A stretch of 64,000 bases of DNA from Lactobacillus sp. PV012 (lineage in GTDB: Bacteria > Bacillota > Bacilli > Lactobacillales > Lactobacillaceae). Below the pieces are notes generated by a model. It made no database searches. It was not told the origin of the DNA and saw only the letters and a program-made list of their open reading frames with translations. The translations under genes and the position numbers were made by a program. The DNA is taken from assembly GCF_014522325.1 (NCBI RefSeq), contig NZ_CP041983.1, positions 186,001-250,000 on the forward strand. The letters are read 5' to 3'. Position 1 is the stretch's first letter; each line of letters begins with the position of its first letter. Below, in pieces: positions 1-64,000 of the stretch.

Positions 1-263
1 TGGGTAGCTACATCAAAGAAAAAATATTGGCGTTGGGAATAAATATATAGATGTCCTCCTGGACAATATAAGCCTTCATTTGCTTGACTGCGTCTGCCAT
101 TATATGAATGGGCAGCGCGATCTTTGGGCCCTAGGTAGGCTTCAGTTTCAACTATTGTGCCAGCTAAAGTTTCTTGGCCATTATCAAAAGAAAGAGTACG
201 ACCTAGTAGGTCTTGAGCAATTTCTTCGGTTGGACGATTGGTAAAAAACTCACTATAATTCAA
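1..263 (-). CDS. DNA-3-methyladenine (alkyladenine) glycosylase, 3' part outside window
   Basis: Base-excision repair enzyme of the Mpg/AAG family, which removes alkylated purines. Reading the minus strand from a TTG at 261-263 gives an open frame that leaves the window at base 1. It contains the family signature VETEAYLGPKDRAAHSY (residues about 38-54), followed by GRRS and NEGLYCPGGHLYIY, the blocks that normally hold the catalytic Glu and the DNA-intercalating loop. An AAAGGA Shine-Dalgarno lies about 8 nt before the TTG; no ATG fits. Only about 87 residues are visible of a family usually near 200. Assignment rests on the motif; the C-terminus cannot be judged. Confidence 0.85.
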   Translation of the reverse strand, partial: MNYSEFFTNRPTEEIAQDLLGRTLSFDNGQETLAGTIVETEAYLGPKDRAAHSYNGRRSQANEGLYCPGGHLYIYSQRQYFFFDVAT

Positions 264-316
264 AGTAAACAGTCCTTTCAATACTGAGATGATTAGATTA
301 ATTAATGGAAAGAAAA

Positions 317-691
317 ATGAGTGAAATTAAAGTAGTTAGAATTTATGATAAAAATCAGCCAAGCGGTTATCGAATTTTGGTAGATCGACTTTGGCCTCGA
401 GGAATGAGCAAAGTGCGGGCAAAATTAGATTTATGGGATAAGGAAATTGCCCCTAGCAGTGAATTGCGTAAGTGGTTCAATCATCAAGATGAACGTTGGG
501 AAGAGTTTTATAAAAAGTATAAATTAGAGTTAAAGAAAAATCCCCACTTTCAGGAATTTACTGAACTTGTAACTGAAAAATTAGCAGCTGGGGATGTTCT
601 TTTCTTATATGGTGCAAAAAATCTTAAGCATAATCAAGCAATTGCTTTGAAAAAAATAATACTAGAAAATAAGGTTAATGATGACGATTAG
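317..691 (+). CDS. DUF488 (YeaO-like) protein
   Basis: A 124-residue protein of the DUF488 family, whose biochemical role is not established. Family hallmarks are visible: the N-terminal VVRIYD and GYRILVDRLWPRG blocks, the central LRKWF motif and the late LFLYGAKN strand. I prefer the ATG at 317 because GGAAAG stands just before it; an in-frame ATG at 305 would add four residues but has no ribosome site. The last 17 bases overlap the 3' end of the convergent TerC-family gene, so the two transcripts would be antisense at their ends. Confidence 0.8.
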   Translation: MSEIKVVRIYDKNQPSGYRILVDRLWPRGMSKVRAKLDLWDKEIAPSSELRKWFNHQDERWEEFYKKYKLELKKNPHFQEFTELVTEKLAAGDVLFLYGAKNLKHNQAIALKKIILENKVNDDD

Positions 692-1454
692 CTGGACGCA
701 AGTAGTGAAAAATAATTGTTCCACCCACTGTTGAAAAAACGATTAGCGCAAAGATGCTATCTGGGACTTTAAAATTAAGTGGGGGAAGGGAAACCAAAAG
801 CTTAAGGGCAATAATTGTAATTAAAAGATAGGCCATGGTTTGGAGTTCAGGAATAATTTTCATTAATTTAATAATGATTTCTGCGACACCACGCATGCAT
901 AAGATTCCAATCATTCCTCCAATTAAAACAACCACAGGATTATTAGACATTGCTAAAGCCGCTAAAACAGAATCAATTGAAAAAACAATATCCATTGATT
1001 CAATTGAAATCACAGTTCGCCAGAAAAGTGATAAGTGATGTTTATGTTTGCCACTTGCAAGTAATTTCTCTTTTTCCTTTTTTTCAAGAGCTGCTTCTTT
1101 TTGGGCGGTTTCTTTAGGATGTTTAAGTTCATAAAAATATTTATAAACTAAATATAGAAGGTAAAGGCCTCCAAGTAATTTAATTTCCCAAAAGTGGATT
1201 AAATATGTTCCCACACCAATAACGATAAAGCGGAAAAGATAAGCACCCCAAAGGCCATAAATAAGGGACTTTCTTTGCTGCTCTTCATTAGGAAGTGCTT
1301 GAGTTTGAGCAGCAAGGACAACCGCATTATCTACTGAAAGAAGACATTCCATTAAAATTAAAGTTAAAATCATTAGCCAGTCGCGTCCACTGGTTAGGAC
1401 ATGAGCCCAGTTATTTCCATCAAAAAAAGGCTGATAGAGATGTAAAATTTGCAT
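675..1454 (-). CDS. TerC family integral membrane protein
   Basis: A 259-residue multi-spanning membrane protein of the TerC/YkoY family, associated in other bacteria with tellurium resistance and with manganese export. Two acidic family motifs are present: ECLLSVDNAVVLAA near residue 38 and ESMDIVFSIDSVLAAL near residue 153, each in a hydrophobic helix with conserved Asp for cation handling. A charged, Lys/Glu-rich cytoplasmic loop (about 115-140) separates the halves. AAAGGA precedes the ATG. I searched the upstream region for the manganese-sensing yybP-ykoY riboswitch often found with this family and did not find it. Substrate is inferred only from the family. Confidence 0.85.
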   Translation of the reverse strand: MQILHLYQPFFDGNNWAHVLTSGRDWLMILTLILMECLLSVDNAVVLAAQTQALPNEEQQRKSLIYGLWGAYLFRFIVIGVGTYLIHFWEIKLLGGLYLLYLVYKYFYELKHPKETAQKEAALEKKEKEKLLASGKHKHHLSLFWRTVISIESMDIVFSIDSVLAALAMSNNPVVVLIGGMIGILCMRGVAEIIIKLMKIIPELQTMAYLLITIIALKLLVSLPPLNFKVPDSIFALIVFSTVGGTIIFHYLRPANRHH

Positions 1455-1618
1455 TTTGGTGTCCTTTCTTTAATTAGTACAGAAATAATTTTAGAGCAAG
1501 TTGTTCCTTGACTCAATCTGAAATTAAAGAATTTTCTTAAAAGTAGAAGATCTTTCTAAAGAAAAAAGCTGTAAATTGTTGTAAGATTATTGATAAAGAA
1601 AATGTCTAAGGAGTTTCT

Positions 1619-2095
1619 ATGAACGAATTTTATATACTTTGTGATCTTGCTGTAATTGTTTATACGATCTATAGCTGGTACTGGCAAGCGATGATTGAAA
1701 CCAGGGCAAAATATCGTTATTCAGGTATTGTCTGGGTAATAATTATTTTAATTATCGGTTATAGCTTTAATTATTTTGCTCAACCAACTTTGATTACTAA
1801 TGTATTTATAGCAGCGATTATTACGATGAGTGTAATTGATGGCTTTTCGGGTTTTGCAAAAAAAAGATTAGTAACAGCTGGCTATTTTAAACGTACTTTA
1901 AAGTATAGTGAGATTGCTCAAATTACTTTAATTAGTGTACCAACAATTGGGAAACCAAGTGTAATGGCAATTTTTCAAACTAAAACGCGCCAAGCATATT
2001 CCCTTCGCTTTAATAAGGGAGTTGAAGAAATTATTGGTATTTTGCGTCATTATGTAGAACCAGGAACTAGAATTGAAGTAAGGCAAATAATGTAA
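1619..2095 (+). CDS. Membrane protein of unknown function
   Basis: A 158-residue protein I do not recognise confidently. Three hydrophobic segments (about residues 4-22, 36-53 and 58-72) are followed by a soluble C-terminal half of about 80 residues that looks like a small beta-rich domain (alternating strands around KYSEIAQITLI and AIFQTKTRQAYSLRF), a layout resembling DUF5673-type proteins. AAGGAG sits 8 nt before the ATG. It is a single-gene unit closed by the strong hairpin that starts inside its stop codon. No function is inferred. Confidence 0.7.
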   Translation: MNEFYILCDLAVIVYTIYSWYWQAMIETRAKYRYSGIVWVIIILIIGYSFNYFAQPTLITNVFIAAIITMSVIDGFSGFAKKRLVTAGYFKRTLKYSEIAQITLISVPTIGKPSVMAIFQTKTRQAYSLRFNKGVEEIIGILRHYVEPGTRIEVRQIM

Positions 2096-2126
2096 AAACA
2101 TCCCTCTTGAAAAAGGGATGTTTTTT
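2094..2126. terminator. Bidirectional rho-independent terminator
   Basis: A 12-bp stem (2094-2105 with 2114-2125) with an 8-nt loop has A runs on one flank and T runs on the other, so it can end the rightward membrane-protein transcript and the leftward cls transcript. Confidence 0.9.
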
Positions 2127-3583
2127 CATAGGATTGGACTTAATAAACGAGAAAATGCTTGTTTAAAGCGTAACCAACGAGACCAGCTTGCAGTAATGGC
2201 AGGAGTAAGCTGAGTGCAAATTTGACTGTCTTTAATAAAGATTTCTTTTAATTTACGAGTAACGCTGCGATTGTAAAAAAATGCATCACATTCAAAGTTG
2301 AGAGTGTATGAACGAAAATCTTGGTTCATTGAACCGACTGCACAAAATTTATTATCAACCATAACGGTCTTAGCATGGATAAAACCATTATTGTAAATGT
2401 AAATTTTAACTCCCTCATTCATTAAAAATCTTGCATACCACTGAGTAGCGCGGTAAATAAAGGGATGGTCTGGCATGCTGGGAATCATAATCCGAACGTC
2501 TACTCCAGAGTGAGCGGCAGTAACCCAGGTCGCAATCATGGGATCGTCTGGAATTAGGTAAGGTGTCTGAATCCAAAGTGTTTTTTTAGCCATTAACATC
2601 ATTTTCATCATGCCGTTACGCAAGTAAGGAAGCGAGCGATCGGGCCCATCGCTAATGATTTGAGTAGCTACATCTTTTTCAGAAAATTTATTCTCTTTAA
2701 TTGGAGGAAAAAGCTTAGGAGAAAATTTGATAAGATTTTTATCATCTTTGACTGATGCATTCCAATCCATTACAAAACGTTCTTGAAGCATCCAAGCAGC
2801 AGAACCAACTAAACGCACGTGAGTATCACGCCAAAAGCCAAATTTTTTTGAACGATTAAGATACTGATCTCCTACGTTAAATCCACCTGTCCAGGAAATT
2901 TTACCGTCGATAACTACTATTTTGCGGTGGAGGTGGTAGTTCATACGATATTTGGTAACCATATTTTGAGCAGTAATAAAAGCAACTACTTCACTACCTA
3001 AATCAGTTAACGGCTTAAACCAAGTTTTACTAGCGCCTGGTGACCCCCAAGGATCATAAATTACCCGGACTTTAATTCCTTGCCGAGCTTTGTTGATTAA
3101 ATGATCTAAAAATTCGTTTCCAATATCATCATTCATAAATGAGTAGTATTCTACATTAATAGTTTCTTGAGCATTTTCTATGTCTTTAAAAAGATTTTCA
3201 AATTTTTCATGCCCTTCTGTATAAAATTTAACACGATTATTTTTTGAAAGAGGAGCTTCTTTTTGAAAATTGAAATATTGAATTAAATTTTTTGCTTCGT
3301 TAGAAGTATCACTTTTACCTGCTTGAGGAGGATTTTGTGGAAGTAAACGATTGAGCTTTTTAAGTCCAATGTGGTTTTGTTTATTAATGGCAAAAAGATT
3401 TTCATCGGATAGTTCTCGTCCCATAAAGCCATATAAAATAAACCCAATGATTGGCATACTTAATAAGACGATTAGCCAGGCCCAAGAGGTGGCTACAGAA
3501 CGCTTGCGGTGAAAAACAACATAAAAAGCTAATACAGTGTTAACAGCCCAAATTAGGCGAATTAGGTCATGGGGTGAAAGCAT
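2126..3583 (-). CDS. cls: Cardiolipin synthase
   Basis: Membrane phospholipid enzyme that condenses two phosphatidylglycerols to cardiolipin, phospholipase-D superfamily. The 485-residue protein has two N-terminal transmembrane helices (about 7-25 and 33-52), then two PLD domains with intact HKD motifs: H219-x-K221-(x)4-D226 and H403-x-K405-(x)4-D410. Length is typical for bacterial Cls. It lies 3 nt downstream of the DUF915 hydrolase on the same strand, so the two are probably one operon and may be translationally coupled. Confidence 0.95.
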   Translation of the reverse strand: MLSPHDLIRLIWAVNTVLAFYVVFHRKRSVATSWAWLIVLLSMPIIGFILYGFMGRELSDENLFAINKQNHIGLKKLNRLLPQNPPQAGKSDTSNEAKNLIQYFNFQKEAPLSKNNRVKFYTEGHEKFENLFKDIENAQETINVEYYSFMNDDIGNEFLDHLINKARQGIKVRVIYDPWGSPGASKTWFKPLTDLGSEVVAFITAQNMVTKYRMNYHLHRKIVVIDGKISWTGGFNVGDQYLNRSKKFGFWRDTHVRLVGSAAWMLQERFVMDWNASVKDDKNLIKFSPKLFPPIKENKFSEKDVATQIISDGPDRSLPYLRNGMMKMMLMAKKTLWIQTPYLIPDDPMIATWVTAAHSGVDVRIMIPSMPDHPFIYRATQWYARFLMNEGVKIYIYNNGFIHAKTVMVDNKFCAVGSMNQDFRSYTLNFECDAFFYNRSVTRKLKEIFIKDSQICTQLTPAITASWSRWLRFKQAFSRLLSPIL

Positions 3584-3586
3584 AGC

Positions 3587-4540
3587 TTATTCCTTCCTAA
3601 TGTGAGATTTATCTTTGATTTTAAAAAAATGAGCAATTGTTTCCATCACTAAAGGATCATCATGCATCATGCTATGTTCTCCCATTGGACCACGAATTTC
3701 TAATTCTTGATAACTTTTAACACGTGGAGCAAGAATATAGCGAATAGACTTGGCTGAGGTTACGGAAATGAAGCGATCGGTGTTAGTTTTGTCTAACACA
3801 TTACCGTAAATATTTAAAATAGAAGCGTGAGGATTAAATTGCTTTTTTTGACGCAATAAAGCAAAGTAAGCAGAAGTTTTGAAAGTAGGGCTACTTTTTT
3901 CCGTTAGTTGATTAACGTTGGGGATATCTCCAAGATACATTACACCATCAAAGGGACCTGCTATTAAAGCAGCCTTGTCTAAGCGTGGAAAATGTTTACG
4001 GTGTGCAGTTTGTATTTCAACTTTAATGATGGAAGGTGCTCCTAAAGAATGAGCAACGGTATCGTATTTATCAAAATTAAATTCTTTTGCTAAAAAAGCC
4101 AAGCTAAAGCGTAAGTAGTAGCAAATAGCATATAGCCCAACTACTTTTTGTTTAAATACGAGTTGAATAATTGGGTGTTCATCATTTGTCCACGTTCCTT
4201 CTAAAGTAAGGTTACCAAATAAATCAGCTGTAACTTTAAGATAGCCAGGATTATTTTTACGTTCAGTCATATCATCAACTAATTTTTGGGTCGTATACTC
4301 TCCACCACGAAAGCCATGAATATAAATAATTGGAATTTGTTTTTTAGGAGATTTAGGCTTTTCATAGTTGAAGTTACGAATAATTTTCCGCTTATGCAGG
4401 CGCATTAACCAACGAGTTGGAGTAAAAGTGGCCAAAAGTCCTAACGATACTAAAGTAGCAAAACTTGGATCTTTTTGCTTTTCGGATTTTTTACGACCAC
4501 GTTCAGCCGTTTGAGTATATTTTCTATGATTAAAAAACAA
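3587..4540 (-). CDS. Alpha/beta hydrolase, DUF915 family
   Basis: A 317-residue predicted serine hydrolase. The core begins at IPIIYIHGFRGG (about 69-80, oxyanion region) and carries the nucleophile elbow AHSLG with Ser165; a late His in GEHSMMHD (about 293) is the candidate triad base. The first Gly of the usual GxSxG is Ala here, which occurs in this family. The N-terminal 65 residues are very basic with a short hydrophobic stretch (about 30-42), possibly a membrane anchor. AGGAGG precedes the ATG. It is the first gene of a unit with cls; a lipid- or wall-related substrate is only a guess from that pairing. Confidence 0.85.
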   Translation of the reverse strand: MFFNHRKYTQTAERGRKKSEKQKDPSFATLVSLGLLATFTPTRWLMRLHKRKIIRNFNYEKPKSPKKQIPIIYIHGFRGGEYTTQKLVDDMTERKNNPGYLKVTADLFGNLTLEGTWTNDEHPIIQLVFKQKVVGLYAICYYLRFSLAFLAKEFNFDKYDTVAHSLGAPSIIKVEIQTAHRKHFPRLDKAALIAGPFDGVMYLGDIPNVNQLTEKSSPTFKTSAYFALLRQKKQFNPHASILNIYGNVLDKTNTDRFISVTSAKSIRYILAPRVKSYQELEIRGPMGEHSMMHDDPLVMETIAHFFKIKDKSHIRKE

Positions 4541-4641
4541 AATAACCTCCTTTCTACACTTAAGGATAAGGAACCGCTATAATTAATGATACACAATTAA
4601 TATGTTAACATGATGAAACTAAGAAAGAAAAAGTGTGAAAA

Positions 4642-5301
4642 ATGAAATTTTATGCAGTAAGAAAAGGAAAAAGACCAGGAATTTATACAAGTTGGAATGA
4701 AGCAAAGGAGCAAGTTTCCGGATTTTCAGGAGCAGTTTATAAATCATTTACGACTTTGAATGAAGCAGAGGAGTTTATAGATAAGAAAGAAAATCAAAAA
4801 GAAACTAATCCTGGTGAGTATTTTGCTACGATTTTTACTGATGGTGGCACACGTAATACAGGTAATGTTCGCGGAGGACATGTTAAAAAGACAGATAAAG
4901 CGGCTTGGGCCTATTTAATTGAAGAAAAAGGTGGCAATAGATATGATGGTGCAGGTGGAGTTTATGGGGCCACAAACAATCAAATGGAGCTAACCGCCTT
5001 TATAAATTCCTTAGCTGCTCTAGTTGAACTCGGATTTAATAAAGAAAATTTATTATTTTGTCTTGATTCAAAGTATGTTTTGGATAATATTAGTCGAATT
5101 CCTGGCTGGAAAAAAAGAGGTTGGAGAACAACAACTGGTCCAGTAAAGAACCAAGAATATTGGCAGCGAGTAGAAAATTTACTGGCATTATTTCCCAATC
5201 CTCACTATAAGTGGGTAAAAGGTCACGACAAGTCAGCAGGTAATATTTATGTAGATCATAAATTAAATAAAGTGATGGATGAAATGCCTAAGAAAGAGTG
5301 A
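4642..5301 (+). CDS. rnhA: Ribonuclease HI with N-terminal viroplasmin-like domain
   Basis: Endonuclease that cuts the RNA strand of RNA-DNA hybrids. The first 48 residues (MKFYAVRKGKRPGIY...) form the small hybrid-binding domain also found in eukaryotic RNase H1. The catalytic domain from about residue 61 shows all four acidic residues: D67 (TDGG), E116 (NNQMELTA), D142 (CLDSKYV) and D205 (YVDHKLN). At 219 residues it is the normal size for the two-domain form. It is transcribed divergently from the DUF915-cls unit and closed by a perfect palindrome hairpin. Confidence 0.95.
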   Translation: MKFYAVRKGKRPGIYTSWNEAKEQVSGFSGAVYKSFTTLNEAEEFIDKKENQKETNPGEYFATIFTDGGTRNTGNVRGGHVKKTDKAAWAYLIEEKGGNRYDGAGGVYGATNNQMELTAFINSLAALVELGFNKENLLFCLDSKYVLDNISRIPGWKKRGWRTTTGPVKNQEYWQRVENLLALFPNPHYKWVKGHDKSAGNIYVDHKLNKVMDEMPKKE

Positions 5302-5320
5302 GGAATATTCCTCACTCTTT
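5293..5320. terminator. Bidirectional terminator between rnhA and the DUF1002 gene
   Basis: Perfect 14-bp inverted repeat (5293-5306 with 5307-5320) flanked by A and T runs. It overlaps the rnhA stop region and abuts the stop codon of the convergent gene. Confidence 0.85.
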
Positions 5321-6291
5321 TAGAGTTTAAAAATTGCTGTACTACCAAATACACCCTTGAACCAAGAAGTAATTGAATCAATTAATTGTTGGAACCAGTT
5401 GCGAGTATCAGGAGTGTTTAATTTAGAAAAAATATTTTTAGCTCCTGCTTGAATTTGGTTGCTAACTTTATTGGCCTGTTGGCCAAAACTTTTATCTTTT
5501 AAAGCGCCGCTGTCTTTAATTTGAATTAAAATATTAATAATCTGTTGTTTTTGATTATTAGTAATTGTATCGCCAAGATGATTAATTTTTATTTGATTAT
5601 TTACAATATCTCGAATTTGACTGTTAGAAATATTTTGACCTTGTTTAGCCATTTCAGATTTTGCACCAGCAACTGCATTATTTAATTGAGCATCACTGTA
5701 ACCGGATTTTTCATCATTGGCTTGAGTAATTTTACTTAAAGTTTCCATTTCGTTTTGAGCGGCATTGATTTGGTCTTGATCAAGTTTATCGCCATTTTTA
5801 GCATAGGCAGCATAAACTCCTGCTAATGCACCTGAGCCGTCAATTGGAACTGGTGAAGTAACATAAATATCAGCATCGGTAATTCCAGCTGTTAAAGCTG
5901 CATTTTTGTATTGGTTAGCAGTGATAGTTGTGATATTATTGTGCCCATTATAAGAAAGAATGTGGACGTTAATTCCACTTCCACTAGCAGTTTTTTGAAT
6001 TAGAGCACTAGACCAGACGCCGGAGTGGGAAGTAAAACTAGCGCCAGAAGGATTGAGATATTTGACTAAATCATTTCCAGTGACTGTGATTGTTTTATAA
6101 GATGCGCCATTTAATGGTGCAATCAAAGTATCAAGAGTACTCTGACGCTGGGAAGATGTTAAAGAACCTCCTAAAGTAACTACAGGAGTGTCACTGTCGT
6201 CGGCTTTAACTAAATGGGGCTTAAGCGTAAAAGTTAAACCAAGTAAGGTAACAAAGAAGATGATTGGAAAAATGCTTAATAATTTTTTCAT
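5320..6291 (-). CDS. Secreted DUF1002 family protein
   Basis: A 323-residue exported protein with a lysine-led signal peptide and cleavage probably after VKA (about residue 30). The mature part opens with VVTLGGSLTSSQRQ, the usual start of DUF1002 proteins, and contains a run of polar, helix-forming repeats rich in Asn/Gln (about 165-270). DUF1002 has no settled function; members are common exported proteins of Firmicutes. It is a single-gene unit convergent with rnhA. Confidence 0.8.
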   Translation of the reverse strand: MKKLLSIFPIIFFVTLLGLTFTLKPHLVKADDSDTPVVTLGGSLTSSQRQSTLDTLIAPLNGASYKTITVTGNDLVKYLNPSGASFTSHSGVWSSALIQKTASGSGINVHILSYNGHNNITTITANQYKNAALTAGITDADIYVTSPVPIDGSGALAGVYAAYAKNGDKLDQDQINAAQNEMETLSKITQANDEKSGYSDAQLNNAVAGAKSEMAKQGQNISNSQIRDIVNNQIKINHLGDTITNNQKQQIINILIQIKDSGALKDKSFGQQANKVSNQIQAGAKNIFSKLNTPDTRNWFQQLIDSITSWFKGVFGSTAIFKL

Positions 6292-6414
6292 AGTTTATAA
6301 GTTCCTTTTATTACTTTAAAAATATTATTAGACTATATTATAGCGCAAAAAGATAAGGAAATTAGTTAAATATTTGTGAAGATGATATAATTATGTCGAA
6401 AAGGAGAGGATATT

Positions 6415-7251
6415 TTGTTGCGACAGCCGCTTTTAACCGTAATTATGCCGGTTTATAATATGGAAAAATATCTTGGCCGAGCTTTAGATGCATTGGCAAA
6501 TCAAGACGATTTAAATTTTAAATTATTAATTGTTAATGATGGTTCAAAAGATAACACTGCTGCAGTAGCAGAATCTTATCGAGACAAATTTCCATTTTTT
6601 GAAATTATTAATAAAAAAAATGGTGGACTATCTGATGCAAGAAATGTAGGGATGGATCATGTTGATACTCCTTATTTTACCTTCCATGATGGGGATGATT
6701 GGGTTGATTCAGGTTATACAAGCTTTTTTATAGATGCTTTTCAAAAAAATCCCCAAGTAGGGATGGTGTCTTGTGGTTTTTGGATCGATTCACCGCGAAA
6801 AACTATTAGCAAGGCAATCGGAATCAAAAAAGGTGCAGGATTATTAACCAAAAAACAAGCCTATATGTTAATTACAAATGTTTTTAACTCTCCAGTCAAA
6901 GGTTACACTTGGAATAAGGGCTATCGTACAGATATTGTACGAAAGTACAAGATGCGTTTTGTAGAAGATCTAGCTTTTATGGAGGACCAAATTTTTAATG
7001 TGAAATATGTTTCTCTTACAAATGGATTTTATTTTATTTCACATCCTTATTATCATTATTGGCAAAGATCTGATAGCATGGTTCACGACTTAAATCCTAA
7101 AAAAATTCCTGATAATTTTAGAGCAAACTATCGTGTCTGGCACGTAATAATTAAGAGTTTAATGCATGAAAAGAAGGTTCAAGCACAAGAATTAAAGAAA
7201 AAAGAAGCTAAAAAAGCTTCTTCCTTTCAAAAAGTAAATATTAAGGATTAG
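6415..7251 (+). CDS. Family 2 glycosyltransferase
   Basis: GT-A fold enzyme expected to move a sugar from a nucleotide donor to a surface acceptor. The 278 residues begin with LLTVIMPVYNMEKYL, continue with VNDGSKDNT (donor-binding Asp), GLSDARNVGM, and the metal-binding acidic motif HDGDDW (about 91-96); WQRSDSMVHD near 222 matches the acceptor-side block. The start is a TTG at 6415 preceded by AGGAGAGGA. No membrane helix is visible. The C-terminal 30 residues are very basic. It stands alone, so the polymer served cannot be inferred. Confidence 0.9.
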   Translation: MLRQPLLTVIMPVYNMEKYLGRALDALANQDDLNFKLLIVNDGSKDNTAAVAESYRDKFPFFEIINKKNGGLSDARNVGMDHVDTPYFTFHDGDDWVDSGYTSFFIDAFQKNPQVGMVSCGFWIDSPRKTISKAIGIKKGAGLLTKKQAYMLITNVFNSPVKGYTWNKGYRTDIVRKYKMRFVEDLAFMEDQIFNVKYVSLTNGFYFISHPYYHYWQRSDSMVHDLNPKKIPDNFRANYRVWHVIIKSLMHEKKVQAQELKKKEAKKASSFQKVNIKD

Positions 7252-7466
7252 ATTTTTTCTTTGATGTGATAAGCAGTGCCAGTTGATTTAGCGGCATCTG
7301 CGTAATAAACAGCGTAAGATCCACTTTGGTCATTTTGAGCAATTACAAGTTGTCGACTAGTTGGTTTTTCTGCTTTAAAGATTTGTGCACTACGTCTTAA
7401 TTGAGTAAAGTCATGAGAAGCAGAAATTGCATCTCCAGGGTTAAAAAATACGGATTCGTTTGTCAT
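7248..7466 (-). CDS. Small conserved-looking protein of unknown function
   Basis: A 72-residue soluble protein beginning MTNESVFFNPGDAISA, with an AAAGGAGAT ribosome site in the right place. It has no Cys, no signal peptide and no membrane segment, and is rich in Ala, Ser and Lys. I do not recognise the family. Its stop codon overlaps the end of the convergent glycosyltransferase gene by 4 nt. The good ribosome site argues it is real. Confidence 0.65.
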   Translation of the reverse strand: MTNESVFFNPGDAISASHDFTQLRRSAQIFKAEKPTSRQLVIAQNDQSGSYAVYYADAAKSTGTAYHIKEKI

Positions 7467-7563
7467 TATTCACATCTCCTTTGTTATTTTGATAACTATA
7501 TTTTACCAAAAATAGTTAGTTAAAGGCTAGTAATTTGCACTTATAGGGGAGAAATTTATAGTA

Positions 7564-8220
7564 ATGAGAGTCAGCATCAATAATGTTGAATTATATTATC
7601 AAACTTTAGGTGATGGTCATCCTTTAATTTTATTGCATGGACATCATCAAGATGGAAGTGTATTTGATAAGTTGCTTTCGCCATTATCACTTTATTACAC
7701 ACTTTATGTGCCGGATATGAGAGGTCATGGTTTATCCACTGGTAAGCCTAGTGAACATTATCAAAACGAGGTAAAGGATATTGTTGCCTTCATTAAAAAA
7801 TTAAATCTTAGCAAGCCTTACATTTTGGGATATGGGGCAGGTGGAGTTGATGCCCTTTGGATTGCCAGAAAATATCCTGATCTGGTTGAAAAGGTAATTG
7901 TCGTCGGCAGTTACGTTAATGGTAATGGGGTAAGTGCAGGACATATTTTATCTAATGGGTTTAAACGCTTCTTTCAAGGTGATCAGGATAGTAAAGTAGC
8001 TTTGAAAGAAACAAAAATTCCAGTAGACCAGTTGAAAAAAATAAATATTCCTGTGTTAAGTATTGTAGGAGAAAAAGATTGGGTAAAAGTTGAGCACGTT
8101 CGTTGGTATAGTGGCCTTATTCCAAATTGTCGCTTGATTGTTATGCCAAGACAAACTCATGAAAGTTACGTGGTCCATAGTTTAAAATTATTAGATGTAA
8201 TCAAAGACTTTTTTAGCTAA
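7564..8220 (+). CDS. Alpha/beta hydrolase fold protein lacking the Ser nucleophile
   Basis: A 218-residue alpha/beta hydrolase. The oxyanion block PLILLHGHHQDG (20-31) and PDMRGHGLS (50-58) are normal, and GEKDW and the late TH supply the usual Asp and His. The nucleophile elbow reads LGYGAGG (88-94), so the Ser of GxSxG is replaced by Gly91. By family knowledge this should abolish ester hydrolysis, leaving a binding protein or an enzyme using different chemistry. The start is ATG after GGGGAG. It is 82 nt upstream of prs on the same strand with no clear terminator between. Confidence 0.85.
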   Translation: MRVSINNVELYYQTLGDGHPLILLHGHHQDGSVFDKLLSPLSLYYTLYVPDMRGHGLSTGKPSEHYQNEVKDIVAFIKKLNLSKPYILGYGAGGVDALWIARKYPDLVEKVIVVGSYVNGNGVSAGHILSNGFKRFFQGDQDSKVALKETKIPVDQLKKINIPVLSIVGEKDWVKVEHVRWYSGLIPNCRLIVMPRQTHESYVVHSLKLLDVIKDFFS

Positions 8221-8302
8221 ATTAATTAAAGTTACCTTTTTAGGGAACATTTTGGTTATAATTATTAGAGAATAGGTATTTTCTTAAAGAAGGGCTTAAA
8301 AA

Positions 8303-9292
8303 ATGAATAAAGAAGAACTGCATCAAATGTTACACCCAATGAAATTAATTGGACTTGGTGGAAATCAAGTTTTAGCTGAAAGAATTGCTGGGGCTTTGGA
8401 TACTCCTTTACTTGAAACCGCTGTGCATCACTTTAGTGATGGTGAAATTCAAGTAAATATTACAGAAAGTGTCCGTGGTTGTGATGTTTACGTCATTCAA
8501 TCAATTCAAGATCCTGTAAACGAAAACTTTATGGAATTAATGATCGTCTTAGATGCTTTGCAACGCGCTTCAGCACACTCAATCAATGTAGTTATTCCTT
8601 ATATGGCTTATTCACGTTCTGATACTAAGAATCGTTCACGTGAGCCAATTACTGCAAAGTTACTTGCTAACTTATTACAATTACATAAGATTGATGATTT
8701 AATTGTAGTAGATTTACATGCTTCACAAATTCAAGGATTCTACAATATTCCGGTTGACCATTTACACGCAATGCCAATTTTAGCACAATACTTTTTAGAT
8801 AATGGAATTGCAAGTAAAGATGAAGAAGATGTTGTAGTTGTCTCACCTGATCACTCAGGCGCAAAACTAGCAAGAACTTTCGGATCATACTTTAATGCAC
8901 CAATTGCTATTGTAGATCAACGTGGTGCACGTTATGATACTGAAGTTCATGATATGATTGGTGATGTTAAGGATAAAACGGTAATTATCGTTGATGATTT
9001 AATTGATACAGGTGCGAGAGTATCTTCATCAACTAAGTCAGTTTTAGCTGCAGGTGCAAAGAAAGTTTATGTAGCTGCAACTCATGCTTTATTATCTAAG
9101 GATGCTATTGAGCGATTAAATAAATTACCAATTGAGCAAATCGTGGTAACTGATACTATTAAGCATAGTAAATATCCAGATCGAATGGTACGATTATCTG
9201 TTGATCGTTTACTTGCAAAGGGAATTGATTATATTTATAACGATAAATCAATTCACCAAATTTTTGATGAACAAAATAGAATTAATGATTAA
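8303..9292 (+). CDS. prs: Ribose-phosphate pyrophosphokinase (PRPP synthase)
   Basis: Makes PRPP from ribose 5-phosphate and ATP for nucleotide, His and Trp synthesis; cytosolic hexamer in class I enzymes. The 329 residues show the family signature DLHASQIQGFYNIPVDHL (about 136-153), the flexible loop region SRSDTKNRSREPI, and the PRPP-binding loop VIIVDDLIDTGARV (about 228-241). Length matches class I. AAGAAGG precedes the ATG. Lactobacilli often carry two prs genes; I cannot tell which copy this is. Confidence 0.95.
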   Translation: MNKEELHQMLHPMKLIGLGGNQVLAERIAGALDTPLLETAVHHFSDGEIQVNITESVRGCDVYVIQSIQDPVNENFMELMIVLDALQRASAHSINVVIPYMAYSRSDTKNRSREPITAKLLANLLQLHKIDDLIVVDLHASQIQGFYNIPVDHLHAMPILAQYFLDNGIASKDEEDVVVVSPDHSGAKLARTFGSYFNAPIAIVDQRGARYDTEVHDMIGDVKDKTVIIVDDLIDTGARVSSSTKSVLAAGAKKVYVAATHALLSKDAIERLNKLPIEQIVVTDTIKHSKYPDRMVRLSVDRLLAKGIDYIYNDKSIHQIFDEQNRIND

Positions 9293-9294
9293 GC

Positions 9295-9330
9295 AAAAAG
9301 CTTGGGATGAAAATCTCAAGCTTTTTCTTT
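9295..9330 (+). terminator. Terminator of prs
   Basis: A 13-bp stem (9295-9307 with 9314-9326, one G-U pair) and a 6-nt loop followed by TCTTTT. Confidence 0.85.
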
Positions 9331-9415
9331 TAGAAAAATTTGTTTCTTGCCTTATTAATCTCTATAATTAAACTATTACACTAACAAAAATATAGTAGGA
9401 AGGTGAGAAATACAT

Positions 9416-10777
9416 ATGGCTAAAAAGGAAACTCAAAAATTAAATCGTTCCCTGAAAAGCCGTCACGTAATGATGATTGCAATTGGAGGGGCTATTGGAA
9501 CTGGGCTGTTTTTAGGCTCGGGTTCAGCCATTAAAAGTAGTGGACCTTCAATTATTTTATCTTATTTGGTAGTAGGAATTATAACTTTCTTTATGATGCG
9601 TGCCTTGGGAGAATTAATTCTTTCTTCTCCTAATCAATCGTCATTTATTAGTTCAATTAAGACCTATTTGGGGGACAGAGTAGAATTTGTAGCTGGTTGG
9701 ACCTACTGGGCATGTTGGCTCAGTTTAGCGATGGCAGATTTAACAGCAACAGGAATATATTTAAAATATTGGTTTCCTGATTTACCTCAATGGGTGGGAC
9801 CGTTAGTAATTATTTTAATTTTATTATTAATAAATCGTCTAAATGTTGGACTCTTTGGTGAGCTAGAAAGCTGGTTCTCCATGATTAAGGTATTAGCAAT
9901 TGTAGCCTTAATTGGTGCCGGACTAATTATGATTTTGCTTCATATGCATGTTGGTGGAAATACAGTATCTTTAACTAATATTGTTTCTCATGGGGGATTT
10001 TTCCCCAAGGGATTCAGTGGCTTTTTAACTTCATTTCAAATGGTGATTTTTGCCTTTGTAGGAATTGAAATTGTAGGTTTAACAGCAGGTGAAACTGCTG
10101 AGCCGGAAAAGGATATTCCTAAGGCTATTAACAGTTTGCCACTTAGAATTGGGCTCTTTTATATTGGTTCAATGATTGCAATTATGGCTGTGCAACCTTG
10201 GAATACAATTAAGACAACTTCAAGTCCGTTTGTTCAAGTATTTAGTGCGATTGGAATCCCAGCTGCTGCAGGAATTTTAAACTTTGTGGTTTTAACTGCA
10301 GCTATGAGTGCTACTAACAGTGCTATTTTTAGTACAAGTCGTTCTCTGTATGCACTTGCTTATAGCGGTCATGCACCTAAAAGATTAGGAAAAATAAGTC
10401 GTCATGGCGTTCCTGACCGTGCGCTTACCTTTTCTTCATTAATTTTATTTGTAATTGTCATTTTGAACTACGTTATGCCAGGAAAAATATTTGATGTTGT
10501 TTCTACAGTGTCAACAATTAATTTCATCATGGTCTGGTTAATTATAATGTGGTGTCACTTAAAGTATCGAAAAGCAAAAAGAAATGAATTAGGCCAATTT
10601 CAGATGCCAGGAGCACCGTTTACTGATTGGCTAACAATTATTTTTTATGTGGCAATTTTAGTGATTTTATTTGTGATTCCAACTACAAGAATTCCTTTAA
10701 TCTTATCTTTAGCTTTCATTATCTGTTTAGCAATAATTTTCAATTTTGTTAAAAAATCAGGAAATGTAAAAAAATAA
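9416..10777 (+). CDS. Amino acid permease, APC superfamily (AAT family)
   Basis: Cytoplasmic-membrane proton-coupled amino acid importer. The 453 residues begin with LNRSLKSRHVMMIAIGGAIGTGLFLGSG, the classic AAT N-terminus (GGAIGTGLF substrate motif in helix 1), and show about twelve hydrophobic helices, with GIEIVGLTAGETAEPEKDIPKAI near 212-234. Overall pattern resembles CycA/GabP/LysP-type carriers; the substrate cannot be fixed by eye. AGGAAGGTGAG precedes the ATG. It has its own short intergenic on both sides and is probably monocistronic. Confidence 0.9.
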   Translation: MAKKETQKLNRSLKSRHVMMIAIGGAIGTGLFLGSGSAIKSSGPSIILSYLVVGIITFFMMRALGELILSSPNQSSFISSIKTYLGDRVEFVAGWTYWACWLSLAMADLTATGIYLKYWFPDLPQWVGPLVIILILLLINRLNVGLFGELESWFSMIKVLAIVALIGAGLIMILLHMHVGGNTVSLTNIVSHGGFFPKGFSGFLTSFQMVIFAFVGIEIVGLTAGETAEPEKDIPKAINSLPLRIGLFYIGSMIAIMAVQPWNTIKTTSSPFVQVFSAIGIPAAAGILNFVVLTAAMSATNSAIFSTSRSLYALAYSGHAPKRLGKISRHGVPDRALTFSSLILFVIVILNYVMPGKIFDVVSTVSTINFIMVWLIIMWCHLKYRKAKRNELGQFQMPGAPFTDWLTIIFYVAILVILFVIPTTRIPLILSLAFIICLAIIFNFVKKSGNVKK

Positions 10778-10857
10778 GGCGTATATATAGCTATTAAAAA
10801 AACATTGCTGATATAATGTTACTGATTAGAAATTAAGAGAAATGAAGGGGATAAAGT

Positions 10858-11520
10858 ATGGCTAGACAAAAAAATATGCAAAGACGGAGAACTATTCTAA
10901 GAAATACCTTCTCACTTTTACGTCAAGATGGTTTAAAAAATGTTTCTTTGCAAATGATCGCAGATGAATCTGAGATTTCTAAATCATTACTTCAATCTTA
11001 CTATCCACATAAAAGTAAATTAATGAATGAAATTGTGACTAGTTTTATGTCAACAATTTTAAAAGTGGTTAATAGTGAAAAATTTGCAAATGTAAGTGTT
11101 TATGCAAAAATGAAATTGTTTATCTATATTTTGCTTGAATTAGGTGAACGAGATGAAGGAATTTCACGCCTACTAAATAATGTCCTTAAAAGTGATGATT
11201 CCCTTGAAAAATGGGGTCAACTACTTGATAGCTGGCTAATTGAAGAAGGTGTGAAAGACGAGTTAGGTACTGATCACCAAATTAAAATTGGACTCAATTT
11301 TATTGTTAGTGGTGGTGGAAGTATTTTTCTCAAGCAAAAGGAATTACAGGTAACTCCAGAAGAAATTTCAGACATCATGGTAAAAACTTTCATGTCAACT
11401 TTCTTGGATTACCCAGATGTTAAGACAAAAGAAGCTTTGGAACAAGGTAATAAAATTATTGAAAACTTTGATATGGATAAAGTTTTTGAAGCTATCAATA
11501 CAATGTTTACCGAAAAGTAA
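10858..11520 (+). CDS. TetR family transcriptional regulator
   Basis: A 220-residue DNA-binding repressor type. Residues 8-55 form the TetR helix-turn-helix (RRTILRNTFSLLRQDGLKN, then IADESEISKSLLQSYYPHK). The C-terminal ligand domain is unlike those I can name. GAAGGGG precedes the ATG. The next gene, a membrane protein, starts 19 nt later, so the regulator probably controls or senses something to do with that protein, a common TetR-transporter layout. Confidence 0.85.
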   Translation: MARQKNMQRRRTILRNTFSLLRQDGLKNVSLQMIADESEISKSLLQSYYPHKSKLMNEIVTSFMSTILKVVNSEKFANVSVYAKMKLFIYILLELGERDEGISRLLNNVLKSDDSLEKWGQLLDSWLIEEGVKDELGTDHQIKIGLNFIVSGGGSIFLKQKELQVTPEEISDIMVKTFMSTFLDYPDVKTKEALEQGNKIIENFDMDKVFEAINTMFTEK

Positions 11521-11539
11521 TTAATAAAGGGGTCAGCAG

Positions 11540-12373
11540 ATGCAAGTAGGTTCGCGTAGTGAATTACGACGGATCAATCACGCTCAAAATCTTCATAATA
11601 AAAAATCGCTTATTTTATCATTTTTTATTTTATTGACATTAATTTTTAGCTTGGTAACTTTTATGAATCCAAGCTTTATGAAAAAACAACTCGCTAAAGA
11701 AAATAATAGTGTAGTGGTTGAACGTTATATCAATGATAAGTTTGATAATTTTGCCAATTCAATTAATGCCAATCGTAATGGAGATACAAGCAACATTCTA
11801 ACTACTAAACAAACCAAGCCAATTGCAGATGCAATGATCGATTATACCTTGGGCTTTCATTTGTTTAGGACAGAAACGGCAAGTGTTGCAGAAGAAATTA
11901 AGACAGTAATTTTTACTAAAATTAATGATAATTCTTCAACAGAAGCGCAATCCGTTAAAAAGATTTTAAAGAAGAATAATACGCAGGGGATATATGCAAT
12001 TATTACAGGATTTAATCTATCCAACCTTACTTTAGCTGCAAATATTGAAACTTTATTTGTTTTAGTAAATGTTTTAATAAGTGTATTATGTATTATTTCT
12101 TTAATTGCTATTCTAAAAGATATGATGCTTCACCTTTCAGGCAAAGGATTTTTCCATACTTTAAGTAGTGCAGGAATGTGGACAGGAGCACTGAGCATTA
12201 TTATTTACGGTATTTTGGCTTTAACTCCAATGCTGTTTAGTGTGGAAAGTTTACCTTTAGCAATTGGATATTGGTTAGAGATTGCTAGTGGTATTTTCTT
12301 AGAATTGGTAATTATAGGTGTGGGATTATTTATTATTAGTACAATTTGCTGGCAACTAACAAGCTCAAATTAA
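11540..12373 (+). CDS. Membrane protein of unknown function, paired with TetR regulator
   Basis: A 277-residue protein with one N-terminal transmembrane helix (about 27-46), a polar extracellular loop of about 110 residues, and three or four further helices (about 163-190, 212-232, 242-272). No transporter signature or ATP-binding motif is visible. AAAGGGG precedes the ATG at the proper distance. Co-transcription with the TetR gene 19 nt upstream is likely, and a strong hairpin starts in its stop codon. I do not recognise the family. Confidence 0.75.
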   Translation: MQVGSRSELRRINHAQNLHNKKSLILSFFILLTLIFSLVTFMNPSFMKKQLAKENNSVVVERYINDKFDNFANSINANRNGDTSNILTTKQTKPIADAMIDYTLGFHLFRTETASVAEEIKTVIFTKINDNSSTEAQSVKKILKKNNTQGIYAIITGFNLSNLTLAANIETLFVLVNVLISVLCIISLIAILKDMMLHLSGKGFFHTLSSAGMWTGALSIIIYGILALTPMLFSVESLPLAIGYWLEIASGIFLELVIIGVGLFIISTICWQLTSSN

Positions 12374-12411
12374 AAGCATAGATTCAGTTAAAACTGAAGC
12401 TATGCTTTTTT
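12372..12411. terminator. Bidirectional terminator
   Basis: A 10-bp outer stem (AAAAGCATAG with CTATGCTTTT) capped by a 7-bp inner stem; A and T runs on the two flanks serve both the membrane-protein gene and the convergent CAP/SLAP gene. Confidence 0.85.
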
Positions 12412-14067
12412 CTATATTAAATTATTCGTTAAAGAGACAGGTTGTTTTATCCATTGGTTAGGTCCTAAGTAATACCAAGCTGTATTCCCAATAATAATAC
12501 TTTGGCCATAAGGATAACTCCTTCCAGGAGTTAAATGAGTAAAAGTAGGATGTTGCAACATTAAATAAGGACTTGAATAAACTGTTGTATCAATATTGTT
12601 TGTTCCAATTGAAATTACTCCAGCTTTAAGCTGAGGATTCGATGTAATATAAAAGTTTCTATACCATTGGTTAGTTCCTAAATTATAGTATTTTGTTCCG
12701 TTTTGGTAAGAACGACCAAAGACCACGGGATTAAGTTGTCGCTTATTATTTAAAGTATCTCTTAATTTATCTGCTTCTAAAATTAAGTTTGGATCAGTTG
12801 TAATAACTTCTTCATTCAAAGAGGTAGAAGTTTGATCATCATTAGATGAGTTGATATTAAAAGTTGGTAAAGCAAAGTTCATGTCAGTTGATGAATTTGT
12901 ATCATTACGTGGCAAAATACCGTTATTACCAGTAGAAGAAGAATCAGAAGTATCAGTATCACTTTGATTTTGGTTTAAATCTACTTTAGGAATAGGAGAG
13001 ATATTGTAATTAGGTGCTACATTATTAGTAGCAGAACTTGGTGTTGAAGTAGGAGATTCAGAAGAGGCAGCTCCTAATTTAAAAAGCTTAAAGGTATAAT
13101 TTTCAATTCCGTTTATCTTTACGCTGTAAGCATGTCCATTGACCAATTTAATATTACCAGGGAAATAAGTTAAGATAGTAGCAAAATTACCATATCCCTG
13201 ACTAGAATAATTATGGACTTTAGTAGCAGCTGAGCTAGAACCAGTGTCTAGATCAGTAATAGTGATTTTAGGAGTTTTACTAATTGTTTGATCAGATAAA
13301 TATAAAGACCAAGCAACATTTTCTCCTTTAAGAAGTTCGATTGGGAAGACACCAGCACTTGGATAGGTTACAGAAGGTGCACTAGGTGAGTTAAAACTGT
13401 CAGTTGCATAAGCTACTTGTTGAACAGAATAGCGATAACCATTGGTTCCATAAGCGGCTCCTAATCCAGTTGTAGTTAAACGTGTAGAAAGTAGCCAAGC
13501 GCGGTGACCAGTGTCGCTGCCATCTAAGTTATAACTATCGGTGATTAAATCACGAATAACTTCTCCAGGAGATTGATTAGCGACATTAAAATTTAAATTT
13601 GAACTAGCTGAAATATTTTTGGCGATTGACCAATACATCTTACTAATAAAATTGGGGCGTTTATCACTTGGTAAACCATGTTGGTTTACGAAAGGATCTG
13701 CATTAATTGCGGCCATTACACTAGCCGTAATTTGGGCATTTTCATTGTCAGTAGGATTACTAGTAATAGAAGTTAAGCCAAATAAGCTACGATAAAAATT
13801 AATATAATCTAATTGGGTTGAAAGATAAGAAGAATTTAAACTACCGGGTGAAAAGGGCTTAGTTAAATTAGGAGCACTTGCATAAAGATTACTCTTTGAA
13901 TAAGCTTGCTTAGGAAGATTGGCATAGCTTTGTTGAAAAGATTTAATTTTATTATTTTCTGCTTGGGTAAAAGTAGCCGCATTTACTTGAATAGTAGGGG
14001 GTTTTACTGCTGGAATAAGGAATGCAGCACTAATTAAAGTAATAGAAATTGCTCGCTTAAATTGCAT
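12412..14067 (-). CDS. Secreted CAP-domain protein with C-terminal SLAP-like repeats
   Basis: A 551-residue exported surface protein. A signal peptide ends near VNA (residue 30). Residues about 80-225 form a CAP/SCP-like domain (DYINFYRSLFGLTSI, then HRAWLLSTRLTTTGLGAAY). A Ser/Thr/Asn-rich linker (about 335-420) follows, then two units of about 50 residues (NPVVFGRSYQNGTKYYNLGTN and a second ending TAWYYLGPNQWIK) that look like the SLAP/SlpA-type wall attachment repeats. Role is probably wall-associated; CAP domains have varied activities. The gene is divergent from ddl. Confidence 0.85.
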   Translation of the reverse strand: MQFKRAISITLISAAFLIPAVKPPTIQVNAATFTQAENNKIKSFQQSYANLPKQAYSKSNLYASAPNLTKPFSPGSLNSSYLSTQLDYINFYRSLFGLTSITSNPTDNENAQITASVMAAINADPFVNQHGLPSDKRPNFISKMYWSIAKNISASSNLNFNVANQSPGEVIRDLITDSYNLDGSDTGHRAWLLSTRLTTTGLGAAYGTNGYRYSVQQVAYATDSFNSPSAPSVTYPSAGVFPIELLKGENVAWSLYLSDQTISKTPKITITDLDTGSSSAATKVHNYSSQGYGNFATILTYFPGNIKLVNGHAYSVKINGIENYTFKLFKLGAASSESPTSTPSSATNNVAPNYNISPIPKVDLNQNQSDTDTSDSSSTGNNGILPRNDTNSSTDMNFALPTFNINSSNDDQTSTSLNEEVITTDPNLILEADKLRDTLNNKRQLNPVVFGRSYQNGTKYYNLGTNQWYRNFYITSNPQLKAGVISIGTNNIDTTVYSSPYLMLQHPTFTHLTPGRSYPYGQSIIIGNTAWYYLGPNQWIKQPVSLTNNLI

Positions 14068-14221
14068 CTTAAATCAACATCCTTTCATGTCTTAATTATA
14101 GTTAATTTTTAAATTTTTTAGCAAGAAATTGAAATATTTTTTGACTTTTTTAGAAAAAATTATCACTCTGGTAACTTGGTTATGTATAATAAGGATTTAG
14201 GGGCTAATAAGGAGAAAAATT

Positions 14222-15307
14222 ATGTCTAATAAAATTAAAGTAGGGTTGATTTTTGGAGGGAATTCTTCAGAATATGAAGTTTCCATTATGTCAGCTCATA
14301 ATATTTATAACGCAATTGATACTAATAAATTTGATGTTTATCCAATGTGGATTACTAATGATGGCTATTTAGCGGGAGACGAAGATTCACGCAAGGTACT
14401 TGATGATCCAAAGATGACCGTTACAAATCCACATCAAGTAAAAAATATTTCTAATTTAATTCAGTTAGAAGATCGTCCTGAAATTGATGTCTTTTTCCCA
14501 ATTGTGCATGGAAACTTGGGTGAAGATGGTTCATTGCAAGGTCTGTTTAGAGTAATTGATAAGCCATTTGTTGGAGATGATGTCTTAGGTGCTGCAATAA
14601 CCATGGACAAAGAAATGACCAAGATCTTAGCACAACGTGTTGGCGTAAAAGTAGCAGACTGGATTAGTATTAGCCGTTATGAATATGACGACAAAGAAAA
14701 TAAAAAGCTTGATTATAACTATGTCTCACAAAAATTAGGAAAAGATTTGTTTGTTAAACCTTCTAACCAAGGCTCATCAGTAGGTGTGCACCATGTTTTA
14801 AATGCGCAAGAATATCAAGCAGCATTAAAAGATGCTTTTAAATACGATGATAAAGTCTTAGTAGAAGAAACTGTTCATGGAAGCGAAGTAGAAACTGCAG
14901 TTTTAGGAAATGATAAACCGATTGTTGCTGGAGTGGGACAAATTACTAATGCTAAAGATTCATTCTACACTTATGAAAATAAGTATGATGATAATTCTAC
15001 TTCACAATTACAGATTCCAGCCGATTTGCCTGAAGGAATTGTCGAAAAAGTTCGTTCGAATGCCTTAAAAGTGTTCCAAGTTACAGAGTGTAGCGGTATG
15101 GCGCGGATTGATTCAATGCTACGTGATGGTGATAATGAAATTATTTTGACCGAAGTAAATGCTTTGCCTGGTTTTACAAATATTTCAATGTACCCTAAGT
15201 TATTTGAAGAAGTAGGAATTCCTTACACTGAACTAATTACAAAATTGATTAATCTAGGAATTGAACGTTATAATCATAAGAAGACATTACTGCATAAACA
15301 TGAGTAA
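14222..15307 (+). CDS. ddl: D-alanine--D-alanine ligase
   Basis: Cytosolic ATP-grasp enzyme joining two D-Ala for peptidoglycan precursors. Visible motifs are FGGNSSEYEVSIMSAHNI (N-terminus), IVHGNLGEDGSLQG, FVKPSNQGSSVGV, and the ATP-grasp end LTEVNALPGFTNISMYP (about 310-326). The specificity region reads YENKYDD, with Tyr255 where D-Ala-D-Lac ligases have Phe, so D-Ala-D-Ala is the expected product and intrinsic glycopeptide resistance is not. AAGGAG precedes the ATG. The 361-residue length is normal. It is followed after 17 nt by an HTH protein rather than murF. Confidence 0.95.
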   Translation: MSNKIKVGLIFGGNSSEYEVSIMSAHNIYNAIDTNKFDVYPMWITNDGYLAGDEDSRKVLDDPKMTVTNPHQVKNISNLIQLEDRPEIDVFFPIVHGNLGEDGSLQGLFRVIDKPFVGDDVLGAAITMDKEMTKILAQRVGVKVADWISISRYEYDDKENKKLDYNYVSQKLGKDLFVKPSNQGSSVGVHHVLNAQEYQAALKDAFKYDDKVLVEETVHGSEVETAVLGNDKPIVAGVGQITNAKDSFYTYENKYDDNSTSQLQIPADLPEGIVEKVRSNALKVFQVTECSGMARIDSMLRDGDNEIILTEVNALPGFTNISMYPKLFEEVGIPYTELITKLINLGIERYNHKKTLLHKHE

Positions 15308-15324
15308 GAAAAACGGGGGAGAAG

Positions 15325-16008
15325 ATGGCAGAAAAAGATAATAATTTGGAAGGCTTTGAATCACCTGCTCAAGCTGCTAAAAGCTTGGGTATTAGTGTAG
15401 CGACGCTGCGTAAATATTCATTACTTATTGAAAAAGTTACAGACAATAGAGATTACTATCAACGTACAAAACAAAAAGCACGTTTATATAGTAAAAAGAA
15501 TCTAGAAGAATTACATAAGTTACAAGAATTATCTAAGAATGATGATTTAACGCTACAAGAAGCTGCTGAGCAAATTTTTGAAGTTAATGGGAAAACTACC
15601 AAGTCTGAAAAGAGCAAGAATTTACCCGATAACAAAGTAAACACTAAAACAATGGTAGATGCTCAAGAAGTTATTAAACTTTTAATGATGGTAAAAGAGA
15701 CTATTACTGGTCAAAATGAAGCAATTCAAACTTTGCAAAAGCAAGTAACTCGTATTGAAGATCAAAATCAAAAGTTGATTGCGGCTACAAAGCAGTTGCC
15801 ACAACCTGAAGAAAAGAAATCTAATAAGGTTGCTTCATCTCAGACAGTTTCTAGTTCACAGACAGCTAATACCACTTCAGCAGAAAAGGTTAGTCCTAAA
15901 GCTGCTGAAGAAGATGCCTTAAAGAGCTTGGCCCATGTGAATCGAAGTTTAGCGCAAATGCAAATGAAGGTTAAAAAGAAACATTGGTGGGAAAAATTAT
16001 TTAAGTAA
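15325..16008 (+). CDS. MerR-type HTH protein with coiled-coil tail
   Basis: A 227-residue DNA-binding protein. Residues about 11-75 form a MerR-like winged helix (SPAQAAKSLGISVATLRKYS, then ARLYSKKNLEELHKLQEL). Residues 115-150 are a predicted coiled coil (IQTLQKQVTRIEDQNQKL), followed by a Ser/Ala/Lys-rich linker and a terminal KKKHWWEKLFK, an ending seen in DUF3967-like and RacA-type proteins. No ligand-binding domain is present. It probably shares a transcript with ddl (17 nt gap, GGGGGAG site). Role could be chromosome organisation; not demonstrated by sequence. Confidence 0.75.
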   Translation: MAEKDNNLEGFESPAQAAKSLGISVATLRKYSLLIEKVTDNRDYYQRTKQKARLYSKKNLEELHKLQELSKNDDLTLQEAAEQIFEVNGKTTKSEKSKNLPDNKVNTKTMVDAQEVIKLLMMVKETITGQNEAIQTLQKQVTRIEDQNQKLIAATKQLPQPEEKKSNKVASSQTVSSSQTANTTSAEKVSPKAAEEDALKSLAHVNRSLAQMQMKVKKKHWWEKLFK

Positions 16009-16041
16009 AAAGCATCACGCATTATATTGCGTGATGCTTTT
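16008..16041. terminator. Bidirectional terminator
   Basis: Perfect 14-bp stem (16008-16021 with 16028-16041) and a 6-nt loop, serving the HTH gene and the convergent antiporter gene. Confidence 0.9.
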
Positions 16042-17614
16042 ATTCTTCTATGTAATCTTCTAGAGTAAGGGATTCAGCAATTAAAATTTCATTGTAAAGT
16101 GTTAAAAGACATTTTTGATATTTACTTTCCTTTTGAGCAATTTCTTCTAAATAATTACGTTCAATAGCAAAGACGCGGTAATAAGCTAGACGCTCTAAAT
16201 AGCGCTCTTCTGAAGATAAACTGGGTTGATCAATTGTACGAAAGATTTGACGAAGAGAATCAGGGGTATTGATAGCTTGTTTTTGTAAAAGTAGGCTAAA
16301 AAGGATATGACGCTTTACTTTTTTAGGTAGGTACATATGGTGAACAGCAATGATTGCCTGTTTAACCATTTCATTTCTAAACTTGATAGTCATTCTTTGA
16401 GATTCATAGTCACTAAGTTGGTGAGGCAGAATGAAAGGAAAAATAATAGTTGGAATAATCATACTAAGCAAAATCAAAGTAGCTTCAGACATCATTAATA
16501 AATTGTAGTTTGATTGCCCGAGAAATTTTTGAGAAATGGTGAGTGCCAAGGCTAAAGTTACCGCTCCATGAACACCACCTAAGGCAAAAATTGCAGCATT
16601 TTTACTATCAAATTTCATGATAAGAAGGCTGTATAAAAATCTAACAATTAAATTAGCCAAGTAAATTATTGTTCCTACAGCTAACCAAAGCCAAATCTGA
16701 GAATTTAAAATCCGGTTGTATCCAATGCGAATAATCATTAAACCTAAGATTACAAAAACAATACTGTTAAAAATTTCTGAAATTAGACTCTGAAGATTGC
16801 TACCAATTTGAACTTGTCGTGGATTAAGTAAGACAGAATACTGTCTTTCAGCATTATGAAATAAACCAGCAACTACAACAGCAATAATTCCTGAGACGCT
16901 AAGTTCTTCTGCAATTGCATAAATTAAAAAAGGACTTAGTAAGTAAATAATATTTTGAGCATTGAGAGCATTAAATCGAGATCTAGTTAAAAATTGCCGA
17001 AACATAATAAATATCCAGCCGATTACAAAACCAATTGCGGCTCCCCCAAGAGAGGAAAAAAGAAAATTTTGGAGAGTTTGGCCGTAGTTGATAGTGCCAT
17101 TTTCAAACCATAGTAAGGCCATGTCCAATAAAATAATTCCAGAGGCATCATTAAAAAGTGACTCAGTTTTAAGTGAACCTTCTACCTTGTGGGGTAAAAT
17201 CAAATTATTAGTAACCGATTCAGTCGCAGTTGCATCAGTTGGAGCACTGATACTGGCAATAATAAAGGAAAGAGCAATGCCAAGATTGCTTAAATAATGG
17301 ATACTAAATCCCGCAGCAATTACCGCAAACAACACCATAACAACGGTAATTCCTAAAATACTCTTAAATCGATTGCGAATATTGTAAAGTTGCGTTTTTT
17401 GCCCCTCAAAAAATAGTAAAGGTGCAATAATTAGTTCCATAAATGTTTCAGAATTAAATGGCGCAACATGATGATTTAAAAATGGGACTAATGCAAAAAT
17501 AACTCCAATTAGCATACTAATGTAATTGACGGAAATTTTTTCTAGTGCCTGTGCAATGATAATACTAATCGCAGCTGCAAAAGTCAGGTAAAAAGTAGAG
17601 ATCATTAATTCCAT
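16040..17614 (-). CDS. Na+/H+ antiporter, CPA1 family
   Basis: Cytoplasmic-membrane cation/proton exchanger of NhaP/NhaK type. The 524 residues contain about twelve helices in the first 410 residues, including APTDATATESV (about 130-140) and ESLFNDASGI (about 152-161), the two motifs bearing the ion-binding Asp pair of CPA1 proteins. The last 115 residues are a soluble, charged cytoplasmic tail. Length is typical of Firmicute members. It is monocistronic, divergent from the YibE/F pair. Confidence 0.9.
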   Translation of the reverse strand: MELMISTFYLTFAAAISIIIAQALEKISVNYISMLIGVIFALVPFLNHHVAPFNSETFMELIIAPLLFFEGQKTQLYNIRNRFKSILGITVVMVLFAVIAAGFSIHYLSNLGIALSFIIASISAPTDATATESVTNNLILPHKVEGSLKTESLFNDASGIILLDMALLWFENGTINYGQTLQNFLFSSLGGAAIGFVIGWIFIMFRQFLTRSRFNALNAQNIIYLLSPFLIYAIAEELSVSGIIAVVVAGLFHNAERQYSVLLNPRQVQIGSNLQSLISEIFNSIVFVILGLMIIRIGYNRILNSQIWLWLAVGTIIYLANLIVRFLYSLLIMKFDSKNAAIFALGGVHGAVTLALALTISQKFLGQSNYNLLMMSEATLILLSMIIPTIIFPFILPHQLSDYESQRMTIKFRNEMVKQAIIAVHHMYLPKKVKRHILFSLLLQKQAINTPDSLRQIFRTIDQPSLSSEERYLERLAYYRVFAIERNYLEEIAQKESKYQKCLLTLYNEILIAESLTLEDYIEE

Positions 17615-17698
17615 TTTTATTTAAACCTTTCTTTAATTGTTCATCAAAAATAATAGTAGCATAATGGAATTGAGAAAAAAATAAAGGTGTAATTTAAG

Positions 17699-18781
17699 AT
17701 GCAAAAAAAATATCGTTGGAGTTTAGTCATTTTTCTAGTGGGAATTATAATTACAGGAATTGTTTATTTTACCACTGCTTTTTCTAGTCAACCAATTGGA
17801 GAAATAATTACTAAGCCTAAAGATAGCTTAATTAATAAAACGGAAGATAGTTATCAAAATAAGGATGAGCTGCGCCAACAAACATTTAAAATTCGCATCC
17901 TGAACGGAAAAAATAAGGGAAAAGTATATTTAGTGGAAAATGAGTATGCAAAATCACAAGTTATTACCCAAAAATACTATTCTCATCAGCGAGTAATTGT
18001 TGCTTTTTTAAAGGGAAAAGCAAAGGTGTTATCTCCTAAACGAGACTGGGTTTTCTGTTTAGCATTAACGGTTGTAGTAAGTTTAATGTTTGCAATCATG
18101 GGCAAATCTGCAAAAATGTTGCTCTTATCACTTTTGCTAAATGCAATCATTTTTTACTATGTAGTAAAGTTAGATATTGCTACAAATGGGGTAAAAGTTT
18201 TGTGGATTTATAGTCTAGCTAGTATAATTTTTACCTTTTTATCACTAGTGTTAGCTCAAGGCTTTAGTAAAAAAATGGTGGTAACCTTTGTAGCAACACT
18301 TTTAGGGGTCTTTGTGGCTTTTGGCTTAAGTTATGTGATTATGAAATTAACTAATGAAAGTGGGATGAAATATGAAGCAGTAGAATATGCTACGCAGGAT
18401 CCCAGAACAATATTTTTAGCTCAAAGTTTATTAGGAGTCCTTGGAGCAGTGATGGATGAAGCAACCGATATTGTATCAAGTCTGTATAATTTAAGCTGCC
18501 ACAAGCTAAATTTAACCTTAAAAGAGCTTGTCTTAAGTGGCCGAACACTTGGACAAGAAATTATGGGCCCCTTAATTAATGTCTTAGTGTTAATCTTTAT
18601 GGCTGAAGCTCTCCCAATGGCAATTTTATATTTGCGAGACAATAACACTCTCAAGTACACTTTTGAATTTGCCCTCTCTTTAGGGATTATTCAGAGTCTA
18701 ATCTCTGCGATTGGAATTGTACTAACTGTAGTTTTTGCGACATTATGTAGTACAGTCTTTTTAAGAGAAAAGAGGGCATAA
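17699..18781 (+). CDS. YibE/F-like membrane protein (first of pair)
   Basis: A 360-residue protein with an N-terminal helix (about 8-28), an extracellular domain of about 90 residues (30-118, including FKIRILNGKNKGKVYLVENEY, an OB-like beta region), and seven or so C-terminal helices. This is the layout of the YibE/F family (PF07907), whose function is unknown. The next gene is a second family member starting 2 nt after the stop, so the two likely form a heteromeric membrane complex. AAAGGTG precedes the ATG. Confidence 0.85.
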   Translation: MQKKYRWSLVIFLVGIIITGIVYFTTAFSSQPIGEIITKPKDSLINKTEDSYQNKDELRQQTFKIRILNGKNKGKVYLVENEYAKSQVITQKYYSHQRVIVAFLKGKAKVLSPKRDWVFCLALTVVVSLMFAIMGKSAKMLLLSLLLNAIIFYYVVKLDIATNGVKVLWIYSLASIIFTFLSLVLAQGFSKKMVVTFVATLLGVFVAFGLSYVIMKLTNESGMKYEAVEYATQDPRTIFLAQSLLGVLGAVMDEATDIVSSLYNLSCHKLNLTLKELVLSGRTLGQEIMGPLINVLVLIFMAEALPMAILYLRDNNTLKYTFEFALSLGIIQSLISAIGIVLTVVFATLCSTVFLREKRA

Positions 18782-18783
18782 AG

Positions 18784-19542
18784 GTGAGTACTTTAGTAGC
18801 TTTGTTAATTTTTTTACTAGTATTAATTGTGTTGGTAGGAGGAAAGACAGGCCTAAAAAGTTATTTAAGCATTGTAATTAATACTTGTTTAATAATTTTA
18901 GTGGGTCTCTTGATTTCCTGGGGCATAAATATTTTTTGGATTGGGGTAATTTTTATTCCTTTAAAATTATTGACAATCATCTATTTGGGTACTCATGATT
19001 ATTCTTTAGCGAAGAATTCGTTTTTAACGGCGTTATTTGTAAGCTTAATTGTAATTGCAATAATTTTAATATTCCAGTCCTTGGCCCAAAGCGCTGGTTT
19101 TGGAGACCAAGCAAGTGAAGAATTAGTGGGATTATCTGTTAATGTAGGAATAAGTTTCCCACAAATTGCGATTATTGTAGCTATTTTTTCAACTTTGGGA
19201 GCAATTGCAGAAGCAAGTGTAGCAATCAGTGCAGGGTTGCTTGAATTAAAGCACCATGATCCAAGCATAAATCGGGATGAAATTTTAAAAAATGGTAACT
19301 TACTTGGAAAAGATGTTTTAGCTACTGCCCTCAATACAATTTTATTTGGGATGTTTGGAAGTTTTTTACCACTATTTATTTGGTATATGCGGCTTAATTA
19401 TTCCCTTTTTGAAATTTTAAATGATAAACTTTTTATAAGTGAAAGTTTAATTATTATGTATTCATTTATTGGCGTTTTGTTAACAGTTCCGCTGACAACC
19501 CATTTGCTGGCTCACACTTTAACACAAACTAACAAAAAGTGA
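18784..19542 (+). CDS. YibE/F-like membrane protein (second of pair)
   Basis: A 252-residue protein composed almost wholly of hydrophobic helices, corresponding to the membrane half of the YibE/F family without the extracellular domain. It begins at GTG 18784, two bases after the stop of its partner, with the AAAGG of the partner's terminal codons as ribosome site; this spacing implies translational coupling. Conserved-looking helices include SVNVGISFPQIAIIVAIFSTLGAIAEASV. An esterase-like gene follows 7 nt later. Confidence 0.85.
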   Translation: MSTLVALLIFLLVLIVLVGGKTGLKSYLSIVINTCLIILVGLLISWGINIFWIGVIFIPLKLLTIIYLGTHDYSLAKNSFLTALFVSLIVIAIILIFQSLAQSAGFGDQASEELVGLSVNVGISFPQIAIIVAIFSTLGAIAEASVAISAGLLELKHHDPSINRDEILKNGNLLGKDVLATALNTILFGMFGSFLPLFIWYMRLNYSLFEILNDKLFISESLIIMYSFIGVLLTVPLTTHLLAHTLTQTNKK

Positions 19543-19549
19543 GGTAAAT

Positions 19550-20371
19550 ATGGAAGTTCAAGAATTAAAGCTAACTAATTTTAATAACCGTGAATTTAGC
19601 GTTACCTACTATCAATTACAAAAAAATCCTAGTTTGGTAATGAAAAAAAGACCATTAATGCTTATTTTCCCTGGTGGATATTTTACCCATCTTTCTTTAA
19701 GAGAAGGAGAACCTGTGGCAATGGCCTACGCTAGTTATGGGTTTGATTGTGCGATAGTTTCGTATAATTTATTAACAGATCCAGGAAAAATTTATCCTGA
19801 TGCTGCTTTAAGTGGCTTAACTGCTTTGAAATATTTCCGAGAGCATAGTGAAGAATTAGGTATTAATCCTAATCAAATTATAACGATTGGTTTTTCAGCT
19901 GGTGGTAGTGTAGTAAGTGCAATGAATGTAATGGCGGAAAATCCTAAATGGGGCAAAAAGTATGGCTTCACACATGAACAAGTAGCACCTAACGCTACCA
20001 TTTTGGGTTACCCTCTGATTAATATCAAAGAAGTTAGTGTGCCAATTACCCCGGAAGCAGAAACTAAGCTGCCTACAGATCCAGAATTACTTAATACAGC
20101 TTTAGGTGTTACTAAGCAAACCCCACCAACTTTTATTTTTCAAGCAGATAATGATCCTGTAGTTTATATCAATAATTCAATTGAATACATTACAGCTTTG
20201 CGTAATCATAATGTGCCTTTTGAAGCCCATTTATTTGATCATGGCCGTCATGGCTTTTCTTTGGCTCGACCAGACTTAGAAACACAAGGGAAAAGTTGGC
20301 AGGTAAATTCTCATGTAGCCCATTGGTTCAATTTAAGTATTGAGTGGCTAGAAGATCTAAAAATCAAGTAA
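19550..20371 (+). CDS. Alpha/beta hydrolase, BD-FAE/Aes-type esterase
   Basis: A 273-residue cytosolic serine hydrolase. An oxyanion block LIFPGGYFTHLS (about 39-50) precedes the nucleophile elbow IGFSAGGS with Ser near 123; candidate triad Asp in QADNDPVV (about 200) and His in DHGRHGFSL (about 229). All three triad positions look intact. GAGG precedes the ATG. It follows the YibE/F pair by 7 nt and shares their terminator, so it is probably the third gene of that operon; no known pathway links them. Confidence 0.88.
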   Translation: MEVQELKLTNFNNREFSVTYYQLQKNPSLVMKKRPLMLIFPGGYFTHLSLREGEPVAMAYASYGFDCAIVSYNLLTDPGKIYPDAALSGLTALKYFREHSEELGINPNQIITIGFSAGGSVVSAMNVMAENPKWGKKYGFTHEQVAPNATILGYPLINIKEVSVPITPEAETKLPTDPELLNTALGVTKQTPPTFIFQADNDPVVYINNSIEYITALRNHNVPFEAHLFDHGRHGFSLARPDLETQGKSWQVNSHVAHWFNLSIEWLEDLKIK

Positions 20372-20373
20372 AC

Positions 20374-20411
20374 AAAAAACATGAATCTTTGGAAAAGGAT
20401 TCATGTTTTTT
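20374..20411. terminator. Bidirectional terminator
   Basis: Stem of about 16 bp (AAAAAACATGAATC... paired with GATTCATGTTTTTT) between the convergent esterase and GH31 genes. Confidence 0.88.
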
Positions 20412-20414
20412 GCT

Positions 20415-23400
20415 TTAATCTTTAGCAGTGAAGAAGAAGATTTCTTTAGCAGATGCATAACCATCTGTAGTAAGTAAAACACGCAGTTTAATTGCTTTAG
20501 CACTTAGATCGCGCATTCCAATTACTTTGTTTTTAGCGTCATTAGGCCAATTAAATTCTTTACTAAAGTCTTCAAAGTGTTCGCCGTCTTTAGAAATGGC
20601 ATATTGAACACGTAATAAATGTCCTTTATGATCTCGTGAACGCGGAATGTAAACCATTCGGCTAAGTTTGTAGAGATTATCAAAGGTAAAAGTTAATTCT
20701 AAGGGATGGTCAGGAGAAACTTTTTCACTAGTTAACCATTCACTACCTAAGCGAAGATCAGTTAAGTTAGCTAATGGAAATTCATCTTCAGAAGCTAAAT
20801 TACTCTTTACCTGTAGGTTTTTGATAGCATAATCAAGTTGATCGGGCTTAGTCATCGTTCCAAAATACTCAGTCCAGTCAGACACTTTGTTGCCAATCTT
20901 GTTTCTAATGCGGAAACGATAACGTGTATTTGGCGTTAATTCATGGAAAGTGAAAGTATTACCAGTAATATTAGTGTGAATAATACCATTAACTTCAATA
21001 TCAGCCATTAACTTATGATTACTATTAAATTGCTGATTAATCCAAGAGACAGTAATACTCCGCGAAGATAGACGATCGGTTAAAATTGATGCACTGCGTG
21101 GCGCAACCATCGCAGAATCAATAATGGCATGGTTTTCTAATTGATTACCATAGTTAAAATTATCTACTTTAATGGTGATTTCATCTTCGGAAATATCATG
21201 ACTTTTGACTTTGATTAAAAGTGCAGGTTGAAGTTGACCAGTAAAGTTGCCAAATTGTTTAAATGGCATGTAATCTTGCTTAAAGAAATAGCCTGTTGAA
21301 GCTTCATGGAAGTCGGCTTCATTTTTGTATTCAGGAAGGTCGATCAAAGTATCGTTAATGTAAGCTTCTACATGTCCTGGGTAATGATCGGCCATAATAG
21401 TTAAGGCAGTTGTTTGACTAAGAGCAAGTTTAGAATAAGAACCAGTAGTTGGTTTAACTACAACTTTTAATTTAACGCCATCAAGTTCACTAGTAACTTG
21501 AGTTTGAGCAGCTTCGCCTTGTTGGTATTTAGTACTAATGCCGTCATCATCGTAAAGGATATTAGAACTCTTGCCTTGAGGAAAGATCATCATTTTGCGC
21601 AAACTTTGTTGAATAATTGCCCCTCCACGAACAAAAACAGGTAAGTGCCATAAAGGATAAACAAGTTGTGAGTAATAACGTCCACCAAGAAATTTTTGAC
21701 CAGTTAAGGCATCTACCCACATTGTACGGTGATTAGGAAGGTAAAGGTCATCTTTAATTGAATTACCATTTCCATCTTCACGACCATTGGTAATAGGCGC
21801 AATTAAGAAATTATCCCCGAGCATAAATTCATGTTTTATTTGACTGGTATAATTAATTTTTTCATGTGGAAATGATAAAAAGAGAGCTCTAACTACTGGC
21901 ATCCCATTTTGGGCCTGCCGAGTTAGTGAGTATAAATAAGGAGCAAGTTGTATGCGTAGCTTAAGATAAGCTTGATTGATCTTAGAAATTTTAGAATTGT
22001 AGGCAAATGGTGTTTTTGCGGTTGTTCCATCCCCATCGATACTAAATAAAAGAGGAGTAAATACTTTCCATTGTAAATCACGTACACTAACTTGAGCGTT
22101 CCCACCGCTGAAGCGTCCATCAATTGCACTTCCGATATTAGGTTGTCCAGAAAGGGATAAGCCAATAAAACTACTTATCTGGGTAGCGATTTGTTCCCAT
22201 TCACCACCTACTCCTCCCAGGTAAGTGGTGGCTAAAGTTTGAATTGCACTCCAGCCATTAGTGGCCATTACCCAAGGACGACCATCATCATTTTTTTGGA
22301 CTAAGTTGTTGCTGATTTTAGCGATATTTTGGAGTAATTTGCTGTTGCCAATTTTGGGAGAATCAGTTTTTGCAATTACTAAATCAGGATTAGCCCCCTT
22401 TGGTAAGTGATTATAATATCCTACAGTAATCCCCTTTTCTTGGGCAAAGTCGCTAAAGCTTTTAACTTGTTCTTCATCAAGGGGACTGTCGCTTTGATAG
22501 TCAGGAACAATCCATTTTAACGGAAGATTTTTGGCAAGATAGCGTTCAATCATTGCTCGAGCAGAAAATTGATAGTATTGGTTACCATTAAGGTCGGCAG
22601 GATAAACTTTTTCACTATCATCTTTACTTGCTCTTTGGTAATTAATCCCATCTTCAAATTTAATAGCACTCCGTTCTTTAGGATCAGCGCTTTTCCAAAA
22701 AGTATCAGAGAAATTACCAATATAGCCCAAGCCAAGGGCGTATTTAGGTAAAAAGAGTGGGGTACCAGTTAAGACGTAATATTGTTTGATTAGATCAGCA
22801 GGTGTATCCCCAATTAAGTAAAAGGTATCATAAATTGGCGTGTTATGGGTGATAACGGCTTCCGTGTCATCATCAGCTCCAAAGTTGTAAACACCATTTT
22901 TCCAAGTGTTGCGCAATTCCGCAAAACCAGCATTGGACCAAAAGAAACTTTCAGGTAAGGCTACTCCATCTGGACCTGTTAAGTTGGTATTAGCTATTTC
23001 AATTTTGTGGCCTTTATGACTAAAGTGACCGTTTTGCATTCCACCTCCGTAATAGAATTCATTTTTATTTTGAATTAAAATTTCGGTACTTGAATGAGGT
23101 CCGATTTGCAAAGGCATTTTTTGTCTTAAACGGTAACGGTGAAGATTATCATCAAAAATGCTGAAAAGAGCAGGATTTTTTTGAAGACGAAGTGAATAGT
23201 GGGCGCTTTTTATGGTAAAAGTTTCATCAGTGGTTAATAACTGTGATTCTTCAAAGGGTGTCAGGCTAAAATCCTTGATTGGGATAGTTAATTCAGGATC
23301 TAAGGGAGCAAATTTTTCACTTGGATCTAAAATTAGACGAAATATTCCATTGCTTACAATATAGAGACGCGCCTTTTCTCCAGAGGCAAATTGTAATTCA

Positions 23401-23474
23401 TAAAAACGTGTCCCTTTGGCGACACTAACTAACCGACTAACAGAATGTTCTTGTAGATTATTTAATTCAGACAT
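20415..23474 (-). CDS. GH31 family glycosidase-like protein with FN3 and F5/8C domains
   Basis: A 1019-residue protein without signal peptide, so cytosolic. Order: N-terminal beta domain (1-230), GH31 barrel (about 235-600), beta domains, a fibronectin III domain (about 770-860) and a C-terminal F5/8-type C/CBM32-like domain (about 880-1015). The barrel segment GLSLSGQPNIGSAIDG and RDLQWKVFTP match the GH31 branch that includes alpha-GalNAc-releasing enzymes. D371 in AKTDSP fits the nucleophile. The expected acid/base Asp (family TGDQ) reads LGGV with Gly421. Divergence from nagA supports an amino-sugar substrate, but activity is uncertain. Confidence 0.82.
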   Translation of the reverse strand: MSELNNLQEHSVSRLVSVAKGTRFYELQFASGEKARLYIVSNGIFRLILDPSEKFAPLDPELTIPIKDFSLTPFEESQLLTTDETFTIKSAHYSLRLQKNPALFSIFDDNLHRYRLRQKMPLQIGPHSSTEILIQNKNEFYYGGGMQNGHFSHKGHKIEIANTNLTGPDGVALPESFFWSNAGFAELRNTWKNGVYNFGADDDTEAVITHNTPIYDTFYLIGDTPADLIKQYYVLTGTPLFLPKYALGLGYIGNFSDTFWKSADPKERSAIKFEDGINYQRASKDDSEKVYPADLNGNQYYQFSARAMIERYLAKNLPLKWIVPDYQSDSPLDEEQVKSFSDFAQEKGITVGYYNHLPKGANPDLVIAKTDSPKIGNSKLLQNIAKISNNLVQKNDDGRPWVMATNGWSAIQTLATTYLGGVGGEWEQIATQISSFIGLSLSGQPNIGSAIDGRFSGGNAQVSVRDLQWKVFTPLLFSIDGDGTTAKTPFAYNSKISKINQAYLKLRIQLAPYLYSLTRQAQNGMPVVRALFLSFPHEKINYTSQIKHEFMLGDNFLIAPITNGREDGNGNSIKDDLYLPNHRTMWVDALTGQKFLGGRYYSQLVYPLWHLPVFVRGGAIIQQSLRKMMIFPQGKSSNILYDDDGISTKYQQGEAAQTQVTSELDGVKLKVVVKPTTGSYSKLALSQTTALTIMADHYPGHVEAYINDTLIDLPEYKNEADFHEASTGYFFKQDYMPFKQFGNFTGQLQPALLIKVKSHDISEDEITIKVDNFNYGNQLENHAIIDSAMVAPRSASILTDRLSSRSITVSWINQQFNSNHKLMADIEVNGIIHTNITGNTFTFHELTPNTRYRFRIRNKIGNKVSDWTEYFGTMTKPDQLDYAIKNLQVKSNLASEDEFPLANLTDLRLGSEWLTSEKVSPDHPLELTFTFDNLYKLSRMVYIPRSRDHKGHLLRVQYAISKDGEHFEDFSKEFNWPNDAKNKVIGMRDLSAKAIKLRVLLTTDGYASAKEIFFFTAKD

Positions 23475-23563
23475 AATTTTATTCCTATAAAACTAATTTT
23501 TTCTATAATTTCAAGTATTTATAGTTCCATTATAGCGGAAATCAAAAAGTATTTCTTTTTCGT

Positions 23564-23593
23564 TTGACATTCTTGGAAAAAATAGCCTATTAT
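23564..23593 (+). promoter_or_regulatory. nagA promoter
   Basis: TTGACA at 23564-23569, an 18-nt spacer and TATTAT at 23588-23593, placing the start near 23600, about 38 nt before the nagA ATG. Confidence 0.75.
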
Positions 23594-23601
23594 TTAGTTA
23601 A

Positions 23602-23613
23602 AAGGTCTATACC
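23602..23613. promoter_or_regulatory. Candidate NagR/DasR-type (dre) operator
   Basis: AGGTCTATACCA at the predicted transcription start matches the GntR-family amino-sugar operator (TGGTCTATACCA-like dre sites of B. subtilis NagR/YvoA and Streptomyces DasR). The position over +1 suits repression relieved by GlcN-6-P or GlcNAc-6-P. A HutC-subfamily GntR gene lies 2.7 kb away (26333-27067), a possible but unproven partner. Confidence 0.55.
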
Positions 23614-23637
23614 AAAGATATAAGTGAGGGAAAATAA

Positions 23638-24795
23638 ATGTCATATTATATTCATGCAGATAAATTCTTTTTGGAAAATCGGACTGAAAGTGGAGGGTAC
23701 CTAGAAGTTCAAGATAATGGCAAGTTTGGTTTTTACTTGCGTGAGGATCAAAAGCCACTGACAGCAGAAATCAAAGAATTTCCAGGGAAATGGGTCGCAC
23801 CAGGGTTAGTTGATACTCATATTCATGGCTCACTTCATGAAGATGTTATGAAAAGCAATTGGGAAGGGATTAACAAAATTTCAGAAGGATTGCTGAGCGC
23901 AGGGGTAACAAGCTGGCTACCAACTACGGTAACGGCAGCAGATAGTGAATTAACTCGCGTATGCAAGATGTTTGCAGACCATCAAGGTCAAGAAACAGGG
24001 GCTAAAATTCAGGGGATTCACTTTGAGGGTCCATTTTTTACAACGGAACATGCTGGAGCAGAAAATCCTAAATATATGTTAGACCCCGATATTGATTTAC
24101 TAAGAAAATGGCGTCAGGCATCTAATAAGATGTTGATTAAGATTTCACTAGCTCCTGAACGCAAGGGTGCACCTGAGTTTGTTAGAGCTGCTGTTAAAGA
24201 AGGCATGGTAGTTGCTCTAGGGCACTCAAGTGCTAGTTTTGAAAAAGCAATTGCCTGCGTAGAGGCAGGAGCTAGCGTTTTTACACATGCTTATAATGGA
24301 ATGGATACGATGAGCCAACATGCTCCTAGTTTAGTGGGAGCAGCCTTTAGTTCACGTTTGACTACTGCGGAATTGATTTGTGATGGGCATCATGTTCAAG
24401 AACCAGCTGTTAGAGCTTTGATTAATGCTAAGGGATGCGAACATATTGCATTGATTACTGATTGTATGGAGGCTGGGATGATGCCAGATGGTGATTACAT
24501 GTTGGGAGAATTACCAGTTTATGTAAAAGATGGCATGGCTCGTTTAAAAAATGGTGATAATTTAGCTGGTAGTATTCTTCAATTAAAAGATGGTGTAAAA
24601 AATGTAGTTGATTGGAATATTGCAACTGCTGAAGATGCAATTATGATGGCAACTTATGTGCCTGCCAAAAGTAGTAAGATTTTAGAAAAATGTGGCTCAA
24701 TCATGCCTGATAAACCTGCTGACTTTTTAATTCTTAATCCTGATTTAACTTTAAAGCAAACTTATCTAAATGGAGAATTAAGATACCAAGCATAA
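23638..24795 (+). CDS. nagA: N-acetylglucosamine-6-phosphate deacetylase
   Basis: Cytosolic amidohydrolase converting GlcNAc-6-P to GlcN-6-P and acetate, for amino-sugar catabolism and wall recycling. The 385 residues show the amidohydrolase metal motif VDTHIHGS (about 60-67), IHFEGPFFT (metal Glu, about 127-135), LGHSSA (about 194), THAYNGM (about 221-227) and the catalytic TDCMEAG (about 279-285). Length is normal. GAGGGAAAATAA precedes the ATG. It is divergent from the GH31 gene, with a candidate amino-sugar operator at its promoter. Confidence 0.95.
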   Translation: MSYYIHADKFFLENRTESGGYLEVQDNGKFGFYLREDQKPLTAEIKEFPGKWVAPGLVDTHIHGSLHEDVMKSNWEGINKISEGLLSAGVTSWLPTTVTAADSELTRVCKMFADHQGQETGAKIQGIHFEGPFFTTEHAGAENPKYMLDPDIDLLRKWRQASNKMLIKISLAPERKGAPEFVRAAVKEGMVVALGHSSASFEKAIACVEAGASVFTHAYNGMDTMSQHAPSLVGAAFSSRLTTAELICDGHHVQEPAVRALINAKGCEHIALITDCMEAGMMPDGDYMLGELPVYVKDGMARLKNGDNLAGSILQLKDGVKNVVDWNIATAEDAIMMATYVPAKSSKILEKCGSIMPDKPADFLILNPDLTLKQTYLNGELRYQA

Positions 24796-24797
24796 AG

Positions 24798-24830
24798 AAA
24801 AGGAATAGCTTTGAGAAAGCTATTCCTTTT
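24798..24830. terminator. Bidirectional terminator between nagA and ntd
   Basis: A 15-bp stem (24798-24812 with 24816-24830) and 3-nt loop with flanking A and T runs. Confidence 0.88.
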
Positions 24831-24841
24831 AATCTTCTCTT

Positions 24842-25318
24842 TTAATAAACTGCACCATCGTAAAAGCCAAAGCGAGGTTGATTAAAATTGAAATCTTTTA
24901 AATCACTCATTTTAATAATGTTGTCTGCTACTCCCCAGCTCATTAGGTTAATTGACTCGCCAAATAAGTCGTCTGGAATTACTAAAAGAATGTATTTACC
25001 TTGTCCATGTGCATAGCCAAGTTCCATTCCTAAACCAACATCTTCTTCTTTAGGTACATAAACTCCAAGCATCACATCACTAGTTTTAATTCCGATTAAA
25101 TCACCATTGTAGGTTGCTTGAGCCCATTCTTTATCATGAAGGTATTCTGGGTGTTCATCAACGCGAATACCTTTGTATTGGTTTTGAAGAGGTACATAAC
25201 TATTTTCTAAATCAATAGTAGGATTTTCCTTCAAAGCTTTCATTGCATCGTTGTATGCCTTGTTTTGAGTGTCAGTAAACCAACCAGCACCAAAATAAAC
25301 AGTTTTTTGGTTAGACAT
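24842..25318 (-). CDS. ntd: Nucleoside 2-deoxyribosyltransferase
   Basis: Cytosolic enzyme exchanging bases between deoxyribonucleosides, a hallmark of lactobacilli that depend on DNA precursor salvage. The 158-residue protein opens KTVYFGAGWFTDTQNKAY and has LGVYVPKEEDVGLGMELGYA with Glu99, the residue aligning to the catalytic Glu98 of the L. leichmannii enzyme; the C-terminus FGFYDGAVY is also characteristic. I start at ATG 25318; an in-frame extension to 25366 would add 16 hydrophobic residues absent from the family. The AAAGG site stands 13 nt from the ATG. Confidence 0.95.
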   Translation of the reverse strand: MSNQKTVYFGAGWFTDTQNKAYNDAMKALKENPTIDLENSYVPLQNQYKGIRVDEHPEYLHDKEWAQATYNGDLIGIKTSDVMLGVYVPKEEDVGLGMELGYAHGQGKYILLVIPDDLFGESINLMSWGVADNIIKMSDLKDFNFNQPRFGFYDGAVY

Positions 25319-25505
25319 GAGTTTAAACAACCTTTCTTTTAATAAAACTAACTTTAGTATCAGCATAACAAAAAAATTTTAGAGATAATAGACTTGACAT
25401 TTTTTAGGTGATTTTTCGATTTTTTAATTAACTTAGATTATAATGGATAAGAAAAGAGAAGTTTTTAATAATTTGAATAAAAATCTAATATAAGGAACCA
25501 ATTTT

Positions 25506-26012
25506 ATGACAAAAGAACTTTTTAGTAAAGACGCTGTATTTGTGAGTGAAAAAGAAAACCAGAGTGAAGTTTTTAAAGAAGTCGTACCAAAATTACAAAA
25601 ACTTGGTCTGGTAAAAGAAGATTTTTTAGAAAATCTATTAACTAGAGAAGATAAATACCCAACTGGAATTTCTTTGCGACCACTTTCACGCCAATTACCG
25701 AATATTGCAATTCCTCATACTGAGGGGAAATATGTTAATACTTCAATGATTATTCCAATTGCCTTGAAGAAAAATATTGAATTTAAAAATATGGTTAATC
25801 CCCCTGAAGACTTGCCTGTTAAATTTATGTTTATGATTTTAAGTGAAGATTCAGATATTCATGCAAAAATTTTGGGTGATATTATGGATTTTTTATCAGA
25901 ACAATCAGCTGAAGATTTAATAGAGTTGTTTAATAGCAAAACTCCAGCAGAGGTTTATAACTATCTGAAGAGCAACTTCAACTTTAGAAAGAGTGTGGAA
26001 GCGATTGGATAA
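25506..26012 (+). CDS. PTS EIIA domain protein, fructose/galactitol type
   Basis: A 168-residue phosphocarrier domain. The motif NIAIPHTEG places the phosphorylatable His at residue 71, and the flanking strands (MIIPIALKKNIEF, VKFMFMILSEDSDIHAKILGDIMDFL) match EIIA of the Fru/Gat class. It overlaps a IIB-like gene, but no membrane IIC gene is nearby, so it may act in regulation or on a permease elsewhere. AAGGAACC precedes the ATG. Divergent from ntd. Confidence 0.88.
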   Translation: MTKELFSKDAVFVSEKENQSEVFKEVVPKLQKLGLVKEDFLENLLTREDKYPTGISLRPLSRQLPNIAIPHTEGKYVNTSMIIPIALKKNIEFKNMVNPPEDLPVKFMFMILSEDSDIHAKILGDIMDFLSEQSAEDLIELFNSKTPAEVYNYLKSNFNFRKSVEAIG

Positions 26013-26319
26013 GTTAAAAATCTTAGTAGCAACTGGAGCAGGTCAAAAAGCTAATGAGTGGATTAAAGAAGTTGTAGAAGGAACTTTTAAGCAAGAAGTT
26101 TTAGTGGATACAGCAGATTTTTCAACAGTAACTGAAACTGTACTCAACCATTACGATGCGTTTTTAACTGCTCCTAAACATGTCTTTAAACTTAAAACTC
26201 AGACTCCAATTGTTGAAGCTAGCGGAATTTTATATCGAGTGCCATCACTAGGTCGAGCTTGTTTAGAGGATATAGCTGAATTGCTCAAAAAGACAGAAAA
26301 AAAGCGTTCGTCAAACTAA
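25993..26319 (+). CDS. PTS EIIB-like protein (galactitol type) without the active Cys
   Basis: A 108-residue protein with the IIB fold pattern: KLKILVATGAGQKANEW at the N-terminus where functional IIB proteins read KIIVACGSGVATS, then VEASGILYRVPSLG. The phospho-Cys position is Thr14; the only Cys is in the last helix. It starts at GTG 25993 inside the IIA gene (20-nt overlap); TTG 26005 is an alternative. By family knowledge it could not carry a Cys phosphate, so a sensor or scaffold role with the IIA partner is more likely than transport. Confidence 0.7.
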   Translation: MWKRLDKLKILVATGAGQKANEWIKEVVEGTFKQEVLVDTADFSTVTETVLNHYDAFLTAPKHVFKLKTQTPIVEASGILYRVPSLGRACLEDIAELLKKTEKKRSSN

Positions 26320-26334
26320 AGACGAATGCTTTTT
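26299..26334. terminator. Bidirectional terminator
   Basis: A 14-bp stem (26299-26312 with 26321-26334, one G-U) and 8-nt loop between the PTS-like pair and the convergent GntR unit. Confidence 0.85.
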
Positions 26335-27067
26335 AGTTATTTTGGGGATAATTAGGACTAGAAAAAACTAGAGAAAAGGCATCCCAGCGAATGTAAGCCA
26401 CATGATAATAGAGCGGGGTAGAAGTTGTTTGAGAAACAATTGTTTTTTCTTGATTAACTACTAAAGAAGAAGGTTCAATTTTTAAATTTGCACTTACTTC
26501 TTCAGTAGGATGAACGATAGTTAATTTATCGGAAAATGGTTCATCTTCTAAATGGATGTTTAACTTATTCTTAAGTAAGTAAAAGATGCTCTCAAAATTA
26601 TTTTTATCTTTTAAAAGATCGTCTTCTACTTCATCAGCAGGAAGATAAGTAAAGTAAACAGCAAATGGTTGTCCCTCTTTGTAACGAATACGCTTAACAA
26701 GATAGTAGTGATCGTTAGGAGTTAATTTTAACTTGTTAAGGATAGTGGGATTGTTGCCTTCAACTACATCTAAAACTGTCATTTTGTCATAAGGTTCTTT
26801 TTCTGAGTTGATGCTATTTCCACGAACACTTAAATGCACCAAACTACCACCTAAAGAATAAGAGACAAAGGTCCCTTTACCTTGGTAGCGAACTAAGAAT
26901 CCTTCTACAACTAATTCTCGTAATGCGCGAATTACTGTGATTGAAGAGACATTAAATTTGTCTTTTAGATCGGCTTCACTATAAAAACGATCACCATATT
27001 TAAACTTACCACTTTTAATTTCTTGTTTTAATTTATTTTGAATTTCAACATACTTCGGCATAGCCAT
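26333..27067 (-). CDS. GntR family (HutC subfamily) regulator with UTRA domain
   Basis: A 244-residue one-component regulator. Residues 1-75 form the GntR winged helix (YGDRFYSEADLKDKFNVSS, then VIRALRELVVEGFLVRYQGKGTFVS); residues about 95-235 form the UTRA effector domain that binds sugar phosphates or amino acids in this subfamily. It lies 9 nt downstream of the phosphatase gene on the same strand, so both are one operon. It could regulate that operon, the neighbouring PTS-like pair or the dre-like site at nagA; the sequence does not decide. Confidence 0.85.
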   Translation of the reverse strand: MAMPKYVEIQNKLKQEIKSGKFKYGDRFYSEADLKDKFNVSSITVIRALRELVVEGFLVRYQGKGTFVSYSLGGSLVHLSVRGNSINSEKEPYDKMTVLDVVEGNNPTILNKLKLTPNDHYYLVKRIRYKEGQPFAVYFTYLPADEVEDDLLKDKNNFESIFYLLKNKLNIHLEDEPFSDKLTIVHPTEEVSANLKIEPSSLVVNQEKTIVSQTTSTPLYYHVAYIRWDAFSLVFSSPNYPQNN

Positions 27068-27076
27068 CGTATTAAA

Positions 27077-27883
27077 TTACACTTCCTTAAGATAAATTCT
27101 TCTAAGATCCATTAGATCTGTTGTACTTAATTTCATAACGTTACGTAGATAATCATGGATACTACCATAGTTAGTGTTAATTACACTAACCGCATGGTCT
27201 AAGTATTCAGGATGTACTGATTGAATATCATGAATTGACTGTAAGACTCCTGCTGCTTGACCTTCTTTTTTAGCTTCTTGGACCATATTATTAATGAAGT
27301 CTTTTGTAGTAATATTAGTTAAAAGGTAGTCTTGTTTAATAGTTGATAAAGGAACCCCTAAAGCTGATAAAACTAGGAAGGCACCAAAGCCAGTTCTATC
27401 TTTTCCAGCAGTACAGTGGAAGAGGAGAACTTCATTTTCTTTATCATTGGCTAGTAAATAATCAAAGAATTTTCGATAAGCCTTTTGGGCATTGTCACTA
27501 TTGATCATATCTTCATATGCTTTAAACATGTGCTTAAAGCCAAATTCAGGATCTTTTTGGGCACTTTCTTTTAAAGTGAAAATTCCTTTTGAAGCATTAG
27601 TTAAATCTTCACTAAAAACTGGATTGAATTCGTAGTGAACATTATTAGGTAAGCGATCAGGAGAGTCATTTTTCTCTTTTGAGCTTCTAAAGTCAATATC
27701 ATATTTAAGACCGTAATCGGCTAAAAGATTGATATCTTCTTCACTTAAAGTAGCCAAGTTACCTGTTCTGAGGAGTTTGTTGTATTTGATTTGTTGGCCA
27801 GTATTTGTTCTGTAACCACCTAATTCACGGAAATTGCGGCCAGAAGAAATTCCAATCAACTTTGTATCGTAATTTTCGCTCAT
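27077..27883 (-). CDS. Tyrosine-protein phosphatase family (Y_phosphatase3)
   Basis: A 268-residue Cys-dependent phosphatase. The active loop HCTAGKDRTG (C157, R163) matches CX5R, and GRNFRELGGYRT near residue 15 is the other family hallmark, placing it with the LipA/IphP-like dual-specificity phosphatases of Firmicutes. No signal peptide, so it acts inside the cell; substrates could be phosphoproteins or phospholipids. GAGGTC precedes the ATG. It is the first gene of a two-gene operon with the GntR regulator. Confidence 0.88.
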   Translation of the reverse strand: MSENYDTKLIGISSGRNFRELGGYRTNTGQQIKYNKLLRTGNLATLSEEDINLLADYGLKYDIDFRSSKEKNDSPDRLPNNVHYEFNPVFSEDLTNASKGIFTLKESAQKDPEFGFKHMFKAYEDMINSDNAQKAYRKFFDYLLANDKENEVLLFHCTAGKDRTGFGAFLVLSALGVPLSTIKQDYLLTNITTKDFINNMVQEAKKEGQAAGVLQSIHDIQSVHPEYLDHAVSVINTNYGSIHDYLRNVMKLSTTDLMDLRRIYLKEV

Positions 27884-28047
27884 ATTTTTGACCTCTTTTG
27901 TATAATATATGATGTTACTAAGGTTAATTGTAGCATGGATTTATTAAAATATATAGACATATTATTGTTGAGGTTGTGTAACCGTTTTTTTGGAAATTAT
28001 GTTAAAATAAACCTAAATATATCGAAGTAATATAGGGGATGACAGGT

Positions 28048-28542
28048 ATGGAAGATTACAATAACATTTTAGTACCAGTTGATGGTTCAGAAACTTCAGA
28101 ACGTGCTTTTGATAAGGCAGTTAAGATTGCAATTGATAACAATGCTCATCTTGATCTTTTGAACGTAATTGATACGCGTCAATTTATGGGAGAAATGCAA
28201 GATACTTTAGTTTCGGGTGATACTATTTATCAAATGACTCAAGATTCAGAAAAGTATCTAGAAAGTTTAAAGCAATGGGCTAAGGAAAACTTTGATTTTA
28301 CTGATATTGCCATTCACATTCGTTATGGTTCACCTAAGAGAATTATTGCTATTGATTTTATTCAAGATCATGGTAATGATTTAACTATTATGGGAGCTAC
28401 TGGTATGAATGCTTTAGAAAGAATGTTAATGGGAAGCGTAACAGCTTATGTTAACCAACATTCTTTATCTGATGTGTTAATTGCTAAGACTGACATGGAC
28501 AATCAAAAAGTTGCCAAGAAAAAAAGAAAATTATTTAAATAA
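28048..28542 (+). CDS. Universal stress protein, UspA family
   Basis: A 164-residue nucleotide-binding stress protein. It begins YNNILVPVDGSETSERAF and carries the ATP-binding motif GATGMNALERMLMGSVT near 123-139, so it belongs to the ATP-binding class. The C-terminal 15 residues (KKKRKLFK) are an unusually basic tail. I choose the ATG at 28048, which stands 9 nt after GGGG; the upstream in-frame ATG at 28039 overlaps that site. Single gene between a divergent phosphatase unit and its own terminator. Confidence 0.9.
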   Translation: MEDYNNILVPVDGSETSERAFDKAVKIAIDNNAHLDLLNVIDTRQFMGEMQDTLVSGDTIYQMTQDSEKYLESLKQWAKENFDFTDIAIHIRYGSPKRIIAIDFIQDHGNDLTIMGATGMNALERMLMGSVTAYVNQHSLSDVLIAKTDMDNQKVAKKKRKLFK

Positions 28543-28544
28543 GC

Positions 28545-28579
28545 AAAAACTACCAAGATTTAATCTTTGGTAGTTTTTT
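28545..28579 (+). terminator. Terminator of the UspA gene
   Basis: A 12-bp stem (28545-28556 with 28567-28578) with T-run, directly upstream of the helveticin-like gene. Confidence 0.88.
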
Positions 28580-28613
28580 AGATTTAGCCTATTATTTTAG
28601 TGAGGTGATAAAA

Positions 28614-29597
28614 TTGATTGAAAAAAATGTAGAATTACAATTAGCTTATGAACTTGAAAATTTACACCATGTAGTTGTTCAGGCTGCTGATGTAGGAGCA
28701 AAATATGTTTATGCGCTCCAGTTATTACATGGTCAAACAGATATTATTGTTTATCGTACTGAGCCTGATGGCAAACATGTCATCTATAATGAAGACGCAC
28801 CAATTTTATATTTGACTGGTAAAGCAGGGGGACATACTCAAACTTGGAAATATAGTGGAGAAAGTGGCTGCTGGCTAGTAGGAACTAAGCCCAAGCCTCA
28901 TGGCAGTATCGCATGGACAAGTCAAATTGCGCGTGTACGTTTAGATGGAAGTGGACAACAATATACTTCTAATACCCAATTACCTCGTTTATCCTACTTA
29001 AACCGAGCAGGATCTGGTTTTGGCGATAACAGCACTGTTTATCCGGGCGCGGAACTTGAAAGAGTAGAAGCAGCTGTGTCACCAGATTATAGTAAATTAT
29101 TAATTGCAAGTATTGATGTTCATCATACGGGATATTTTGCTTTGTATAATATGAATGAGGTTAATCAGGCTTTAGATGAAGCAGAGCAGACAAGTAGTGA
29201 TGTCAACATCCAGAATTTTAATTGTTTAGGTGCATTTAAGATTCCTAATTTTAATAGTGAATATATTCCTTCAATTCAAGGATATGATCTTGATGAAAAT
29301 GACAATATTTATATTTCTTGTCAACCAGGACCAACTAAAAGCTTTTTAGGTTTTGCTAAGCAAGGTAAACCACGCGAAATTGTTAAAATTCCTTGGGGTG
29401 AAACTGATCCAAATAATTGGGAAGTTGCCAATCTAGACCATAATTTAACGGTAGATGCTTTGGGATACTGTACAGAATTTGAAAGTATTCATGTGCATGA
29501 TAGTCAAAATATCTTTTTAACAGTGGCTTATCATGAACGTGATGGCTTAACGACCTTGATGAATCGAATTTATAAAGTCACCGGCTTTAGCAATTAA
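28614..29597 (+). CDS. Helveticin J family class III bacteriocin-like protein
   Basis: A 327-residue homologue of helveticin J, the large heat-labile bacteriocin of L. helveticus. Family stretches are easy to see: VVVQAADVGAKYVYALQLLHG, LTGKAGGHTQTWKYSG, PRLSYLNRAGS, AAVSPDYSKLLIAS and SIQGYDLDENDNIYISCQ. No signal peptide is visible, as in helveticin J. The SD GAGGTGAT stands 4-6 nt before TTG 28614, which I take as start; a GTG at 28605 lies inside that SD. No immunity or export gene is adjacent. Killing activity is not shown by sequence alone. Confidence 0.88.
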   Translation: MIEKNVELQLAYELENLHHVVVQAADVGAKYVYALQLLHGQTDIIVYRTEPDGKHVIYNEDAPILYLTGKAGGHTQTWKYSGESGCWLVGTKPKPHGSIAWTSQIARVRLDGSGQQYTSNTQLPRLSYLNRAGSGFGDNSTVYPGAELERVEAAVSPDYSKLLIASIDVHHTGYFALYNMNEVNQALDEAEQTSSDVNIQNFNCLGAFKIPNFNSEYIPSIQGYDLDENDNIYISCQPGPTKSFLGFAKQGKPREIVKIPWGETDPNNWEVANLDHNLTVDALGYCTEFESIHVHDSQNIFLTVAYHERDGLTTLMNRIYKVTGFSN

Positions 29598-29602
29598 GCT
29601 AA

Positions 29603-29738
29603 GAAGTGTCTGGGAAAAAAATAATCTTTTAGTCTAAATTGTATAAATAGATAAAACAAAAGTGCTGATATATCAACGTTAAAAAAACGAAGATTATCAG
29701 CACTTTCTTTAATTTAAGAGTTTTTTCCCAGACTCTTC
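29603..29738. mobile_element. 136-bp MITE-like element
   Basis: Terminal inverted repeats of 18 bp with one mismatch (29603-29620 and 29721-29738; core GTCTGGGAAAAAA). Inside is a second 12-bp inverted repeat (29659-29670 with 29695-29706) that forms a hairpin and could end the helveticin-like transcript. No coding capacity. The GTCTGGGA-type ends resemble those of IS1182-like elements in Firmicutes, from memory only. No clear target duplication was found at the edges. Confidence 0.55.
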
Positions 29739-29799
29739 CGGGCAATTTTCATTAAAAATTATTTTTCGAGCGTTTGCACATTCTATCAGATTTATCTCC

Positions 29800-29988
29800 T
29801 CATTTAACTTCTTCTTTTAAAAGCTCTTTTCTTTGCTTTATAAAGTCTTCTAAGTCTTCTAAATCTTTTGGTTGAGCATAATTAATAATAAAATTTTTGG
29901 CCATTGATTTATAACTATACTTTTTAGCCTTTTCTTTATTTTTGGCGTTCCATTTGTTGCGTGCCCGTTTCTGTGCCTCAGTTGCCAT
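29800..29988 (-). CDS. Small basic protein next to candidate toxin
   Basis: A 62-residue, strongly charged protein (MATEAQKRARNKWNAKNKEK... ending KQRKELLKEEVK), predicted all-helical, with a Lys/Arg-rich N-terminus that could bind nucleic acid. The ATG at 29988 has GAGGAT at the right distance; in-frame codons upstream belong to another reading frame's gene and give no plausible start. It lies 58 nt downstream of the candidate toxin peptide gene on the same strand, so both may share an mRNA. Proteins of this look occur widely in lactobacilli; I know no assigned function. Confidence 0.65.
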   Translation of the reverse strand: MATEAQKRARNKWNAKNKEKAKKYSYKSMAKNFIINYAQPKDLEDLEDFIKQRKELLKEEVK

Positions 29989-30010
29989 AATATCCTCGCT
30001 TTTTCTTATA

Positions 30011-30147
30011 TAAGAAAGGGCAAGCCGTTTTGATCCGCCCCGATCCTCATCGCTTACGCTTGAGAATTGTAGCAATTAAAGCTATAATCATAAGTAAAGT
30101 TTGAGGGTCAAGAACAATTTTAATCGTCATAGTCTTGCCCTTTCTTA
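30011..30147 (-). repeat. 14-bp inverted repeat pairing the toxin SD with the mRNA 3' side
   Basis: 30134-30147 (CTTGCCCTTTCTTA) and 30011-30024 (TAAGAAAGGGCAAG) are exact reverse complements. On the minus-strand RNA the first arm contains the AAAGGG ribosome site of the 27-codon peptide and the second lies after its stop codon, so the arms would close a helix enclosing the whole reading frame and hide the SD. Confidence 0.75.
30047..30130 (-). CDS. 27-codon hydrophobic peptide, candidate type I toxin
   Basis: Reads MTIKIVLDPQTLLMI, then a hydrophobic stretch IIALIATIL and a basic tail KRKR, a single transmembrane-helix peptide like Fst/Ldr/Hol-Tox type I toxins, though I do not recognise the exact family. 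AAAGGG stands 8 nt before the ATG. A minus-strand promoter (TTGAGG at 30263-30258, 18 nt, TATAAT at 30239-30234) gives a leader near 97 nt beginning with a hairpin (30226-30220 with 30198-30192). An opposing promoter and terminator for an antisense RNA overlap the start. Too short for routine gene callers. Confidence 0.6.
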   Translation of the reverse strand: MTIKIVLDPQTLLMIIALIATILKRKR

Positions 30148-30186
30148 ATTAGCCGAGGGTTCCACAAAGCCCTCGGCTTTGTTGTT
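30095..30186 (+). ncRNA. Candidate antisense antitoxin RNA
   Basis: On the plus strand, inside the peptide gene, TTGAGA (30060-30065), a 17-nt spacer and TATAAT (30083-30088) form a near-consensus promoter. Transcription from about 30095 would cross the first 12 codons, ribosome site and leader of the peptide mRNA and end at a 9-10 bp hairpin (30151-30160 with 30169-30178) followed by a T-rich stretch. The product would be about 90 nt and fully complementary to the mRNA's translation start. Prediction from sequence only. Confidence 0.5.
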
Positions 30187-30284
30187 CCTCGGTAGGGTTT
30201 CAGTTTTACCATTGCTTCTACCCTACATATATTATTATATACCTTTTAACGTATAAACCTCAACACTTAATTAATATTTTTTGG

Positions 30285-30320
30285 AAACAGATAGGGCGCA
30301 AACCCTATCTGTTTTATTTC
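30285..30320 (+). terminator. Isolated hairpin with T-rich tail
   Basis: A 12-bp stem (30285-30296 with 30303-30314), 6-nt loop and TATTTCTTTC tail. It lies upstream of the candidate toxin promoter with no plus-strand gene before it, so it may end leftover transcription or insulate the padC promoter. Confidence 0.6.
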
Positions 30321-30360
30321 TTTCTTACACTTGATATCAATAGTTTCTAACATCAATCTG

Positions 30361-30535
30361 TCAATTAGGGAGTTGTCTCCGTCCCTTAAGAATTTTATCT
30401 ATTGCTTCCAAGGTGGATCTGGAATCTTTGGTTTTTAAAATACGCTTCCATTTCGGTAAGTATCTTTCTAATAAGCCATCTTGTTTATTTTTACTTGATT
30501 TTTTGTAAATAACGACATATAATATTTTGTGTCGA
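30361..30535 (-). pseudogene. Possible remnant of a coding sequence
   Basis: On the minus strand a frame stays open for about 57 codons and ends in TGA at 30361-30363; its end reads LLERYLPKWKRILKTKDSR and then a basic helix-like tail. There is no start codon or ribosome site, and the 5' side runs into the padC promoter. It could be the tail of a gene broken by rearrangement or chance. I do not recognise it. The rest of the 30131-30564 gap holds the TA leader, the isolated hairpin and the padC promoter. Confidence 0.25.
30495..30534 (+). promoter_or_regulatory. padC promoter with overlapping inverted repeat (candidate PadR operator)
   Basis: TTGATT (30495-30500), 17 nt, TATAAT (30518-30523). 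An inverted repeat CGACA-N12-TGTCG (30513-30517 and 30530-30534) brackets the -10, where repressor binding would block transcription. It is not the exact ATGT-N8-ACAT PadR consensus, so the assignment relies on position and the adjacent padR gene. Confidence 0.55.
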
Positions 30536-30564
30536 AAATGACAAAAATGAAAGGCGGAAATAAA

Positions 30565-31122
30565 ATGGCAAACTTAAATCATATGGATAAGAAATTTAAA
30601 ACTTTAGATGACTTTATTGGAACTCACTTTATTTATACTTATGATAACGGTTGGGAATATGAATGGTATGCAAAAAATGACCATACTGTAGATTACCGTA
30701 TTCATGGTGGGATGGTTGCTGGTCGCTGGGTAAAAGACCAACCAGCTCATATTAATATGTTGACTGAAGGAATTTATAAGGTGGTTTGGACTGAACCAAC
30801 TGGTACTGATGTAGCACTTGACTTTGTGCCAAATGAACACAAGTTAAATGGGACTATTTTCTTCCCTAAGTGGGTACAAGATCATCCTGAAATCACTGTC
30901 ACTTTCCAAAATGAACATATTGATTTAATGCACGAATCACGAGAAAAATATGATACTTATCCTAAAATGGTTGTTCCAGAATTTGCGACAATCACTTACA
31001 TTGGGGATGCAGGGGTAGATAATGACGATGCAATTAGTCAAGAACCTTATGAAGGGATGACTGATGATATTCGTGATGGTAAGTTTTACGATGAAAACTA
31101 TAAGCCATTGAAAAAGAATTAA
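30565..31122 (+). CDS. padC: Phenolic acid decarboxylase
   Basis: Cytosolic enzyme that decarboxylates p-coumaric, ferulic and caffeic acids to vinyl phenols, detoxifying plant phenolics. The 185-residue protein shows the family run [19 protein letters not shown] near residue 16, [22 protein letters not shown] block ([13 protein letters not shown]) and [16 protein letters not shown], all highly characteristic. I start at ATG 30565 behind AAAGGCGGAAA; earlier in-frame codons (GTG 30529, ATG 30538, 30547) lie at or near the transcription start. padR follows 43 nt later. Confidence 0.95.
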
Positions 31123-31165
31123 TGGTAGAATAAACCTATCTTATAAACTTAAAGAAGGATAGTTA

Positions 31166-31693
31166 ATGCCAAAGAAAAGAATACTTCCATTTATTATTTT
31201 GGGAATTTTAAAACAAAATCCTGGTTTTACTGGAAAAGAAATCACCTATCAATTTAAAAATGAAATTGGTGAATTTTGGAAAGCATCCCACAGCCAGGTG
31301 TATCCAGAATTAAAAAAGATGGAGCAAGATAACTGGATTACTAGTAACCAAAGTGAGAAAAATGAGAAGGAAATCTATTACTCAATTACTGAGAATGGTG
31401 AAAAAATTTTAAATAGTTGGATTAACGAGCCAATTACTCAAATTCCAGTTAGTCGAGATTTGTTTTCTTTAAAAATGTTTTTTATTAGTGATCCTACAGA
31501 CCCAAGAATTAAAGAATTGGTTGAGGAAGAATTAGAGCTTTTAAAAAAACAACTTGATCATTTAAAGAAAAGAGAGAAAGCGGTCTTTAAGAATAAAGAA
31601 GATAAAAATTTGCATTATGGGCACTACGTAATTTTAAAGAGGGCAATGGCTCGACTACAGGGACAAATTGAATGGTTAAAAACTATTAGATAA
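31166..31693 (+). CDS. padR: PadR family transcriptional regulator
   Basis: A 175-residue winged-helix repressor that in lactic acid bacteria senses phenolic acids and controls padC. The N-terminal domain (RILPFIILGILKQNPGFTG, then SQVYPELKKMEQDNWI) is the PadR fold and the C-terminal half is the long dimerisation helix pair (about 105-170). AAGGA precedes the ATG. Position directly downstream of padC supports the specific name. It is probably autoregulated through the shared promoter. Confidence 0.9.
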   Translation: MPKKRILPFIILGILKQNPGFTGKEITYQFKNEIGEFWKASHSQVYPELKKMEQDNWITSNQSEKNEKEIYYSITENGEKILNSWINEPITQIPVSRDLFSLKMFFISDPTDPRIKELVEEELELLKKQLDHLKKREKAVFKNKEDKNLHYGHYVILKRAMARLQGQIEWLKTIR

Positions 31694-31730
31694 AAAATGC
31701 GTTAAGATAATTTTCTTAAGGCATTTTTTT
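31692..31730 (+). terminator. Terminator of padC-padR
   Basis: Interrupted stem of about 15 bp (AAAAAATGC-GTTAAGA with TCTTAAG-GCATTTTTT) followed by eight T. Confidence 0.85.
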
Positions 31731-31792
31731 CTTGCACTAATTCAAAAGATATGCTTAAAGTAGGTAGAAAAAAGAAAAAAACTTGCTTTTTT

Positions 31793-31801
31793 TGTTATAA
31801 T
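31793..31801 (+). promoter_or_regulatory. Extended -10 promoter
   Basis: TGTTATAAT (31793-31801) is a full extended -10 element upstream of the 160-residue unknown gene, 27 nt before its ATG. Confidence 0.65.
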
Positions 31802-31827
31802 AGGCATTGTATTTCAAGGAGGACATT

Positions 31828-32310
31828 ATGGATAATTTGACAACCATGACTTTAACTGATGAATTAGCTACTAAGCAAGATGAAATTATCAGTGGTCAAG
31901 AAAGTCTTAATCTTTCAAAAATTTATGATGAAATTAATAGTTTAGGAATTTTAGCCAAGCCAATTCAAGATTATTTTGAAATGACACAAGATGAGTACTA
32001 TAATAGTGAGTCTGATGGTAAATTAAATTTACTTCAGTTAAATGAAAAGTTGGGCTCATTAAGTGACCGTATCTTGACCAATCACGTGGATGGGTATGTA
32101 GATAAGGATGAAATTAACTTCACCTATAACCATGAAAATCCAACTACAGATGGAATATATGACCGAAAAACTGACTTTAATGTTTTACTTTACAGTTTGA
32201 AAGTAATTGGCGCAGTTAGAGCAATTGCACCTAATGAATTAAAAAAGGCTCTTTCAAAAGATGCTGTTTTATCATTAGGTCTTGCAGCACATGCTCTAGC
32301 AAATAATTAG
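31828..32310 (+). CDS. Protein of unknown function (160 aa)
   Basis: An acidic, soluble 160-residue protein, MDNLTTMTLTDELATKQDE at the start, largely helical by eye, with no Cys pair, signal peptide or membrane segment until a mildly hydrophobic end (AVLSLGLAAHALA). AAGGAGG stands 5 nt before ATG 31828, which decides the start over an in-frame TTG at 31807. It lies 42 nt upstream of the metallophosphoesterase gene without a terminator, so they may be co-transcribed. Family not recognised. Confidence 0.75.
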   Translation: MDNLTTMTLTDELATKQDEIISGQESLNLSKIYDEINSLGILAKPIQDYFEMTQDEYYNSESDGKLNLLQLNEKLGSLSDRILTNHVDGYVDKDEINFTYNHENPTTDGIYDRKTDFNVLLYSLKVIGAVRAIAPNELKKALSKDAVLSLGLAAHALANN

Positions 32311-32352
32311 TTGCTTGAGACTGAGAAGACCTTTTAGATAAGAAGTGTGCTT

Positions 32353-33747
32353 ATGAGTATAATTAAAAAAACTAATGGAATAATTGACAAAATTTCTGGC
32401 GCTACAAAGAAGTTTATGCGTCCAAAGTCAGAAATCTTGTTTGATCCATTGCAACGCTACATGACAGTGGGCCAATATAACGTTGGGAAACAAGAACAAA
32501 CTCCTAATGGCCGTGATTATATTTTAATAGTATATAAAGATGATGAAGGAACACTTCATCAAGCTTTACGAGATCCTAATGCGTCTGATTTGGTTCCGGA
32601 ATATATTCGAAGTTATGATAAGCGACTTGATCGTTTTCGAGCTTTTGTTAATAAGAAAACAGGCCGAAGATATATTGTAGAACAATATTTAGAGGAATTT
32701 TCTGATCGCGTAAAAAAGCATACTCGACAGGGAGAAAATTCAATTAATATTGGAGTAATCACTGATACTCATTATAAAGATACAGATTCGGTTACTTTTT
32801 ATGGCGATAACGGTTTGCAGCATGTGAAAGAATTCAACTATCTTGAAGATTTAGGGTTACTTGATCTAAAGGCTCATTTAGGAGATTGGATTGATGGTTC
32901 AGATGCTGGATTAGTTAGTGAACAAGAATTGTACTCTTTAAGTCACGCTTTTAAGTCTAAAAAGACTAATTTTGCCATTATTAAAGGTAATCATGATGAA
33001 AATGATAAATTTGACGAACATCATAATCTAAAAGCAAGTTTCCCTGAAAATGAGTTTGAAGATATCATGTGGCCGGCAATGTATGCACAAAAGGGAATCA
33101 ACTATATTTCGCGTAATCATGGAGTAGTGTATTTTGATAAAGGAGATTTACGAGTTATCACTGTAAATACTTCAGATACACCTTATCTTTTGAACGAAAA
33201 AGGTCAAAAAAAATATGATAGCAAAATTTCTTTAGCACTTCGCGAAGATCAGATGCAAGAAATTATTGAAATTCTAGAAAGTTCTAGCAATAAAAAAATT
33301 ATATTTATGAGTCATGGTAGTCCTATTACTCATAAGGGAAGTAATGCCTTAAAGTATAATGGACGTTCTCTTCATGAGTTACTGGTTGCCTTTAATCAAA
33401 AAGAGAAGGGTTATCTTAACTCTAACGATGTACCGGCACAGTTTACTTTAGATAATGATTTTGATTTTACCCAAGTTAAAAATTCAAAGATTATTGCTTA
33501 TTTCTGTGGGCACCGTCACATTGAAGACCAATTTAGAATAAATGGAATACAGTATATTTTATTTAATTGTTCAGCATTGATGGGTTCTAAACATGCTTTA
33601 ACAACTCATTATAATAAACGCTGGAATCGAAAAATTGACTTACCCAGTGAATATGCTGGATATGTTGTAAATGTTGATTTGAAGCGTAATTTGATGCAGA
33701 TTTTTGGCTATGGAGCCGCTTCAAAGAGAAGAATTTATCGAATATAA
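32353..33747 (+). CDS. Calcineurin-like metallophosphoesterase
   Basis: A 464-residue two-metal phosphoesterase. The catalytic domain starts near residue 133 with ITDTHY (D138, H140), then HLGDWIDG, KGNHDE, FMSHGSP and CGHRH, the complete set of five metal-binding blocks. The N-terminal 130 residues are an extra domain of unknown role (YMTVGQYNVGKQEQTP, DKRLDRFRAFVNKKTGRRYIVEQY). No signal peptide or membrane helix, so cytosolic. ATG 32353 has only a weak AAGAAG site; GTG 32347 is an alternative. It ends 34 nt before asnB. Confidence 0.88.
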   Translation: MSIIKKTNGIIDKISGATKKFMRPKSEILFDPLQRYMTVGQYNVGKQEQTPNGRDYILIVYKDDEGTLHQALRDPNASDLVPEYIRSYDKRLDRFRAFVNKKTGRRYIVEQYLEEFSDRVKKHTRQGENSINIGVITDTHYKDTDSVTFYGDNGLQHVKEFNYLEDLGLLDLKAHLGDWIDGSDAGLVSEQELYSLSHAFKSKKTNFAIIKGNHDENDKFDEHHNLKASFPENEFEDIMWPAMYAQKGINYISRNHGVVYFDKGDLRVITVNTSDTPYLLNEKGQKKYDSKISLALREDQMQEIIEILESSSNKKIIFMSHGSPITHKGSNALKYNGRSLHELLVAFNQKEKGYLNSNDVPAQFTLDNDFDFTQVKNSKIIAYFCGHRHIEDQFRINGIQYILFNCSALMGSKHALTTHYNKRWNRKIDLPSEYAGYVVNVDLKRNLMQIFGYGAASKRRIYRI

Positions 33748-33781
33748 CACTAGATTTTGCATATTTGAGAGGGAAAATTAT

Positions 33782-35731
33782 ATGTGTGGAATTTGTGCAA
33801 TTTTTGATCCTAGTTTAAAGGATAAAAAACATGCAGTTAACGAAATGATGGATACTATCAAACACCGTGGACCGAGTTCAGATGGAATGTATACTAATGA
33901 TGAAGTTGCACTTGGTTTTAGAAGATTATCAATCATCGATCTTCGCGGTGGTAGTCAACCAATTTTTAATGAAGATAAAAGTCGGGCAATTATCTTTAAT
34001 GGTGAAATTTACAACTACAAACCATTAAGAGAAGAATTGATTGCAGCAGGACATACTTTTACTACAAAAGCTGACACTGAAGTTTTACTTCACGGTTATG
34101 AAGAGTGGGGTATGGATGGCTTATTAAAGCGTGTTCGTGGTATGTTTGCCTTCATTATTTGGGATGATAATACTAAAACTATGTATGGAGCACGTGACTT
34201 CTTTGGAATTAAACCAATGTACTACTGGGACCATGACGGCAAGTTATTAGTAGGTTCTGAATTGAAGAGTTTTTTAGCTTACCCAGGCTTTGAAAAGAAG
34301 TTAAACAAAGAAGCTGTTAAGCCATACTTAATGAACCAATACAACGATTTAAAAGAAACTTTCTTTAAGGGCGTTTATCGTTTCCCAGCAGGTCATTGGT
34401 TTGAATATAAAGATGGGAAGATGAAGACCCATAAATACTGGGATGCAGAATATGTAGAAAACTCATTGAGTTTTGAAGAAACCTTAGAAAAAATCAACGA
34501 AGATTTAAAAGAAACAGTTGATCTTTATCATAATGCCGATGTACCAGTAGGTGCCTTCTTATCTGAAGGGGTAGATTCAAGCTTTGTAACAAGTTTACTT
34601 GACCCAGAAGATGTTTTCTCAATTTCATTTGATGATGCAACTTATGATGAAGCATCAAAAGCTAAAGCTTTAGCTGACATTAAGGGATGGAACTTCCATG
34701 CTGATAAGGTAAAAGCTGATGAAGCAATGAAAGATTTCCCAGAAATGCAATATCATATGGATGAACCAGATGCTAACCCATCAATTATTCCTCTATGGTA
34801 TTTATGTAAGCTAGCTAGAAAGCATGTTACAGTAGCTTTATCTGGAGAAGGTGCTGATGAGTTATTTGCGGGTTATGTTAACTACGGGATGCATACTCAT
34901 AACAATGTCATCAAAGTCTTTACTTCTGGTTTAAAGAAGTTGCCAAAAGGTGCTCGTGTGAAATTAGCTCATGGCATTAAAAAGATGCCTAATTTCCCAG
35001 GAAAAGTTCATATGTACACTAATTTGGCAGAACCAAGTGAATTTTATGTTGGCCAATCAGTAATTTATGATATGAATTATCCAACTATCTTTTCTTCAAA
35101 AGATGCTAATGGCATTTTACAAAAAGATTATCAAAATGATTTGACAGTAAATGGAATTTATCAAGAAGACTTTAAGAAGGTCAAAGATATTGATGCAGTA
35201 AAGCAAATGCAATATATTGATTTGCACCATTTTATGTTAAATGACATTGAACAAAAAGCTGATAAGATTTCAATGGCTCACTCACTTGAATTACGTGTTC
35301 CATATCTTGATAAAAAGATTGCAGAACTTGCAAATTCAATCCCAACTAAATATTTAATGAATCGTCATGATACTAAGTATGCTTTAAGAAAGGCATCTGA
35401 AAAAGTTTTACCTGAAGAATGGGCAAAACGACCAAAATTGGGATTCCCTACTCCAATTAAACAATGGTTAAAAGAACCAAAATTTTATAAGCAAGTCAGA
35501 GAACTATTTACAGCAGATTTTGTAAATGACATCTTTGATCAAGAAAAGATCGTGAAGTTATTGGATGATAACTATAAAGGTGACGGTTCAGCACGTAGAC
35601 AAATCTGGGCTATCTACACTTTCTTAGTATGGTACAAGTTATTCTTCGTAGATTACGAAAACACAGTTAAGAAATACCAACATGTTCAACCAGAAGTAGC
35701 AAACTTAATTGCTAATGGTAAGTTAGTGTAA
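33782..35731 (+). CDS. asnB: Glutamine-hydrolysing asparagine synthetase-type amidotransferase
   Basis: A 649-residue class II amidotransferase. MCGICAIF puts the N-terminal nucleophile at Cys2, so the start is ATG 33782 (GAGGG upstream). The glutaminase domain has RGGSQPIFNEDKSRAIIFNGEIYNY; the synthetase domain has VPVGAFLSEGVDSS (P-loop, about 252-265), SLSGEGADELFAGY and EQKADKISMAHSLELRVPYLD. It can make Asn, but the D-aspartate ligase gene 25 nt downstream suggests amidation of the D-Asp wall bridge to D-Asn, the role of AsnH in Lactococcus. That assignment is inferred from context. Confidence 0.93.
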   Translation: MCGICAIFDPSLKDKKHAVNEMMDTIKHRGPSSDGMYTNDEVALGFRRLSIIDLRGGSQPIFNEDKSRAIIFNGEIYNYKPLREELIAAGHTFTTKADTEVLLHGYEEWGMDGLLKRVRGMFAFIIWDDNTKTMYGARDFFGIKPMYYWDHDGKLLVGSELKSFLAYPGFEKKLNKEAVKPYLMNQYNDLKETFFKGVYRFPAGHWFEYKDGKMKTHKYWDAEYVENSLSFEETLEKINEDLKETVDLYHNADVPVGAFLSEGVDSSFVTSLLDPEDVFSISFDDATYDEASKAKALADIKGWNFHADKVKADEAMKDFPEMQYHMDEPDANPSIIPLWYLCKLARKHVTVALSGEGADELFAGYVNYGMHTHNNVIKVFTSGLKKLPKGARVKLAHGIKKMPNFPGKVHMYTNLAEPSEFYVGQSVIYDMNYPTIFSSKDANGILQKDYQNDLTVNGIYQEDFKKVKDIDAVKQMQYIDLHHFMLNDIEQKADKISMAHSLELRVPYLDKKIAELANSIPTKYLMNRHDTKYALRKASEKVLPEEWAKRPKLGFPTPIKQWLKEPKFYKQVRELFTADFVNDIFDQEKIVKLLDDNYKGDGSARRQIWAIYTFLVWYKLFFVDYENTVKKYQHVQPEVANLIANGKLV

Positions 35732-35756
35732 GAAATAAAAAAAGGAAGTACTAATT

Positions 35757-37046
35757 TTGCAATCTAAATTTACACCAATTCTTTTAGGTAGTGACATCAA
35801 TGTTTATGGGATGGCACGCTCATTTAATGAAGCATATGGAATTAAAGTTCAAGCTTGGGCAGCAACTCAACTAGCAGCAACTCGCTATTCAAAAATAGTA
35901 GATGTTGAAGTTCATGAAGGCTTTTCAAGTGATCCAGGTTTTATGAAGGTCATGAAGCAAAAAATTGCTGAGTACAAGGATCATCAAGAACCTGTAATTT
36001 TAATTGCTTGTGGTGATGGTTATGCGGAGCTTTTAGCAAAGCATAAAGAAGAATTGGAAGAAGCTTTTATTGTTCCTTATATTGATTATGACCTCTTAGA
36101 AAAATTGATTTCTAAAGAAGGATTTTATGAAATTGCTGAACAATATGGCTTACCATATCCTAAGACAAAAATAATTACAATGGATGCTTATAAGAATAAC
36201 ACTTATCTAGATGTACCTTTTGATTTCCCAGTAGAATTGAAGCCTGAAGATCCAGTTTCTTGGCTTAAGTGTCAATTTGAAGGACGAAAAAAGGCATTTA
36301 CTATTCATGATGAAGCTGAATTGAAAGACATTGTAAATAAAATTTATACTCATGGATACACTGAAGATTTAATTTTGCAAGATTTCATCCCTGGTGACGA
36401 CTCAAACATGCGTGTATTGAATGTTTATGTCGACAAGAATCATAAAGTTAAGATGATGTGCTTGGGCCATCCTTTATTAGAAGACCCAACACCACAATCA
36501 ATCGGAAATTACATGGCGATTTTACCTGCTTATAATCAAAAACTTTATGATACAGTGCAAGCTTTCTTAGAAAAGCTTGGTTACACTGGGATGGCAAACT
36601 TTGATATGAAATATGATGAACGTGATGGTGAATTTAAATTCTTTGAAATTAATTTACGTCAAGGACGTTCAAGTTTCTACGTTACCTTGAACGGCTATAA
36701 CTTAGCTAAGTGGTATGTAGAAGATTATGTTAACGATAGCTTAGCAGCTGCTCCAACTGTTTATGGTAATAAAGATGAAAGTAAGTATGTTCTTTGGTTA
36801 GGAGTGCCAGTTAAGATATTTGAAGAATATGCTTATGATAATCCGGCTAAAAAGTTAGCAGAAAAATTAATCAAAGAAGGCCGTTATGGCACTACCGTCT
36901 TTTATAAGAAAGATAGTAGTTTAAAACGTTGGCTTTTAATGAAATATATGTTCCATAACTATAAGAAGCGTTACAAGACCTACTATCAGGTAAACAAGGG
37001 ACAATATTTTGAAGCTAAAAAGTCACAAACTTCTGAAAAAAATTAG
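35757..37046 (+). CDS. D-aspartate ligase for the peptidoglycan bridge (Asl type)
   Basis: ATP-grasp enzyme that adds beta-linked D-Asp to the Lys of the wall precursor. The 429 residues follow the E. faecium Aslfm pattern closely: FTPILLGSDINVYGMARSF at the start, IACGDGYAELL, VPYIDYDLLEKLI, LILQDFIPGDDSNMRVLN, MMCLGHPLLEDPTP, FFEINLRQGRSSFYVTLNGYN (ATP-grasp metal site) and TVFYKKDSSLKRW. The start is TTG 35757 after AAAAGGAAG. Being 25 nt behind asnB implies one operon that builds and amidates a D-Asn cross-bridge. Confidence 0.93.
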   Translation: MQSKFTPILLGSDINVYGMARSFNEAYGIKVQAWAATQLAATRYSKIVDVEVHEGFSSDPGFMKVMKQKIAEYKDHQEPVILIACGDGYAELLAKHKEELEEAFIVPYIDYDLLEKLISKEGFYEIAEQYGLPYPKTKIITMDAYKNNTYLDVPFDFPVELKPEDPVSWLKCQFEGRKKAFTIHDEAELKDIVNKIYTHGYTEDLILQDFIPGDDSNMRVLNVYVDKNHKVKMMCLGHPLLEDPTPQSIGNYMAILPAYNQKLYDTVQAFLEKLGYTGMANFDMKYDERDGEFKFFEINLRQGRSSFYVTLNGYNLAKWYVEDYVNDSLAAAPTVYGNKDESKYVLWLGVPVKIFEEYAYDNPAKKLAEKLIKEGRYGTTVFYKKDSSLKRWLLMKYMFHNYKKRYKTYYQVNKGQYFEAKKSQTSEKN

Positions 37047-37053
37047 TCTAATG

Positions 37054-37084
37054 AAAAGTGTCTAGAATTTCTAGACGCTTTTTG
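37054..37084 (+). terminator. Terminator of the asnB-Asp ligase unit
   Basis: Stem of 13 bp (AAAAGTGTCTAGA with TCTAGACGCTTTT, one wobble), 3-nt loop and T-run. Confidence 0.85.
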
Positions 37085-37142
37085 TATATTTGAAAAAATG
37101 TTAAACTAAAGACTAGTCTAAATTGTAATAACTGGAGGAATT

Positions 37143-38360
37143 ATGCACTTTAAAAAGCAGCCGCAACCGGCTGATGAAATTAAACTTTATTGGTTGTTAT
37201 TAGGAGAATTATTAACTTGGATTGGTGCCAGCTTCATTTGGCCCTTAACGTCTGTTTATTTAAATAAGAGACTTCATGTTTCCTTAGCGATGATTGGAGT
37301 AGTTTTACTTTGTAATTGTTTAGGAAATGTAGCCGGCTCTTATATTGCAGGTAAAGCCTATGACAAATTAAATCCTTACTATTTAATTATTGTAGGAGCT
37401 GGATTAGATGCCCTAGTCTTATTTGGGATGGGACTTAATCATACTTGGCCTCTATATTGGTTTTGGATGATTTGTACTGGTATTTTAGGAGGCTGGAATG
37501 GTGCCTTAATTAATTCAATTGCTACTAGCTTAAAATCAAAACCGGGACGTTATGTCTTTAATATGATTTATTTCGCCCAAAACTTAGGAGTGGTGCTAGG
37601 GACTTTAATTGTGGGTTACTTATATGATTATTCAGTTACCCTCTTATTTATGATTGCAGGAGGACTATTTGCATTTGTATGTGTAAATGCAATTATTAAT
37701 TATCGACCAATTATTAAATACCACCATGAGCGAATGGCAAATAAAGAAGAAGGACAGAAACAGACCATTCAGCCAATGCCTAAGGCTAATTTAAAGTTAA
37801 GTATAGGATTTTTTATTACCTTGGCAATAATTTGGCTGATGTATATGAACTGGGAATCAAACCTTTCAGTTTATATGGTGTCGTTAGGGATTCCTTTTCA
37901 TCTTTATAGTTTGCTATGGACTATTAATGCGGGAATTATTGTTTTAGTACAACTATTTTTGAGTCGGTTCCCTAATACCTTTAAAAATCTATTTCATCAA
38001 GTTATTTTTGGAGTTAGCATGTTTGCAATTTCTTTTGTGACACTGGTGTTTGCAAAAGATTACGCCCATTTTGTTTTTTCAATGGTCACTTTAACTTTAG
38101 GAGAAGCAACTTCAATGCCAGCGATTCCTGCTTATGTGAATGACTTGTCTCCAGTTTCAAGTAAAGGAAAATACCAGGGTCTTACTTTATCAACAGCTTC
38201 AATTGGAAGAGCTTTTGGTCCTTTATTTGGGGGATTAGTAATTGATAAATTTGGCTATATTGATTTCTTTATTGTAGCAGCGATTGGAATTTTCTTAATG
38301 ATCGTAATGTTAGTGCCACTTCATGCTCATTTAAAAGCACGCCTAAAAGTTTTCCATTAA
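37143..38360 (+). CDS. Major facilitator superfamily transporter
   Basis: A 405-residue secondary transporter with twelve hydrophobic helices. The N-half starts ELLTWIGASFIWPLTSVYLNK and has the motif-A-like loop GKAYDKLNPY after helix 2; a basic central loop (about 195-220) separates the halves. Layout resembles DHA1-type drug/metabolite exporters of the YttB/MdtG kind. TGGAGG precedes the ATG. It has its own promoter region behind the upstream terminator. Substrate not predictable here. Confidence 0.88.
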   Translation: MHFKKQPQPADEIKLYWLLLGELLTWIGASFIWPLTSVYLNKRLHVSLAMIGVVLLCNCLGNVAGSYIAGKAYDKLNPYYLIIVGAGLDALVLFGMGLNHTWPLYWFWMICTGILGGWNGALINSIATSLKSKPGRYVFNMIYFAQNLGVVLGTLIVGYLYDYSVTLLFMIAGGLFAFVCVNAIINYRPIIKYHHERMANKEEGQKQTIQPMPKANLKLSIGFFITLAIIWLMYMNWESNLSVYMVSLGIPFHLYSLLWTINAGIIVLVQLFLSRFPNTFKNLFHQVIFGVSMFAISFVTLVFAKDYAHFVFSMVTLTLGEATSMPAIPAYVNDLSPVSSKGKYQGLTLSTASIGRAFGPLFGGLVIDKFGYIDFFIVAAIGIFLMIVMLVPLHAHLKARLKVFH

Positions 38361-38438
38361 GCGCAAAATTTGGCAAAAAGATATTTTTAGGTAAAATAAT
38401 ATAGTGAAATTAGAAAATTATTAGAGAGGAAGATAACC

Positions 38439-40370
38439 ATGACCAACTTAGATATTCGTGGCGGTGCTGGTGATATTACTAAGCCAGATGTAAAGGTACG
38501 CCCACAGGATAACTTATACTTAGCAGTAAATTCGGAATGGCTTGAAAATAATGACATTCCTTCTGATCGTTCACGGATTGCTCGCTTTGATAAAATTGAT
38601 ATCGAAATTGAAAAGAAACTTATGCAAGACTTTGCCGACTTTGCTAGCGGTAAAAAAGAAATTCCAGCTGTACCTAATTTAGAAAAAGCGGTTGAATTTT
38701 ATAAATTAGCAGCAGATTTTGATAAAAGAAATAGTGATGGGGCAGAACCAATTCAAGAAGATTTAAAGAGATTAACTTCTTTAAATAGTTTAGCTGAAAT
38801 TGGCACAAAAGAATTTTATACTAATATGTTTGCTCTACCATTTAGTTTTAGTGTTAATCCAAATATGAAAAATACTAAAGAAAATATGGTAGATTTCAAT
38901 GCACCAGGATTAATTTTGCCCGATACAACTAGTTATCAAGATCCAAGTTCTGAAAAATTATTGGCTGTGTACAAGCAACAAGCACTTAATTTGCTTAAGA
39001 TGGCAGGAGTAGCTAGCGAGCAAGCGCAAGAATATGTTGAAAATGCGCTAAAGTTTGATGCTCGCTTGGCTAAGGTGGTTAAATCTAGTGAAGAAGCTGC
39101 CGACTATACTGCTAGTTATAATCCAACTAAGTTAGCAGATTTTACCGCCAAAATTAATAATCTAGATATCAAACAACTACTGACAGATCTTTTTGGAAAG
39201 ATGCCAGAAGTGGTTAATGTTATTGAACCACGTTACTTAGAGCACTTTGATGAACTAGTTAATGAGGAAAATTTTGCGGAAATTAAAGGCTGGATTATTA
39301 CTCACTTCATTAATAGTGTCGCTAGTTATTTATCCCAAGACTTTCGTGAAGCAGCTTTTCCATTTAGACAAGCCTTAAGTGGACAACCAGAACTTGCTAG
39401 TCAAATTAAACAAGCTTATAGAATGGCTGATAGTAGTTTCAGTGATGTAGTTGGCGTTTACTATGGTCAAACTTACTTTGGTGAAGCAGCTAAGAAAGAT
39501 GTAGAAGACATGATTCATAAGATGATTGATGCTTATGAATCACGCATTAAAAATAACGACTGGCTTTCTGAAGAAACTAAGCAAAAGGCAATTGTAAAAT
39601 TGCGGGCACTAATTTTAAAGATTGGTTATCCAGATAAAATTGAAAAAATTTATGATAAGTTACAAGTAAATCCAGCAAGTTTATATGAAACTGTTAAAGC
39701 AAATAATACTAAGGCAGTAGAAGAGAATTTAGCTAAACTTTACAAGCCAGTAGATCGTACGACTTGGCTAATGCCAGGGAATTTGGTTAATGCTTGCTAT
39801 GATCCGCAAAGAAATGATATTACTTTTCCAGCTGCTATTTTGCAGGCGCCATTTTATGATGTAAATGCAGATCGTGCAACTAATTATGGTGGGATTGGAA
39901 CAGTTATTGCCCATGAAATATCACATGCTTTTGATAATAATGGGGCAAAATTTGATGAATTTGGAAATCTAAATAATTGGTGGACCAAAGAGGATTACGC
40001 TGAATTTAAAAAGCGTACCCAAGCAGAAATTGATCTTTTTGATGGGATTAAATTTGGCAATACAGTCTTAAATGGGAAGCAAATTGTTTCTGAAAATATT
40101 GCTGACCAAGGTGGTCTTACTGCTGCAATTAGTGCAAATAAGAGTGAAGGTGGAGACGCTAAGAAGCTCTTTGAAAACTTTGCACGAATTTGGGGCGGTA
40201 AAGAATACCCAGAATATCGTAAAATGATTGTTTCAATCGATGTCCATGCTCCAGGTCCAGAACGTGCTAATGTTCAATCACAACAACAAGAAGAATTTTA
40301 TAATGCATTTGATGTTAAAGAATCAGATGGCATGTGGATGGATCCAGAAAAGAGAGTAATAATCTGGTAA
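38439..40370 (+). CDS. pepO: M13 family endopeptidase PepO
   Basis: Cytosolic zinc oligopeptidase of lactic acid bacteria that cuts peptides from casein and other proteins. The 643 residues carry HEISH (H492, E493, H496), the third zinc ligand in ENIADQGG (E552), and the late VHAPGPERAN block that binds substrate. No signal peptide, as is usual for bacterial PepO. AGAGGAAG precedes the ATG. Single-gene unit followed by a strong hairpin. Confidence 0.95.
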   Translation: MTNLDIRGGAGDITKPDVKVRPQDNLYLAVNSEWLENNDIPSDRSRIARFDKIDIEIEKKLMQDFADFASGKKEIPAVPNLEKAVEFYKLAADFDKRNSDGAEPIQEDLKRLTSLNSLAEIGTKEFYTNMFALPFSFSVNPNMKNTKENMVDFNAPGLILPDTTSYQDPSSEKLLAVYKQQALNLLKMAGVASEQAQEYVENALKFDARLAKVVKSSEEAADYTASYNPTKLADFTAKINNLDIKQLLTDLFGKMPEVVNVIEPRYLEHFDELVNEENFAEIKGWIITHFINSVASYLSQDFREAAFPFRQALSGQPELASQIKQAYRMADSSFSDVVGVYYGQTYFGEAAKKDVEDMIHKMIDAYESRIKNNDWLSEETKQKAIVKLRALILKIGYPDKIEKIYDKLQVNPASLYETVKANNTKAVEENLAKLYKPVDRTTWLMPGNLVNACYDPQRNDITFPAAILQAPFYDVNADRATNYGGIGTVIAHEISHAFDNNGAKFDEFGNLNNWWTKEDYAEFKKRTQAEIDLFDGIKFGNTVLNGKQIVSENIADQGGLTAAISANKSEGGDAKKLFENFARIWGGKEYPEYRKMIVSIDVHAPGPERANVQSQQQEEFYNAFDVKESDGMWMDPEKRVIIW

Positions 40371-40400
40371 AAAGAATTCCCGTTTTGGGAATTCTTTTTT
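40369..40400 (+). terminator. Terminator of pepO
   Basis: A 13-bp stem (40369-40381 with 40387-40399) with 5-nt loop and T-run, 16 nt before the next ATG. Confidence 0.88.
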
Positions 40401-40415
40401 GAAAGGAAGTAAAAG

Positions 40416-41228
40416 ATGGAGTATTTTGAAGTTAAAGGTGAAAAAATACCAAAGTTAGGTTTTGGTACTTACGATATTGCGCCTGCAGATACTAAGCAAG
40501 CAGTTAAACAGGCTTTAAAGCTTGGTTACCGACTAATCGATACAGCGCAATACTACCGCAATGAAGCTCAGGTAGGAGAAGCAGTGCGTGAAAGCGATGT
40601 AAAACGTGAAGATATTTTTATTACCACTAAGGCAATGACAGATGGTTATGAAGCAACTAAGTTAGGAATTGAAGAGTCCCTACAAAAAGCAGGATTAAGC
40701 TATTTTGACTTAATGATTATTCACTGGCCGATGGAAGATTCACTTGGCACTTATCGCGCAATGGCTGAAGCCTATCATGAAGGGAAATTGCATCATATTG
40801 GTTTGTCTAATTTTAATATCAATCAGACAAAAGAAATAATGGCCAATAGTGACGTAAAACCATTACTTGATCAGATAGAGACTCACCTGAACTTGCAGCA
40901 GGGAAAGATGCATGAATTCTTAACTAGAGAGGGAATTATCCACGAATCTTATAGTCCTTTAATGGAAGATGCGCCTGCTATCTTAAAGCACCCAGTTTTG
41001 CAAAAAATTGGTAGAAAATATGGTAAAACTGGCGTCCAAGTTATGTTGCGCTTTTTGACTCAGGAAGATATTATGGTTATTCCCCGTTCTGTTAACCCTA
41101 AGCATATGCAAGAAAACTTTGAAATTTTTGATTTTACTTTGACACCAGCGGAAGTAGCTGAAATTAAAGAATTAGATAAGCGTCAGCCAATTGATGGCTG
41201 GCCAGCAACCATGAGAGTGGACGAATAA
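40416..41228 (+). CDS. Aldo/keto reductase
   Basis: NADPH-dependent carbonyl reductase, (beta/alpha)8 fold, 270 residues. The tetrad is visible: Asp in RLIDTAQYY (about 46), Tyr51 region, Lys in FITTKAMTD (about 75) and His in LMIIHWPM (about 106). The cofactor-binding end VMVIPRSVNPKHMQENFEIFDF near 220-240 is typical. It resembles 2,5-diketo-gluconate reductase-type AKR5 enzymes. AAAGGAAG precedes the ATG. The pepO terminator lies between it and pepO; it is convergent with kup. Confidence 0.92.
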   Translation: MEYFEVKGEKIPKLGFGTYDIAPADTKQAVKQALKLGYRLIDTAQYYRNEAQVGEAVRESDVKREDIFITTKAMTDGYEATKLGIEESLQKAGLSYFDLMIIHWPMEDSLGTYRAMAEAYHEGKLHHIGLSNFNINQTKEIMANSDVKPLLDQIETHLNLQQGKMHEFLTREGIIHESYSPLMEDAPAILKHPVLQKIGRKYGKTGVQVMLRFLTQEDIMVIPRSVNPKHMQENFEIFDFTLTPAEVAEIKELDKRQPIDGWPATMRVDE

Positions 41229-41260
41229 AAAAAGAATTCTCAATTTTGAGAATTCTTTTT
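41229..41260. terminator. Bidirectional terminator between the reductase gene and kup
   Basis: A 15-bp stem (41229-41243 with 41246-41260) with flanking A and T runs. Confidence 0.88.
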
Positions 41261-41267
41261 GTTTGTT

Positions 41268-43310
41268 TTAAAGCTTGTCTTCTGTGCGTAATTTACGTTT
41301 TAATTTTTCAAAAGTTTTAGGTGGAATTCGTTTAATTCCCACGGGATGTTGATTTCCTAAAATTAATGGTACGCGTTCGATTACAGTGTCTGCGAAGTCT
41401 AAACCAAACCAAGAAGCTGGATTAGAAGACATATTTTGTAAACCAACACGAGCTTCTACAAGCCATCTTTCATAGCCACGGAGTTGCGTTTGTGGGCTGA
41501 TCACATCATTAACAATAACAAATGAAAAGTCACCAACGTCTCGCCCTGGAGTAGTAGTGTATTCTTGTGGTTGTGGTTCAATTGTTCCATCGGCAATTAA
41601 GTCATGGACAATTTGACGTAGGTAAACATTAACCCGTTGTTGTTGCTTGAACCCTAAGAATAGTTGTACATTAATTACATTTTTAGTCTCATAAGTATTA
41701 ACTGCGTATTCAGCAGTAAATGGTTCGTTAGTGACATTTACTGTTACAAACCAATAAGCACTGGCACGTTTAGGACGTTTATCCAAAATTGAATATAAGA
41801 TTTCACGTTTAATGAATTTATTATATTTAACTTTAGCCATGTAAACCAAGTTTGTAGCATAAGTTGGGTAGTCTTCATCGTGGCTTAATGCAGTTAACAT
41901 ATCGATATATTCATCTAGACGAACATAAGCGTTACGTCCTTCGCGTTTATCACGAATTTTATTACCGTAGAACCAGATGTACATTACGATTCCGATTACT
42001 CCGGCAATAATTAATGATACATAACCACCATGAGTAAATTTGCTTAAACTTGAAAGCATAAACATGATGTCTAAAAAGCCGAAGAAAATTAAGAAGATCC
42101 AATTCCAAATTGGATGTACTTTTTTAACAACGAGCCATTCGTAGAGAAGGATTGTTGTAGCGAGCATTGAAATCGTGATTGAAAGTCCATAAGCTGCTTC
42201 CATGTGAGCAGAAGTGCGGAAGAGTAACACAATTGCAATTGTAGCTACGCAGATCATTTTGTTAACAGCTGGAATATAAATTTGTCCTTTTTCTGTTGAA
42301 GGATAAATAATATTCATTCTTGGTAAAAATTTTAATCCAGTTGCTTCAGCAACTAAAGTAAATGATCCTGTAATTAAAGCTTGTGAAGCAATAACTGCTG
42401 CAATAGTAGCTAAAACGATCGCAGCTAAACGGAGGTTAGAAGGAATCATTTCATAAAATGGGTTAAAGTCACCAGTGGTGTGGTAATTTGGATTGTTTAA
42501 AATCCAAACCCCTTGACCAAAGTAGTTAAGGGCAAGACAAACAAATACGAAAGGCCAAGAGCCGATAATATTTGCTTTTCCTACGTGACCAACGTCAGAA
42601 TAAAGAGCTTCTGCACCAGTAGTTGCTAGGAAAATTGATCCTAGAATAGCTAAACCTGCCTTATTATAAGGACTAAAGAGCACTTTAATTGCATAATAAG
42701 GGTTAATAGCTTGCAAAATTGACCAGTCAGCCGACATGTTGATAAAACCCATAATTCCAAGGAAAGCAAACCAAATGAACATAATAGGTCCAAAGGCTTT
42801 ACCAATGATGCTAGTTCCCATCCGCTGAATCCCAAAAAGAATTAGTAAGATGATGACGGTAATTGTAATAACCATTCCTTGCGTGGAGACAGGGACATTG
42901 CCAGCTCCAAACTCAATTCCTTTAAGTCCTTCAACAGCTGTTGTTACAGTAACAGCAGGAGTTAAAGTCCCATCTGCTAAAATAGCGGCCCCACCAATTA
43001 ATGCCGGCAGGACAAGCCACTTAGCACACTTTCTAACCAAAGTATATAACGCAAAAAGTCCACCTTCACCATGGTTAGTAGCTTTAAGCGCAATTACTAC
43101 AGTTTGAAGAGTAGTTAGCAAAGTAACAGTCCAAAGTACTAATGAAATTGACCCAATGATGAAATCACGGCTTACATGGCCAATTCCACCATTTCCTTCA
43201 ACGATTGATTTCATAACGTATAAAGGACTTGTACCAATATCCCCATACACAATACCAATAGCGATTAACAGCCCGGCCGCTGTTGCTCTATTGCGCGTTT
43301 TTTCTTTCAT
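41268..43310 (-). CDS. kup: KUP family potassium uptake protein
   Basis: Proton-coupled K+ importer of the cytoplasmic membrane. The 680 residues begin with GLLIAIGIVYGDIGTSPLYVMKS (the KUP signature with the conserved GDIGTSPLY), followed by about twelve helices to residue 450 and a cytosolic C-terminal domain of about 230 residues, both typical. AAGGAGT precedes the ATG. I looked upstream (43311-43500) for a c-di-AMP riboswitch, which controls K+ transporters in Firmicutes, and saw none. Monocistronic. Confidence 0.95.
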   Translation of the reverse strand: MKEKTRNRATAAGLLIAIGIVYGDIGTSPLYVMKSIVEGNGGIGHVSRDFIIGSISLVLWTVTLLTTLQTVVIALKATNHGEGGLFALYTLVRKCAKWLVLPALIGGAAILADGTLTPAVTVTTAVEGLKGIEFGAGNVPVSTQGMVITITVIILLILFGIQRMGTSIIGKAFGPIMFIWFAFLGIMGFINMSADWSILQAINPYYAIKVLFSPYNKAGLAILGSIFLATTGAEALYSDVGHVGKANIIGSWPFVFVCLALNYFGQGVWILNNPNYHTTGDFNPFYEMIPSNLRLAAIVLATIAAVIASQALITGSFTLVAEATGLKFLPRMNIIYPSTEKGQIYIPAVNKMICVATIAIVLLFRTSAHMEAAYGLSITISMLATTILLYEWLVVKKVHPIWNWIFLIFFGFLDIMFMLSSLSKFTHGGYVSLIIAGVIGIVMYIWFYGNKIRDKREGRNAYVRLDEYIDMLTALSHDEDYPTYATNLVYMAKVKYNKFIKREILYSILDKRPKRASAYWFVTVNVTNEPFTAEYAVNTYETKNVINVQLFLGFKQQQRVNVYLRQIVHDLIADGTIEPQPQEYTTTPGRDVGDFSFVIVNDVISPQTQLRGYERWLVEARVGLQNMSSNPASWFGLDFADTVIERVPLILGNQHPVGIKRIPPKTFEKLKRKLRTEDKL

Positions 43311-43509
43311 TATTTTTAGTACTCCTTGAATAAAAATAGGAAATTAAAATTAAAAGAAGAATGATAGCCCCTCTTCTTTAAACATAATTAATTTTCGACT
43401 ATTTAAGCACCACTTGCAAGCATTTCAAAGAAATAAATGTAAAATATTTTGTGTATAGAGAAGAAAGTAATTGGTTTTAAAGAAAAAATGAAAAAATTAA
43501 TTAAGTTTG

Positions 43510-43541
43510 TTGACATAGTTTATTAATCTTGTTAATATAAT
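43510..43541 (+). promoter_or_regulatory. Promoter of the T-box/luxS transcript
   Basis: TTGACA at 43510-43515. The -10 is TAATAT at 43533-43538 (17-nt spacer), overlapping TATAAT at 43536-43541 (20-nt spacer); the transcript would start just before the T-box leader. Confidence 0.65.
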
Positions 43542-43560
43542 TACAACAAAATATTAAAAA

Positions 43561-43835
43561 GCAATGAGAAGATGAGTAGTCATTTAACCTTTTTACAGAA
43601 AATCGGAAGTTGATGAGAGCCGGGAGAAGAAGTGAGTGATGAAGATGGTCTTTTAGCTTGTATACAAGGTGAGCATTTTTGTTAGCTGAGTACGTTTAAT
43701 GCACGATAAGGCATTTGAGTATTCCATTTTGGAGCACTTATTGAGGATCTTGCTATGAAGTAAGATTAAATTTGGGTGGTAACACGTTGTAGACGTCCCT
43801 GAAAGTCAGATGACTTTTAGGGGCGTTTTTTGTTT
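43561..43835 (+). promoter_or_regulatory. T-box leader upstream of luxS, probably Met-responsive
   Basis: A leader of about 270 nt contains an AGTA element (43575 region), GAGAGCCGGG, several hairpins, the T-box GGGTGGTAACACG (43774-43786) and a terminator (43793-43833; ACGTCCCT paired with AGGGGCGT, then TTTTTT). Uncharged tRNA would favour the antiterminator. The TGGT bulge fits a tRNA with discriminator A. Met is inferred because the genes are luxS and metQ and Met T-boxes are known in Lactobacillales. I could not fold stem I with certainty: both an ATG and a GGC can be placed as specifier. Confidence 0.8.
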
Positions 43836-43863
43836 AAGTATTATATTAAAGGAGAAATTTATT

Positions 43864-44340
43864 ATGGCAGAAGTTGAAAGTTTTACATTAGATCACACAA
43901 AAGTTAAGGCACCTTACGTTAGATTAATTACTGTTGAAAAGGGCAGCAAAGGGGATGAAATTAGTAATTTTGATTTGCGTTTAGTACAACCTAATGAAAA
44001 TGCCATTCCAACAGCTGGTCTTCATACAATTGAACACTTACTTGCAGGTTTATTAAGAGATCGTTTAGATGGTGTAATTGACTGCTCACCATTTGGTTGC
44101 CGCACAGGATTCCATTTGATTACTTGGGGAACCCCATCAACAACAGAAGTAGCTAAAGCACTTAAGTCTTCTCTAGAAGAAATTGCTAATAAGATCCAAT
44201 GGGAAGATGTTCAAGGAACAACAATTGAAAGTTGTGGTAATTATCGGGATCATTCACTCTTTTCTGCAAAAGAATGGTCAAAAAAGATCCTTAGTGAGGG
44301 AATTTCAGATAAACCATTTGAACGCCATGTGGTTGAATAA
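43864..44340 (+). CDS. luxS: S-ribosylhomocysteine lyase
   Basis: Cytosolic metalloenzyme of the activated methyl cycle; it splits S-ribosylhomocysteine to homocysteine and DPD, the AI-2 precursor. The 158 residues contain the metal motif HTIEH (H54, H58), the catalytic-region Cys in FGCRTG (C79) and the third ligand in ESCGNY (C124). ATG 43864 follows AAGGAG; the frame is open upstream into the T-box terminator but nothing supports an earlier start. T-box control and the metQ gene downstream point to a methionine-salvage role first. Confidence 0.97.
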
Positions 44341-44354
44341 ATAGGAGAATAAAA

Positions 44355-44459
44355 ATGAAAAAATTATTTAAGAATTTAAAAGAAAAGTTGTTAACGCCAA
44401 TTGTAAATCAGAGAAAAGCAGGAAATAGTTTTCACAAATTGTATGTTAGCCATAATTAG
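44355..44459 (+). CDS. 34-residue basic peptide between luxS and metQ
   Basis: A short gene with TAGGAG at good distance from ATG 44355, reading MKKLFKNLKEKLLTPIVNQ and ending LYVSHN. It is strongly basic and amphipathic, without a signal peptide. It lies 14 nt after luxS, and its stop immediately precedes the metQ ribosome site (the AGGTGAT begins in the stop codon), so it is well placed to be translated in the same operon. Function unknown; it is below normal gene-calling length. Confidence 0.5.
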   Translation: MKKLFKNLKEKLLTPIVNQRKAGNSFHKLYVSHN

Positions 44460-44468
44460 GTGATAAAG

Positions 44469-45323
44469 ATGCAGTTTAGACAAAAAAGAATCCGAAGACG
44501 CATTGCCTGGATTAGTTGTGCGATATTAATTTTGATAGCTGGCTGGTTTAGTTTTGGCCCTAGTCCTCAAGCAAAACAAAATAAAGAAGTTGTAATTGCA
44601 ACCGTTGGGGAATCAGATGCAGATGCTAAATTGTGGAAGAGCATTGCAGAAACAGCGAAAGAAGATTATGGGATTACAATTAAAGTAAAAGATGTGACTG
44701 ATGCGACCGCATTAAATAAGATGGTGGCTAGTGGAGAAGTGGATATGAATGCTTTTCAGCACTATGCTTATTTGAAGAGTTGGAATAAGGCTAATCACCA
44801 AGACTTAGTAGCAATTGGTAAAACTTATATTGCTCCCCTTAATTTATATTCGAAGAAATACCAGAGTTTGAGTGAAATCCCAGATGGTGCAACAATTGCA
44901 ATTCCAAATGATGCATCAAATGAATCAAGAGCCTTGTATGTTTTGAAAAATGCAGGCTTGATTAAAATTAAACCTCATCAAAGCTTAGCTACTGTAGCGG
45001 ATGTAACAGATAATCCTAAGCATTTAAAGCTAAAAGAAGTTTCTGGTGATCAAAGTGCCCGCATTCTTTCTAGTGTAGCTGCAAGTGTAGTTACCAATAC
45101 TTATGCTGTACCAGCTAAATTAGAGCACAATATTATCTATCATGAAAAGTTGGATAAGGATTCTGCACCTTGGATTAATATTTTAGTCACGCGTAAGAAG
45201 GATAAGAATAAGAAAATATACCAAGAAGTTGTGAAGGCTTATCAGACTCAAAAGACCAAACAACTTACTAAAAAATATTACAATGGTACTCAGCTTCCCG
45301 CTTGGGATACTAAGCTAAAATAA
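44469..45323 (+). CDS. metQ: NlpA/MetQ-type substrate-binding protein
   Basis: Extracytoplasmic binding protein of the methionine ABC importer family. The 284 residues have an N-terminal membrane segment (about 14-30), then KEVVIATVGESDADAKLW, the typical MetQ opening, and GEVDMNAFQHYAYLKSWN, IAIPNDASNESRALYVLKNAGLI. There is no lipobox Cys near the segment, so it is probably anchored by an uncleaved helix. The start is ATG 44469 behind AGGTGAT. The MetN and MetI genes are not adjacent. T-box-linked to luxS. Confidence 0.9.
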   Translation: MQFRQKRIRRRIAWISCAILILIAGWFSFGPSPQAKQNKEVVIATVGESDADAKLWKSIAETAKEDYGITIKVKDVTDATALNKMVASGEVDMNAFQHYAYLKSWNKANHQDLVAIGKTYIAPLNLYSKKYQSLSEIPDGATIAIPNDASNESRALYVLKNAGLIKIKPHQSLATVADVTDNPKHLKLKEVSGDQSARILSSVAASVVTNTYAVPAKLEHNIIYHEKLDKDSAPWINILVTRKKDKNKKIYQEVVKAYQTQKTKQLTKKYYNGTQLPAWDTKLK

Positions 45324-45349
45324 AAAGACTCCCGTTCGGGAGTCTTTTT
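45322..45349. terminator. Bidirectional terminator
   Basis: Perfect 12-bp stem (AAAAAGACTCCC with GGGAGTCTTTTT) and GTTC tetraloop. Confidence 0.92.
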
Positions 45350-45350
45350 A

Positions 45351-45785
45351 TTAAGACATTGTTTGAGTAATTTGGTTACGTTGGTCATCGTACCAATTAT
45401 CCCAGTCAGCATAAGTTTTCATGCTTTCAGGATCAGTATTAGTCTTTTCTTTAATATTAGCTAAAATGTCTTTAAAGCGGTCTGCATGAACATTTAAGAT
45501 GTGCTTGATCAAAGTCTTACGACTAAAGATAGCATTATTAGTAATGTAGATGTTAATTTCAACTACATCATGATTACCATCAAAGGTATCCATGATTTCA
45601 AGATCGCTTTCTTCGAATTTGGAAATGTAAAAGTTAGCAAACACCTTTAGGTAATCTGGTTGTTCAGGATATTGAACAGCAGGCATTTCTACACGTTCAG
45701 CTTCTGGAACAACTACCTTAAATTTGTCGTCTTCTTCTACAGCTTCTTGCTCGTTTTTAGTGTTGTTTTGAGTATCTTCAGTCAA
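45351..45785 (-). CDS. Protein of unknown function (144 aa)
   Basis: An acidic soluble protein: a disordered, Glu/Asp-rich N-terminal 35 residues, then a folded region (YLKVFANFYISKFEESDLEIMD, NHDVVEINIYITNNAIFSRKTLIKHIL). I start at TTG 45785 because AAAGGAG sits 9 nt before it; an in-frame ATG at 45821 would add 12 residues but overlaps that ribosome site. No signal or membrane segment. Family not recognised. Confidence 0.7.
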   Translation of the reverse strand: MTEDTQNNTKNEQEAVEEDDKFKVVVPEAERVEMPAVQYPEQPDYLKVFANFYISKFEESDLEIMDTFDGNHDVVEINIYITNNAIFSRKTLIKHILNVHADRFKDILANIKEKTNTDPESMKTYADWDNWYDDQRNQITQTMS

Positions 45786-45867
45786 AGTTAAGAACTCCTT
45801 TACTGTGGAAATAGTGTACAAAAATTCAATACTATGTTACAGGGAAAATAGTAAAAAATCAAGTTAT

Positions 45868-46773
45868 CTATTTATTATAGTTGTCAACGTCACTTTGAGT
45901 GTAAGAATCAATAGTTGTGTGACCAGAGTTAGCAGCACTCTTCATGAAATTAATTACATCTTGATCAGACCATGAAGAAGTATCAGCACCAATATCATCT
46001 AATTTAGCACGGACTTGATTGATAGTACGTGAAGTTACAGCTTGACCATCAATTGTGTCATCACTACTGTTAGTTGCAGAAGAACTAGATGATGAGCTAT
46101 CTTCACTACTTGAACTTGAAGAACTTGTTGATTCTTCACTAGAAGACTTAGATGATGATTTGTCTTTAGCTGAGCTAGAAGAAGTTTCGTTATTATTACT
46201 TTCCTTCTTAGCTTTATCTAAAATATTTTGAGCTTTAGCACGAATATCAGTGTAGTATTCCTTGTATTGCCCATCAAGATATGGTTGAGAAAGAATTTCA
46301 GTCGCATACTCTTGAGCTTGGTCGTAGTTTTGGCTATCTAAAGCAGTTTGAGCCTTCTTATAAAGTGGAGTAAGTTCATTATCTAGGTTATTTTGAACTT
46401 CTTCAGCAATTCCATAAAGCTTCTTAGCTTGGTCGGTCATAACAGAGTAACCGCCCTTTTGGCCAATAGCTGAGTTTAAGCTACTAAGAGAACTTTCGTA
46501 GTTATAATTATTAATACTTGTCTTAGCCTGATCTAATTGGGCAGCTTGTTCAGCGTAAGCTTGAGCTTCTGTAGTATTTTTAATTTTACTTGCTTGATCA
46601 AATTTTTCTTTTGCTTCATCGTAGTTTTGAGCTTTGGCAGCCTTTTTACCAGCGGCCATTAATGCAGTATAGCTGCTAGAGTTAGTATTTGGAGCAGCTT
46701 GGTTGCTGCAAGCAGTAGTGGTAAGCATTGCACCTAAAGCTACAGTTGCAGCTAATAATTTAGCTTTTTTCAT
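45868..46773 (-). CDS. Secreted lipoprotein with TPR-like helices and Ser-rich linker
   Basis: A 301-residue exported protein. Signal sequence MKKAKLLAATVALGAML ends in TTTACSNQ; the Cys22 is a likely lipid site although Thr at -3 is unusual. Residues 35-190 are amphipathic helices with TPR-like spacing (ALMAAGKKAAKAQNYDEA, then ALDSQNYDQAQEYA). Residues about 195-240 are almost pure Ser/Asp, a wall-spanning linker. The last 60 residues form a small helical domain (SRTINQVRAKLDDIG). An extended -10 (TGATATAAT, minus strand, 46826-46818) lies upstream. Role unknown. Confidence 0.8.
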   Translation of the reverse strand: MKKAKLLAATVALGAMLTTTACSNQAAPNTNSSSYTALMAAGKKAAKAQNYDEAKEKFDQASKIKNTTEAQAYAEQAAQLDQAKTSINNYNYESSLSSLNSAIGQKGGYSVMTDQAKKLYGIAEEVQNNLDNELTPLYKKAQTALDSQNYDQAQEYATEILSQPYLDGQYKEYYTDIRAKAQNILDKAKKESNNNETSSSSAKDKSSSKSSSEESTSSSSSSSEDSSSSSSSATNSSDDTIDGQAVTSRTINQVRAKLDDIGADTSSWSDQDVINFMKSAANSGHTTIDSYTQSDVDNYNK

Positions 46774-47189
46774 AATTAAAAGATTTCTCCCTTCATTGCT
46801 AAATATTTTGCTCTTCTATTATATCAGAGTGTCTAGGAAAAATTCTCATAAGTCAGAATTACATTTGAAATTTTCCATTAGTAACAGTGTATAAAAATAT
46901 TAATGTTTGTCGCAGAAGTAAGCAAAAACTTTAGGAAATATTAAGGGAGAGGGTGAAGTATAAACTATAATATAATAGGAAAAATAATCTAAGAAGGAAA
47001 TTTTGAGAATAAAAAGGCGAAATCTTTAAACTTTTGCAACGTTATTGAAATATAAATATAGAATATGAAGAGAAAAATAAGAAGCTGTAGTTGCTGAAAG
47101 TATGCGCTATAAAAGGATTTAAAGAGAAAGTAAATAACAAAAAACAATATTACACATAGATTAAATAGTAAAAAAAGGCTTGTTAGCCT
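46774..47189. other. AT-rich intergenic region upstream of the S-layer gene
   Basis: No convincing reading frame. It holds the minus-strand extended -10 of the lipoprotein gene (46818-46826) and, on the plus strand, TATAAT-like clusters around 46963-46978 that may be a second, upstream promoter of the S-layer gene, as two promoters are known for L. acidophilus slpA. Nothing else recognised. Confidence 0.5.
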
Positions 47190-47217
47190 TTGAATTTGGG
47201 CGAAAACAAGATATAAT
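47190..47217 (+). promoter_or_regulatory. Promoter of the S-layer gene
   Basis: TTGAAT (47190-47195), 16-nt spacer, TATAAT (47212-47217); predicted start near 47225, leaving a leader of about 190 nt. Confidence 0.7.
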
Positions 47218-47224
47218 GTATAAC

Positions 47225-47414
47225 GTGGTAAGTAATAGGAGGGATGCTTCAGGCGTGTGCCTGTACAGCATGCTAATTGTTTATCTTAAAATGACTACCT
47301 CGAAAAACACTATTTTCGATTTAAGATTAAATGATTTTGTACATTATAGGCAAATCCACAAATGAGCCTTTATCCTATTACATTTTATTGATTTATCAAG
47401 GAGGAAAAGACCAC
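47225..47414 (+). promoter_or_regulatory. Long structured 5' leader of the S-layer mRNA
   Basis: Two strong hairpins: 47244-47271 (ATGCT/AGCAT enclosing AGGC-GTGT-GCCT) and 47283-47327 (ATCTTAAA/TTTAAGAT enclosing TCGAAAA/TTTTCGA). A strong AAGGAGG site ends the leader. Stable leaders of this kind prolong slpA mRNA life in L. acidophilus. A ten-codon frame (47244-47276, MLQACACTAC) lies in the first hairpin but its AGGAGG is too close to be a good ribosome site. Confidence 0.6.
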
Positions 47415-49175
47415 ATGAAGAAAAATATTAAAATCGCTAGCGTTACTGCTGCTGCTTTATTAGCAGTTGCTCCAGTAGTTGCTACTGGTACTGCTAACGC
47501 TGCTGTTACTGTTAATAACACTACTGCTACTCAACCAGCACCTACTCAAACTGCAGGTACTGTTACTGTAAACATTTCATTAGATGCTACTGCAGGTAAG
47601 ACTACTGTTGGAGAAGCTACCAAGAGTGCTAAAGTTACTGTTGATGGTGCAACTGTTGCTAATAGTGCAACTGTTGCTAATAGTGCAACTGGTACCGGTG
47701 CTTACAAGGTTGAAATTGCTAAAGCTGGTACTACTACTGCTTTAAATGATGCAACTAAGTTAGAAGCTAACCAAGCTTACGTTGTTTTAGTTAACGGTAT
47801 CAAGCTTAAAGGTTTAACTACTGGTAACACTTACTCAATCGCAGGTGGTACTGTTGCAGGTAAGACTACTCAAACTGCAGAAGAATTAAACGCTAACAAC
47901 GGTGTAAACTTTACTAGTGACTCTTTCTACGTATTTGACAAGAGTTTAACTGGTACTCCAGTTGTTACTAACAACGACAACAAGATTGTTTCAAGTGGTT
48001 CTATTGCTTTAGGTAATAACACTACTGTTGCAAGCTTAGCAAAGGCTATTACTTCTGCGTACAAAGTTCAAATGCCAAGTAGTGGTGAAAAAGTTGCAAA
48101 AGCTTTAGATTGGTCAGCATCAGCAGTTGAAAACTCTGTAAGATCAAGTTTAAAGAATGCTAACGTAAATGTTGAAAAGGATGGTAGCTTCACAGCACCA
48201 GCAACTAACTTTACTGTTAACTTAACTGGTTACGCTTCAAACGGTAAAACTGTTTCATTCCCTGTAACTGTAACTGTTGCTAACTCAACTACTACTGCAA
48301 GTGATGCACCAGTATTTAGTACTACTAACAATGATTACAAAGCAGTTGCAAACAGCACTAACGCTTGGAACTTAAGTCTTCAACTTAACTCTGCAACTAA
48401 CGCACAAGCTATTGCAAATGCATTTACTGCAAAGATTGACGCAACTTCAAACCTTACTACTAGTGTAAAGGTTGATTCAAGCAACTTAAACACTGCTGTT
48501 GCAGGTAAGTACACTGTTGTTCTTTCAGCTACTAACCCATCAAACAACAAGACTACTAAGGCTACTGTAAACGTAACTGTTGGTGACCCAGGTGAAACTA
48601 AGACTGTTCAAGCTGGTTCAGAAACTGCTAAGGTAGTTACTATTGATGGTAACAAGGTTACTGAAACTTCTACAACTTTAGCAAACGATTCTAAAGTTGC
48701 AACTTTCGGTACTGTAACTGTTGATGGTGTATCATACACTCGTCTTAACAGCTCAAGCTCAAACCAATTCGTAGCAACTAAGTATGTTGATGGTTCAATC
48801 AAGGAAGAAAAGAAGACTGAAAAGACTATCATGCACAAGGCTCTTATCTACGATAAGGATGGTAAGGCTACTAAGGAAAGCATCGGTGCTTACAACAAGG
48901 TTACTGTTTACGGTGATATCGTAACTATTAACGGTGCTAAATTCTACAAGCTTGGCGAAAACCGTTTCGTTAAGGTTGGTAACATCGATGGTACTATGCG
49001 TACTTTGAAGCACAACGCTTACATCTACAACAACAAGCTTAAGCGTGTTCAAAAGAACACTGTTCTTAAGAAGGGTTCAGAAAAGAGAACTTACGGTAGT
49101 GCATTCACTATCAAGGGTAAGAAGGTTTACCGTATCGGTGAAAACCAATACGTTAAGGTTGCTAACTTCAAGTAA
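47415..49175 (+). CDS. S-layer / SLAP-domain surface protein
   Basis: A 586-residue secreted protein. The signal peptide KKNIKIASVTAAALLAVAPV ends near ANA (residue 30). The mature N-terminal part (to about 465) is Thr/Ala/Val/Asn-rich and beta-forming, as in SlpA/SlpX. The last 120 residues are two SLAP units (KALIYDKDGKATKESIG... and NAYIYNNKLKRVQKNTVLKK... ending YVKVANFK) that bind wall polymers. Codon use is very narrow, as expected for a very abundant protein. ATG 47415 follows AAGGAGG. An 18-bp tandem duplication lies at codons 81-92. Whether it is the main S-layer subunit or a minor one cannot be said. Confidence 0.9.
   Translation: MKKNIKIASVTAAALLAVAPVVATGTANAAVTVNNTTATQPAPTQTAGTVTVNISLDATAGKTTVGEATKSAKVTVDGATVANSATVANSATGTGAYKVEIAKAGTTTALNDATKLEANQAYVVLVNGIKLKGLTTGNTYSIAGGTVAGKTTQTAEELNANNGVNFTSDSFYVFDKSLTGTPVVTNNDNKIVSSGSIALGNNTTVASLAKAITSAYKVQMPSSGEKVAKALDWSASAVENSVRSSLKNANVNVEKDGSFTAPATNFTVNLTGYASNGKTVSFPVTVTVANSTTTASDAPVFSTTNNDYKAVANSTNAWNLSLQLNSATNAQAIANAFTAKIDATSNLTTSVKVDSSNLNTAVAGKYTVVLSATNPSNNKTTKATVNVTVGDPGETKTVQAGSETAKVVTIDGNKVTETSTTLANDSKVATFGTVTVDGVSYTRLNSSSSNQFVATKYVDGSIKEEKKTEKTIMHKALIYDKDGKATKESIGAYNKVTVYGDIVTINGAKFYKLGENRFVKVGNIDGTMRTLKHNAYIYNNKLKRVQKNTVLKKGSEKRTYGSAFTIKGKKVYRIGENQYVKVANFK
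47655..47690 (+). repeat. In-frame 18-bp tandem duplication in the S-layer gene
   Basis: GTTGCTAATAGTGCAACT occurs twice in a row (47655-47672 and 47673-47690), giving VANSAT VANSAT, preceded by a further partial copy (TGCAACT). It is likely a slippage product in a surface-exposed region. Confidence 0.85.
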
Positions 49176-49197
49176 TTTTAATTAACTAATTACTCTC

Positions 49198-49228
49198 AAA
49201 AAGACGATACATTGTATCGTCTTTTTTT
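49198..49228 (+). terminator. Terminator of the S-layer gene
   Basis: Stem of 14 bp (AAAAAGACGATACA with TGTATCGTCTTTTT) followed by TT. Confidence 0.9.
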
Positions 49229-49740
49229 GTGCTCATTTTTATGTGAAAGCAGAGATAAATTACACTTGGAGTAAATAAGAAAGAAAAAGTTGTAAAAGAA
49301 TATCCAGGAACTAAAATAAAAAGAATAATGTTATTTTATTTTTATTCTATTTCTGGAATTTAAAAATATTTTAATTAAGAATTATTTTCTTCTCACCTAA
49401 TAAATAACCAAAAACTTTGAAACAATAGGTTTTTTAGTGGTTGGCAAATCCCTGGAAGAAAGCTGTTTAGCAGAAATTTAAAGTAAAAATTTGAAAATAA
49501 TTAATAACAAAATCGCTTACAATCGAAAAAAGTGTTATTAAAAATTTAAATTTTCCTTTTTTTGCGTTACACTGTATATAACAAGTCTGAAAAGATGTGG
49601 GAATAAAAGTAATAAATTACAACTAAAAGTTTATTTAATGTTTCTAAAATATTACTTTTCTGTTTCAAAACATGTGTTTGGTTGTATATTGACTCAGACG
49701 ACTATATGATATAAATGTGTGTAAAAAAGAGGAATAAAAA
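49229..49740 (+). promoter_or_regulatory. AT-rich intergenic with promoter of the GH73 gene
   Basis: No reading frame with a ribosome site is seen. The right end has TTGACT (49689-49694) and TATAAA (49710-49715; 15-nt spacer), a workable promoter, and GAGG 9 nt before the TTG start at 49741. The remainder is AT-rich without repeats I recognise. Confidence 0.5.
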
Positions 49741-51369
49741 TTGAGTAAGAAGACATTAACAAGCATTGCAACTGCAGCTTTAATTACAACTGCAGGTATA
49801 ACTGCTACACACCATGTAAAAGCTTTAAACTCCGATAATGATAATGTGGTTAAGGCAGCTACAAATCAACAAAATCAACAGTTCATTAATAAAGCAGCAT
49901 CAGCTGCGGTAGAATCATCATCTAAATATGGAACTTATACTTCTGTAATGATGGCTCAAGCTGCTGTTGAATCTGGGTGGGGACAATCCAGTTTATCTCA
50001 GAGTCCAAATAATAATTTATTTGGTATCAAGGGAAGTTACAATGGTCAATCTGTAACGGTTAAGACTGGAGAATACATTAATGGTAGTTATAAGACGGTT
50101 AATGCCTCCTTTAAGAAGTATCCTTCTTACACCGAATCTTTTAATGACAATGGTTCATTAATTCGTAAAGATATGGGTTCAACGTATTCTGGAGCATGGG
50201 TAGAAAATGCATCAACCCCTGAGCAAGCTACACAACAAGGCTTGCAAGGCAAGTATGCAACTGCACCTAACTATGCAAGTACTTTGAATTCAATCATTGA
50301 AGCTAATAACTTCAAACAATATGACCCGGTTACTACTAATGTCAACGAAGTTAAGAAAGTTGTCAAAACAACCCCAATTACTGATGCACCCGTTGATAGT
50401 GACGTTGGAAAGCAAATTGGTACAGCTCGTGTTGGACAACAAATGACAATTAGCAAGTACATTACTTATAAGAATGGTGTAACCCATGCTTTAACTCAAC
50501 TAGGATGGGTTAATAATTCTGCTTTTGGTGCAAGTGCCACGGTAAAGACCACCACTCAAGCTACCAAAACAGTTGTACAAAAGCCAAAGAAAAAGAAAAG
50601 TTATACTTATATCAAGACTAGTGAAGTAGTTAAGATTACAAATGCCCCGACAGAAGGAGCACCTGTTTTGAAGAGTCCAAATGGTAAGAAAAACGGGAAA
50701 ACTTTACCACTAAATAGTACTTGGAAAGTAAATGGCTATGCAATTGTTAAAGGTGTTCGTTACAATCATATTGGTTCTAAGCAATGGCTAAGTTCTATCT
50801 ATACTAATCCTGCTAAAGAAGTAAGCCAGGCACCTAAAGAAAAGGAAGAAAGTACTGTAAAGAAAACGACTTCTAAGAAGACCAAAGTTGAAAAAGACTA
50901 CGAAAAGGTTGAAGGAAGTTTCATTGTAACTGCAAAAAATATTGAAGTTTGGTCAGCTCCAACTGGTAAGAAAACAGGTCAATTACTACCAAAGGAAAGT
51001 GATTGGAAGATTACTGGTAAAAAAGAAATTAAGGGTAAGACTTGGTATCGTTTAGGTAAAACGAAATGGATTCAGTCTACTGGAATTAAAGTGGATAACT
51101 TGAAGAAAGTAGCTGTAAGTCAAGCACCTGCTAAACCTAAGACAAAAGTTGAATATCCTGTTTATAAGTCAACAGGGGTAGTAACAATTAATTCAAAACC
51201 AAATTACGGTGTTCCTGTTTACACTAAGCCTGGTGAAGATGCTACAAAACGCATTCTTTCTAACGGTACTAATTGGAAGTTTTTCAAGATAGCCGTCATT
51301 AAGGGCGAAAAGTGGTATAACTTAGGTGGAAACCAATGGGTACCTGAGAAGTATGTATTGGTTCGCTAA
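49741..51369 (+). CDS. GH73 N-acetylglucosaminidase autolysin with SLAP/SH3-like repeats
   Basis: Secreted wall hydrolase cutting after GlcNAc in peptidoglycan. A signal peptide spans about 1-28 (cleavage near VKA). The GH73 domain covers residues about 44-195, with the catalytic Glu77 in AAVESGWGQSSLS and NNNLFGIKGSY, YPSYTESFND, typical of AcmA/FlgJ-type enzymes. Four repeats of about 65-80 residues follow (each ending W-x-x-G-x-x-x-W-like: LGWVNNS, IGSKQWLSS, LGKTKWIQS, LGGNQWVPE), which anchor to the wall. TTG start after GAGG. Part of the surface block with the S-layer and GH25 genes. Confidence 0.92.
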   Translation: MSKKTLTSIATAALITTAGITATHHVKALNSDNDNVVKAATNQQNQQFINKAASAAVESSSKYGTYTSVMMAQAAVESGWGQSSLSQSPNNNLFGIKGSYNGQSVTVKTGEYINGSYKTVNASFKKYPSYTESFNDNGSLIRKDMGSTYSGAWVENASTPEQATQQGLQGKYATAPNYASTLNSIIEANNFKQYDPVTTNVNEVKKVVKTTPITDAPVDSDVGKQIGTARVGQQMTISKYITYKNGVTHALTQLGWVNNSAFGASATVKTTTQATKTVVQKPKKKKSYTYIKTSEVVKITNAPTEGAPVLKSPNGKKNGKTLPLNSTWKVNGYAIVKGVRYNHIGSKQWLSSIYTNPAKEVSQAPKEKEESTVKKTTSKKTKVEKDYEKVEGSFIVTAKNIEVWSAPTGKKTGQLLPKESDWKITGKKEIKGKTWYRLGKTKWIQSTGIKVDNLKKVAVSQAPAKPKTKVEYPVYKSTGVVTINSKPNYGVPVYTKPGEDATKRILSNGTNWKFFKIAVIKGEKWYNLGGNQWVPEKYVLVR

Positions 51370-51414
51370 TTAAGATAGTAAATTTAATTATGGATAATTT
51401 TTGCGGAGGATTTC

Positions 51415-52656
51415 ATGCGTTCAGCAAATAAGAAATTTTTAAGTGCCTTAGCTTGTGCGGGTATGATGGCAACTACAGCAGTTGTTGGAGTAGGTAATAT
51501 TGTTACTTCAAAAACTACAACTGTTCAAGCTGCAAAGTCTAGTGTAAGCAGTCGCTCTTACGGAGTGGATGTTTCTAGTTTTCAAAGTACCGACCTTTCA
51601 AAGCATGCAAATGCAGGTTCACAATTTGCAATTGTAAAAGTTAGTGAAGGTACATCATATCGTAATCCTAACGCTGCTGGTCAAATCGCTAGTGCGAAGT
51701 CAACTAATATGATGCCAATGGCATATCACTTTGCAACTTTTGGTGCTAACAGTAGTGCAGCAGTTTCGGAAGCAAATTGGGCTGTTAAATCTGCTCAAGC
51801 TACTGGATTACCTAAGGGTTCATACATTGCATGTGACTGGGAAACTGGTGATGGAAATGTAGTTACTGCAGGTAAAGATGCTAGTGCAAATGCAATTGTA
51901 GCTTTTATGAACAAAGTTAAAGCAGCAGGTTACAAGCCACTTTTATATTCAGGAGCTTACTTATTAAAGAGTAATATTAATACTGCAACGGTGTTAAATT
52001 CATATCCTAATTCTCTTTGGGTAGCTTCATATGCTACTATGGGTCGAATTGACAATCCTGATTTTAATTATTTCCCAAGCATGGATGGAGTAGCAATTTG
52101 GCAGTTTACTGATAACTGGCGTGGATTATACGTTGATGGTAACATTTCCTTATTACCACTTTCATATAATGATGCAAGCACCCAAGCACCTACTCAATCT
52201 AAACCAGCTACTAGTTCAAGTGCATCATCTAAGCCAGCTACTAGTTCAAGCTCTACTAAACCAGCATCTACTACTACCACTACTAATACAGTTGTAACTA
52301 CTCCTAAGACTATCATGTATAAGAGTGTGATTTACACTGAAAAGGGTGAGTCAACAGGTAAGTTCTACTCTGCATATACTCCAATTAAGGTTATCGGTGG
52401 TGTGGTTAACATCAATAATAAAGCTTACTACAAGATTGGTGATAACCAATATGTACGTGTTTCAAATGTAGATGGTGTATCTAAGAACTTAAGTCATAAT
52501 GCTTATGTTTATAATAGTAAAGGCCACAAGACAAGCGCACCAACCATTAAGAAGGGTAGTGCTTTGAAGGTCTATGGTAGATCTCGTGTTATTAATGGAA
52601 AATCTTACTACCGCGTAGGTAAGGGCCAATACGTTAAAGTTGCTAACTTTAAGTAA
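51415..52656 (+). CDS. GH25 muramidase (lysozyme) with SLAP domains
   Basis: Secreted N-acetylmuramidase. The signal peptide is about 1-40 (cleavage near VQA). The GH25 barrel covers residues about 48-245 with YGVDVSSFQ (D52) and ACDWETGDG (D141, E143), the acidic catalytic set. A Ser/Thr-Ala-Pro linker (about 250-295, STKPASTTTT) leads to two SLAP units ending YVKVANFK, identical in its last eight residues to the S-layer protein. GGAGG precedes the ATG. It starts 45 nt after the GH73 stop with no terminator between, so the two hydrolases are probably co-transcribed. Confidence 0.93.
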   Translation: MRSANKKFLSALACAGMMATTAVVGVGNIVTSKTTTVQAAKSSVSSRSYGVDVSSFQSTDLSKHANAGSQFAIVKVSEGTSYRNPNAAGQIASAKSTNMMPMAYHFATFGANSSAAVSEANWAVKSAQATGLPKGSYIACDWETGDGNVVTAGKDASANAIVAFMNKVKAAGYKPLLYSGAYLLKSNINTATVLNSYPNSLWVASYATMGRIDNPDFNYFPSMDGVAIWQFTDNWRGLYVDGNISLLPLSYNDASTQAPTQSKPATSSSASSKPATSSSSTKPASTTTTTNTVVTTPKTIMYKSVIYTEKGESTGKFYSAYTPIKVIGGVVNINNKAYYKIGDNQYVRVSNVDGVSKNLSHNAYVYNSKGHKTSAPTIKKGSALKVYGRSRVINGKSYYRVGKGQYVKVANFK

Positions 52657-52670
52657 TAATAAGTTTAAAT

Positions 52671-52698
52671 AAAGTCACTAGGAAACTAGTGGCTTTTT
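52671..52698 (+). terminator. Terminator of the GH73-GH25 unit
   Basis: An 11-bp stem (AAAGTCACTAG with CTAGTGGCTTT, one wobble), GAAA loop and T-run. Confidence 0.85.
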
Positions 52699-52747
52699 CG
52701 TTTGGTATAATTGGGGTGGAAAAAGAAATCAGGAGGAATTAGCTTAG

Positions 52748-53566
52748 ATGATTTATACTTTAACTTTGGATACTACTGAAAATGTAATGGGAAAGGGAAT
52801 TGATATTTCTTTAATTTTAAAAAAATTAGGAATTGATTCTCTTGCAACTGGTATTATTCAAGAAAAGAAAGCCAAAATTGAGAAAGAATTAGCAAATGCA
52901 GAAATAAGTAGTCATTTTATTGATGCAAGTACAGAAAGTCCTGTTACTGCTAAAAGTCAGCAAGCTTTGTTAGATTACTTAAAGGGAGAATTAAAAGCAG
53001 GAGATATAGTAGTAATCGCTGGTAAATTCGCACCAGGAATTGCGCCAACTTATCTCATTGATTTGGCAACTTTAGCCACCAAAAAATCAGCATATCTAGT
53101 AATTGATAGTCCTTATCAAGAAGTTCGAGATGTTTTACCACTGCATCCCCTTTTACTTAAGCCAAATGAAACTGAAATCAAGGCTTGGTTTGATCAAACA
53201 GATAAATTATTGACTACTAAACAATTGTTAGATTTAGCTCATGATTTAGTAGCTGATGGTGCCGATCATGTTTTGCTTTCCTTAGGAAAAGAGGGAGCAG
53301 CTATTGTAAATATGACGCATGCATTTATGGCTCATGCACCTGAGGTTGAAGAAGTAGATCCTGTGGGTGCTGGTGAAACACTTTTAGCTACTTTTTTAGC
53401 AGGGATGATGAAGAACTACAGTCCTGTCCGTAATTTAGCTGATAGTATTGCAGCGGCAACAGATACAGTGCAGGTAAAGAGATTAACCAATTTTGAAACT
53501 ACGCCAGCTTTACAACGTCAAATTATTTCTCGAAAAATAAGTTTTGAAGATGAACAAGGTAGATAA
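52748..53566 (+). CDS. Degenerate PfkB-family sugar kinase-like protein
   Basis: At 272 residues it is about 30 shorter than 1-phosphofructokinase/LacC enzymes it resembles (MIYTLTLDTTENVMGKGIDIS..., LLLKPNETEIKAWF, VLLSLGKEGAAIV, DPVGAGETLLATFLAG). The N-terminal stretch between the first strand and the GKG motif is cut by about 22 residues, and the sugar-phosphate-binding TRxNVK segment is missing. The catalytic GAGD reads GAGE (Glu210). ATG after AGGAGG, frame intact. It is probably a pseudo-kinase, or a kinase with changed substrate; no PTS partner is adjacent. Confidence 0.8.
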   Translation: MIYTLTLDTTENVMGKGIDISLILKKLGIDSLATGIIQEKKAKIEKELANAEISSHFIDASTESPVTAKSQQALLDYLKGELKAGDIVVIAGKFAPGIAPTYLIDLATLATKKSAYLVIDSPYQEVRDVLPLHPLLLKPNETEIKAWFDQTDKLLTTKQLLDLAHDLVADGADHVLLSLGKEGAAIVNMTHAFMAHAPEVEEVDPVGAGETLLATFLAGMMKNYSPVRNLADSIAAATDTVQVKRLTNFETTPALQRQIISRKISFEDEQGR

Positions 53567-53647
53567 AGAAGAGCAAATTTTGAAGATGAGAATTTTTTTG
53601 GTATGATTTTCACATAATAAAACTGTGGAAGGAGTCATGGGAAAATC

Positions 53648-55474
53648 ATGGGACAATTTTCAATTTTTGTAGTTTCTTTAGCTGCCTTAACGATTCCAAT
53701 AGTAATGGCTCGTTTAAAAGTTACTACAATTCCCACAGCTGTTGCTGAAATTATAGTAGGGATTGTCTTGGGACATTCCGCCTTAAATATTGTTGAAGAA
53801 ACAACAGCCGTCAATTTGTTATCAAACTTAGGGGTTACTCTTTTGATGTTTCTATCAGGGATGGAAATAAATTTTAACCTATTTAAGCGAGATGATACCC
53901 AAAGCAAAGCGCAAGTCAATCCTGCAAAAATAGCTATTTTATCTTATATTTTAGTAACTATTACCGCAGTAATTTTGGCAGTAATTTTGCATTTTACTGG
54001 TCTATTTAGCGATATAATGCTGGCAACCATCATTTTTATGACTGTTGCCTTAGGAGTAGTTATTGCTACCTTGAAAGAAAAAGAAATTTTATCACGACCT
54101 ATTGGACAGACTATTTTGTTAACAGCTGTCTTAGGGGAAGTAATTCCTTTATTGCTTTTAACAATTTATGCCTCAATTAATGGTGGCAATGCTGGTCAAT
54201 TATGGTTGATCATTTTACTTTTTGTAGTAGCGATAATTTTATTAAATCGCTTTAAAAAGCCATATGAGTGGTTTACCGAAATTTCTAAATCTACTACTCA
54301 GCTTGATGTACGCTTAGCCTTCTTTTTGATTTTTACCTTGGTTACAGTTGCTGAACGCGTAGGTGCTGAAAATATCTTAGGGGCGTTTTTAGCGGGGATG
54401 GTAATGAAACTATTACAACCTAGCGAAGCCACCATGGATAAATTAACCTCAATTGGGTATGGGTTCTTTATTCCAGTTTTCTTTATTATGACTGGAGTAA
54501 AACTCAATCTTAAATCATTATTTGCGCATCCCAATGCCTTAATGTTGATTCCAATTTTGGTATTATTCTTAATTTTAGCCAAGCTGCCAATTCTGTTGGT
54601 ATACGGAAGAAATTTTGTTAAAAGAAATGCAGTCGCTGGTACATTTTTAATTGTTACCACTATTACGATTGTATTGCCTACGTTAGAAGTAGCGCGTAAG
54701 TTAAAGGCGATTACTTCAGTGCAATCTGATGCTTTCATTTTAGCAGCGGTAATTGTTTGTATCTTTGGTCCGATTTCGTTTAATTCAATTTTTAAATTAA
54801 CCAAAGAAGATAAGATTAAAGAGCGAGTAACTATTTTTGGGGCCAATGTAGTGACAGTACCTGTAACGCAGGAACTATATGATAACTGGTACAATATCAC
54901 CATGATGACCAATATTAAGGACAATTACAATACCTACAAGAGTAGATTGCCGAAATTAAAGTTAGTTGCTAGTTTAGATGAGGAACAGTTAAAGGCAGCT
55001 GGAGCTTTTAATTGTGAGATTTTTGTAGCAGGGCTAGAAAATGATACCTTGAATCGACGGTTGGGTTTACTAGCTAAAAGTAACGGTGTTAAAAGGGTAA
55101 TTGTAATTCAAAAGAAGGTCATTGAGTCACCAGAAATAGAAGAATTGCGTAATGAAGGAGTGGAAATTTTCAATGCCTTTAATGCCGAAACTTCTGTTTT
55201 ACGTTCAATGATTGAATCCCCATCAATTGTGGCAATTTTACGCAATACTAAGAATGGACTTTATGAAATAACAGTCCGCAATCGTAAATACACGGGTCGC
55301 AAATTAATGGATTTACCATTTATTAATAAGATTACGGTAAGTTACATTTTACGTAAAAAGCAGTGGCTTACGCCTCATGGTAATACAATTATTGAACCGG
55401 GAGATCGATTGATTTTTACAGCTCCAATAGAAGAGGTAACAAAGATTAGGAAAGAACTAGGTAAAAAGAATTAA
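53648..55474 (+). CDS. CPA2 family cation:proton antiporter with TrkA-C domain
   Basis: A 608-residue membrane antiporter. Residues 1-385 form about twelve helices (IPIVMARLKVTTIPTAVAEIIVGIVLG, AENILGAFLAGMVM with the acidic ion-site region), typical of KefB/NapA-type CPA2 proteins. A cytosolic part follows, and residues about 525-605 form a TrkA-C (RCK-C) domain (LYEITVRNRKYTGRKLMDLP, TIIEPGDRLIFTAP), a site that can bind c-di-AMP in Firmicute relatives. ATG 53648 is 14 nt from GGAAGGAG; an out-of-frame ATG at 53637 lies closer and opens only 11 codons. Confidence 0.9.
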   Translation: MGQFSIFVVSLAALTIPIVMARLKVTTIPTAVAEIIVGIVLGHSALNIVEETTAVNLLSNLGVTLLMFLSGMEINFNLFKRDDTQSKAQVNPAKIAILSYILVTITAVILAVILHFTGLFSDIMLATIIFMTVALGVVIATLKEKEILSRPIGQTILLTAVLGEVIPLLLLTIYASINGGNAGQLWLIILLFVVAIILLNRFKKPYEWFTEISKSTTQLDVRLAFFLIFTLVTVAERVGAENILGAFLAGMVMKLLQPSEATMDKLTSIGYGFFIPVFFIMTGVKLNLKSLFAHPNALMLIPILVLFLILAKLPILLVYGRNFVKRNAVAGTFLIVTTITIVLPTLEVARKLKAITSVQSDAFILAAVIVCIFGPISFNSIFKLTKEDKIKERVTIFGANVVTVPVTQELYDNWYNITMMTNIKDNYNTYKSRLPKLKLVASLDEEQLKAAGAFNCEIFVAGLENDTLNRRLGLLAKSNGVKRVIVIQKKVIESPEIEELRNEGVEIFNAFNAETSVLRSMIESPSIVAILRNTKNGLYEITVRNRKYTGRKLMDLPFINKITVSYILRKKQWLTPHGNTIIEPGDRLIFTAPIEEVTKIRKELGKKN

Positions 55475-55482
55475 CGAGTAGC

Positions 55483-55604
55483 TGGACTAATAAAGATGTT
55501 CAAGATATAATTGTAATGTAAAAGATTATCTGGTCTTTTCTTGCCGAAAGGCAGTTATAGTATAGAAACACATAACTCGTAGAAGGTAAGGAGTTCCTTA
55601 CCTT
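55483..55604 (+). ncRNA. Candidate structured small RNA with own promoter
   Basis: Promoter-like TGGACT (55483-55488), 17 nt, TATAAT (55506-55511) starts transcription near 55518. The next 87 nt fold into four successive hairpins: 55520-55539 (AAAAGA/TCTTTT), 55542-55553 (TGCC-GAAA-GGCA, a GNRA tetraloop), 55553-55577 (AGTTAT/ATAACT) and 55583-55604 (perfect 10-bp stem AAGGTAAGGA/TCCTTACCTT followed by TTCC). No reading frame. It may also be only the 3' UTR of the antiporter gene. I match it to no known RNA family. Confidence 0.45.
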
Positions 55605-55613
55605 TTCCATAAG

Positions 55614-55657
55614 AAAGCACTCTTTTTCAATAAGTGAGAAAGAGTGCTTTTATTTTT
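55614..55657 (+). terminator. Terminator
   Basis: A 12-bp stem (55614-55625 with 55639-55650) followed by TATTTTT; it backs up the hairpin at 55583-55604. Confidence 0.85.
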
Positions 55658-55665
55658 AGGTAGTA

Positions 55666-55692
55666 AAAAAGATTCCGTTACGGAATCTTTTT
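55666..55692. terminator. Bidirectional terminator
   Basis: A 12-bp stem (55666-55677 with 55681-55692) and TTA loop directly next to the stop codon of the convergent lipoprotein gene; third hairpin in a row in this gap. Confidence 0.88.
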
Positions 55693-56499
55693 CTATTTAT
55701 TTTTGCTTACTTCAACAGCATTTTTAGAAATCTTTTGTGGGACAACTAAATTCTTATATTGACCAAAGTCATCGTAGTTTAAGTTCCAAGTGAAGTTAGC
55801 GTTATTCAAGGCAGTAAACTTAGCAGAGAAATTCATTGAAACAAGTTTTTTATCTGATTTGTTGTAAACGTATTGAATCTTTAAATTGTTAAGTTGAGCT
55901 ACATTGATTGCACGAACAATGTTCATGTTTTGGCCACCAGGACTGTTCATACTATCAACTACTAAGATATTCATTGCCTTCCAGATTTCACTACTAGTGC
56001 CAGAGTAAGTTACAGTGTAAGAAGAATTATTCTCTTTAACTTTAGCTTGCTCTTTCATTAAATCATTAAGCTCACTAAAAGTATCAGGGTCAAAGCGACG
56101 AGTTACTTGACTACTATCAAAGTTATTAGCATCAGAACTAGTTACAATCCATTTTCCATGGTTACCTTGTAGTAGCATGTAAAGCTTTTTGTCAGTTAAC
56201 CAAAGTTGCTCAGTCTGCGTTTTTGACTTGTTAGTAATTTTGTAGCTTGCGTAAGTAATTTGATCAAAATTATAATTACCAGTAAGACTAATTGCTTGCT
56301 GTAGCTTTTTAGACTCAAGGTTTTGTTCAAAATGACCATTTTGAATGCTTTTACTAAAGCTGCTTTTATCACCAATTAGACTTTTAGCGGAAGGTAAGGT
56401 AGAAGTAGAAGAACTGTTTTCCTTTTTTCCACAAGCGCTTAGTACTAATAAGCATGAAAGAACAGCAAATAATAAGAAAAATTTGTTTTTGTGTTTCAT
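55693..56499 (-). CDS. Lipoprotein of unknown function
   Basis: A 268-residue exported lipoprotein with a classical lipobox LSAC (Cys23) after KFFLLFAVLSCLLVL. The mature part has an antiparallel beta-rich pattern (NYNFDQITYASYKITNKSKTQ, TEQLWLTDKKLYMLLQG, NNLKIQYVYNKSDKKLVSMNF) like DUF6612/LolA-type proteins that carry or sense hydrophobic ligands. Monocistronic, divergent from gpmA. Precise role unknown. Confidence 0.8.
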   Translation of the reverse strand: MKHKNKFFLLFAVLSCLLVLSACGKKENSSSTSTLPSAKSLIGDKSSFSKSIQNGHFEQNLESKKLQQAISLTGNYNFDQITYASYKITNKSKTQTEQLWLTDKKLYMLLQGNHGKWIVTSSDANNFDSSQVTRRFDPDTFSELNDLMKEQAKVKENNSSYTVTYSGTSSEIWKAMNILVVDSMNSPGGQNMNIVRAINVAQLNNLKIQYVYNKSDKKLVSMNFSAKFTALNNANFTWNLNYDDFGQYKNLVVPQKISKNAVEVSKNK

Positions 56500-56642
56500 A
56501 AATACAACTCCATTAAAAAATATTACATCTATAATTTTACACTTTTTTGAGAAAAAAAGTTTTTTCTAGGAATATCTATGATTTTTTTTAAGAAAGCGTG
56601 TAAAATAGTTAGTGAAAAAAGTTTTTAAAGGAGAATTCATTT

Positions 56643-57335
56643 ATGTCCAAATTAGTATTAATTCGTCACGGACAAAGTCAATGGAACCTTTCAAACCAAT
56701 TTACTGGTTGGGTTGATGTTGATCTTTCCGAAAAGGGTGTAGAAGAAGCTAAGAACGCTGGTAGATTACTTAAGGAACACGGCCTTGAATTTGACCAAGC
56801 TTACACTTCAACTTTAACTCGTGCAATTAAGACTTTGCACTACGCACTTGAAGAAAGTGACCAACTTTGGATTCCAGAAGTTAAGAGCTGGAGATTAAAC
56901 GAACGTCACTACGGTGCACTTCAAGGTTTAAACAAAGAAAAGACTGCTGAAAAATACGGTGATGACCAAGTTCACATTTGGCGTCGTTCTTACGATGTTT
57001 TACCACCAGCTATTGATGATGATTCAGAATACAGTCAAGCACATGATCGTCGTTACGCTCACCTTGACCCACATGTAGTACCGAAGGCAGAAAACCTTAA
57101 GGTTACTTTGGAAAGAGTTATTCCATTCTGGGAAGATGAAATTGCTCCTAAGTTACTTGATAACAAGAATGTTATTATTGCAGCTCACGGTAACTCATTA
57201 CGTGCTTTAACTAAGTACATCGAAAACATTTCTGATGAAGATATCATGGATGTTGAAATGAAAACTGGTGAACCAGTTGTTTACACATTTGACGAAAACT
57301 TAGATGTTGTTAACAAGGAAAAGCTTGACAAGTAA
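56643..57335 (+). CDS. gpmA: 2,3-bisphosphoglycerate-dependent phosphoglycerate mutase
   Basis: Glycolytic enzyme interconverting 3- and 2-phosphoglycerate. The 230 residues have [12 protein letters not shown] (catalytic His9), [13 protein letters not shown], the acid Glu in [14 protein letters not shown] (about 87) and the second His in [12 protein letters not shown] (about 182). Codon use is very biased, as for an abundant glycolytic protein. AAAGGAG precedes the ATG, with an extended -10 like TGTAAAAT at 56599-56606. Single-gene unit. Confidence 0.97.
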
Positions 57336-57343
57336 TCTAAGAT

Positions 57344-57375
57344 AAAAGGTTAAACCGCTTGAGGTTTAGCCTTTT
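57344..57375 (+). terminator. Terminator of gpmA
   Basis: A 13-bp stem (57344-57356 with 57363-57375, one wobble) and 6-nt loop followed by TT. Confidence 0.85.
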
Positions 57376-57441
57376 TTAGTGCTTAAAAGTCGAATTTTAG
57401 CTTGTATCGGCATATAATTAAAACTAAAAGGGGGTTTTAAA

Positions 57442-57699
57442 ATGCATATCAATTTAATTTTAAAGAAGTATGATGATTCAGAGAAAGAAATAGTTTTCAG
57501 TATTCCAACTGATTTTTCATTTCATACTTATCCCCATTATTTAATTCATCAAATGAAAGATGGTCGCATTCTTTTAATCCCATATATTGAAAATCCCTAT
57601 ACTTCGGAAATGAAGTTTGAAGGAATGGAAGATAGAGAGCAAGATGATTGGGAAAATCTTGGTTTAGAAGAGTTTGGTAAGGAAGAGTACGATGATTAG
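57442..57699 (+). CDS. Putative antitoxin of a mazEF/pemIK-like pair
   Basis: An 85-residue acidic protein (MHINLILKKYDDSEKEIVF..., C-terminal third almost all Glu/Asp). It lacks a clear AbrB-type MazE DNA-binding motif, so it is named an antitoxin from its position: it lies just upstream of a MazF-type toxin gene and overlaps it by 8 nt (ATGATTAG). AAAAGGGGG precedes the ATG. An acidic, partly disordered tail that plugs MazF is the usual mechanism. Confidence 0.7.
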   Translation: MHINLILKKYDDSEKEIVFSIPTDFSFHTYPHYLIHQMKDGRILLIPYIENPYTSEMKFEGMEDREQDDWENLGLEEFGKEEYDD

Positions 57700-58027
57700 A
57701 TTTAAGCAAGGAGATATTGTTTGGGTGGATTTTTCTCCATCAGTTGGACAGGAGATGCGAGGAAAGCATCCCGCAGTAGTTATCTCTTCAAATTCATATA
57801 ATGAAAAGACACATTATTTAATGGTTTGTCCCATTACATCACATGGGAATGATTTTCCGACTTATGTAGATTTAGAAGGATATGCCGTTCATGGACGAGT
57901 AAATGCAGCACAGATTCAAACTTTTTCTCGTGAACGTTTGCTTGATGAAAAACCAGCTGGCCATTTGCGGCCAGAAGATTTATTTCGCGTCCAACACATG
58001 CTTGAGTTTGCTTTGCAACTTGATTAA
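57692..58027 (+). CDS. MazF/PemK-type mRNA interferase toxin
   Basis: A 111-residue toxin of the MazF/PemK family. The hallmark N-terminus FKQGDIVWVDFSPSVGQEMRG is followed by HPAVVISSNSYNEKT, MVCPITSH (the catalytic Thr strand) and RERLLDEKPAGHL. ATG 57692 lies inside the upstream gene's stop region, 7 nt after GGAAG; an in-frame TTG at 57674 would add six residues. Such proteins cut mRNA at short specific sites when the antitoxin is lost; the target site cannot be read from sequence. Confidence 0.9.
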   Translation: MIRFKQGDIVWVDFSPSVGQEMRGKHPAVVISSNSYNEKTHYLMVCPITSHGNDFPTYVDLEGYAVHGRVNAAQIQTFSRERLLDEKPAGHLRPEDLFRVQHMLEFALQLD

Positions 58028-58043
58028 TAATTTTGAATATGAA

Positions 58044-58079
58044 AAAAGCCGATAGAAATCAATTAATCTCTATCGGCTT
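58044..58079. terminator. Bidirectional terminator between mazF and rpsN
   Basis: Perfect 12-bp stem (AAAGCCGATAGA with TCTATCGGCTTT), 12-nt loop; A-rich and T-rich flanks. Confidence 0.85.
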
Positions 58080-58087
58080 TGCTTTTA

Positions 58088-58345
58088 TTACCAACTTGCT
58101 TTTTTAACGCCAGGAAGTTGTCCCTTGTGAGCTAATTCTTTGAAACGTAAACGAGACATTCCAAATTTACGCATGTAGCCGTGTGGACGTCCATCTTGTA
58201 AGTCACGATTGTGGTAACGAACTGGACGAGCATTGCGAGGTAATTTAGCTAATGCTTCAACATTTCCAGCAGCTTTTAATTCATAGTATTTTTTAATTAA
58301 TTCACGTTGCTTTGCAGCTTTAACAATTTTTGATTTTTTTGCCAT
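58088..58345 (-). CDS. rpsN: 30S ribosomal protein S14, zinc-independent paralogue
   Basis: An 85-residue S14 ([20 protein letters not shown]..., [35 protein letters not shown]). It contains no Cys, so it is the zinc-free form that in B. subtilis replaces the zinc-binding S14 during zinc limitation under Zur. AAGGA precedes the ATG. It has its own consensus promoter inside the 3' end of the upstream transporter gene. I saw no clear Zur box. Confidence 0.95.
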
Positions 58346-58357
58346 ATATCTGTCCTT

Positions 58358-59866
58358 TCATATTAAATTTGATATAGCTCTTATTTTTAGTAAGTCTATT
58401 ATAGTGCCTTTTGATTTTTTTGTCAAAAATGAGCAGTGTTTCCACTGCTCATTTCCCAGGAAATTATTTTCTTTTTTGATAAACAAGCTTAATAATAAGC
58501 CAAGAATTACTAAAACAATAGTAAAGTAAAAACCGTAGTGAGCCCCATTAGTAAAGGCAACTGCCTTGTTAGTTGTATTAGCTGCTTGTTGTCCAGTAGC
58601 TAATAAGATAGTAGCAATAGCGGTAGCAATTGCTCCAACAATTTGTTGTAAAGTGTTCATAATAGTACTACCATCAGCAGATTCAGGTCCTTGAACAGCA
58701 TTAAGCGCATATGTTTGAGCTGGAGACATTGCAAGCGGAGCGCCGATCATTAAAATAACTTGGGCTACGATGATGTACCAAATTGAAGAAGTTGTAGTTG
58801 TGAAAGCCAACATTAAAGCTCCCACTAAGGCAAGAATAAAGCCAATAAGAGCTGGGAATTTAGCACCAATTTGGTCGTAAATGCGACCGGCAATGGCAGA
58901 AGTTAAAGCATTGATTAAGCCACCTGGTAACATAATAATTCCTGTTAAGGCTACTGGAAGCAAACGTCCACTTTGAATGTATTGGGGTAAAAGATACATA
59001 GCAGAAAGAATGATTGCAAAATCTACCATAACAATTAAGGCTCCAACCCTAAATTGCGAAATTGAAAAAATCTTCAAATTGAGAATTGGATTTTCAAGGT
59101 GAAGTTGGCGATGAGTGTAAAATGCTAGCACAATAATTGCTCCAATAATTAATACCCACACAAGAGGTGAAGTAAGCCCCATATCGCCTGCTAAGCTTAC
59201 CCCACTAACTAAGGCAGCAAATCCAACAACTGATTCTAAAATAGAAACGAAATCAATTCTAGGTTTAGTAACTTCATTGAGGTTAACTAAGCTAGTAAAG
59301 GCAAAGATTAATGCTACTACTAAGAAGGGAACAAACATCCAGAAAATCCAATTCCAGCTTAATTTACCTAAAATTAACCCAGTAACCGTTGGACCAATAG
59401 CTGGTGCAAGCATGATAACCATGGCACAGGCTCCCATTGCCGCTCCCAGTTTTTCAGGTGGGAAAATTAACATTGCAGCGGTAAACATTAATGGTAAAAC
59501 GATTCCAGTTCCGATACCTTGAATCATTCTTCCAGTTAATACGATTCCAAAGTTTGGTGCAATTGCAGAAATAATCGACCCAATTAAGAAAGCAAAAAGC
59601 CCAAAAATAACTAATTTTCTTGTTGAAAACCACTTGGTAAGTAAGCTAGATAGTGGAAGGACGATTCCGATTACTAGCATATAACCAGTAACTAACCATT
59701 GAATAGTTCCTGTTGGGACTTTAAAAGCTTGCATTAATTGGGGAAGGGCAATGTTAAGAGACGTTTCAGATAACATTCCTACAAATGCTCCTAACATAAG
59801 GGGTAACATCGCAAGCCAAGGATTTTTAGTTTTTACAATGGCCTGATGAGATTTTTCATTATTCAA
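58358..59866 (-). CDS. MFS multidrug transporter, DHA2 (EmrB/QacA) family
   Basis: A 502-residue exporter with about fourteen helices. Visible are MLGAFVGMLSETSLNIALPQL (motif D1), WLVTGYMLVIGIVLPL (about 59-74), the motif C-like GPTVTGLILGKLSWNWIF (about 158-175), and MSPAQTYALNAVQG. It ends in a cytosolic tail after LSLFIKKENN. The last 30 or so residues (from FLGNEQW) are encoded by a terminator hairpin and the rpsN promoter, so the reading frame has probably lost its original stop. Start ATG after AGGAGG. Confidence 0.9.
   Translation of the reverse strand: MNNEKSHQAIVKTKNPWLAMLPLMLGAFVGMLSETSLNIALPQLMQAFKVPTGTIQWLVTGYMLVIGIVLPLSSLLTKWFSTRKLVIFGLFAFLIGSIISAIAPNFGIVLTGRMIQGIGTGIVLPLMFTAAMLIFPPEKLGAAMGACAMVIMLAPAIGPTVTGLILGKLSWNWIFWMFVPFLVVALIFAFTSLVNLNEVTKPRIDFVSILESVVGFAALVSGVSLAGDMGLTSPLVWVLIIGAIIVLAFYTHRQLHLENPILNLKIFSISQFRVGALIVMVDFAIILSAMYLLPQYIQSGRLLPVALTGIIMLPGGLINALTSAIAGRIYDQIGAKFPALIGFILALVGALMLAFTTTTSSIWYIIVAQVILMIGAPLAMSPAQTYALNAVQGPESADGSTIMNTLQQIVGAIATAIATILLATGQQAANTTNKAVAFTNGAHYGFYFTIVLVILGLLLSLFIKKENNFLGNEQWKHCSFLTKKSKGTIIDLLKIRAISNLI
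58398..58426 (-). promoter_or_regulatory. rpsN promoter, perfect consensus
   Basis: Minus strand TTGACA (58426-58421), exactly 17 nt, TATAAT (58403-58398), within the 3' end of the transporter reading frame. Confidence 0.85.
58427..58454 (-). terminator. Terminator inside the transporter reading frame
   Basis: Minus strand AAATGAGCAGTG-GAAA-CACTGCTCATTT followed by TT; 12-bp stem with tetraloop. Its T-tract merges with the -35 box of rpsN. Confidence 0.8.
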
Positions 59867-59997
59867 AAAAATTCCTCCTAATAAATACCTAAATTTTTGC
59901 GTCGCTGATTATCATATCGTATTTTAAAAATTTTCGTAAGTATTTTTTTAGCAGTCTGATATTATAGAAAAGGAATTAATATTTTGAAGGTGAAAAA

Positions 59998-60693
59998 ATG
60001 AAATTTTTAAACACAGTCAGCAAGCAAAAGATTGTTGCCAGTTTGCTAGGGATAGTCACTGCAGCTTTAATTTATTTCCCTTATTATGCTTTAACTGATA
60101 ATCATACAAAATTAAACTGTAGTGTCTTTTTAATTTTGGGGATAGTTTTACTTTGGGTGCCTACAGAAAGTTTGGCAGCTTTGTTTGCAGTAGATCTCTT
60201 TTTTGAAATTGGTCTAGTACTCTTACTAGTATTTATCTCAACAATTACTTCTTTACATGCCTGGCCAATCTATTTATTAATAATTTTAATTTTAGCTGTT
60301 TGGATTGGAATGGTTTTGTTAAAAAATCAGTCCTTGACGTCAAAAAATAGACAGGTAGTAGCAATTAGGCTCATTAGTATGTTAATATTTGCTATTTTGG
60401 CATATTTAAGCGGATTTTACGCTCTCCTAATGGCGAGCCCAGTTGGTCTAATGGTGTCGGGGATTACAATTTATATTGGTATAGGATTATTTATATATTA
60501 TTTAATTTTAGCAGCAAGTATTTGGCAAAACTGGTTTAAAGGAAGTATTTCCTGGGTAATGATAATTATTGCAATTGTCTTCCATATGTTTTTTGCTTAT
60601 AATCTTTCTCCAGAAACGATGCTAATTCCGGGGATTTGCGAGGTAATTATTGTCTTACTTTTACTAAGAATGAACATGCTTTTGGAAAAATAA
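59998..60693 (+). CDS. Integral membrane protein of unknown function
   Basis: A 231-residue protein with six or seven hydrophobic helices, short loops, and little charge beyond the ends (MKFLNTVSKQK..., LLLRMNMLLEK). No transporter or enzyme motif is visible. GAAGGTG precedes the ATG. It is divergent from the drug transporter and followed by a cre-bearing promoter, so it is probably its own unit. Family not recognised. Confidence 0.7.
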   Translation: MKFLNTVSKQKIVASLLGIVTAALIYFPYYALTDNHTKLNCSVFLILGIVLLWVPTESLAALFAVDLFFEIGLVLLLVFISTITSLHAWPIYLLIILILAVWIGMVLLKNQSLTSKNRQVVAIRLISMLIFAILAYLSGFYALLMASPVGLMVSGITIYIGIGLFIYYLILAASIWQNWFKGSISWVMIIIAIVFHMFFAYNLSPETMLIPGICEVIIVLLLLRMNMLLEK

Positions 60694-60704
60694 TAAAAAA
60701 GTAC

Positions 60705-60734
60705 TTGCAATCGCTTACTTGAAGTTAGTATAAT
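60705..60734 (+). promoter_or_regulatory. Promoter with cre (CcpA) site over the -35
   Basis: TTGCAATCGCTTACT (60705-60719) fits the cre consensus WTGNAANCGNWNNCW at every fixed position. It contains the -35 (TTGCAA), followed by 18 nt and TATAAT (60729-60734). CcpA binding would repress the downstream sugar transporter gene. Confidence 0.65.
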
Positions 60735-60776
60735 TAATTATTATTTGACTATGTAATTTTAGGAAGGTAACGATTA

Positions 60777-61649
60777 ATGAAATATATTCTACTCTTTATT
60801 CCAGCAATTGGTTGGGGGCTAATGCCACTAGTAATTGCTAGTATTAAGAAAAGTACTGTATATAACCAAATCGTAGGTACAGTTGCAGGTGCTTTTATAT
60901 TTGGTGTAATTTTAATGGCAATTGTTCGCCCAACAATTACTTGGCCACTATTTTGGATTTCAGCGCTAGCCGGAGCACTCTGGGTAGTGGGGCAAGTTGG
61001 ACAGTATATTTCCTATGAAAAAATTGGGGTTTCAGAGACAATGCCAATTTCCACTGGATTACAGCTGATTGGGGTTCCTTTGGTAGGAATGATCTTTTTT
61101 GGCGAATGGGCTAAGACTCAACAAAAAATCTGGGGCTTTTTAGGAATTATTATTTTGATTATTGGGGTTGTGTTTACTTCTTTAACAGATCAAAAGACTG
61201 AAGAAGGTAATAAAAAGAACCAAGTAGCAACCATTATCTTACTTATTGTTACTAGTTTGGGTTATATCTCATCCAGTTCTTTACCACAAACTCCAATTGC
61301 AGTTCAAGGAGATAGTATTTCCTTCTTCTTTGGCCAAACTGCTGGAATGCTTGTAGCAGTATTCATTTATACCTTAGTGACTGGCAATGTTCATGCCTGG
61401 GTTGAAAAGACTTCTCTTCAAGGAGGAGCAGCGGGATTGCTTTACGGAATTGCGCAACTTGCTTATGTATTTTCTGTTAAAGATAATGGTGTGAACCTAT
61501 CCTTTGTTATGTCTCAACTTTGTGTAGTAATTTCTACCTTAGGTGGTATTCTTTTCTTAAAGGAAGCAAAATCAAGAAGAGATCTTATTTTTACAATTAT
61601 TGGTTTAGTATTAATTATTGCTGGTGCAGTAATTACAAGAATCTTTTAA
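60777..61649 (+). CDS. Sugar uptake protein, GRP family (RbsU/GlcU type)
   Basis: A 290-residue ten-helix carrier of the drug/metabolite superfamily. The N-terminus PAIGWGLMPLVIASIKKST, GQVGQYISYEKIGVSETMPISTG and GAAGLLYGIAQLAYVFSVKDNGV are typical of glucose/ribose porters GlcU and RbsU. GGAAGG precedes the ATG. A cre site over its promoter is consistent with a secondary sugar uptake role. No ribose genes are next to it, so substrate is open. Confidence 0.88.
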   Translation: MKYILLFIPAIGWGLMPLVIASIKKSTVYNQIVGTVAGAFIFGVILMAIVRPTITWPLFWISALAGALWVVGQVGQYISYEKIGVSETMPISTGLQLIGVPLVGMIFFGEWAKTQQKIWGFLGIIILIIGVVFTSLTDQKTEEGNKKNQVATIILLIVTSLGYISSSSLPQTPIAVQGDSISFFFGQTAGMLVAVFIYTLVTGNVHAWVEKTSLQGGAAGLLYGIAQLAYVFSVKDNGVNLSFVMSQLCVVISTLGGILFLKEAKSRRDLIFTIIGLVLIIAGAVITRIF

Positions 61650-61654
61650 ATTAG

Positions 61655-61680
61655 AGCATCCGTAAAGGGATGCTTTTTTT
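61655..61680 (+). terminator. Terminator
   Basis: A 7-bp stem (AGCATCC with GGATGCT) and T7 run after the sugar carrier gene. Confidence 0.8.
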
Positions 61681-61815
61681 GTGGTTAAAAGTTTGTGTTT
61701 GACAGTAATAAAAATACGTGATATTTTCAAATTGAGAGAAAGTTAAAGAATTTATTAAGATAGTTGTTACTTTTTAGATATTAAAAGGGTTAACAAGCTA
61801 GGGGTTAAAAAATTA

Positions 61816-62697
61816 ATGTTAATAATAGAAAATAGTCAATTTGAAGTTGGAATTAATGAAATGGGAGCACAGATTACCCATTTTGTCCAAAAAAGTGATA
61901 ACTTCGATTGGATTTGGAATGGAAGTGAATGGGCAGAACATTCGCCAATTCTCTTTCCAGCAGTTGGTAAATCTTATAACAATCAATATGTAGTTGATGG
62001 AAAAAAATATAATATGCCTGTTAATGGCTTTGCCAATAATTATCAATGGACTGTGGTAGACAAAGGTGATGATCGAGTAAGTTTAATGTTGATGGATAAT
62101 GAAGAGACATATAAAATATATCCATTTAAATTTTCTTTGATGGTCACCTATGCCTTAGTTGCCACTGGTTTGGAAGTCAGTTTTCATTTAAAAAATTTAT
62201 CTGCTTCTCCAATGCCGTATGCTTTAGGAATTATGCCTGCTTTTAATCTATCAGTTAGCAATGAAAAGCTAAATTTTGATGATTATGAATTAAAATTTAT
62301 ACCAGAGACACCAAGTTTAACACAATTTTCAGTAAATAAAGAGGGATTAAGAGCTGCAAATGCGACTGAGGTATTGGGACTTAAGGAGAGTACCTTAGCT
62401 TTAAGTAAGGCGGTTTTTGATTATGGACATCTTTATATTAATTCTCCTGGATTAACCTTAGTCATTTTGTCGACAAATAAGAATAATATAGAGAGAAAAG
62501 TTTCTATAAGATTAGAAGACTTCAGTGGGATTGAGTTGTGGAAATCCCCGGAAACCGACCAATTTTTAGCCATTGCACCAATTAATGGATTTCCAGATAT
62601 GGAAGAAAATAACCCAAGTTGGAGTGAAAAATTAGGTAATAAAATTTTAGAACCAGAGCAAGAGATTGATTTAAAGACTACCATTAGCTTGAATTAA
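61816..62697 (+). CDS. Aldose 1-epimerase family protein (LacX/GalM-like)
   Basis: A 293-residue all-beta protein of the mutarotase superfamily. It starts IENSQFEVGINEMGAQITHF and has WNGSEWAEHSPILFPAVGKSYN, MPVNGFANN, LEVSFHLKNLSASPMPYALGIMPAFNL and a late SGIELWKSPETDQFLAIAPING; the conserved His usual in GH(x)H is replaced in MPVNGFA, as is common for the LacX branch. Role is probably sugar anomer interconversion. GGGG precedes ATG 61816 weakly. Own unit. Confidence 0.82.
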   Translation: MLIIENSQFEVGINEMGAQITHFVQKSDNFDWIWNGSEWAEHSPILFPAVGKSYNNQYVVDGKKYNMPVNGFANNYQWTVVDKGDDRVSLMLMDNEETYKIYPFKFSLMVTYALVATGLEVSFHLKNLSASPMPYALGIMPAFNLSVSNEKLNFDDYELKFIPETPSLTQFSVNKEGLRAANATEVLGLKESTLALSKAVFDYGHLYINSPGLTLVILSTNKNNIERKVSIRLEDFSGIELWKSPETDQFLAIAPINGFPDMEENNPSWSEKLGNKILEPEQEIDLKTTISLN

Positions 62698-62702
62698 TTA
62701 GT

Positions 62703-62732
62703 ACAATGTGAGAAACCACATTGGCTTTTTTT
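62703..62732 (+). terminator. Terminator
   Basis: A 7-bp stem (CAATGTG with CACATTG) with loop AGAAAC and a following T7 run. Confidence 0.75.
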
Positions 62733-62824
62733 CTTAAGAATTTTAAAGACTTTGCCACAAAAGAAGATGAGCCGCCTATCTTTGGTATAATGGTTTTGTT
62801 TTTGAGAAAGCAAAGGAAAATTAT

Positions 62825-63949
62825 ATGGATAATGACAATAAAAATCAAAAATTACCAACTCGGCAAGAATTAAGAGAGCAACGTGAAAAGAATCAACCCA
62901 AAAAGCATCATCTTGTTGCCTGGGTTGTAGGAGTGTTAGCTACAATTCTTGTGATAGCTGCTTGCTATGGTGGCTATGTTTACCATAAAACCAAAAGTGC
63001 AATTGATGAAACTTATGATCCTACCAATAAAGTTACGCAGGATAGTTTTAATGGAAAAGAAAGTTTTTCTATTTTGTTATTAGGAACTGATACAGGAGCA
63101 TTAGGAAGAACAGATGTCCGCGGTAATACTGATACAATGATTATTGCGACAGTTAATCCAAAAACAAAAACTTTCAGTATGATGTCAATTCCACGTGATA
63201 CAATGGCGCAAATGATTGGTACGCAAAACTTTAGTGTCCATAAGATAAATGCTGCCTATAATATCGGTGGAGCAGGTATGGCTTTAAAAACAACATCAAC
63301 TCTTTTAGATGTTCCTTTAAAATACTATGTTGAAGTTAACATGGGAGGATTAGAGAAGTTAGTGGATGGTGTTGGCGGTGTTGATGTGGATGTACCGTTT
63401 ACCTTTTCATATGGAGGTTACACCTTTAAAAAAGGAAAGATGCATTTAAATGGTAAGCAGGCCTTAGCCTATTCAAGAATGCGTTATGACGATCCAAGAG
63501 GAGATTACGGCCGTCAATTACGCCAACGCCAAGTAATTATGTCTATATTACAAAATAGTATGTCATTAAATACATTGAAAAATATTAATGAAGTGACTGA
63601 CTCTGCTTCAAAAAGTATCCGTACTAATTTGACTTTTAATTCAATTATGAAGATTGCGAAAAACTATCGTGATTGTATTAAAAATATGAAGAGCGACTAT
63701 CTTCATGGTCGTGGCGCTATGATTGGGGATGCTTCTTATCAAGTAATGAGTGACACTGAGTTACAAAGAACTTCAGACATTGTACGTAAAAGTTTGGGCT
63801 TATCACCAGTTAAATTAAATAATAACGAGACTTATCAAAATTCAAAAAATACTGATTTTGATTGGAATAGTAGCGATAGTAATCAAAAATACTATGTTTA
63901 CGAACCAAATAGTGATGATTGGTGGAATGGCGATAAATTAGAGTCATAG
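62825..63949 (+). CDS. LytR-CpsA-Psr (LCP) family wall-polymer ligase
   Basis: Membrane-anchored phosphotransferase that attaches teichoic acids or polysaccharides to peptidoglycan. The 374 residues have a basic cytosolic start, one transmembrane helix (about 31-51) and an extracellular LCP domain: FSILLLGTDTG, RGNTDTMIIATVNPKTKTFSMMSIPRDT (conserved Arg and Asp), HKINAAYNIGG, VGGVDVDVPF, and YSRMRYDDPRGDYGRQLRQRQV. The C-terminal 60 residues are Asn/Ser-rich. AAAGGA precedes the ATG. The next gene starts 11 nt later. Confidence 0.93.
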   Translation: MDNDNKNQKLPTRQELREQREKNQPKKHHLVAWVVGVLATILVIAACYGGYVYHKTKSAIDETYDPTNKVTQDSFNGKESFSILLLGTDTGALGRTDVRGNTDTMIIATVNPKTKTFSMMSIPRDTMAQMIGTQNFSVHKINAAYNIGGAGMALKTTSTLLDVPLKYYVEVNMGGLEKLVDGVGGVDVDVPFTFSYGGYTFKKGKMHLNGKQALAYSRMRYDDPRGDYGRQLRQRQVIMSILQNSMSLNTLKNINEVTDSASKSIRTNLTFNSIMKIAKNYRDCIKNMKSDYLHGRGAMIGDASYQVMSDTELQRTSDIVRKSLGLSPVKLNNNETYQNSKNTDFDWNSSDSNQKYYVYEPNSDDWWNGDKLES

Positions 63950-63960
63950 GGGTAGTTTAA

Positions 63961-64000
63961 GTGAATAATTTTTGGATGTATTTTTGGTCAATTATAATTG
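63961..64000 (+). CDS. 5' end of a further gene, cut by window
   Basis: GTG 63961 stands about 7 nt after AGGGGTAG and opens MNNFWMYFWSIII before the window ends, which looks like the start of a membrane protein. The short distance to the LCP gene suggests one operon. Only 13 codons are visible, so no family can be named. Confidence 0.45.
   Translation, partial: MNNFWMYFWSIII

What the first reader, a model, noticed from the sequence alone, without database searches (positions are those of the whole stretch)
30011..30263. Candidate type I toxin-antitoxin locus with opposed promoters inside one 250-bp block
Seen: a 27-codon hydrophobic peptide with basic tail (30047-30130, minus), its near-consensus promoter (TTGAGG-N18-TATAAT), a 5'-end hairpin, and on the opposite strand TTGAGA-N17-TATAAT within the coding part, aimed across the start codon and leader to a hairpin terminator at 30151-30178. 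Known: Fst/Ldr, TxpA/BsrG and AapA type I systems combine exactly these parts. The peptide is not one I recognise from those families, so this could be an undescribed branch.
Basis: partly seen in the sequence, partly recalled or inferred. Interest (0 to 1): 0.85.

Follow-up and report, generated by a model that had tools for sequence, protein, structure and literature searches.

The report
Lactobacillus peptide toxin with antisense RNA
A 250-base stretch of a Lactobacillus genome looks like an undescribed toxin-antitoxin pair, in which a short membrane peptide is kept silent by the folding of its own messenger RNA and by a small RNA made from the opposite strand inside the same gene.

Summary
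In detail: peptide frame, both promoters, 5' hairpin and opposite-strand terminator lie where stated. In the window no other short frame has such an antisense promoter and terminator; 0 of 200 shuffles give one (criteria post hoc). Five related loci lie in 4 of 75 Lactobacillus genomes, none seen elsewhere. [quoted passage not shown] Two parts were missed. Codons 7-10 are complementary to the SD and fold it away better than synonymous recodings (6, 12, 17 and 5 of 1000 reach the real energy in four loci). A 14-nt perfect anti-SD lies behind the stop (0 of 2000 shuffles). In-frame SD hairpin, long-range anti-SD and antisense promoter inside the toxin gene are the layout published for aapA3/IsoA3 of Helicobacter (PMC6733600), here in a Gram-positive. 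I read a new, lineage-restricted type I toxin-antitoxin family working like AapA/IsoA. Toxicity and transcripts are untested; two of five copies are damaged; L. rodentium lacks the 3' anti-SD; no toxin promoter was recognised at three of the other four loci.

The parts
30234..30263 (-). predicted promoter of the toxin mRNA, TTGAGG-N18-TATAAT
30238..30255 (.). operator-like palindrome TATACGTTAAAAGGTATA in the promoter spacer; the promoter region (37-39 nt) resembles promoters before prophage genes in G028 and G030
   Evidence: similar promoter in viral contig L133; binding protein unknown; the palindrome alone is not above its control in the own genome
30192..30226 (-). hairpin at the predicted 5' end of the toxin mRNA
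   Evidence: a hairpin is at the like place in the G044 fold
30151..30178 (+). terminator hairpin of the antisense RNA; a hairpin stands here in all 5 loci, with different stem sequences
30134..30147 (-). Shine-Dalgarno region (TAAGAAAGGGCAAG) of the toxin
30047..30130 (-). toxin candidate, 27 codons, hydrophobic, KRKR tail
30103..30112 (-). anti-SD inside the frame (codons 7-10, CTTGACCCTC), pairs with the SD region
30011..30024 (-). anti-SD behind the stop codon, 14 nt perfectly complementary to 30134-30147
30060..30088 (+). predicted antisense (antitoxin) promoter TTGAGA-N17-TATAAT inside the coding part
30095..30186 (+). predicted antisense RNA, about 90 nt, complementary to codons 1-12, start codon, SD and leader hairpin
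   Evidence: ends inferred from promoter and terminator; fold z -4.39
29800..29988 (-). 62-codon gene behind the toxin, phrog_2277 (phage family, unknown function); a passenger, not found at the other toxin loci

Best explanation
[quoted passage not shown] A minus-strand mRNA starts near 30229 and codes for a small membrane peptide. While it is being made, codons 7-10 fold back on the Shine-Dalgarno sequence and close it; once the 3' part is made, a second anti-SD behind the stop codon pairs with the same sequence and locks the full mRNA. An RNA of about 90 nt from a promoter inside the frame runs the other way across start codon, SD and leader and stops at a hairpin; it pairs with any mRNA that opens, blocks translation and presumably leads to its cleavage by RNase III. 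If the antisense RNA is lost, or the 3' end is trimmed, the peptide is made and harms the cell membrane. Shown by sequence: frame, promoters, terminator, both anti-SD elements, their excess over controls, and the related loci. Inferred: transcripts, order of folding, activation by 3' trimming, RNase III, toxicity.
For: Related loci found step by step: own-genome copy by DNA (E 1.1e-17); G045 with the window peptide alone only at E 0.09; G044 (8.2e-9) and G039 = L. rodentium (1.6e-4) with the two-row profile A1. The five-row profile and the RNA model, both built from these five, then find them again in 4 of 75 genomes at 5.1e-10 and 1.1e-12 or better. Terminator on the antisense strand at this place in all 5; TATAAT on that strand in all 5. 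Antisense promoter 11 of 12 in WIN, G044, G045; recodings as good 1, 54, 162 of 2000. SD/in-frame anti-SD hairpin -11.6, -14.4, -14.4, -11.9 kcal/mol in WIN, G044, G045, L. rodentium; recodings as stable 6, 12, 17, 5 of 1000 (G044 and G045 are near copies). RNAalifold finds terminator hairpin and SD hairpin as consensus, 6 of 19 pairs with a change on both sides. 3' anti-SD 14 nt in WIN (0 of 2000 shuffles), 11 nt in G044 (18 of 2000); mean unpaired share of the SD 0.001 in both full mRNAs. In G044 and G045 that anti-SD is the 3' arm of a terminator hairpin of the mRNA. Over the first 20-21 codons peptide similarity exceeds random placement of the same substitutions in all but 358, 479 and 4 of 20000 trials for the three pairs.
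Against: No expression or toxicity data. L. rodentium has no 3' anti-SD beyond chance (6 nt, 927 of 2000 shuffles) and its antisense -35 is poor (9 of 12 in all, 1218 of 2000 recodings as good); the scan accepts no antisense promoter there or at L009. The scan accepts no toxin-strand promoter before the leader in G045, L. rodentium or L009; G044 has one about 80 nt further upstream. Substitutions show no bias to third codon positions in two of three pairs (8,7,7 and 9,8,8). RNAalifold energy is small (-3.22, covariation term +3.24, unfavourable) and 15 of 19 pairs are broken in at least one sequence, partly because the pairing register differs. Two of five copies are damaged. Without the 3' anti-SD the SD stays mostly closed in WIN (0.24-0.28 unpaired), so trimming alone may not open it.
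Confidence: 0.7

Rival explanations
1. A translated leader of the 62-codon phage-type gene: the peptide's translation switches the mRNA structure and so opens the start of the downstream gene; the plus promoter is incidental.
For: In the window the 62-codon gene follows 58 nt behind the stop codon on the same strand, and the 3' anti-SD lies between the two frames.
Against: tblastn with the 62- and 59-codon proteins finds no such gene in the DNA held around the other toxin loci (L009 4.0 kb, L017 and L018 3.1 kb, L068 and L087 8.0 kb; best 20% identity, E 0.21, in L009). phrog_2277 genes in G028 and viral contig L133 stand behind a 138-145-codon frame, not behind such a peptide. The antisense promoter and terminator have no role in this reading.
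Confidence: 0.08
2. A small membrane peptide that is not toxic (a regulatory small protein) under antisense control.
For: Size, hydrophobic stretch and basic tail do not by themselves prove toxicity; no toxicity test exists.
Against: Several layers of silencing (in-frame hairpin, 3' anti-SD, antisense RNA) and damaged copies (G044, L009) fit something dangerous better.
Confidence: 0.13
3. A dead remnant: an old toxin-antitoxin copy kept by chance in a prophage scar, no longer expressed.
For: The genome holds a shortened second copy (L009) and a remnant of the phage-type gene (L010); G044 is damaged too.
Against: The window copy has every part in place, and the parts tested exceed their controls.
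Confidence: 0.09

Closest known systems
aapA/IsoA type I toxin-antitoxin family of Helicobacter (PMC6733600: abstract, sections 3, 9, 10 and find passages read; PMC8309996: find passages read)
   Same: Antisense promoter inside the toxin frame; an anti-SD inside the frame (codon 9 in aapA3) that makes an SD-closing hairpin; a 3' anti-SD that closes the full mRNA by long-distance pairing; stem-loop at the 5' end; peptide of about 30 residues with two basic residues at its end (AapA1).
   Different: Gram-positive host; no family match for the peptide; no transcript, trimming or probing data; a first anti-SD upstream (aSD1) was not tested for here.
Fst/Ldr family incl. Lpt of L. rhamnosus plasmids (PMC7472228 and PMC5608710, find passages read)
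   Same: Short hydrophobic peptide with charged end, mRNA with 5' hairpin and closed SD, Lactobacillus host for Lpt.
   Different: No P/D/S/TXXXG motif; no shared bidirectional terminator; the antisense RNA starts inside the frame and runs to the leader.
TxpA/BsrG-type systems of Bacillus (recalled)
   Same: Small hydrophobic toxin and cis antisense RNA in a Gram-positive.
   Different: Recalled to overlap at the 3' ends; here the overlap is the 5' part of the frame and the SD.

Membership tests
type I toxin-antitoxin system (general) | small, mostly hydrophobic peptide frame with ribosome site | tested here: met
type I toxin-antitoxin system (general) | antisense RNA gene overlapping the toxin mRNA | tested here: met
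   in the window promoter and terminator by sequence only; RNA not shown
type I toxin-antitoxin system (general) | peptide is toxic and antisense RNA counters it | not testable with these tools
   needs expression tests
AapA/IsoA | antisense promoter within the toxin frame | tested here: met
   (WIN 1, G044 54, G045 162 of 2000 recodings as good; L. rodentium 1218, not beyond chance)
AapA/IsoA | SD-closing hairpin with an anti-SD inside the frame | tested here: met
   four loci; L009 not tested
AapA/IsoA | 5'-3' long-distance pairing closing the SD in the full mRNA | tested here: met
   WIN and G044; not in L. rodentium; G045 not folded
AapA/IsoA | sequence relation of the peptide to AapA peptides | tested here: inconclusive
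   no Pfam, NCBIfam, PHROGs or PDB match of the window peptide; whether those libraries hold an AapA model or chain was not checked, and such short peptides are hard to match; no direct comparison made
AapA/IsoA | 3' trimming that activates the mRNA | not testable with these tools
   needs northern blots or 3'-end mapping
Fst/Ldr | P/D/S/TXXXG motif in the membrane part | tested here: not met
   the window peptide holds no G; the source says the majority of the toxins have the motif (PMC7472228)
Fst/Ldr | convergent RNAs sharing a bidirectional terminator | tested here: not met
   antisense promoter lies inside the frame, its terminator before the SD; direct repeats were not searched for
TxpA/BsrG | overlap of toxin mRNA and antisense RNA at their 3' ends (recalled) | tested here: not met

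The most novel reading that the evidence does not exclude
A Gram-positive lineage has arrived independently at the complete AapA/IsoA design, in which the few conserved codons of the toxin ((D/N)PQ) are kept chiefly as an RNA element that shuts the ribosome site during transcription; and in the window copy this toxin has come under a promoter and operator shared with prophage genes, so that a phage regulator may decide when it is made.
Probability: 0.35. Interest if true: 0.72.

Novelty: new variant of a known kind. Interest (0 to 1): 0.58.

Why it matters
Silencing of a toxin mRNA during its own transcription by transient SD hairpins was shown in Helicobacter (PMC6733600). A family with the same layout in Lactobacillus and no recognisable relation would suggest a general solution reached more than once, and gives a small system in a harmless genus in which to test it. 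It also shows how such loci escape annotation: no family model matched the window peptide, and relatives turned up in only three other genomes.

Tried and rejected
Homologs outside Lactobacillus: profile A1 on 397 genomes of the family (79 genomes at E up to 0.5, among them this one, G044 and G039 as the best three) and profile A2 on 397 of the family and 395 of the order, where only this genome, G039 and G044 reach 5.1e-10 or better. Of the weaker rows I opened 11 loci (L018 and L019 real, 9 not), L050 and L053 and L103, L105, L107, L108; none of these has this anatomy by eye. The other weak rows were not opened. RNA model R1: 5 of 75 genomes of the genus at E up to 0.05, the fifth (G070, E 0.045) does not look related; 1 of 191 in the family, this genome (whether the other carriers were in that draw is not shown). 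Degenerate pattern over genome contigs: 38 stretches, 2 real (L. rodentium; a Lactobacillus MAG whose contig has the length of G045's), 36 judged unrelated from frame and upstream bases. Plasmids (window peptide), phages (G045 peptide) and viral contigs (two DNA patterns): no match; a 27-residue query is near the limit of these tools. The L. rodentium peptide also matched a stretch of L013/L133 at E 0.006 in a tblastn with filters off; hydrophobic chance match, not followed. Pfam DUF1155 matched the L. rodentium peptide weakly (E 0.006); in 231 genomes 8 had a match at E up to 0.1, none over the cut-off; I opened 3 and none is like it: rejected. Rfam: no family at gathering score in the window; Termite-leu over the antisense RNA at E 0.043, 21.2 against 51 bits, taken as chance. 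One search's rows for L. rodentium used a frame start off by two bases and are void; one search replaces them. One search's alignment held L. rodentium on the wrong strand; one search replaces it. Literature: searches (15 of 94 listed), 103, 104 of open-access PMC showed, in titles and starts of abstracts, no paper on this peptide or on an AapA-like system in Firmicutes.

Full report
What was checked. The window lies at G000:C1:186001-250000 of a 1.54-Mb genome. The genus is taken to be Lactobacillus because G045, of the same genus, has a contig of the same length and locus as a Lactobacillus MAG, and G039 holds the L. rodentium locus. The peptide is MTIKIVLDPQTLLMIIALIATILKRKR.

More than chance. 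Single promoters and hairpins are cheap in AT-rich DNA (8 promoter-like sites in 1 kb against 4.2 in shuffles). The combination is not: a scan of the whole window on both strands for ATG frames of 20-40 codons with an antisense promoter of at least 10 of 12 inside and an opposite-strand terminator in the 70 nt before the ATG returned this locus alone, and none in 200 shuffles (criteria set afterwards). Of 2000 synonymous recodings of the frame, 1 has as good an antisense promoter.

Related loci. DNA search of the own genome found a second, shortened copy (L002/L009; 76% identity over hairpin, SD and first codons, E 1.1e-17). With the window peptide alone the genus search gave one other genome, G045, at E 0.09 only. 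The profile of these two gave G044 (8.2e-9) and G039 (1.6e-4). The profile of all five loci gives 4 of 75 genomes of the genus at 5.1e-10 or better, with the next row at 0.004; it was built from them, so those E-values are not independent. The same L. rodentium locus came by DNA pattern (L068), as did the G045 contig (L087). Contexts differ: in the window between a helveticin-J-like gene and a phenolic acid decarboxylase gene; in G044 beside a 351-codon frame, and a like frame stands at G045; in L. rodentium before a 380-codon frame that I take, from recall, for a tyrosine recombinase. No relative was found elsewhere in the family and order samples.

Anatomy shared by the relatives. A hairpin stands directly before the SD in all five, with unlike stem sequences, and on the other strand it reads as a terminator. 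The codons (D/N)PQ stand in the four loci other than L009, which has LPQ. TATAAT is on the other strand in all five; with a -35 giving 11 of 12 in WIN, G044 and G045 and 9 of 12 in L. rodentium; at L009 the scan accepts no promoter. The toxin's own promoter is recognised in the window (10 of 12); before the leader hairpin of G045, L. rodentium and L009 the scan accepts none, though G045 has a TATAAT there; G044 lacks that TATAAT but has a site of 10 of 12 about 80 nt further up.

First, codons 7-10, CTTGACCCTC in the window, TTTAACCCTC in G044, G045 and L. rodentium, are complementary to the SD region. The hairpin formed is -11.6 (WIN), -14.4 (G044, G045) and -11.9 kcal/mol (L. rodentium); of 1000 synonymous recodings 6, 12, 17 and 5 reach it (G045 and G044 are near copies and not independent). 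Second, 14 nt behind the stop codon match the SD region perfectly (30011-30024 with 30134-30147; 0 of 2000 shuffles); G044 has 11 nt (18 of 2000); L. rodentium has none beyond chance (927 of 2000). The window mRNA folds at -70.2 kcal/mol, z -4.24, G044 at -70.8, z -8.60, L. rodentium at -48.9, z -5.22. In transcripts cut at growing lengths the mean unpaired share of the SD is 0.50-0.92 just past the ATG and 0.09-0.33 at codon 12; at the stop codon it is 0.28 in WIN, 0.51 in G044 and 0.08 in L. rodentium; with the 3' anti-SD it is 0.001 in WIN and G044, and it stays 0.07 in the full L. rodentium stretch. These are equilibrium folds of each length, not a kinetic model. In G044 and G045 the 3' anti-SD is also the 3' arm of a terminator hairpin, so the two pairings compete.

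Peptide or RNA? For three pairs of frames (first 20-21 codons), random placement of the same substitutions gives a peptide as similar, without stops, in 358 (WIN-G045), 479 (WIN-L. rodentium) and 4 (G045-L. rodentium) of 20000 trials: the frame is under selection, modestly shown. Third positions are not favoured in two of the pairs, and part of the conservation is at RNA level.

Against. G044's frame is altered at its end; L009 has lost its leader hairpin and proper end. Such damage fits a harmful gene, but it means that of five copies only WIN and L. rodentium can be read as intact frames here; G045 has unread bases.

Control of the toxin promoter. The promoter region of the window toxin matches stretches of G028 and G030 over 35-39 nt at 87-92%. 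Its spacer holds TATACGTTAAAAGGTATA. The palindrome plus TATAAT, with up to 2 mismatches, was found in 3 of 75 genomes: here once (2 mismatches), and twice each in G028 and G030, with no match of the reversed control. There it stands before small genes including a phrog_2277 gene (E 2.4e-21), beside frames that I take, from recall, for a prophage lysin and holin. A viral contig shows the same (L133). The palindrome alone is not above its control in the own genome (7 against 5). The window toxin is followed by a phrog_2277 gene (E 4e-16). So in the window the toxin sits in what looks like a scrap of a prophage cargo operon, perhaps under a phage regulator. The toxin core does not need it: tblastn finds no phrog_2277 gene in the DNA held around the other toxin loci.

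Comparison. The layout agrees with the published model for aapA3/IsoA3 (PMC6733600; abstract, sections 3, 9, 10 and passages read): IsoA3 promoter inactivated by two synonymous changes, so inside the frame; an anti-SD inside the frame at codon 9; a third anti-SD closing the full mRNA from its 3' end; a stable stem-loop at the 5' end. Fst/Ldr (PMC7472228, PMC5608710, passages) is not met. The window peptide matched no family model or solved chain. So it works like AapA/IsoA; membership by descent is not shown and I think it unlikely.

Verdict. A probable new family of type I toxin-antitoxin systems; a new variant of a known kind. All functional steps remain to be tested at the bench.

Noticed in passing
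window 30120-30212 (minus): A 30-codon upstream frame (MVKLKPYRGTT...) starts in the loop of the 5' hairpin and overlaps the toxin start by 11 nt, like mok over hok (recalled). Read by eye; may be chance.
   Followed up: no
L009 991-1290 and 1455-1754: Two direct repeats of 300 nt, 97% alike, next to the shortened second copy; each holds, on the minus strand, a 37-codon hydrophobic TTG frame (MSIADAIVISIVLNS...). No Pfam match. Could be another small-toxin repeat.
   Followed up: partly
L010 1586-1762: Remnant of the phrog_2277-type gene (56% identity over 59 residues, with a stop inside the match) behind a promoter-like stretch with AATACGTTAGGAGGTATA, in the same genome.
   Followed up: partly
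window 30238-30255: Palindrome TATACGTT-NN-AACGTATA joined to TATAAT recurs before prophage cargo genes in G028, G030 and viral contig L133; an unknown regulator may own it.
   Followed up: partly
window 29605-29734: AGTGTCTGGGAAAAA and its inverse TTTTTTCCCAGACT, about 100 nt apart, enclose a hairpin between the two converging transcripts; a like motif (AGTGTCTGAGAAAAA) follows the second copy at L009 about 2050.
   Followed up: no
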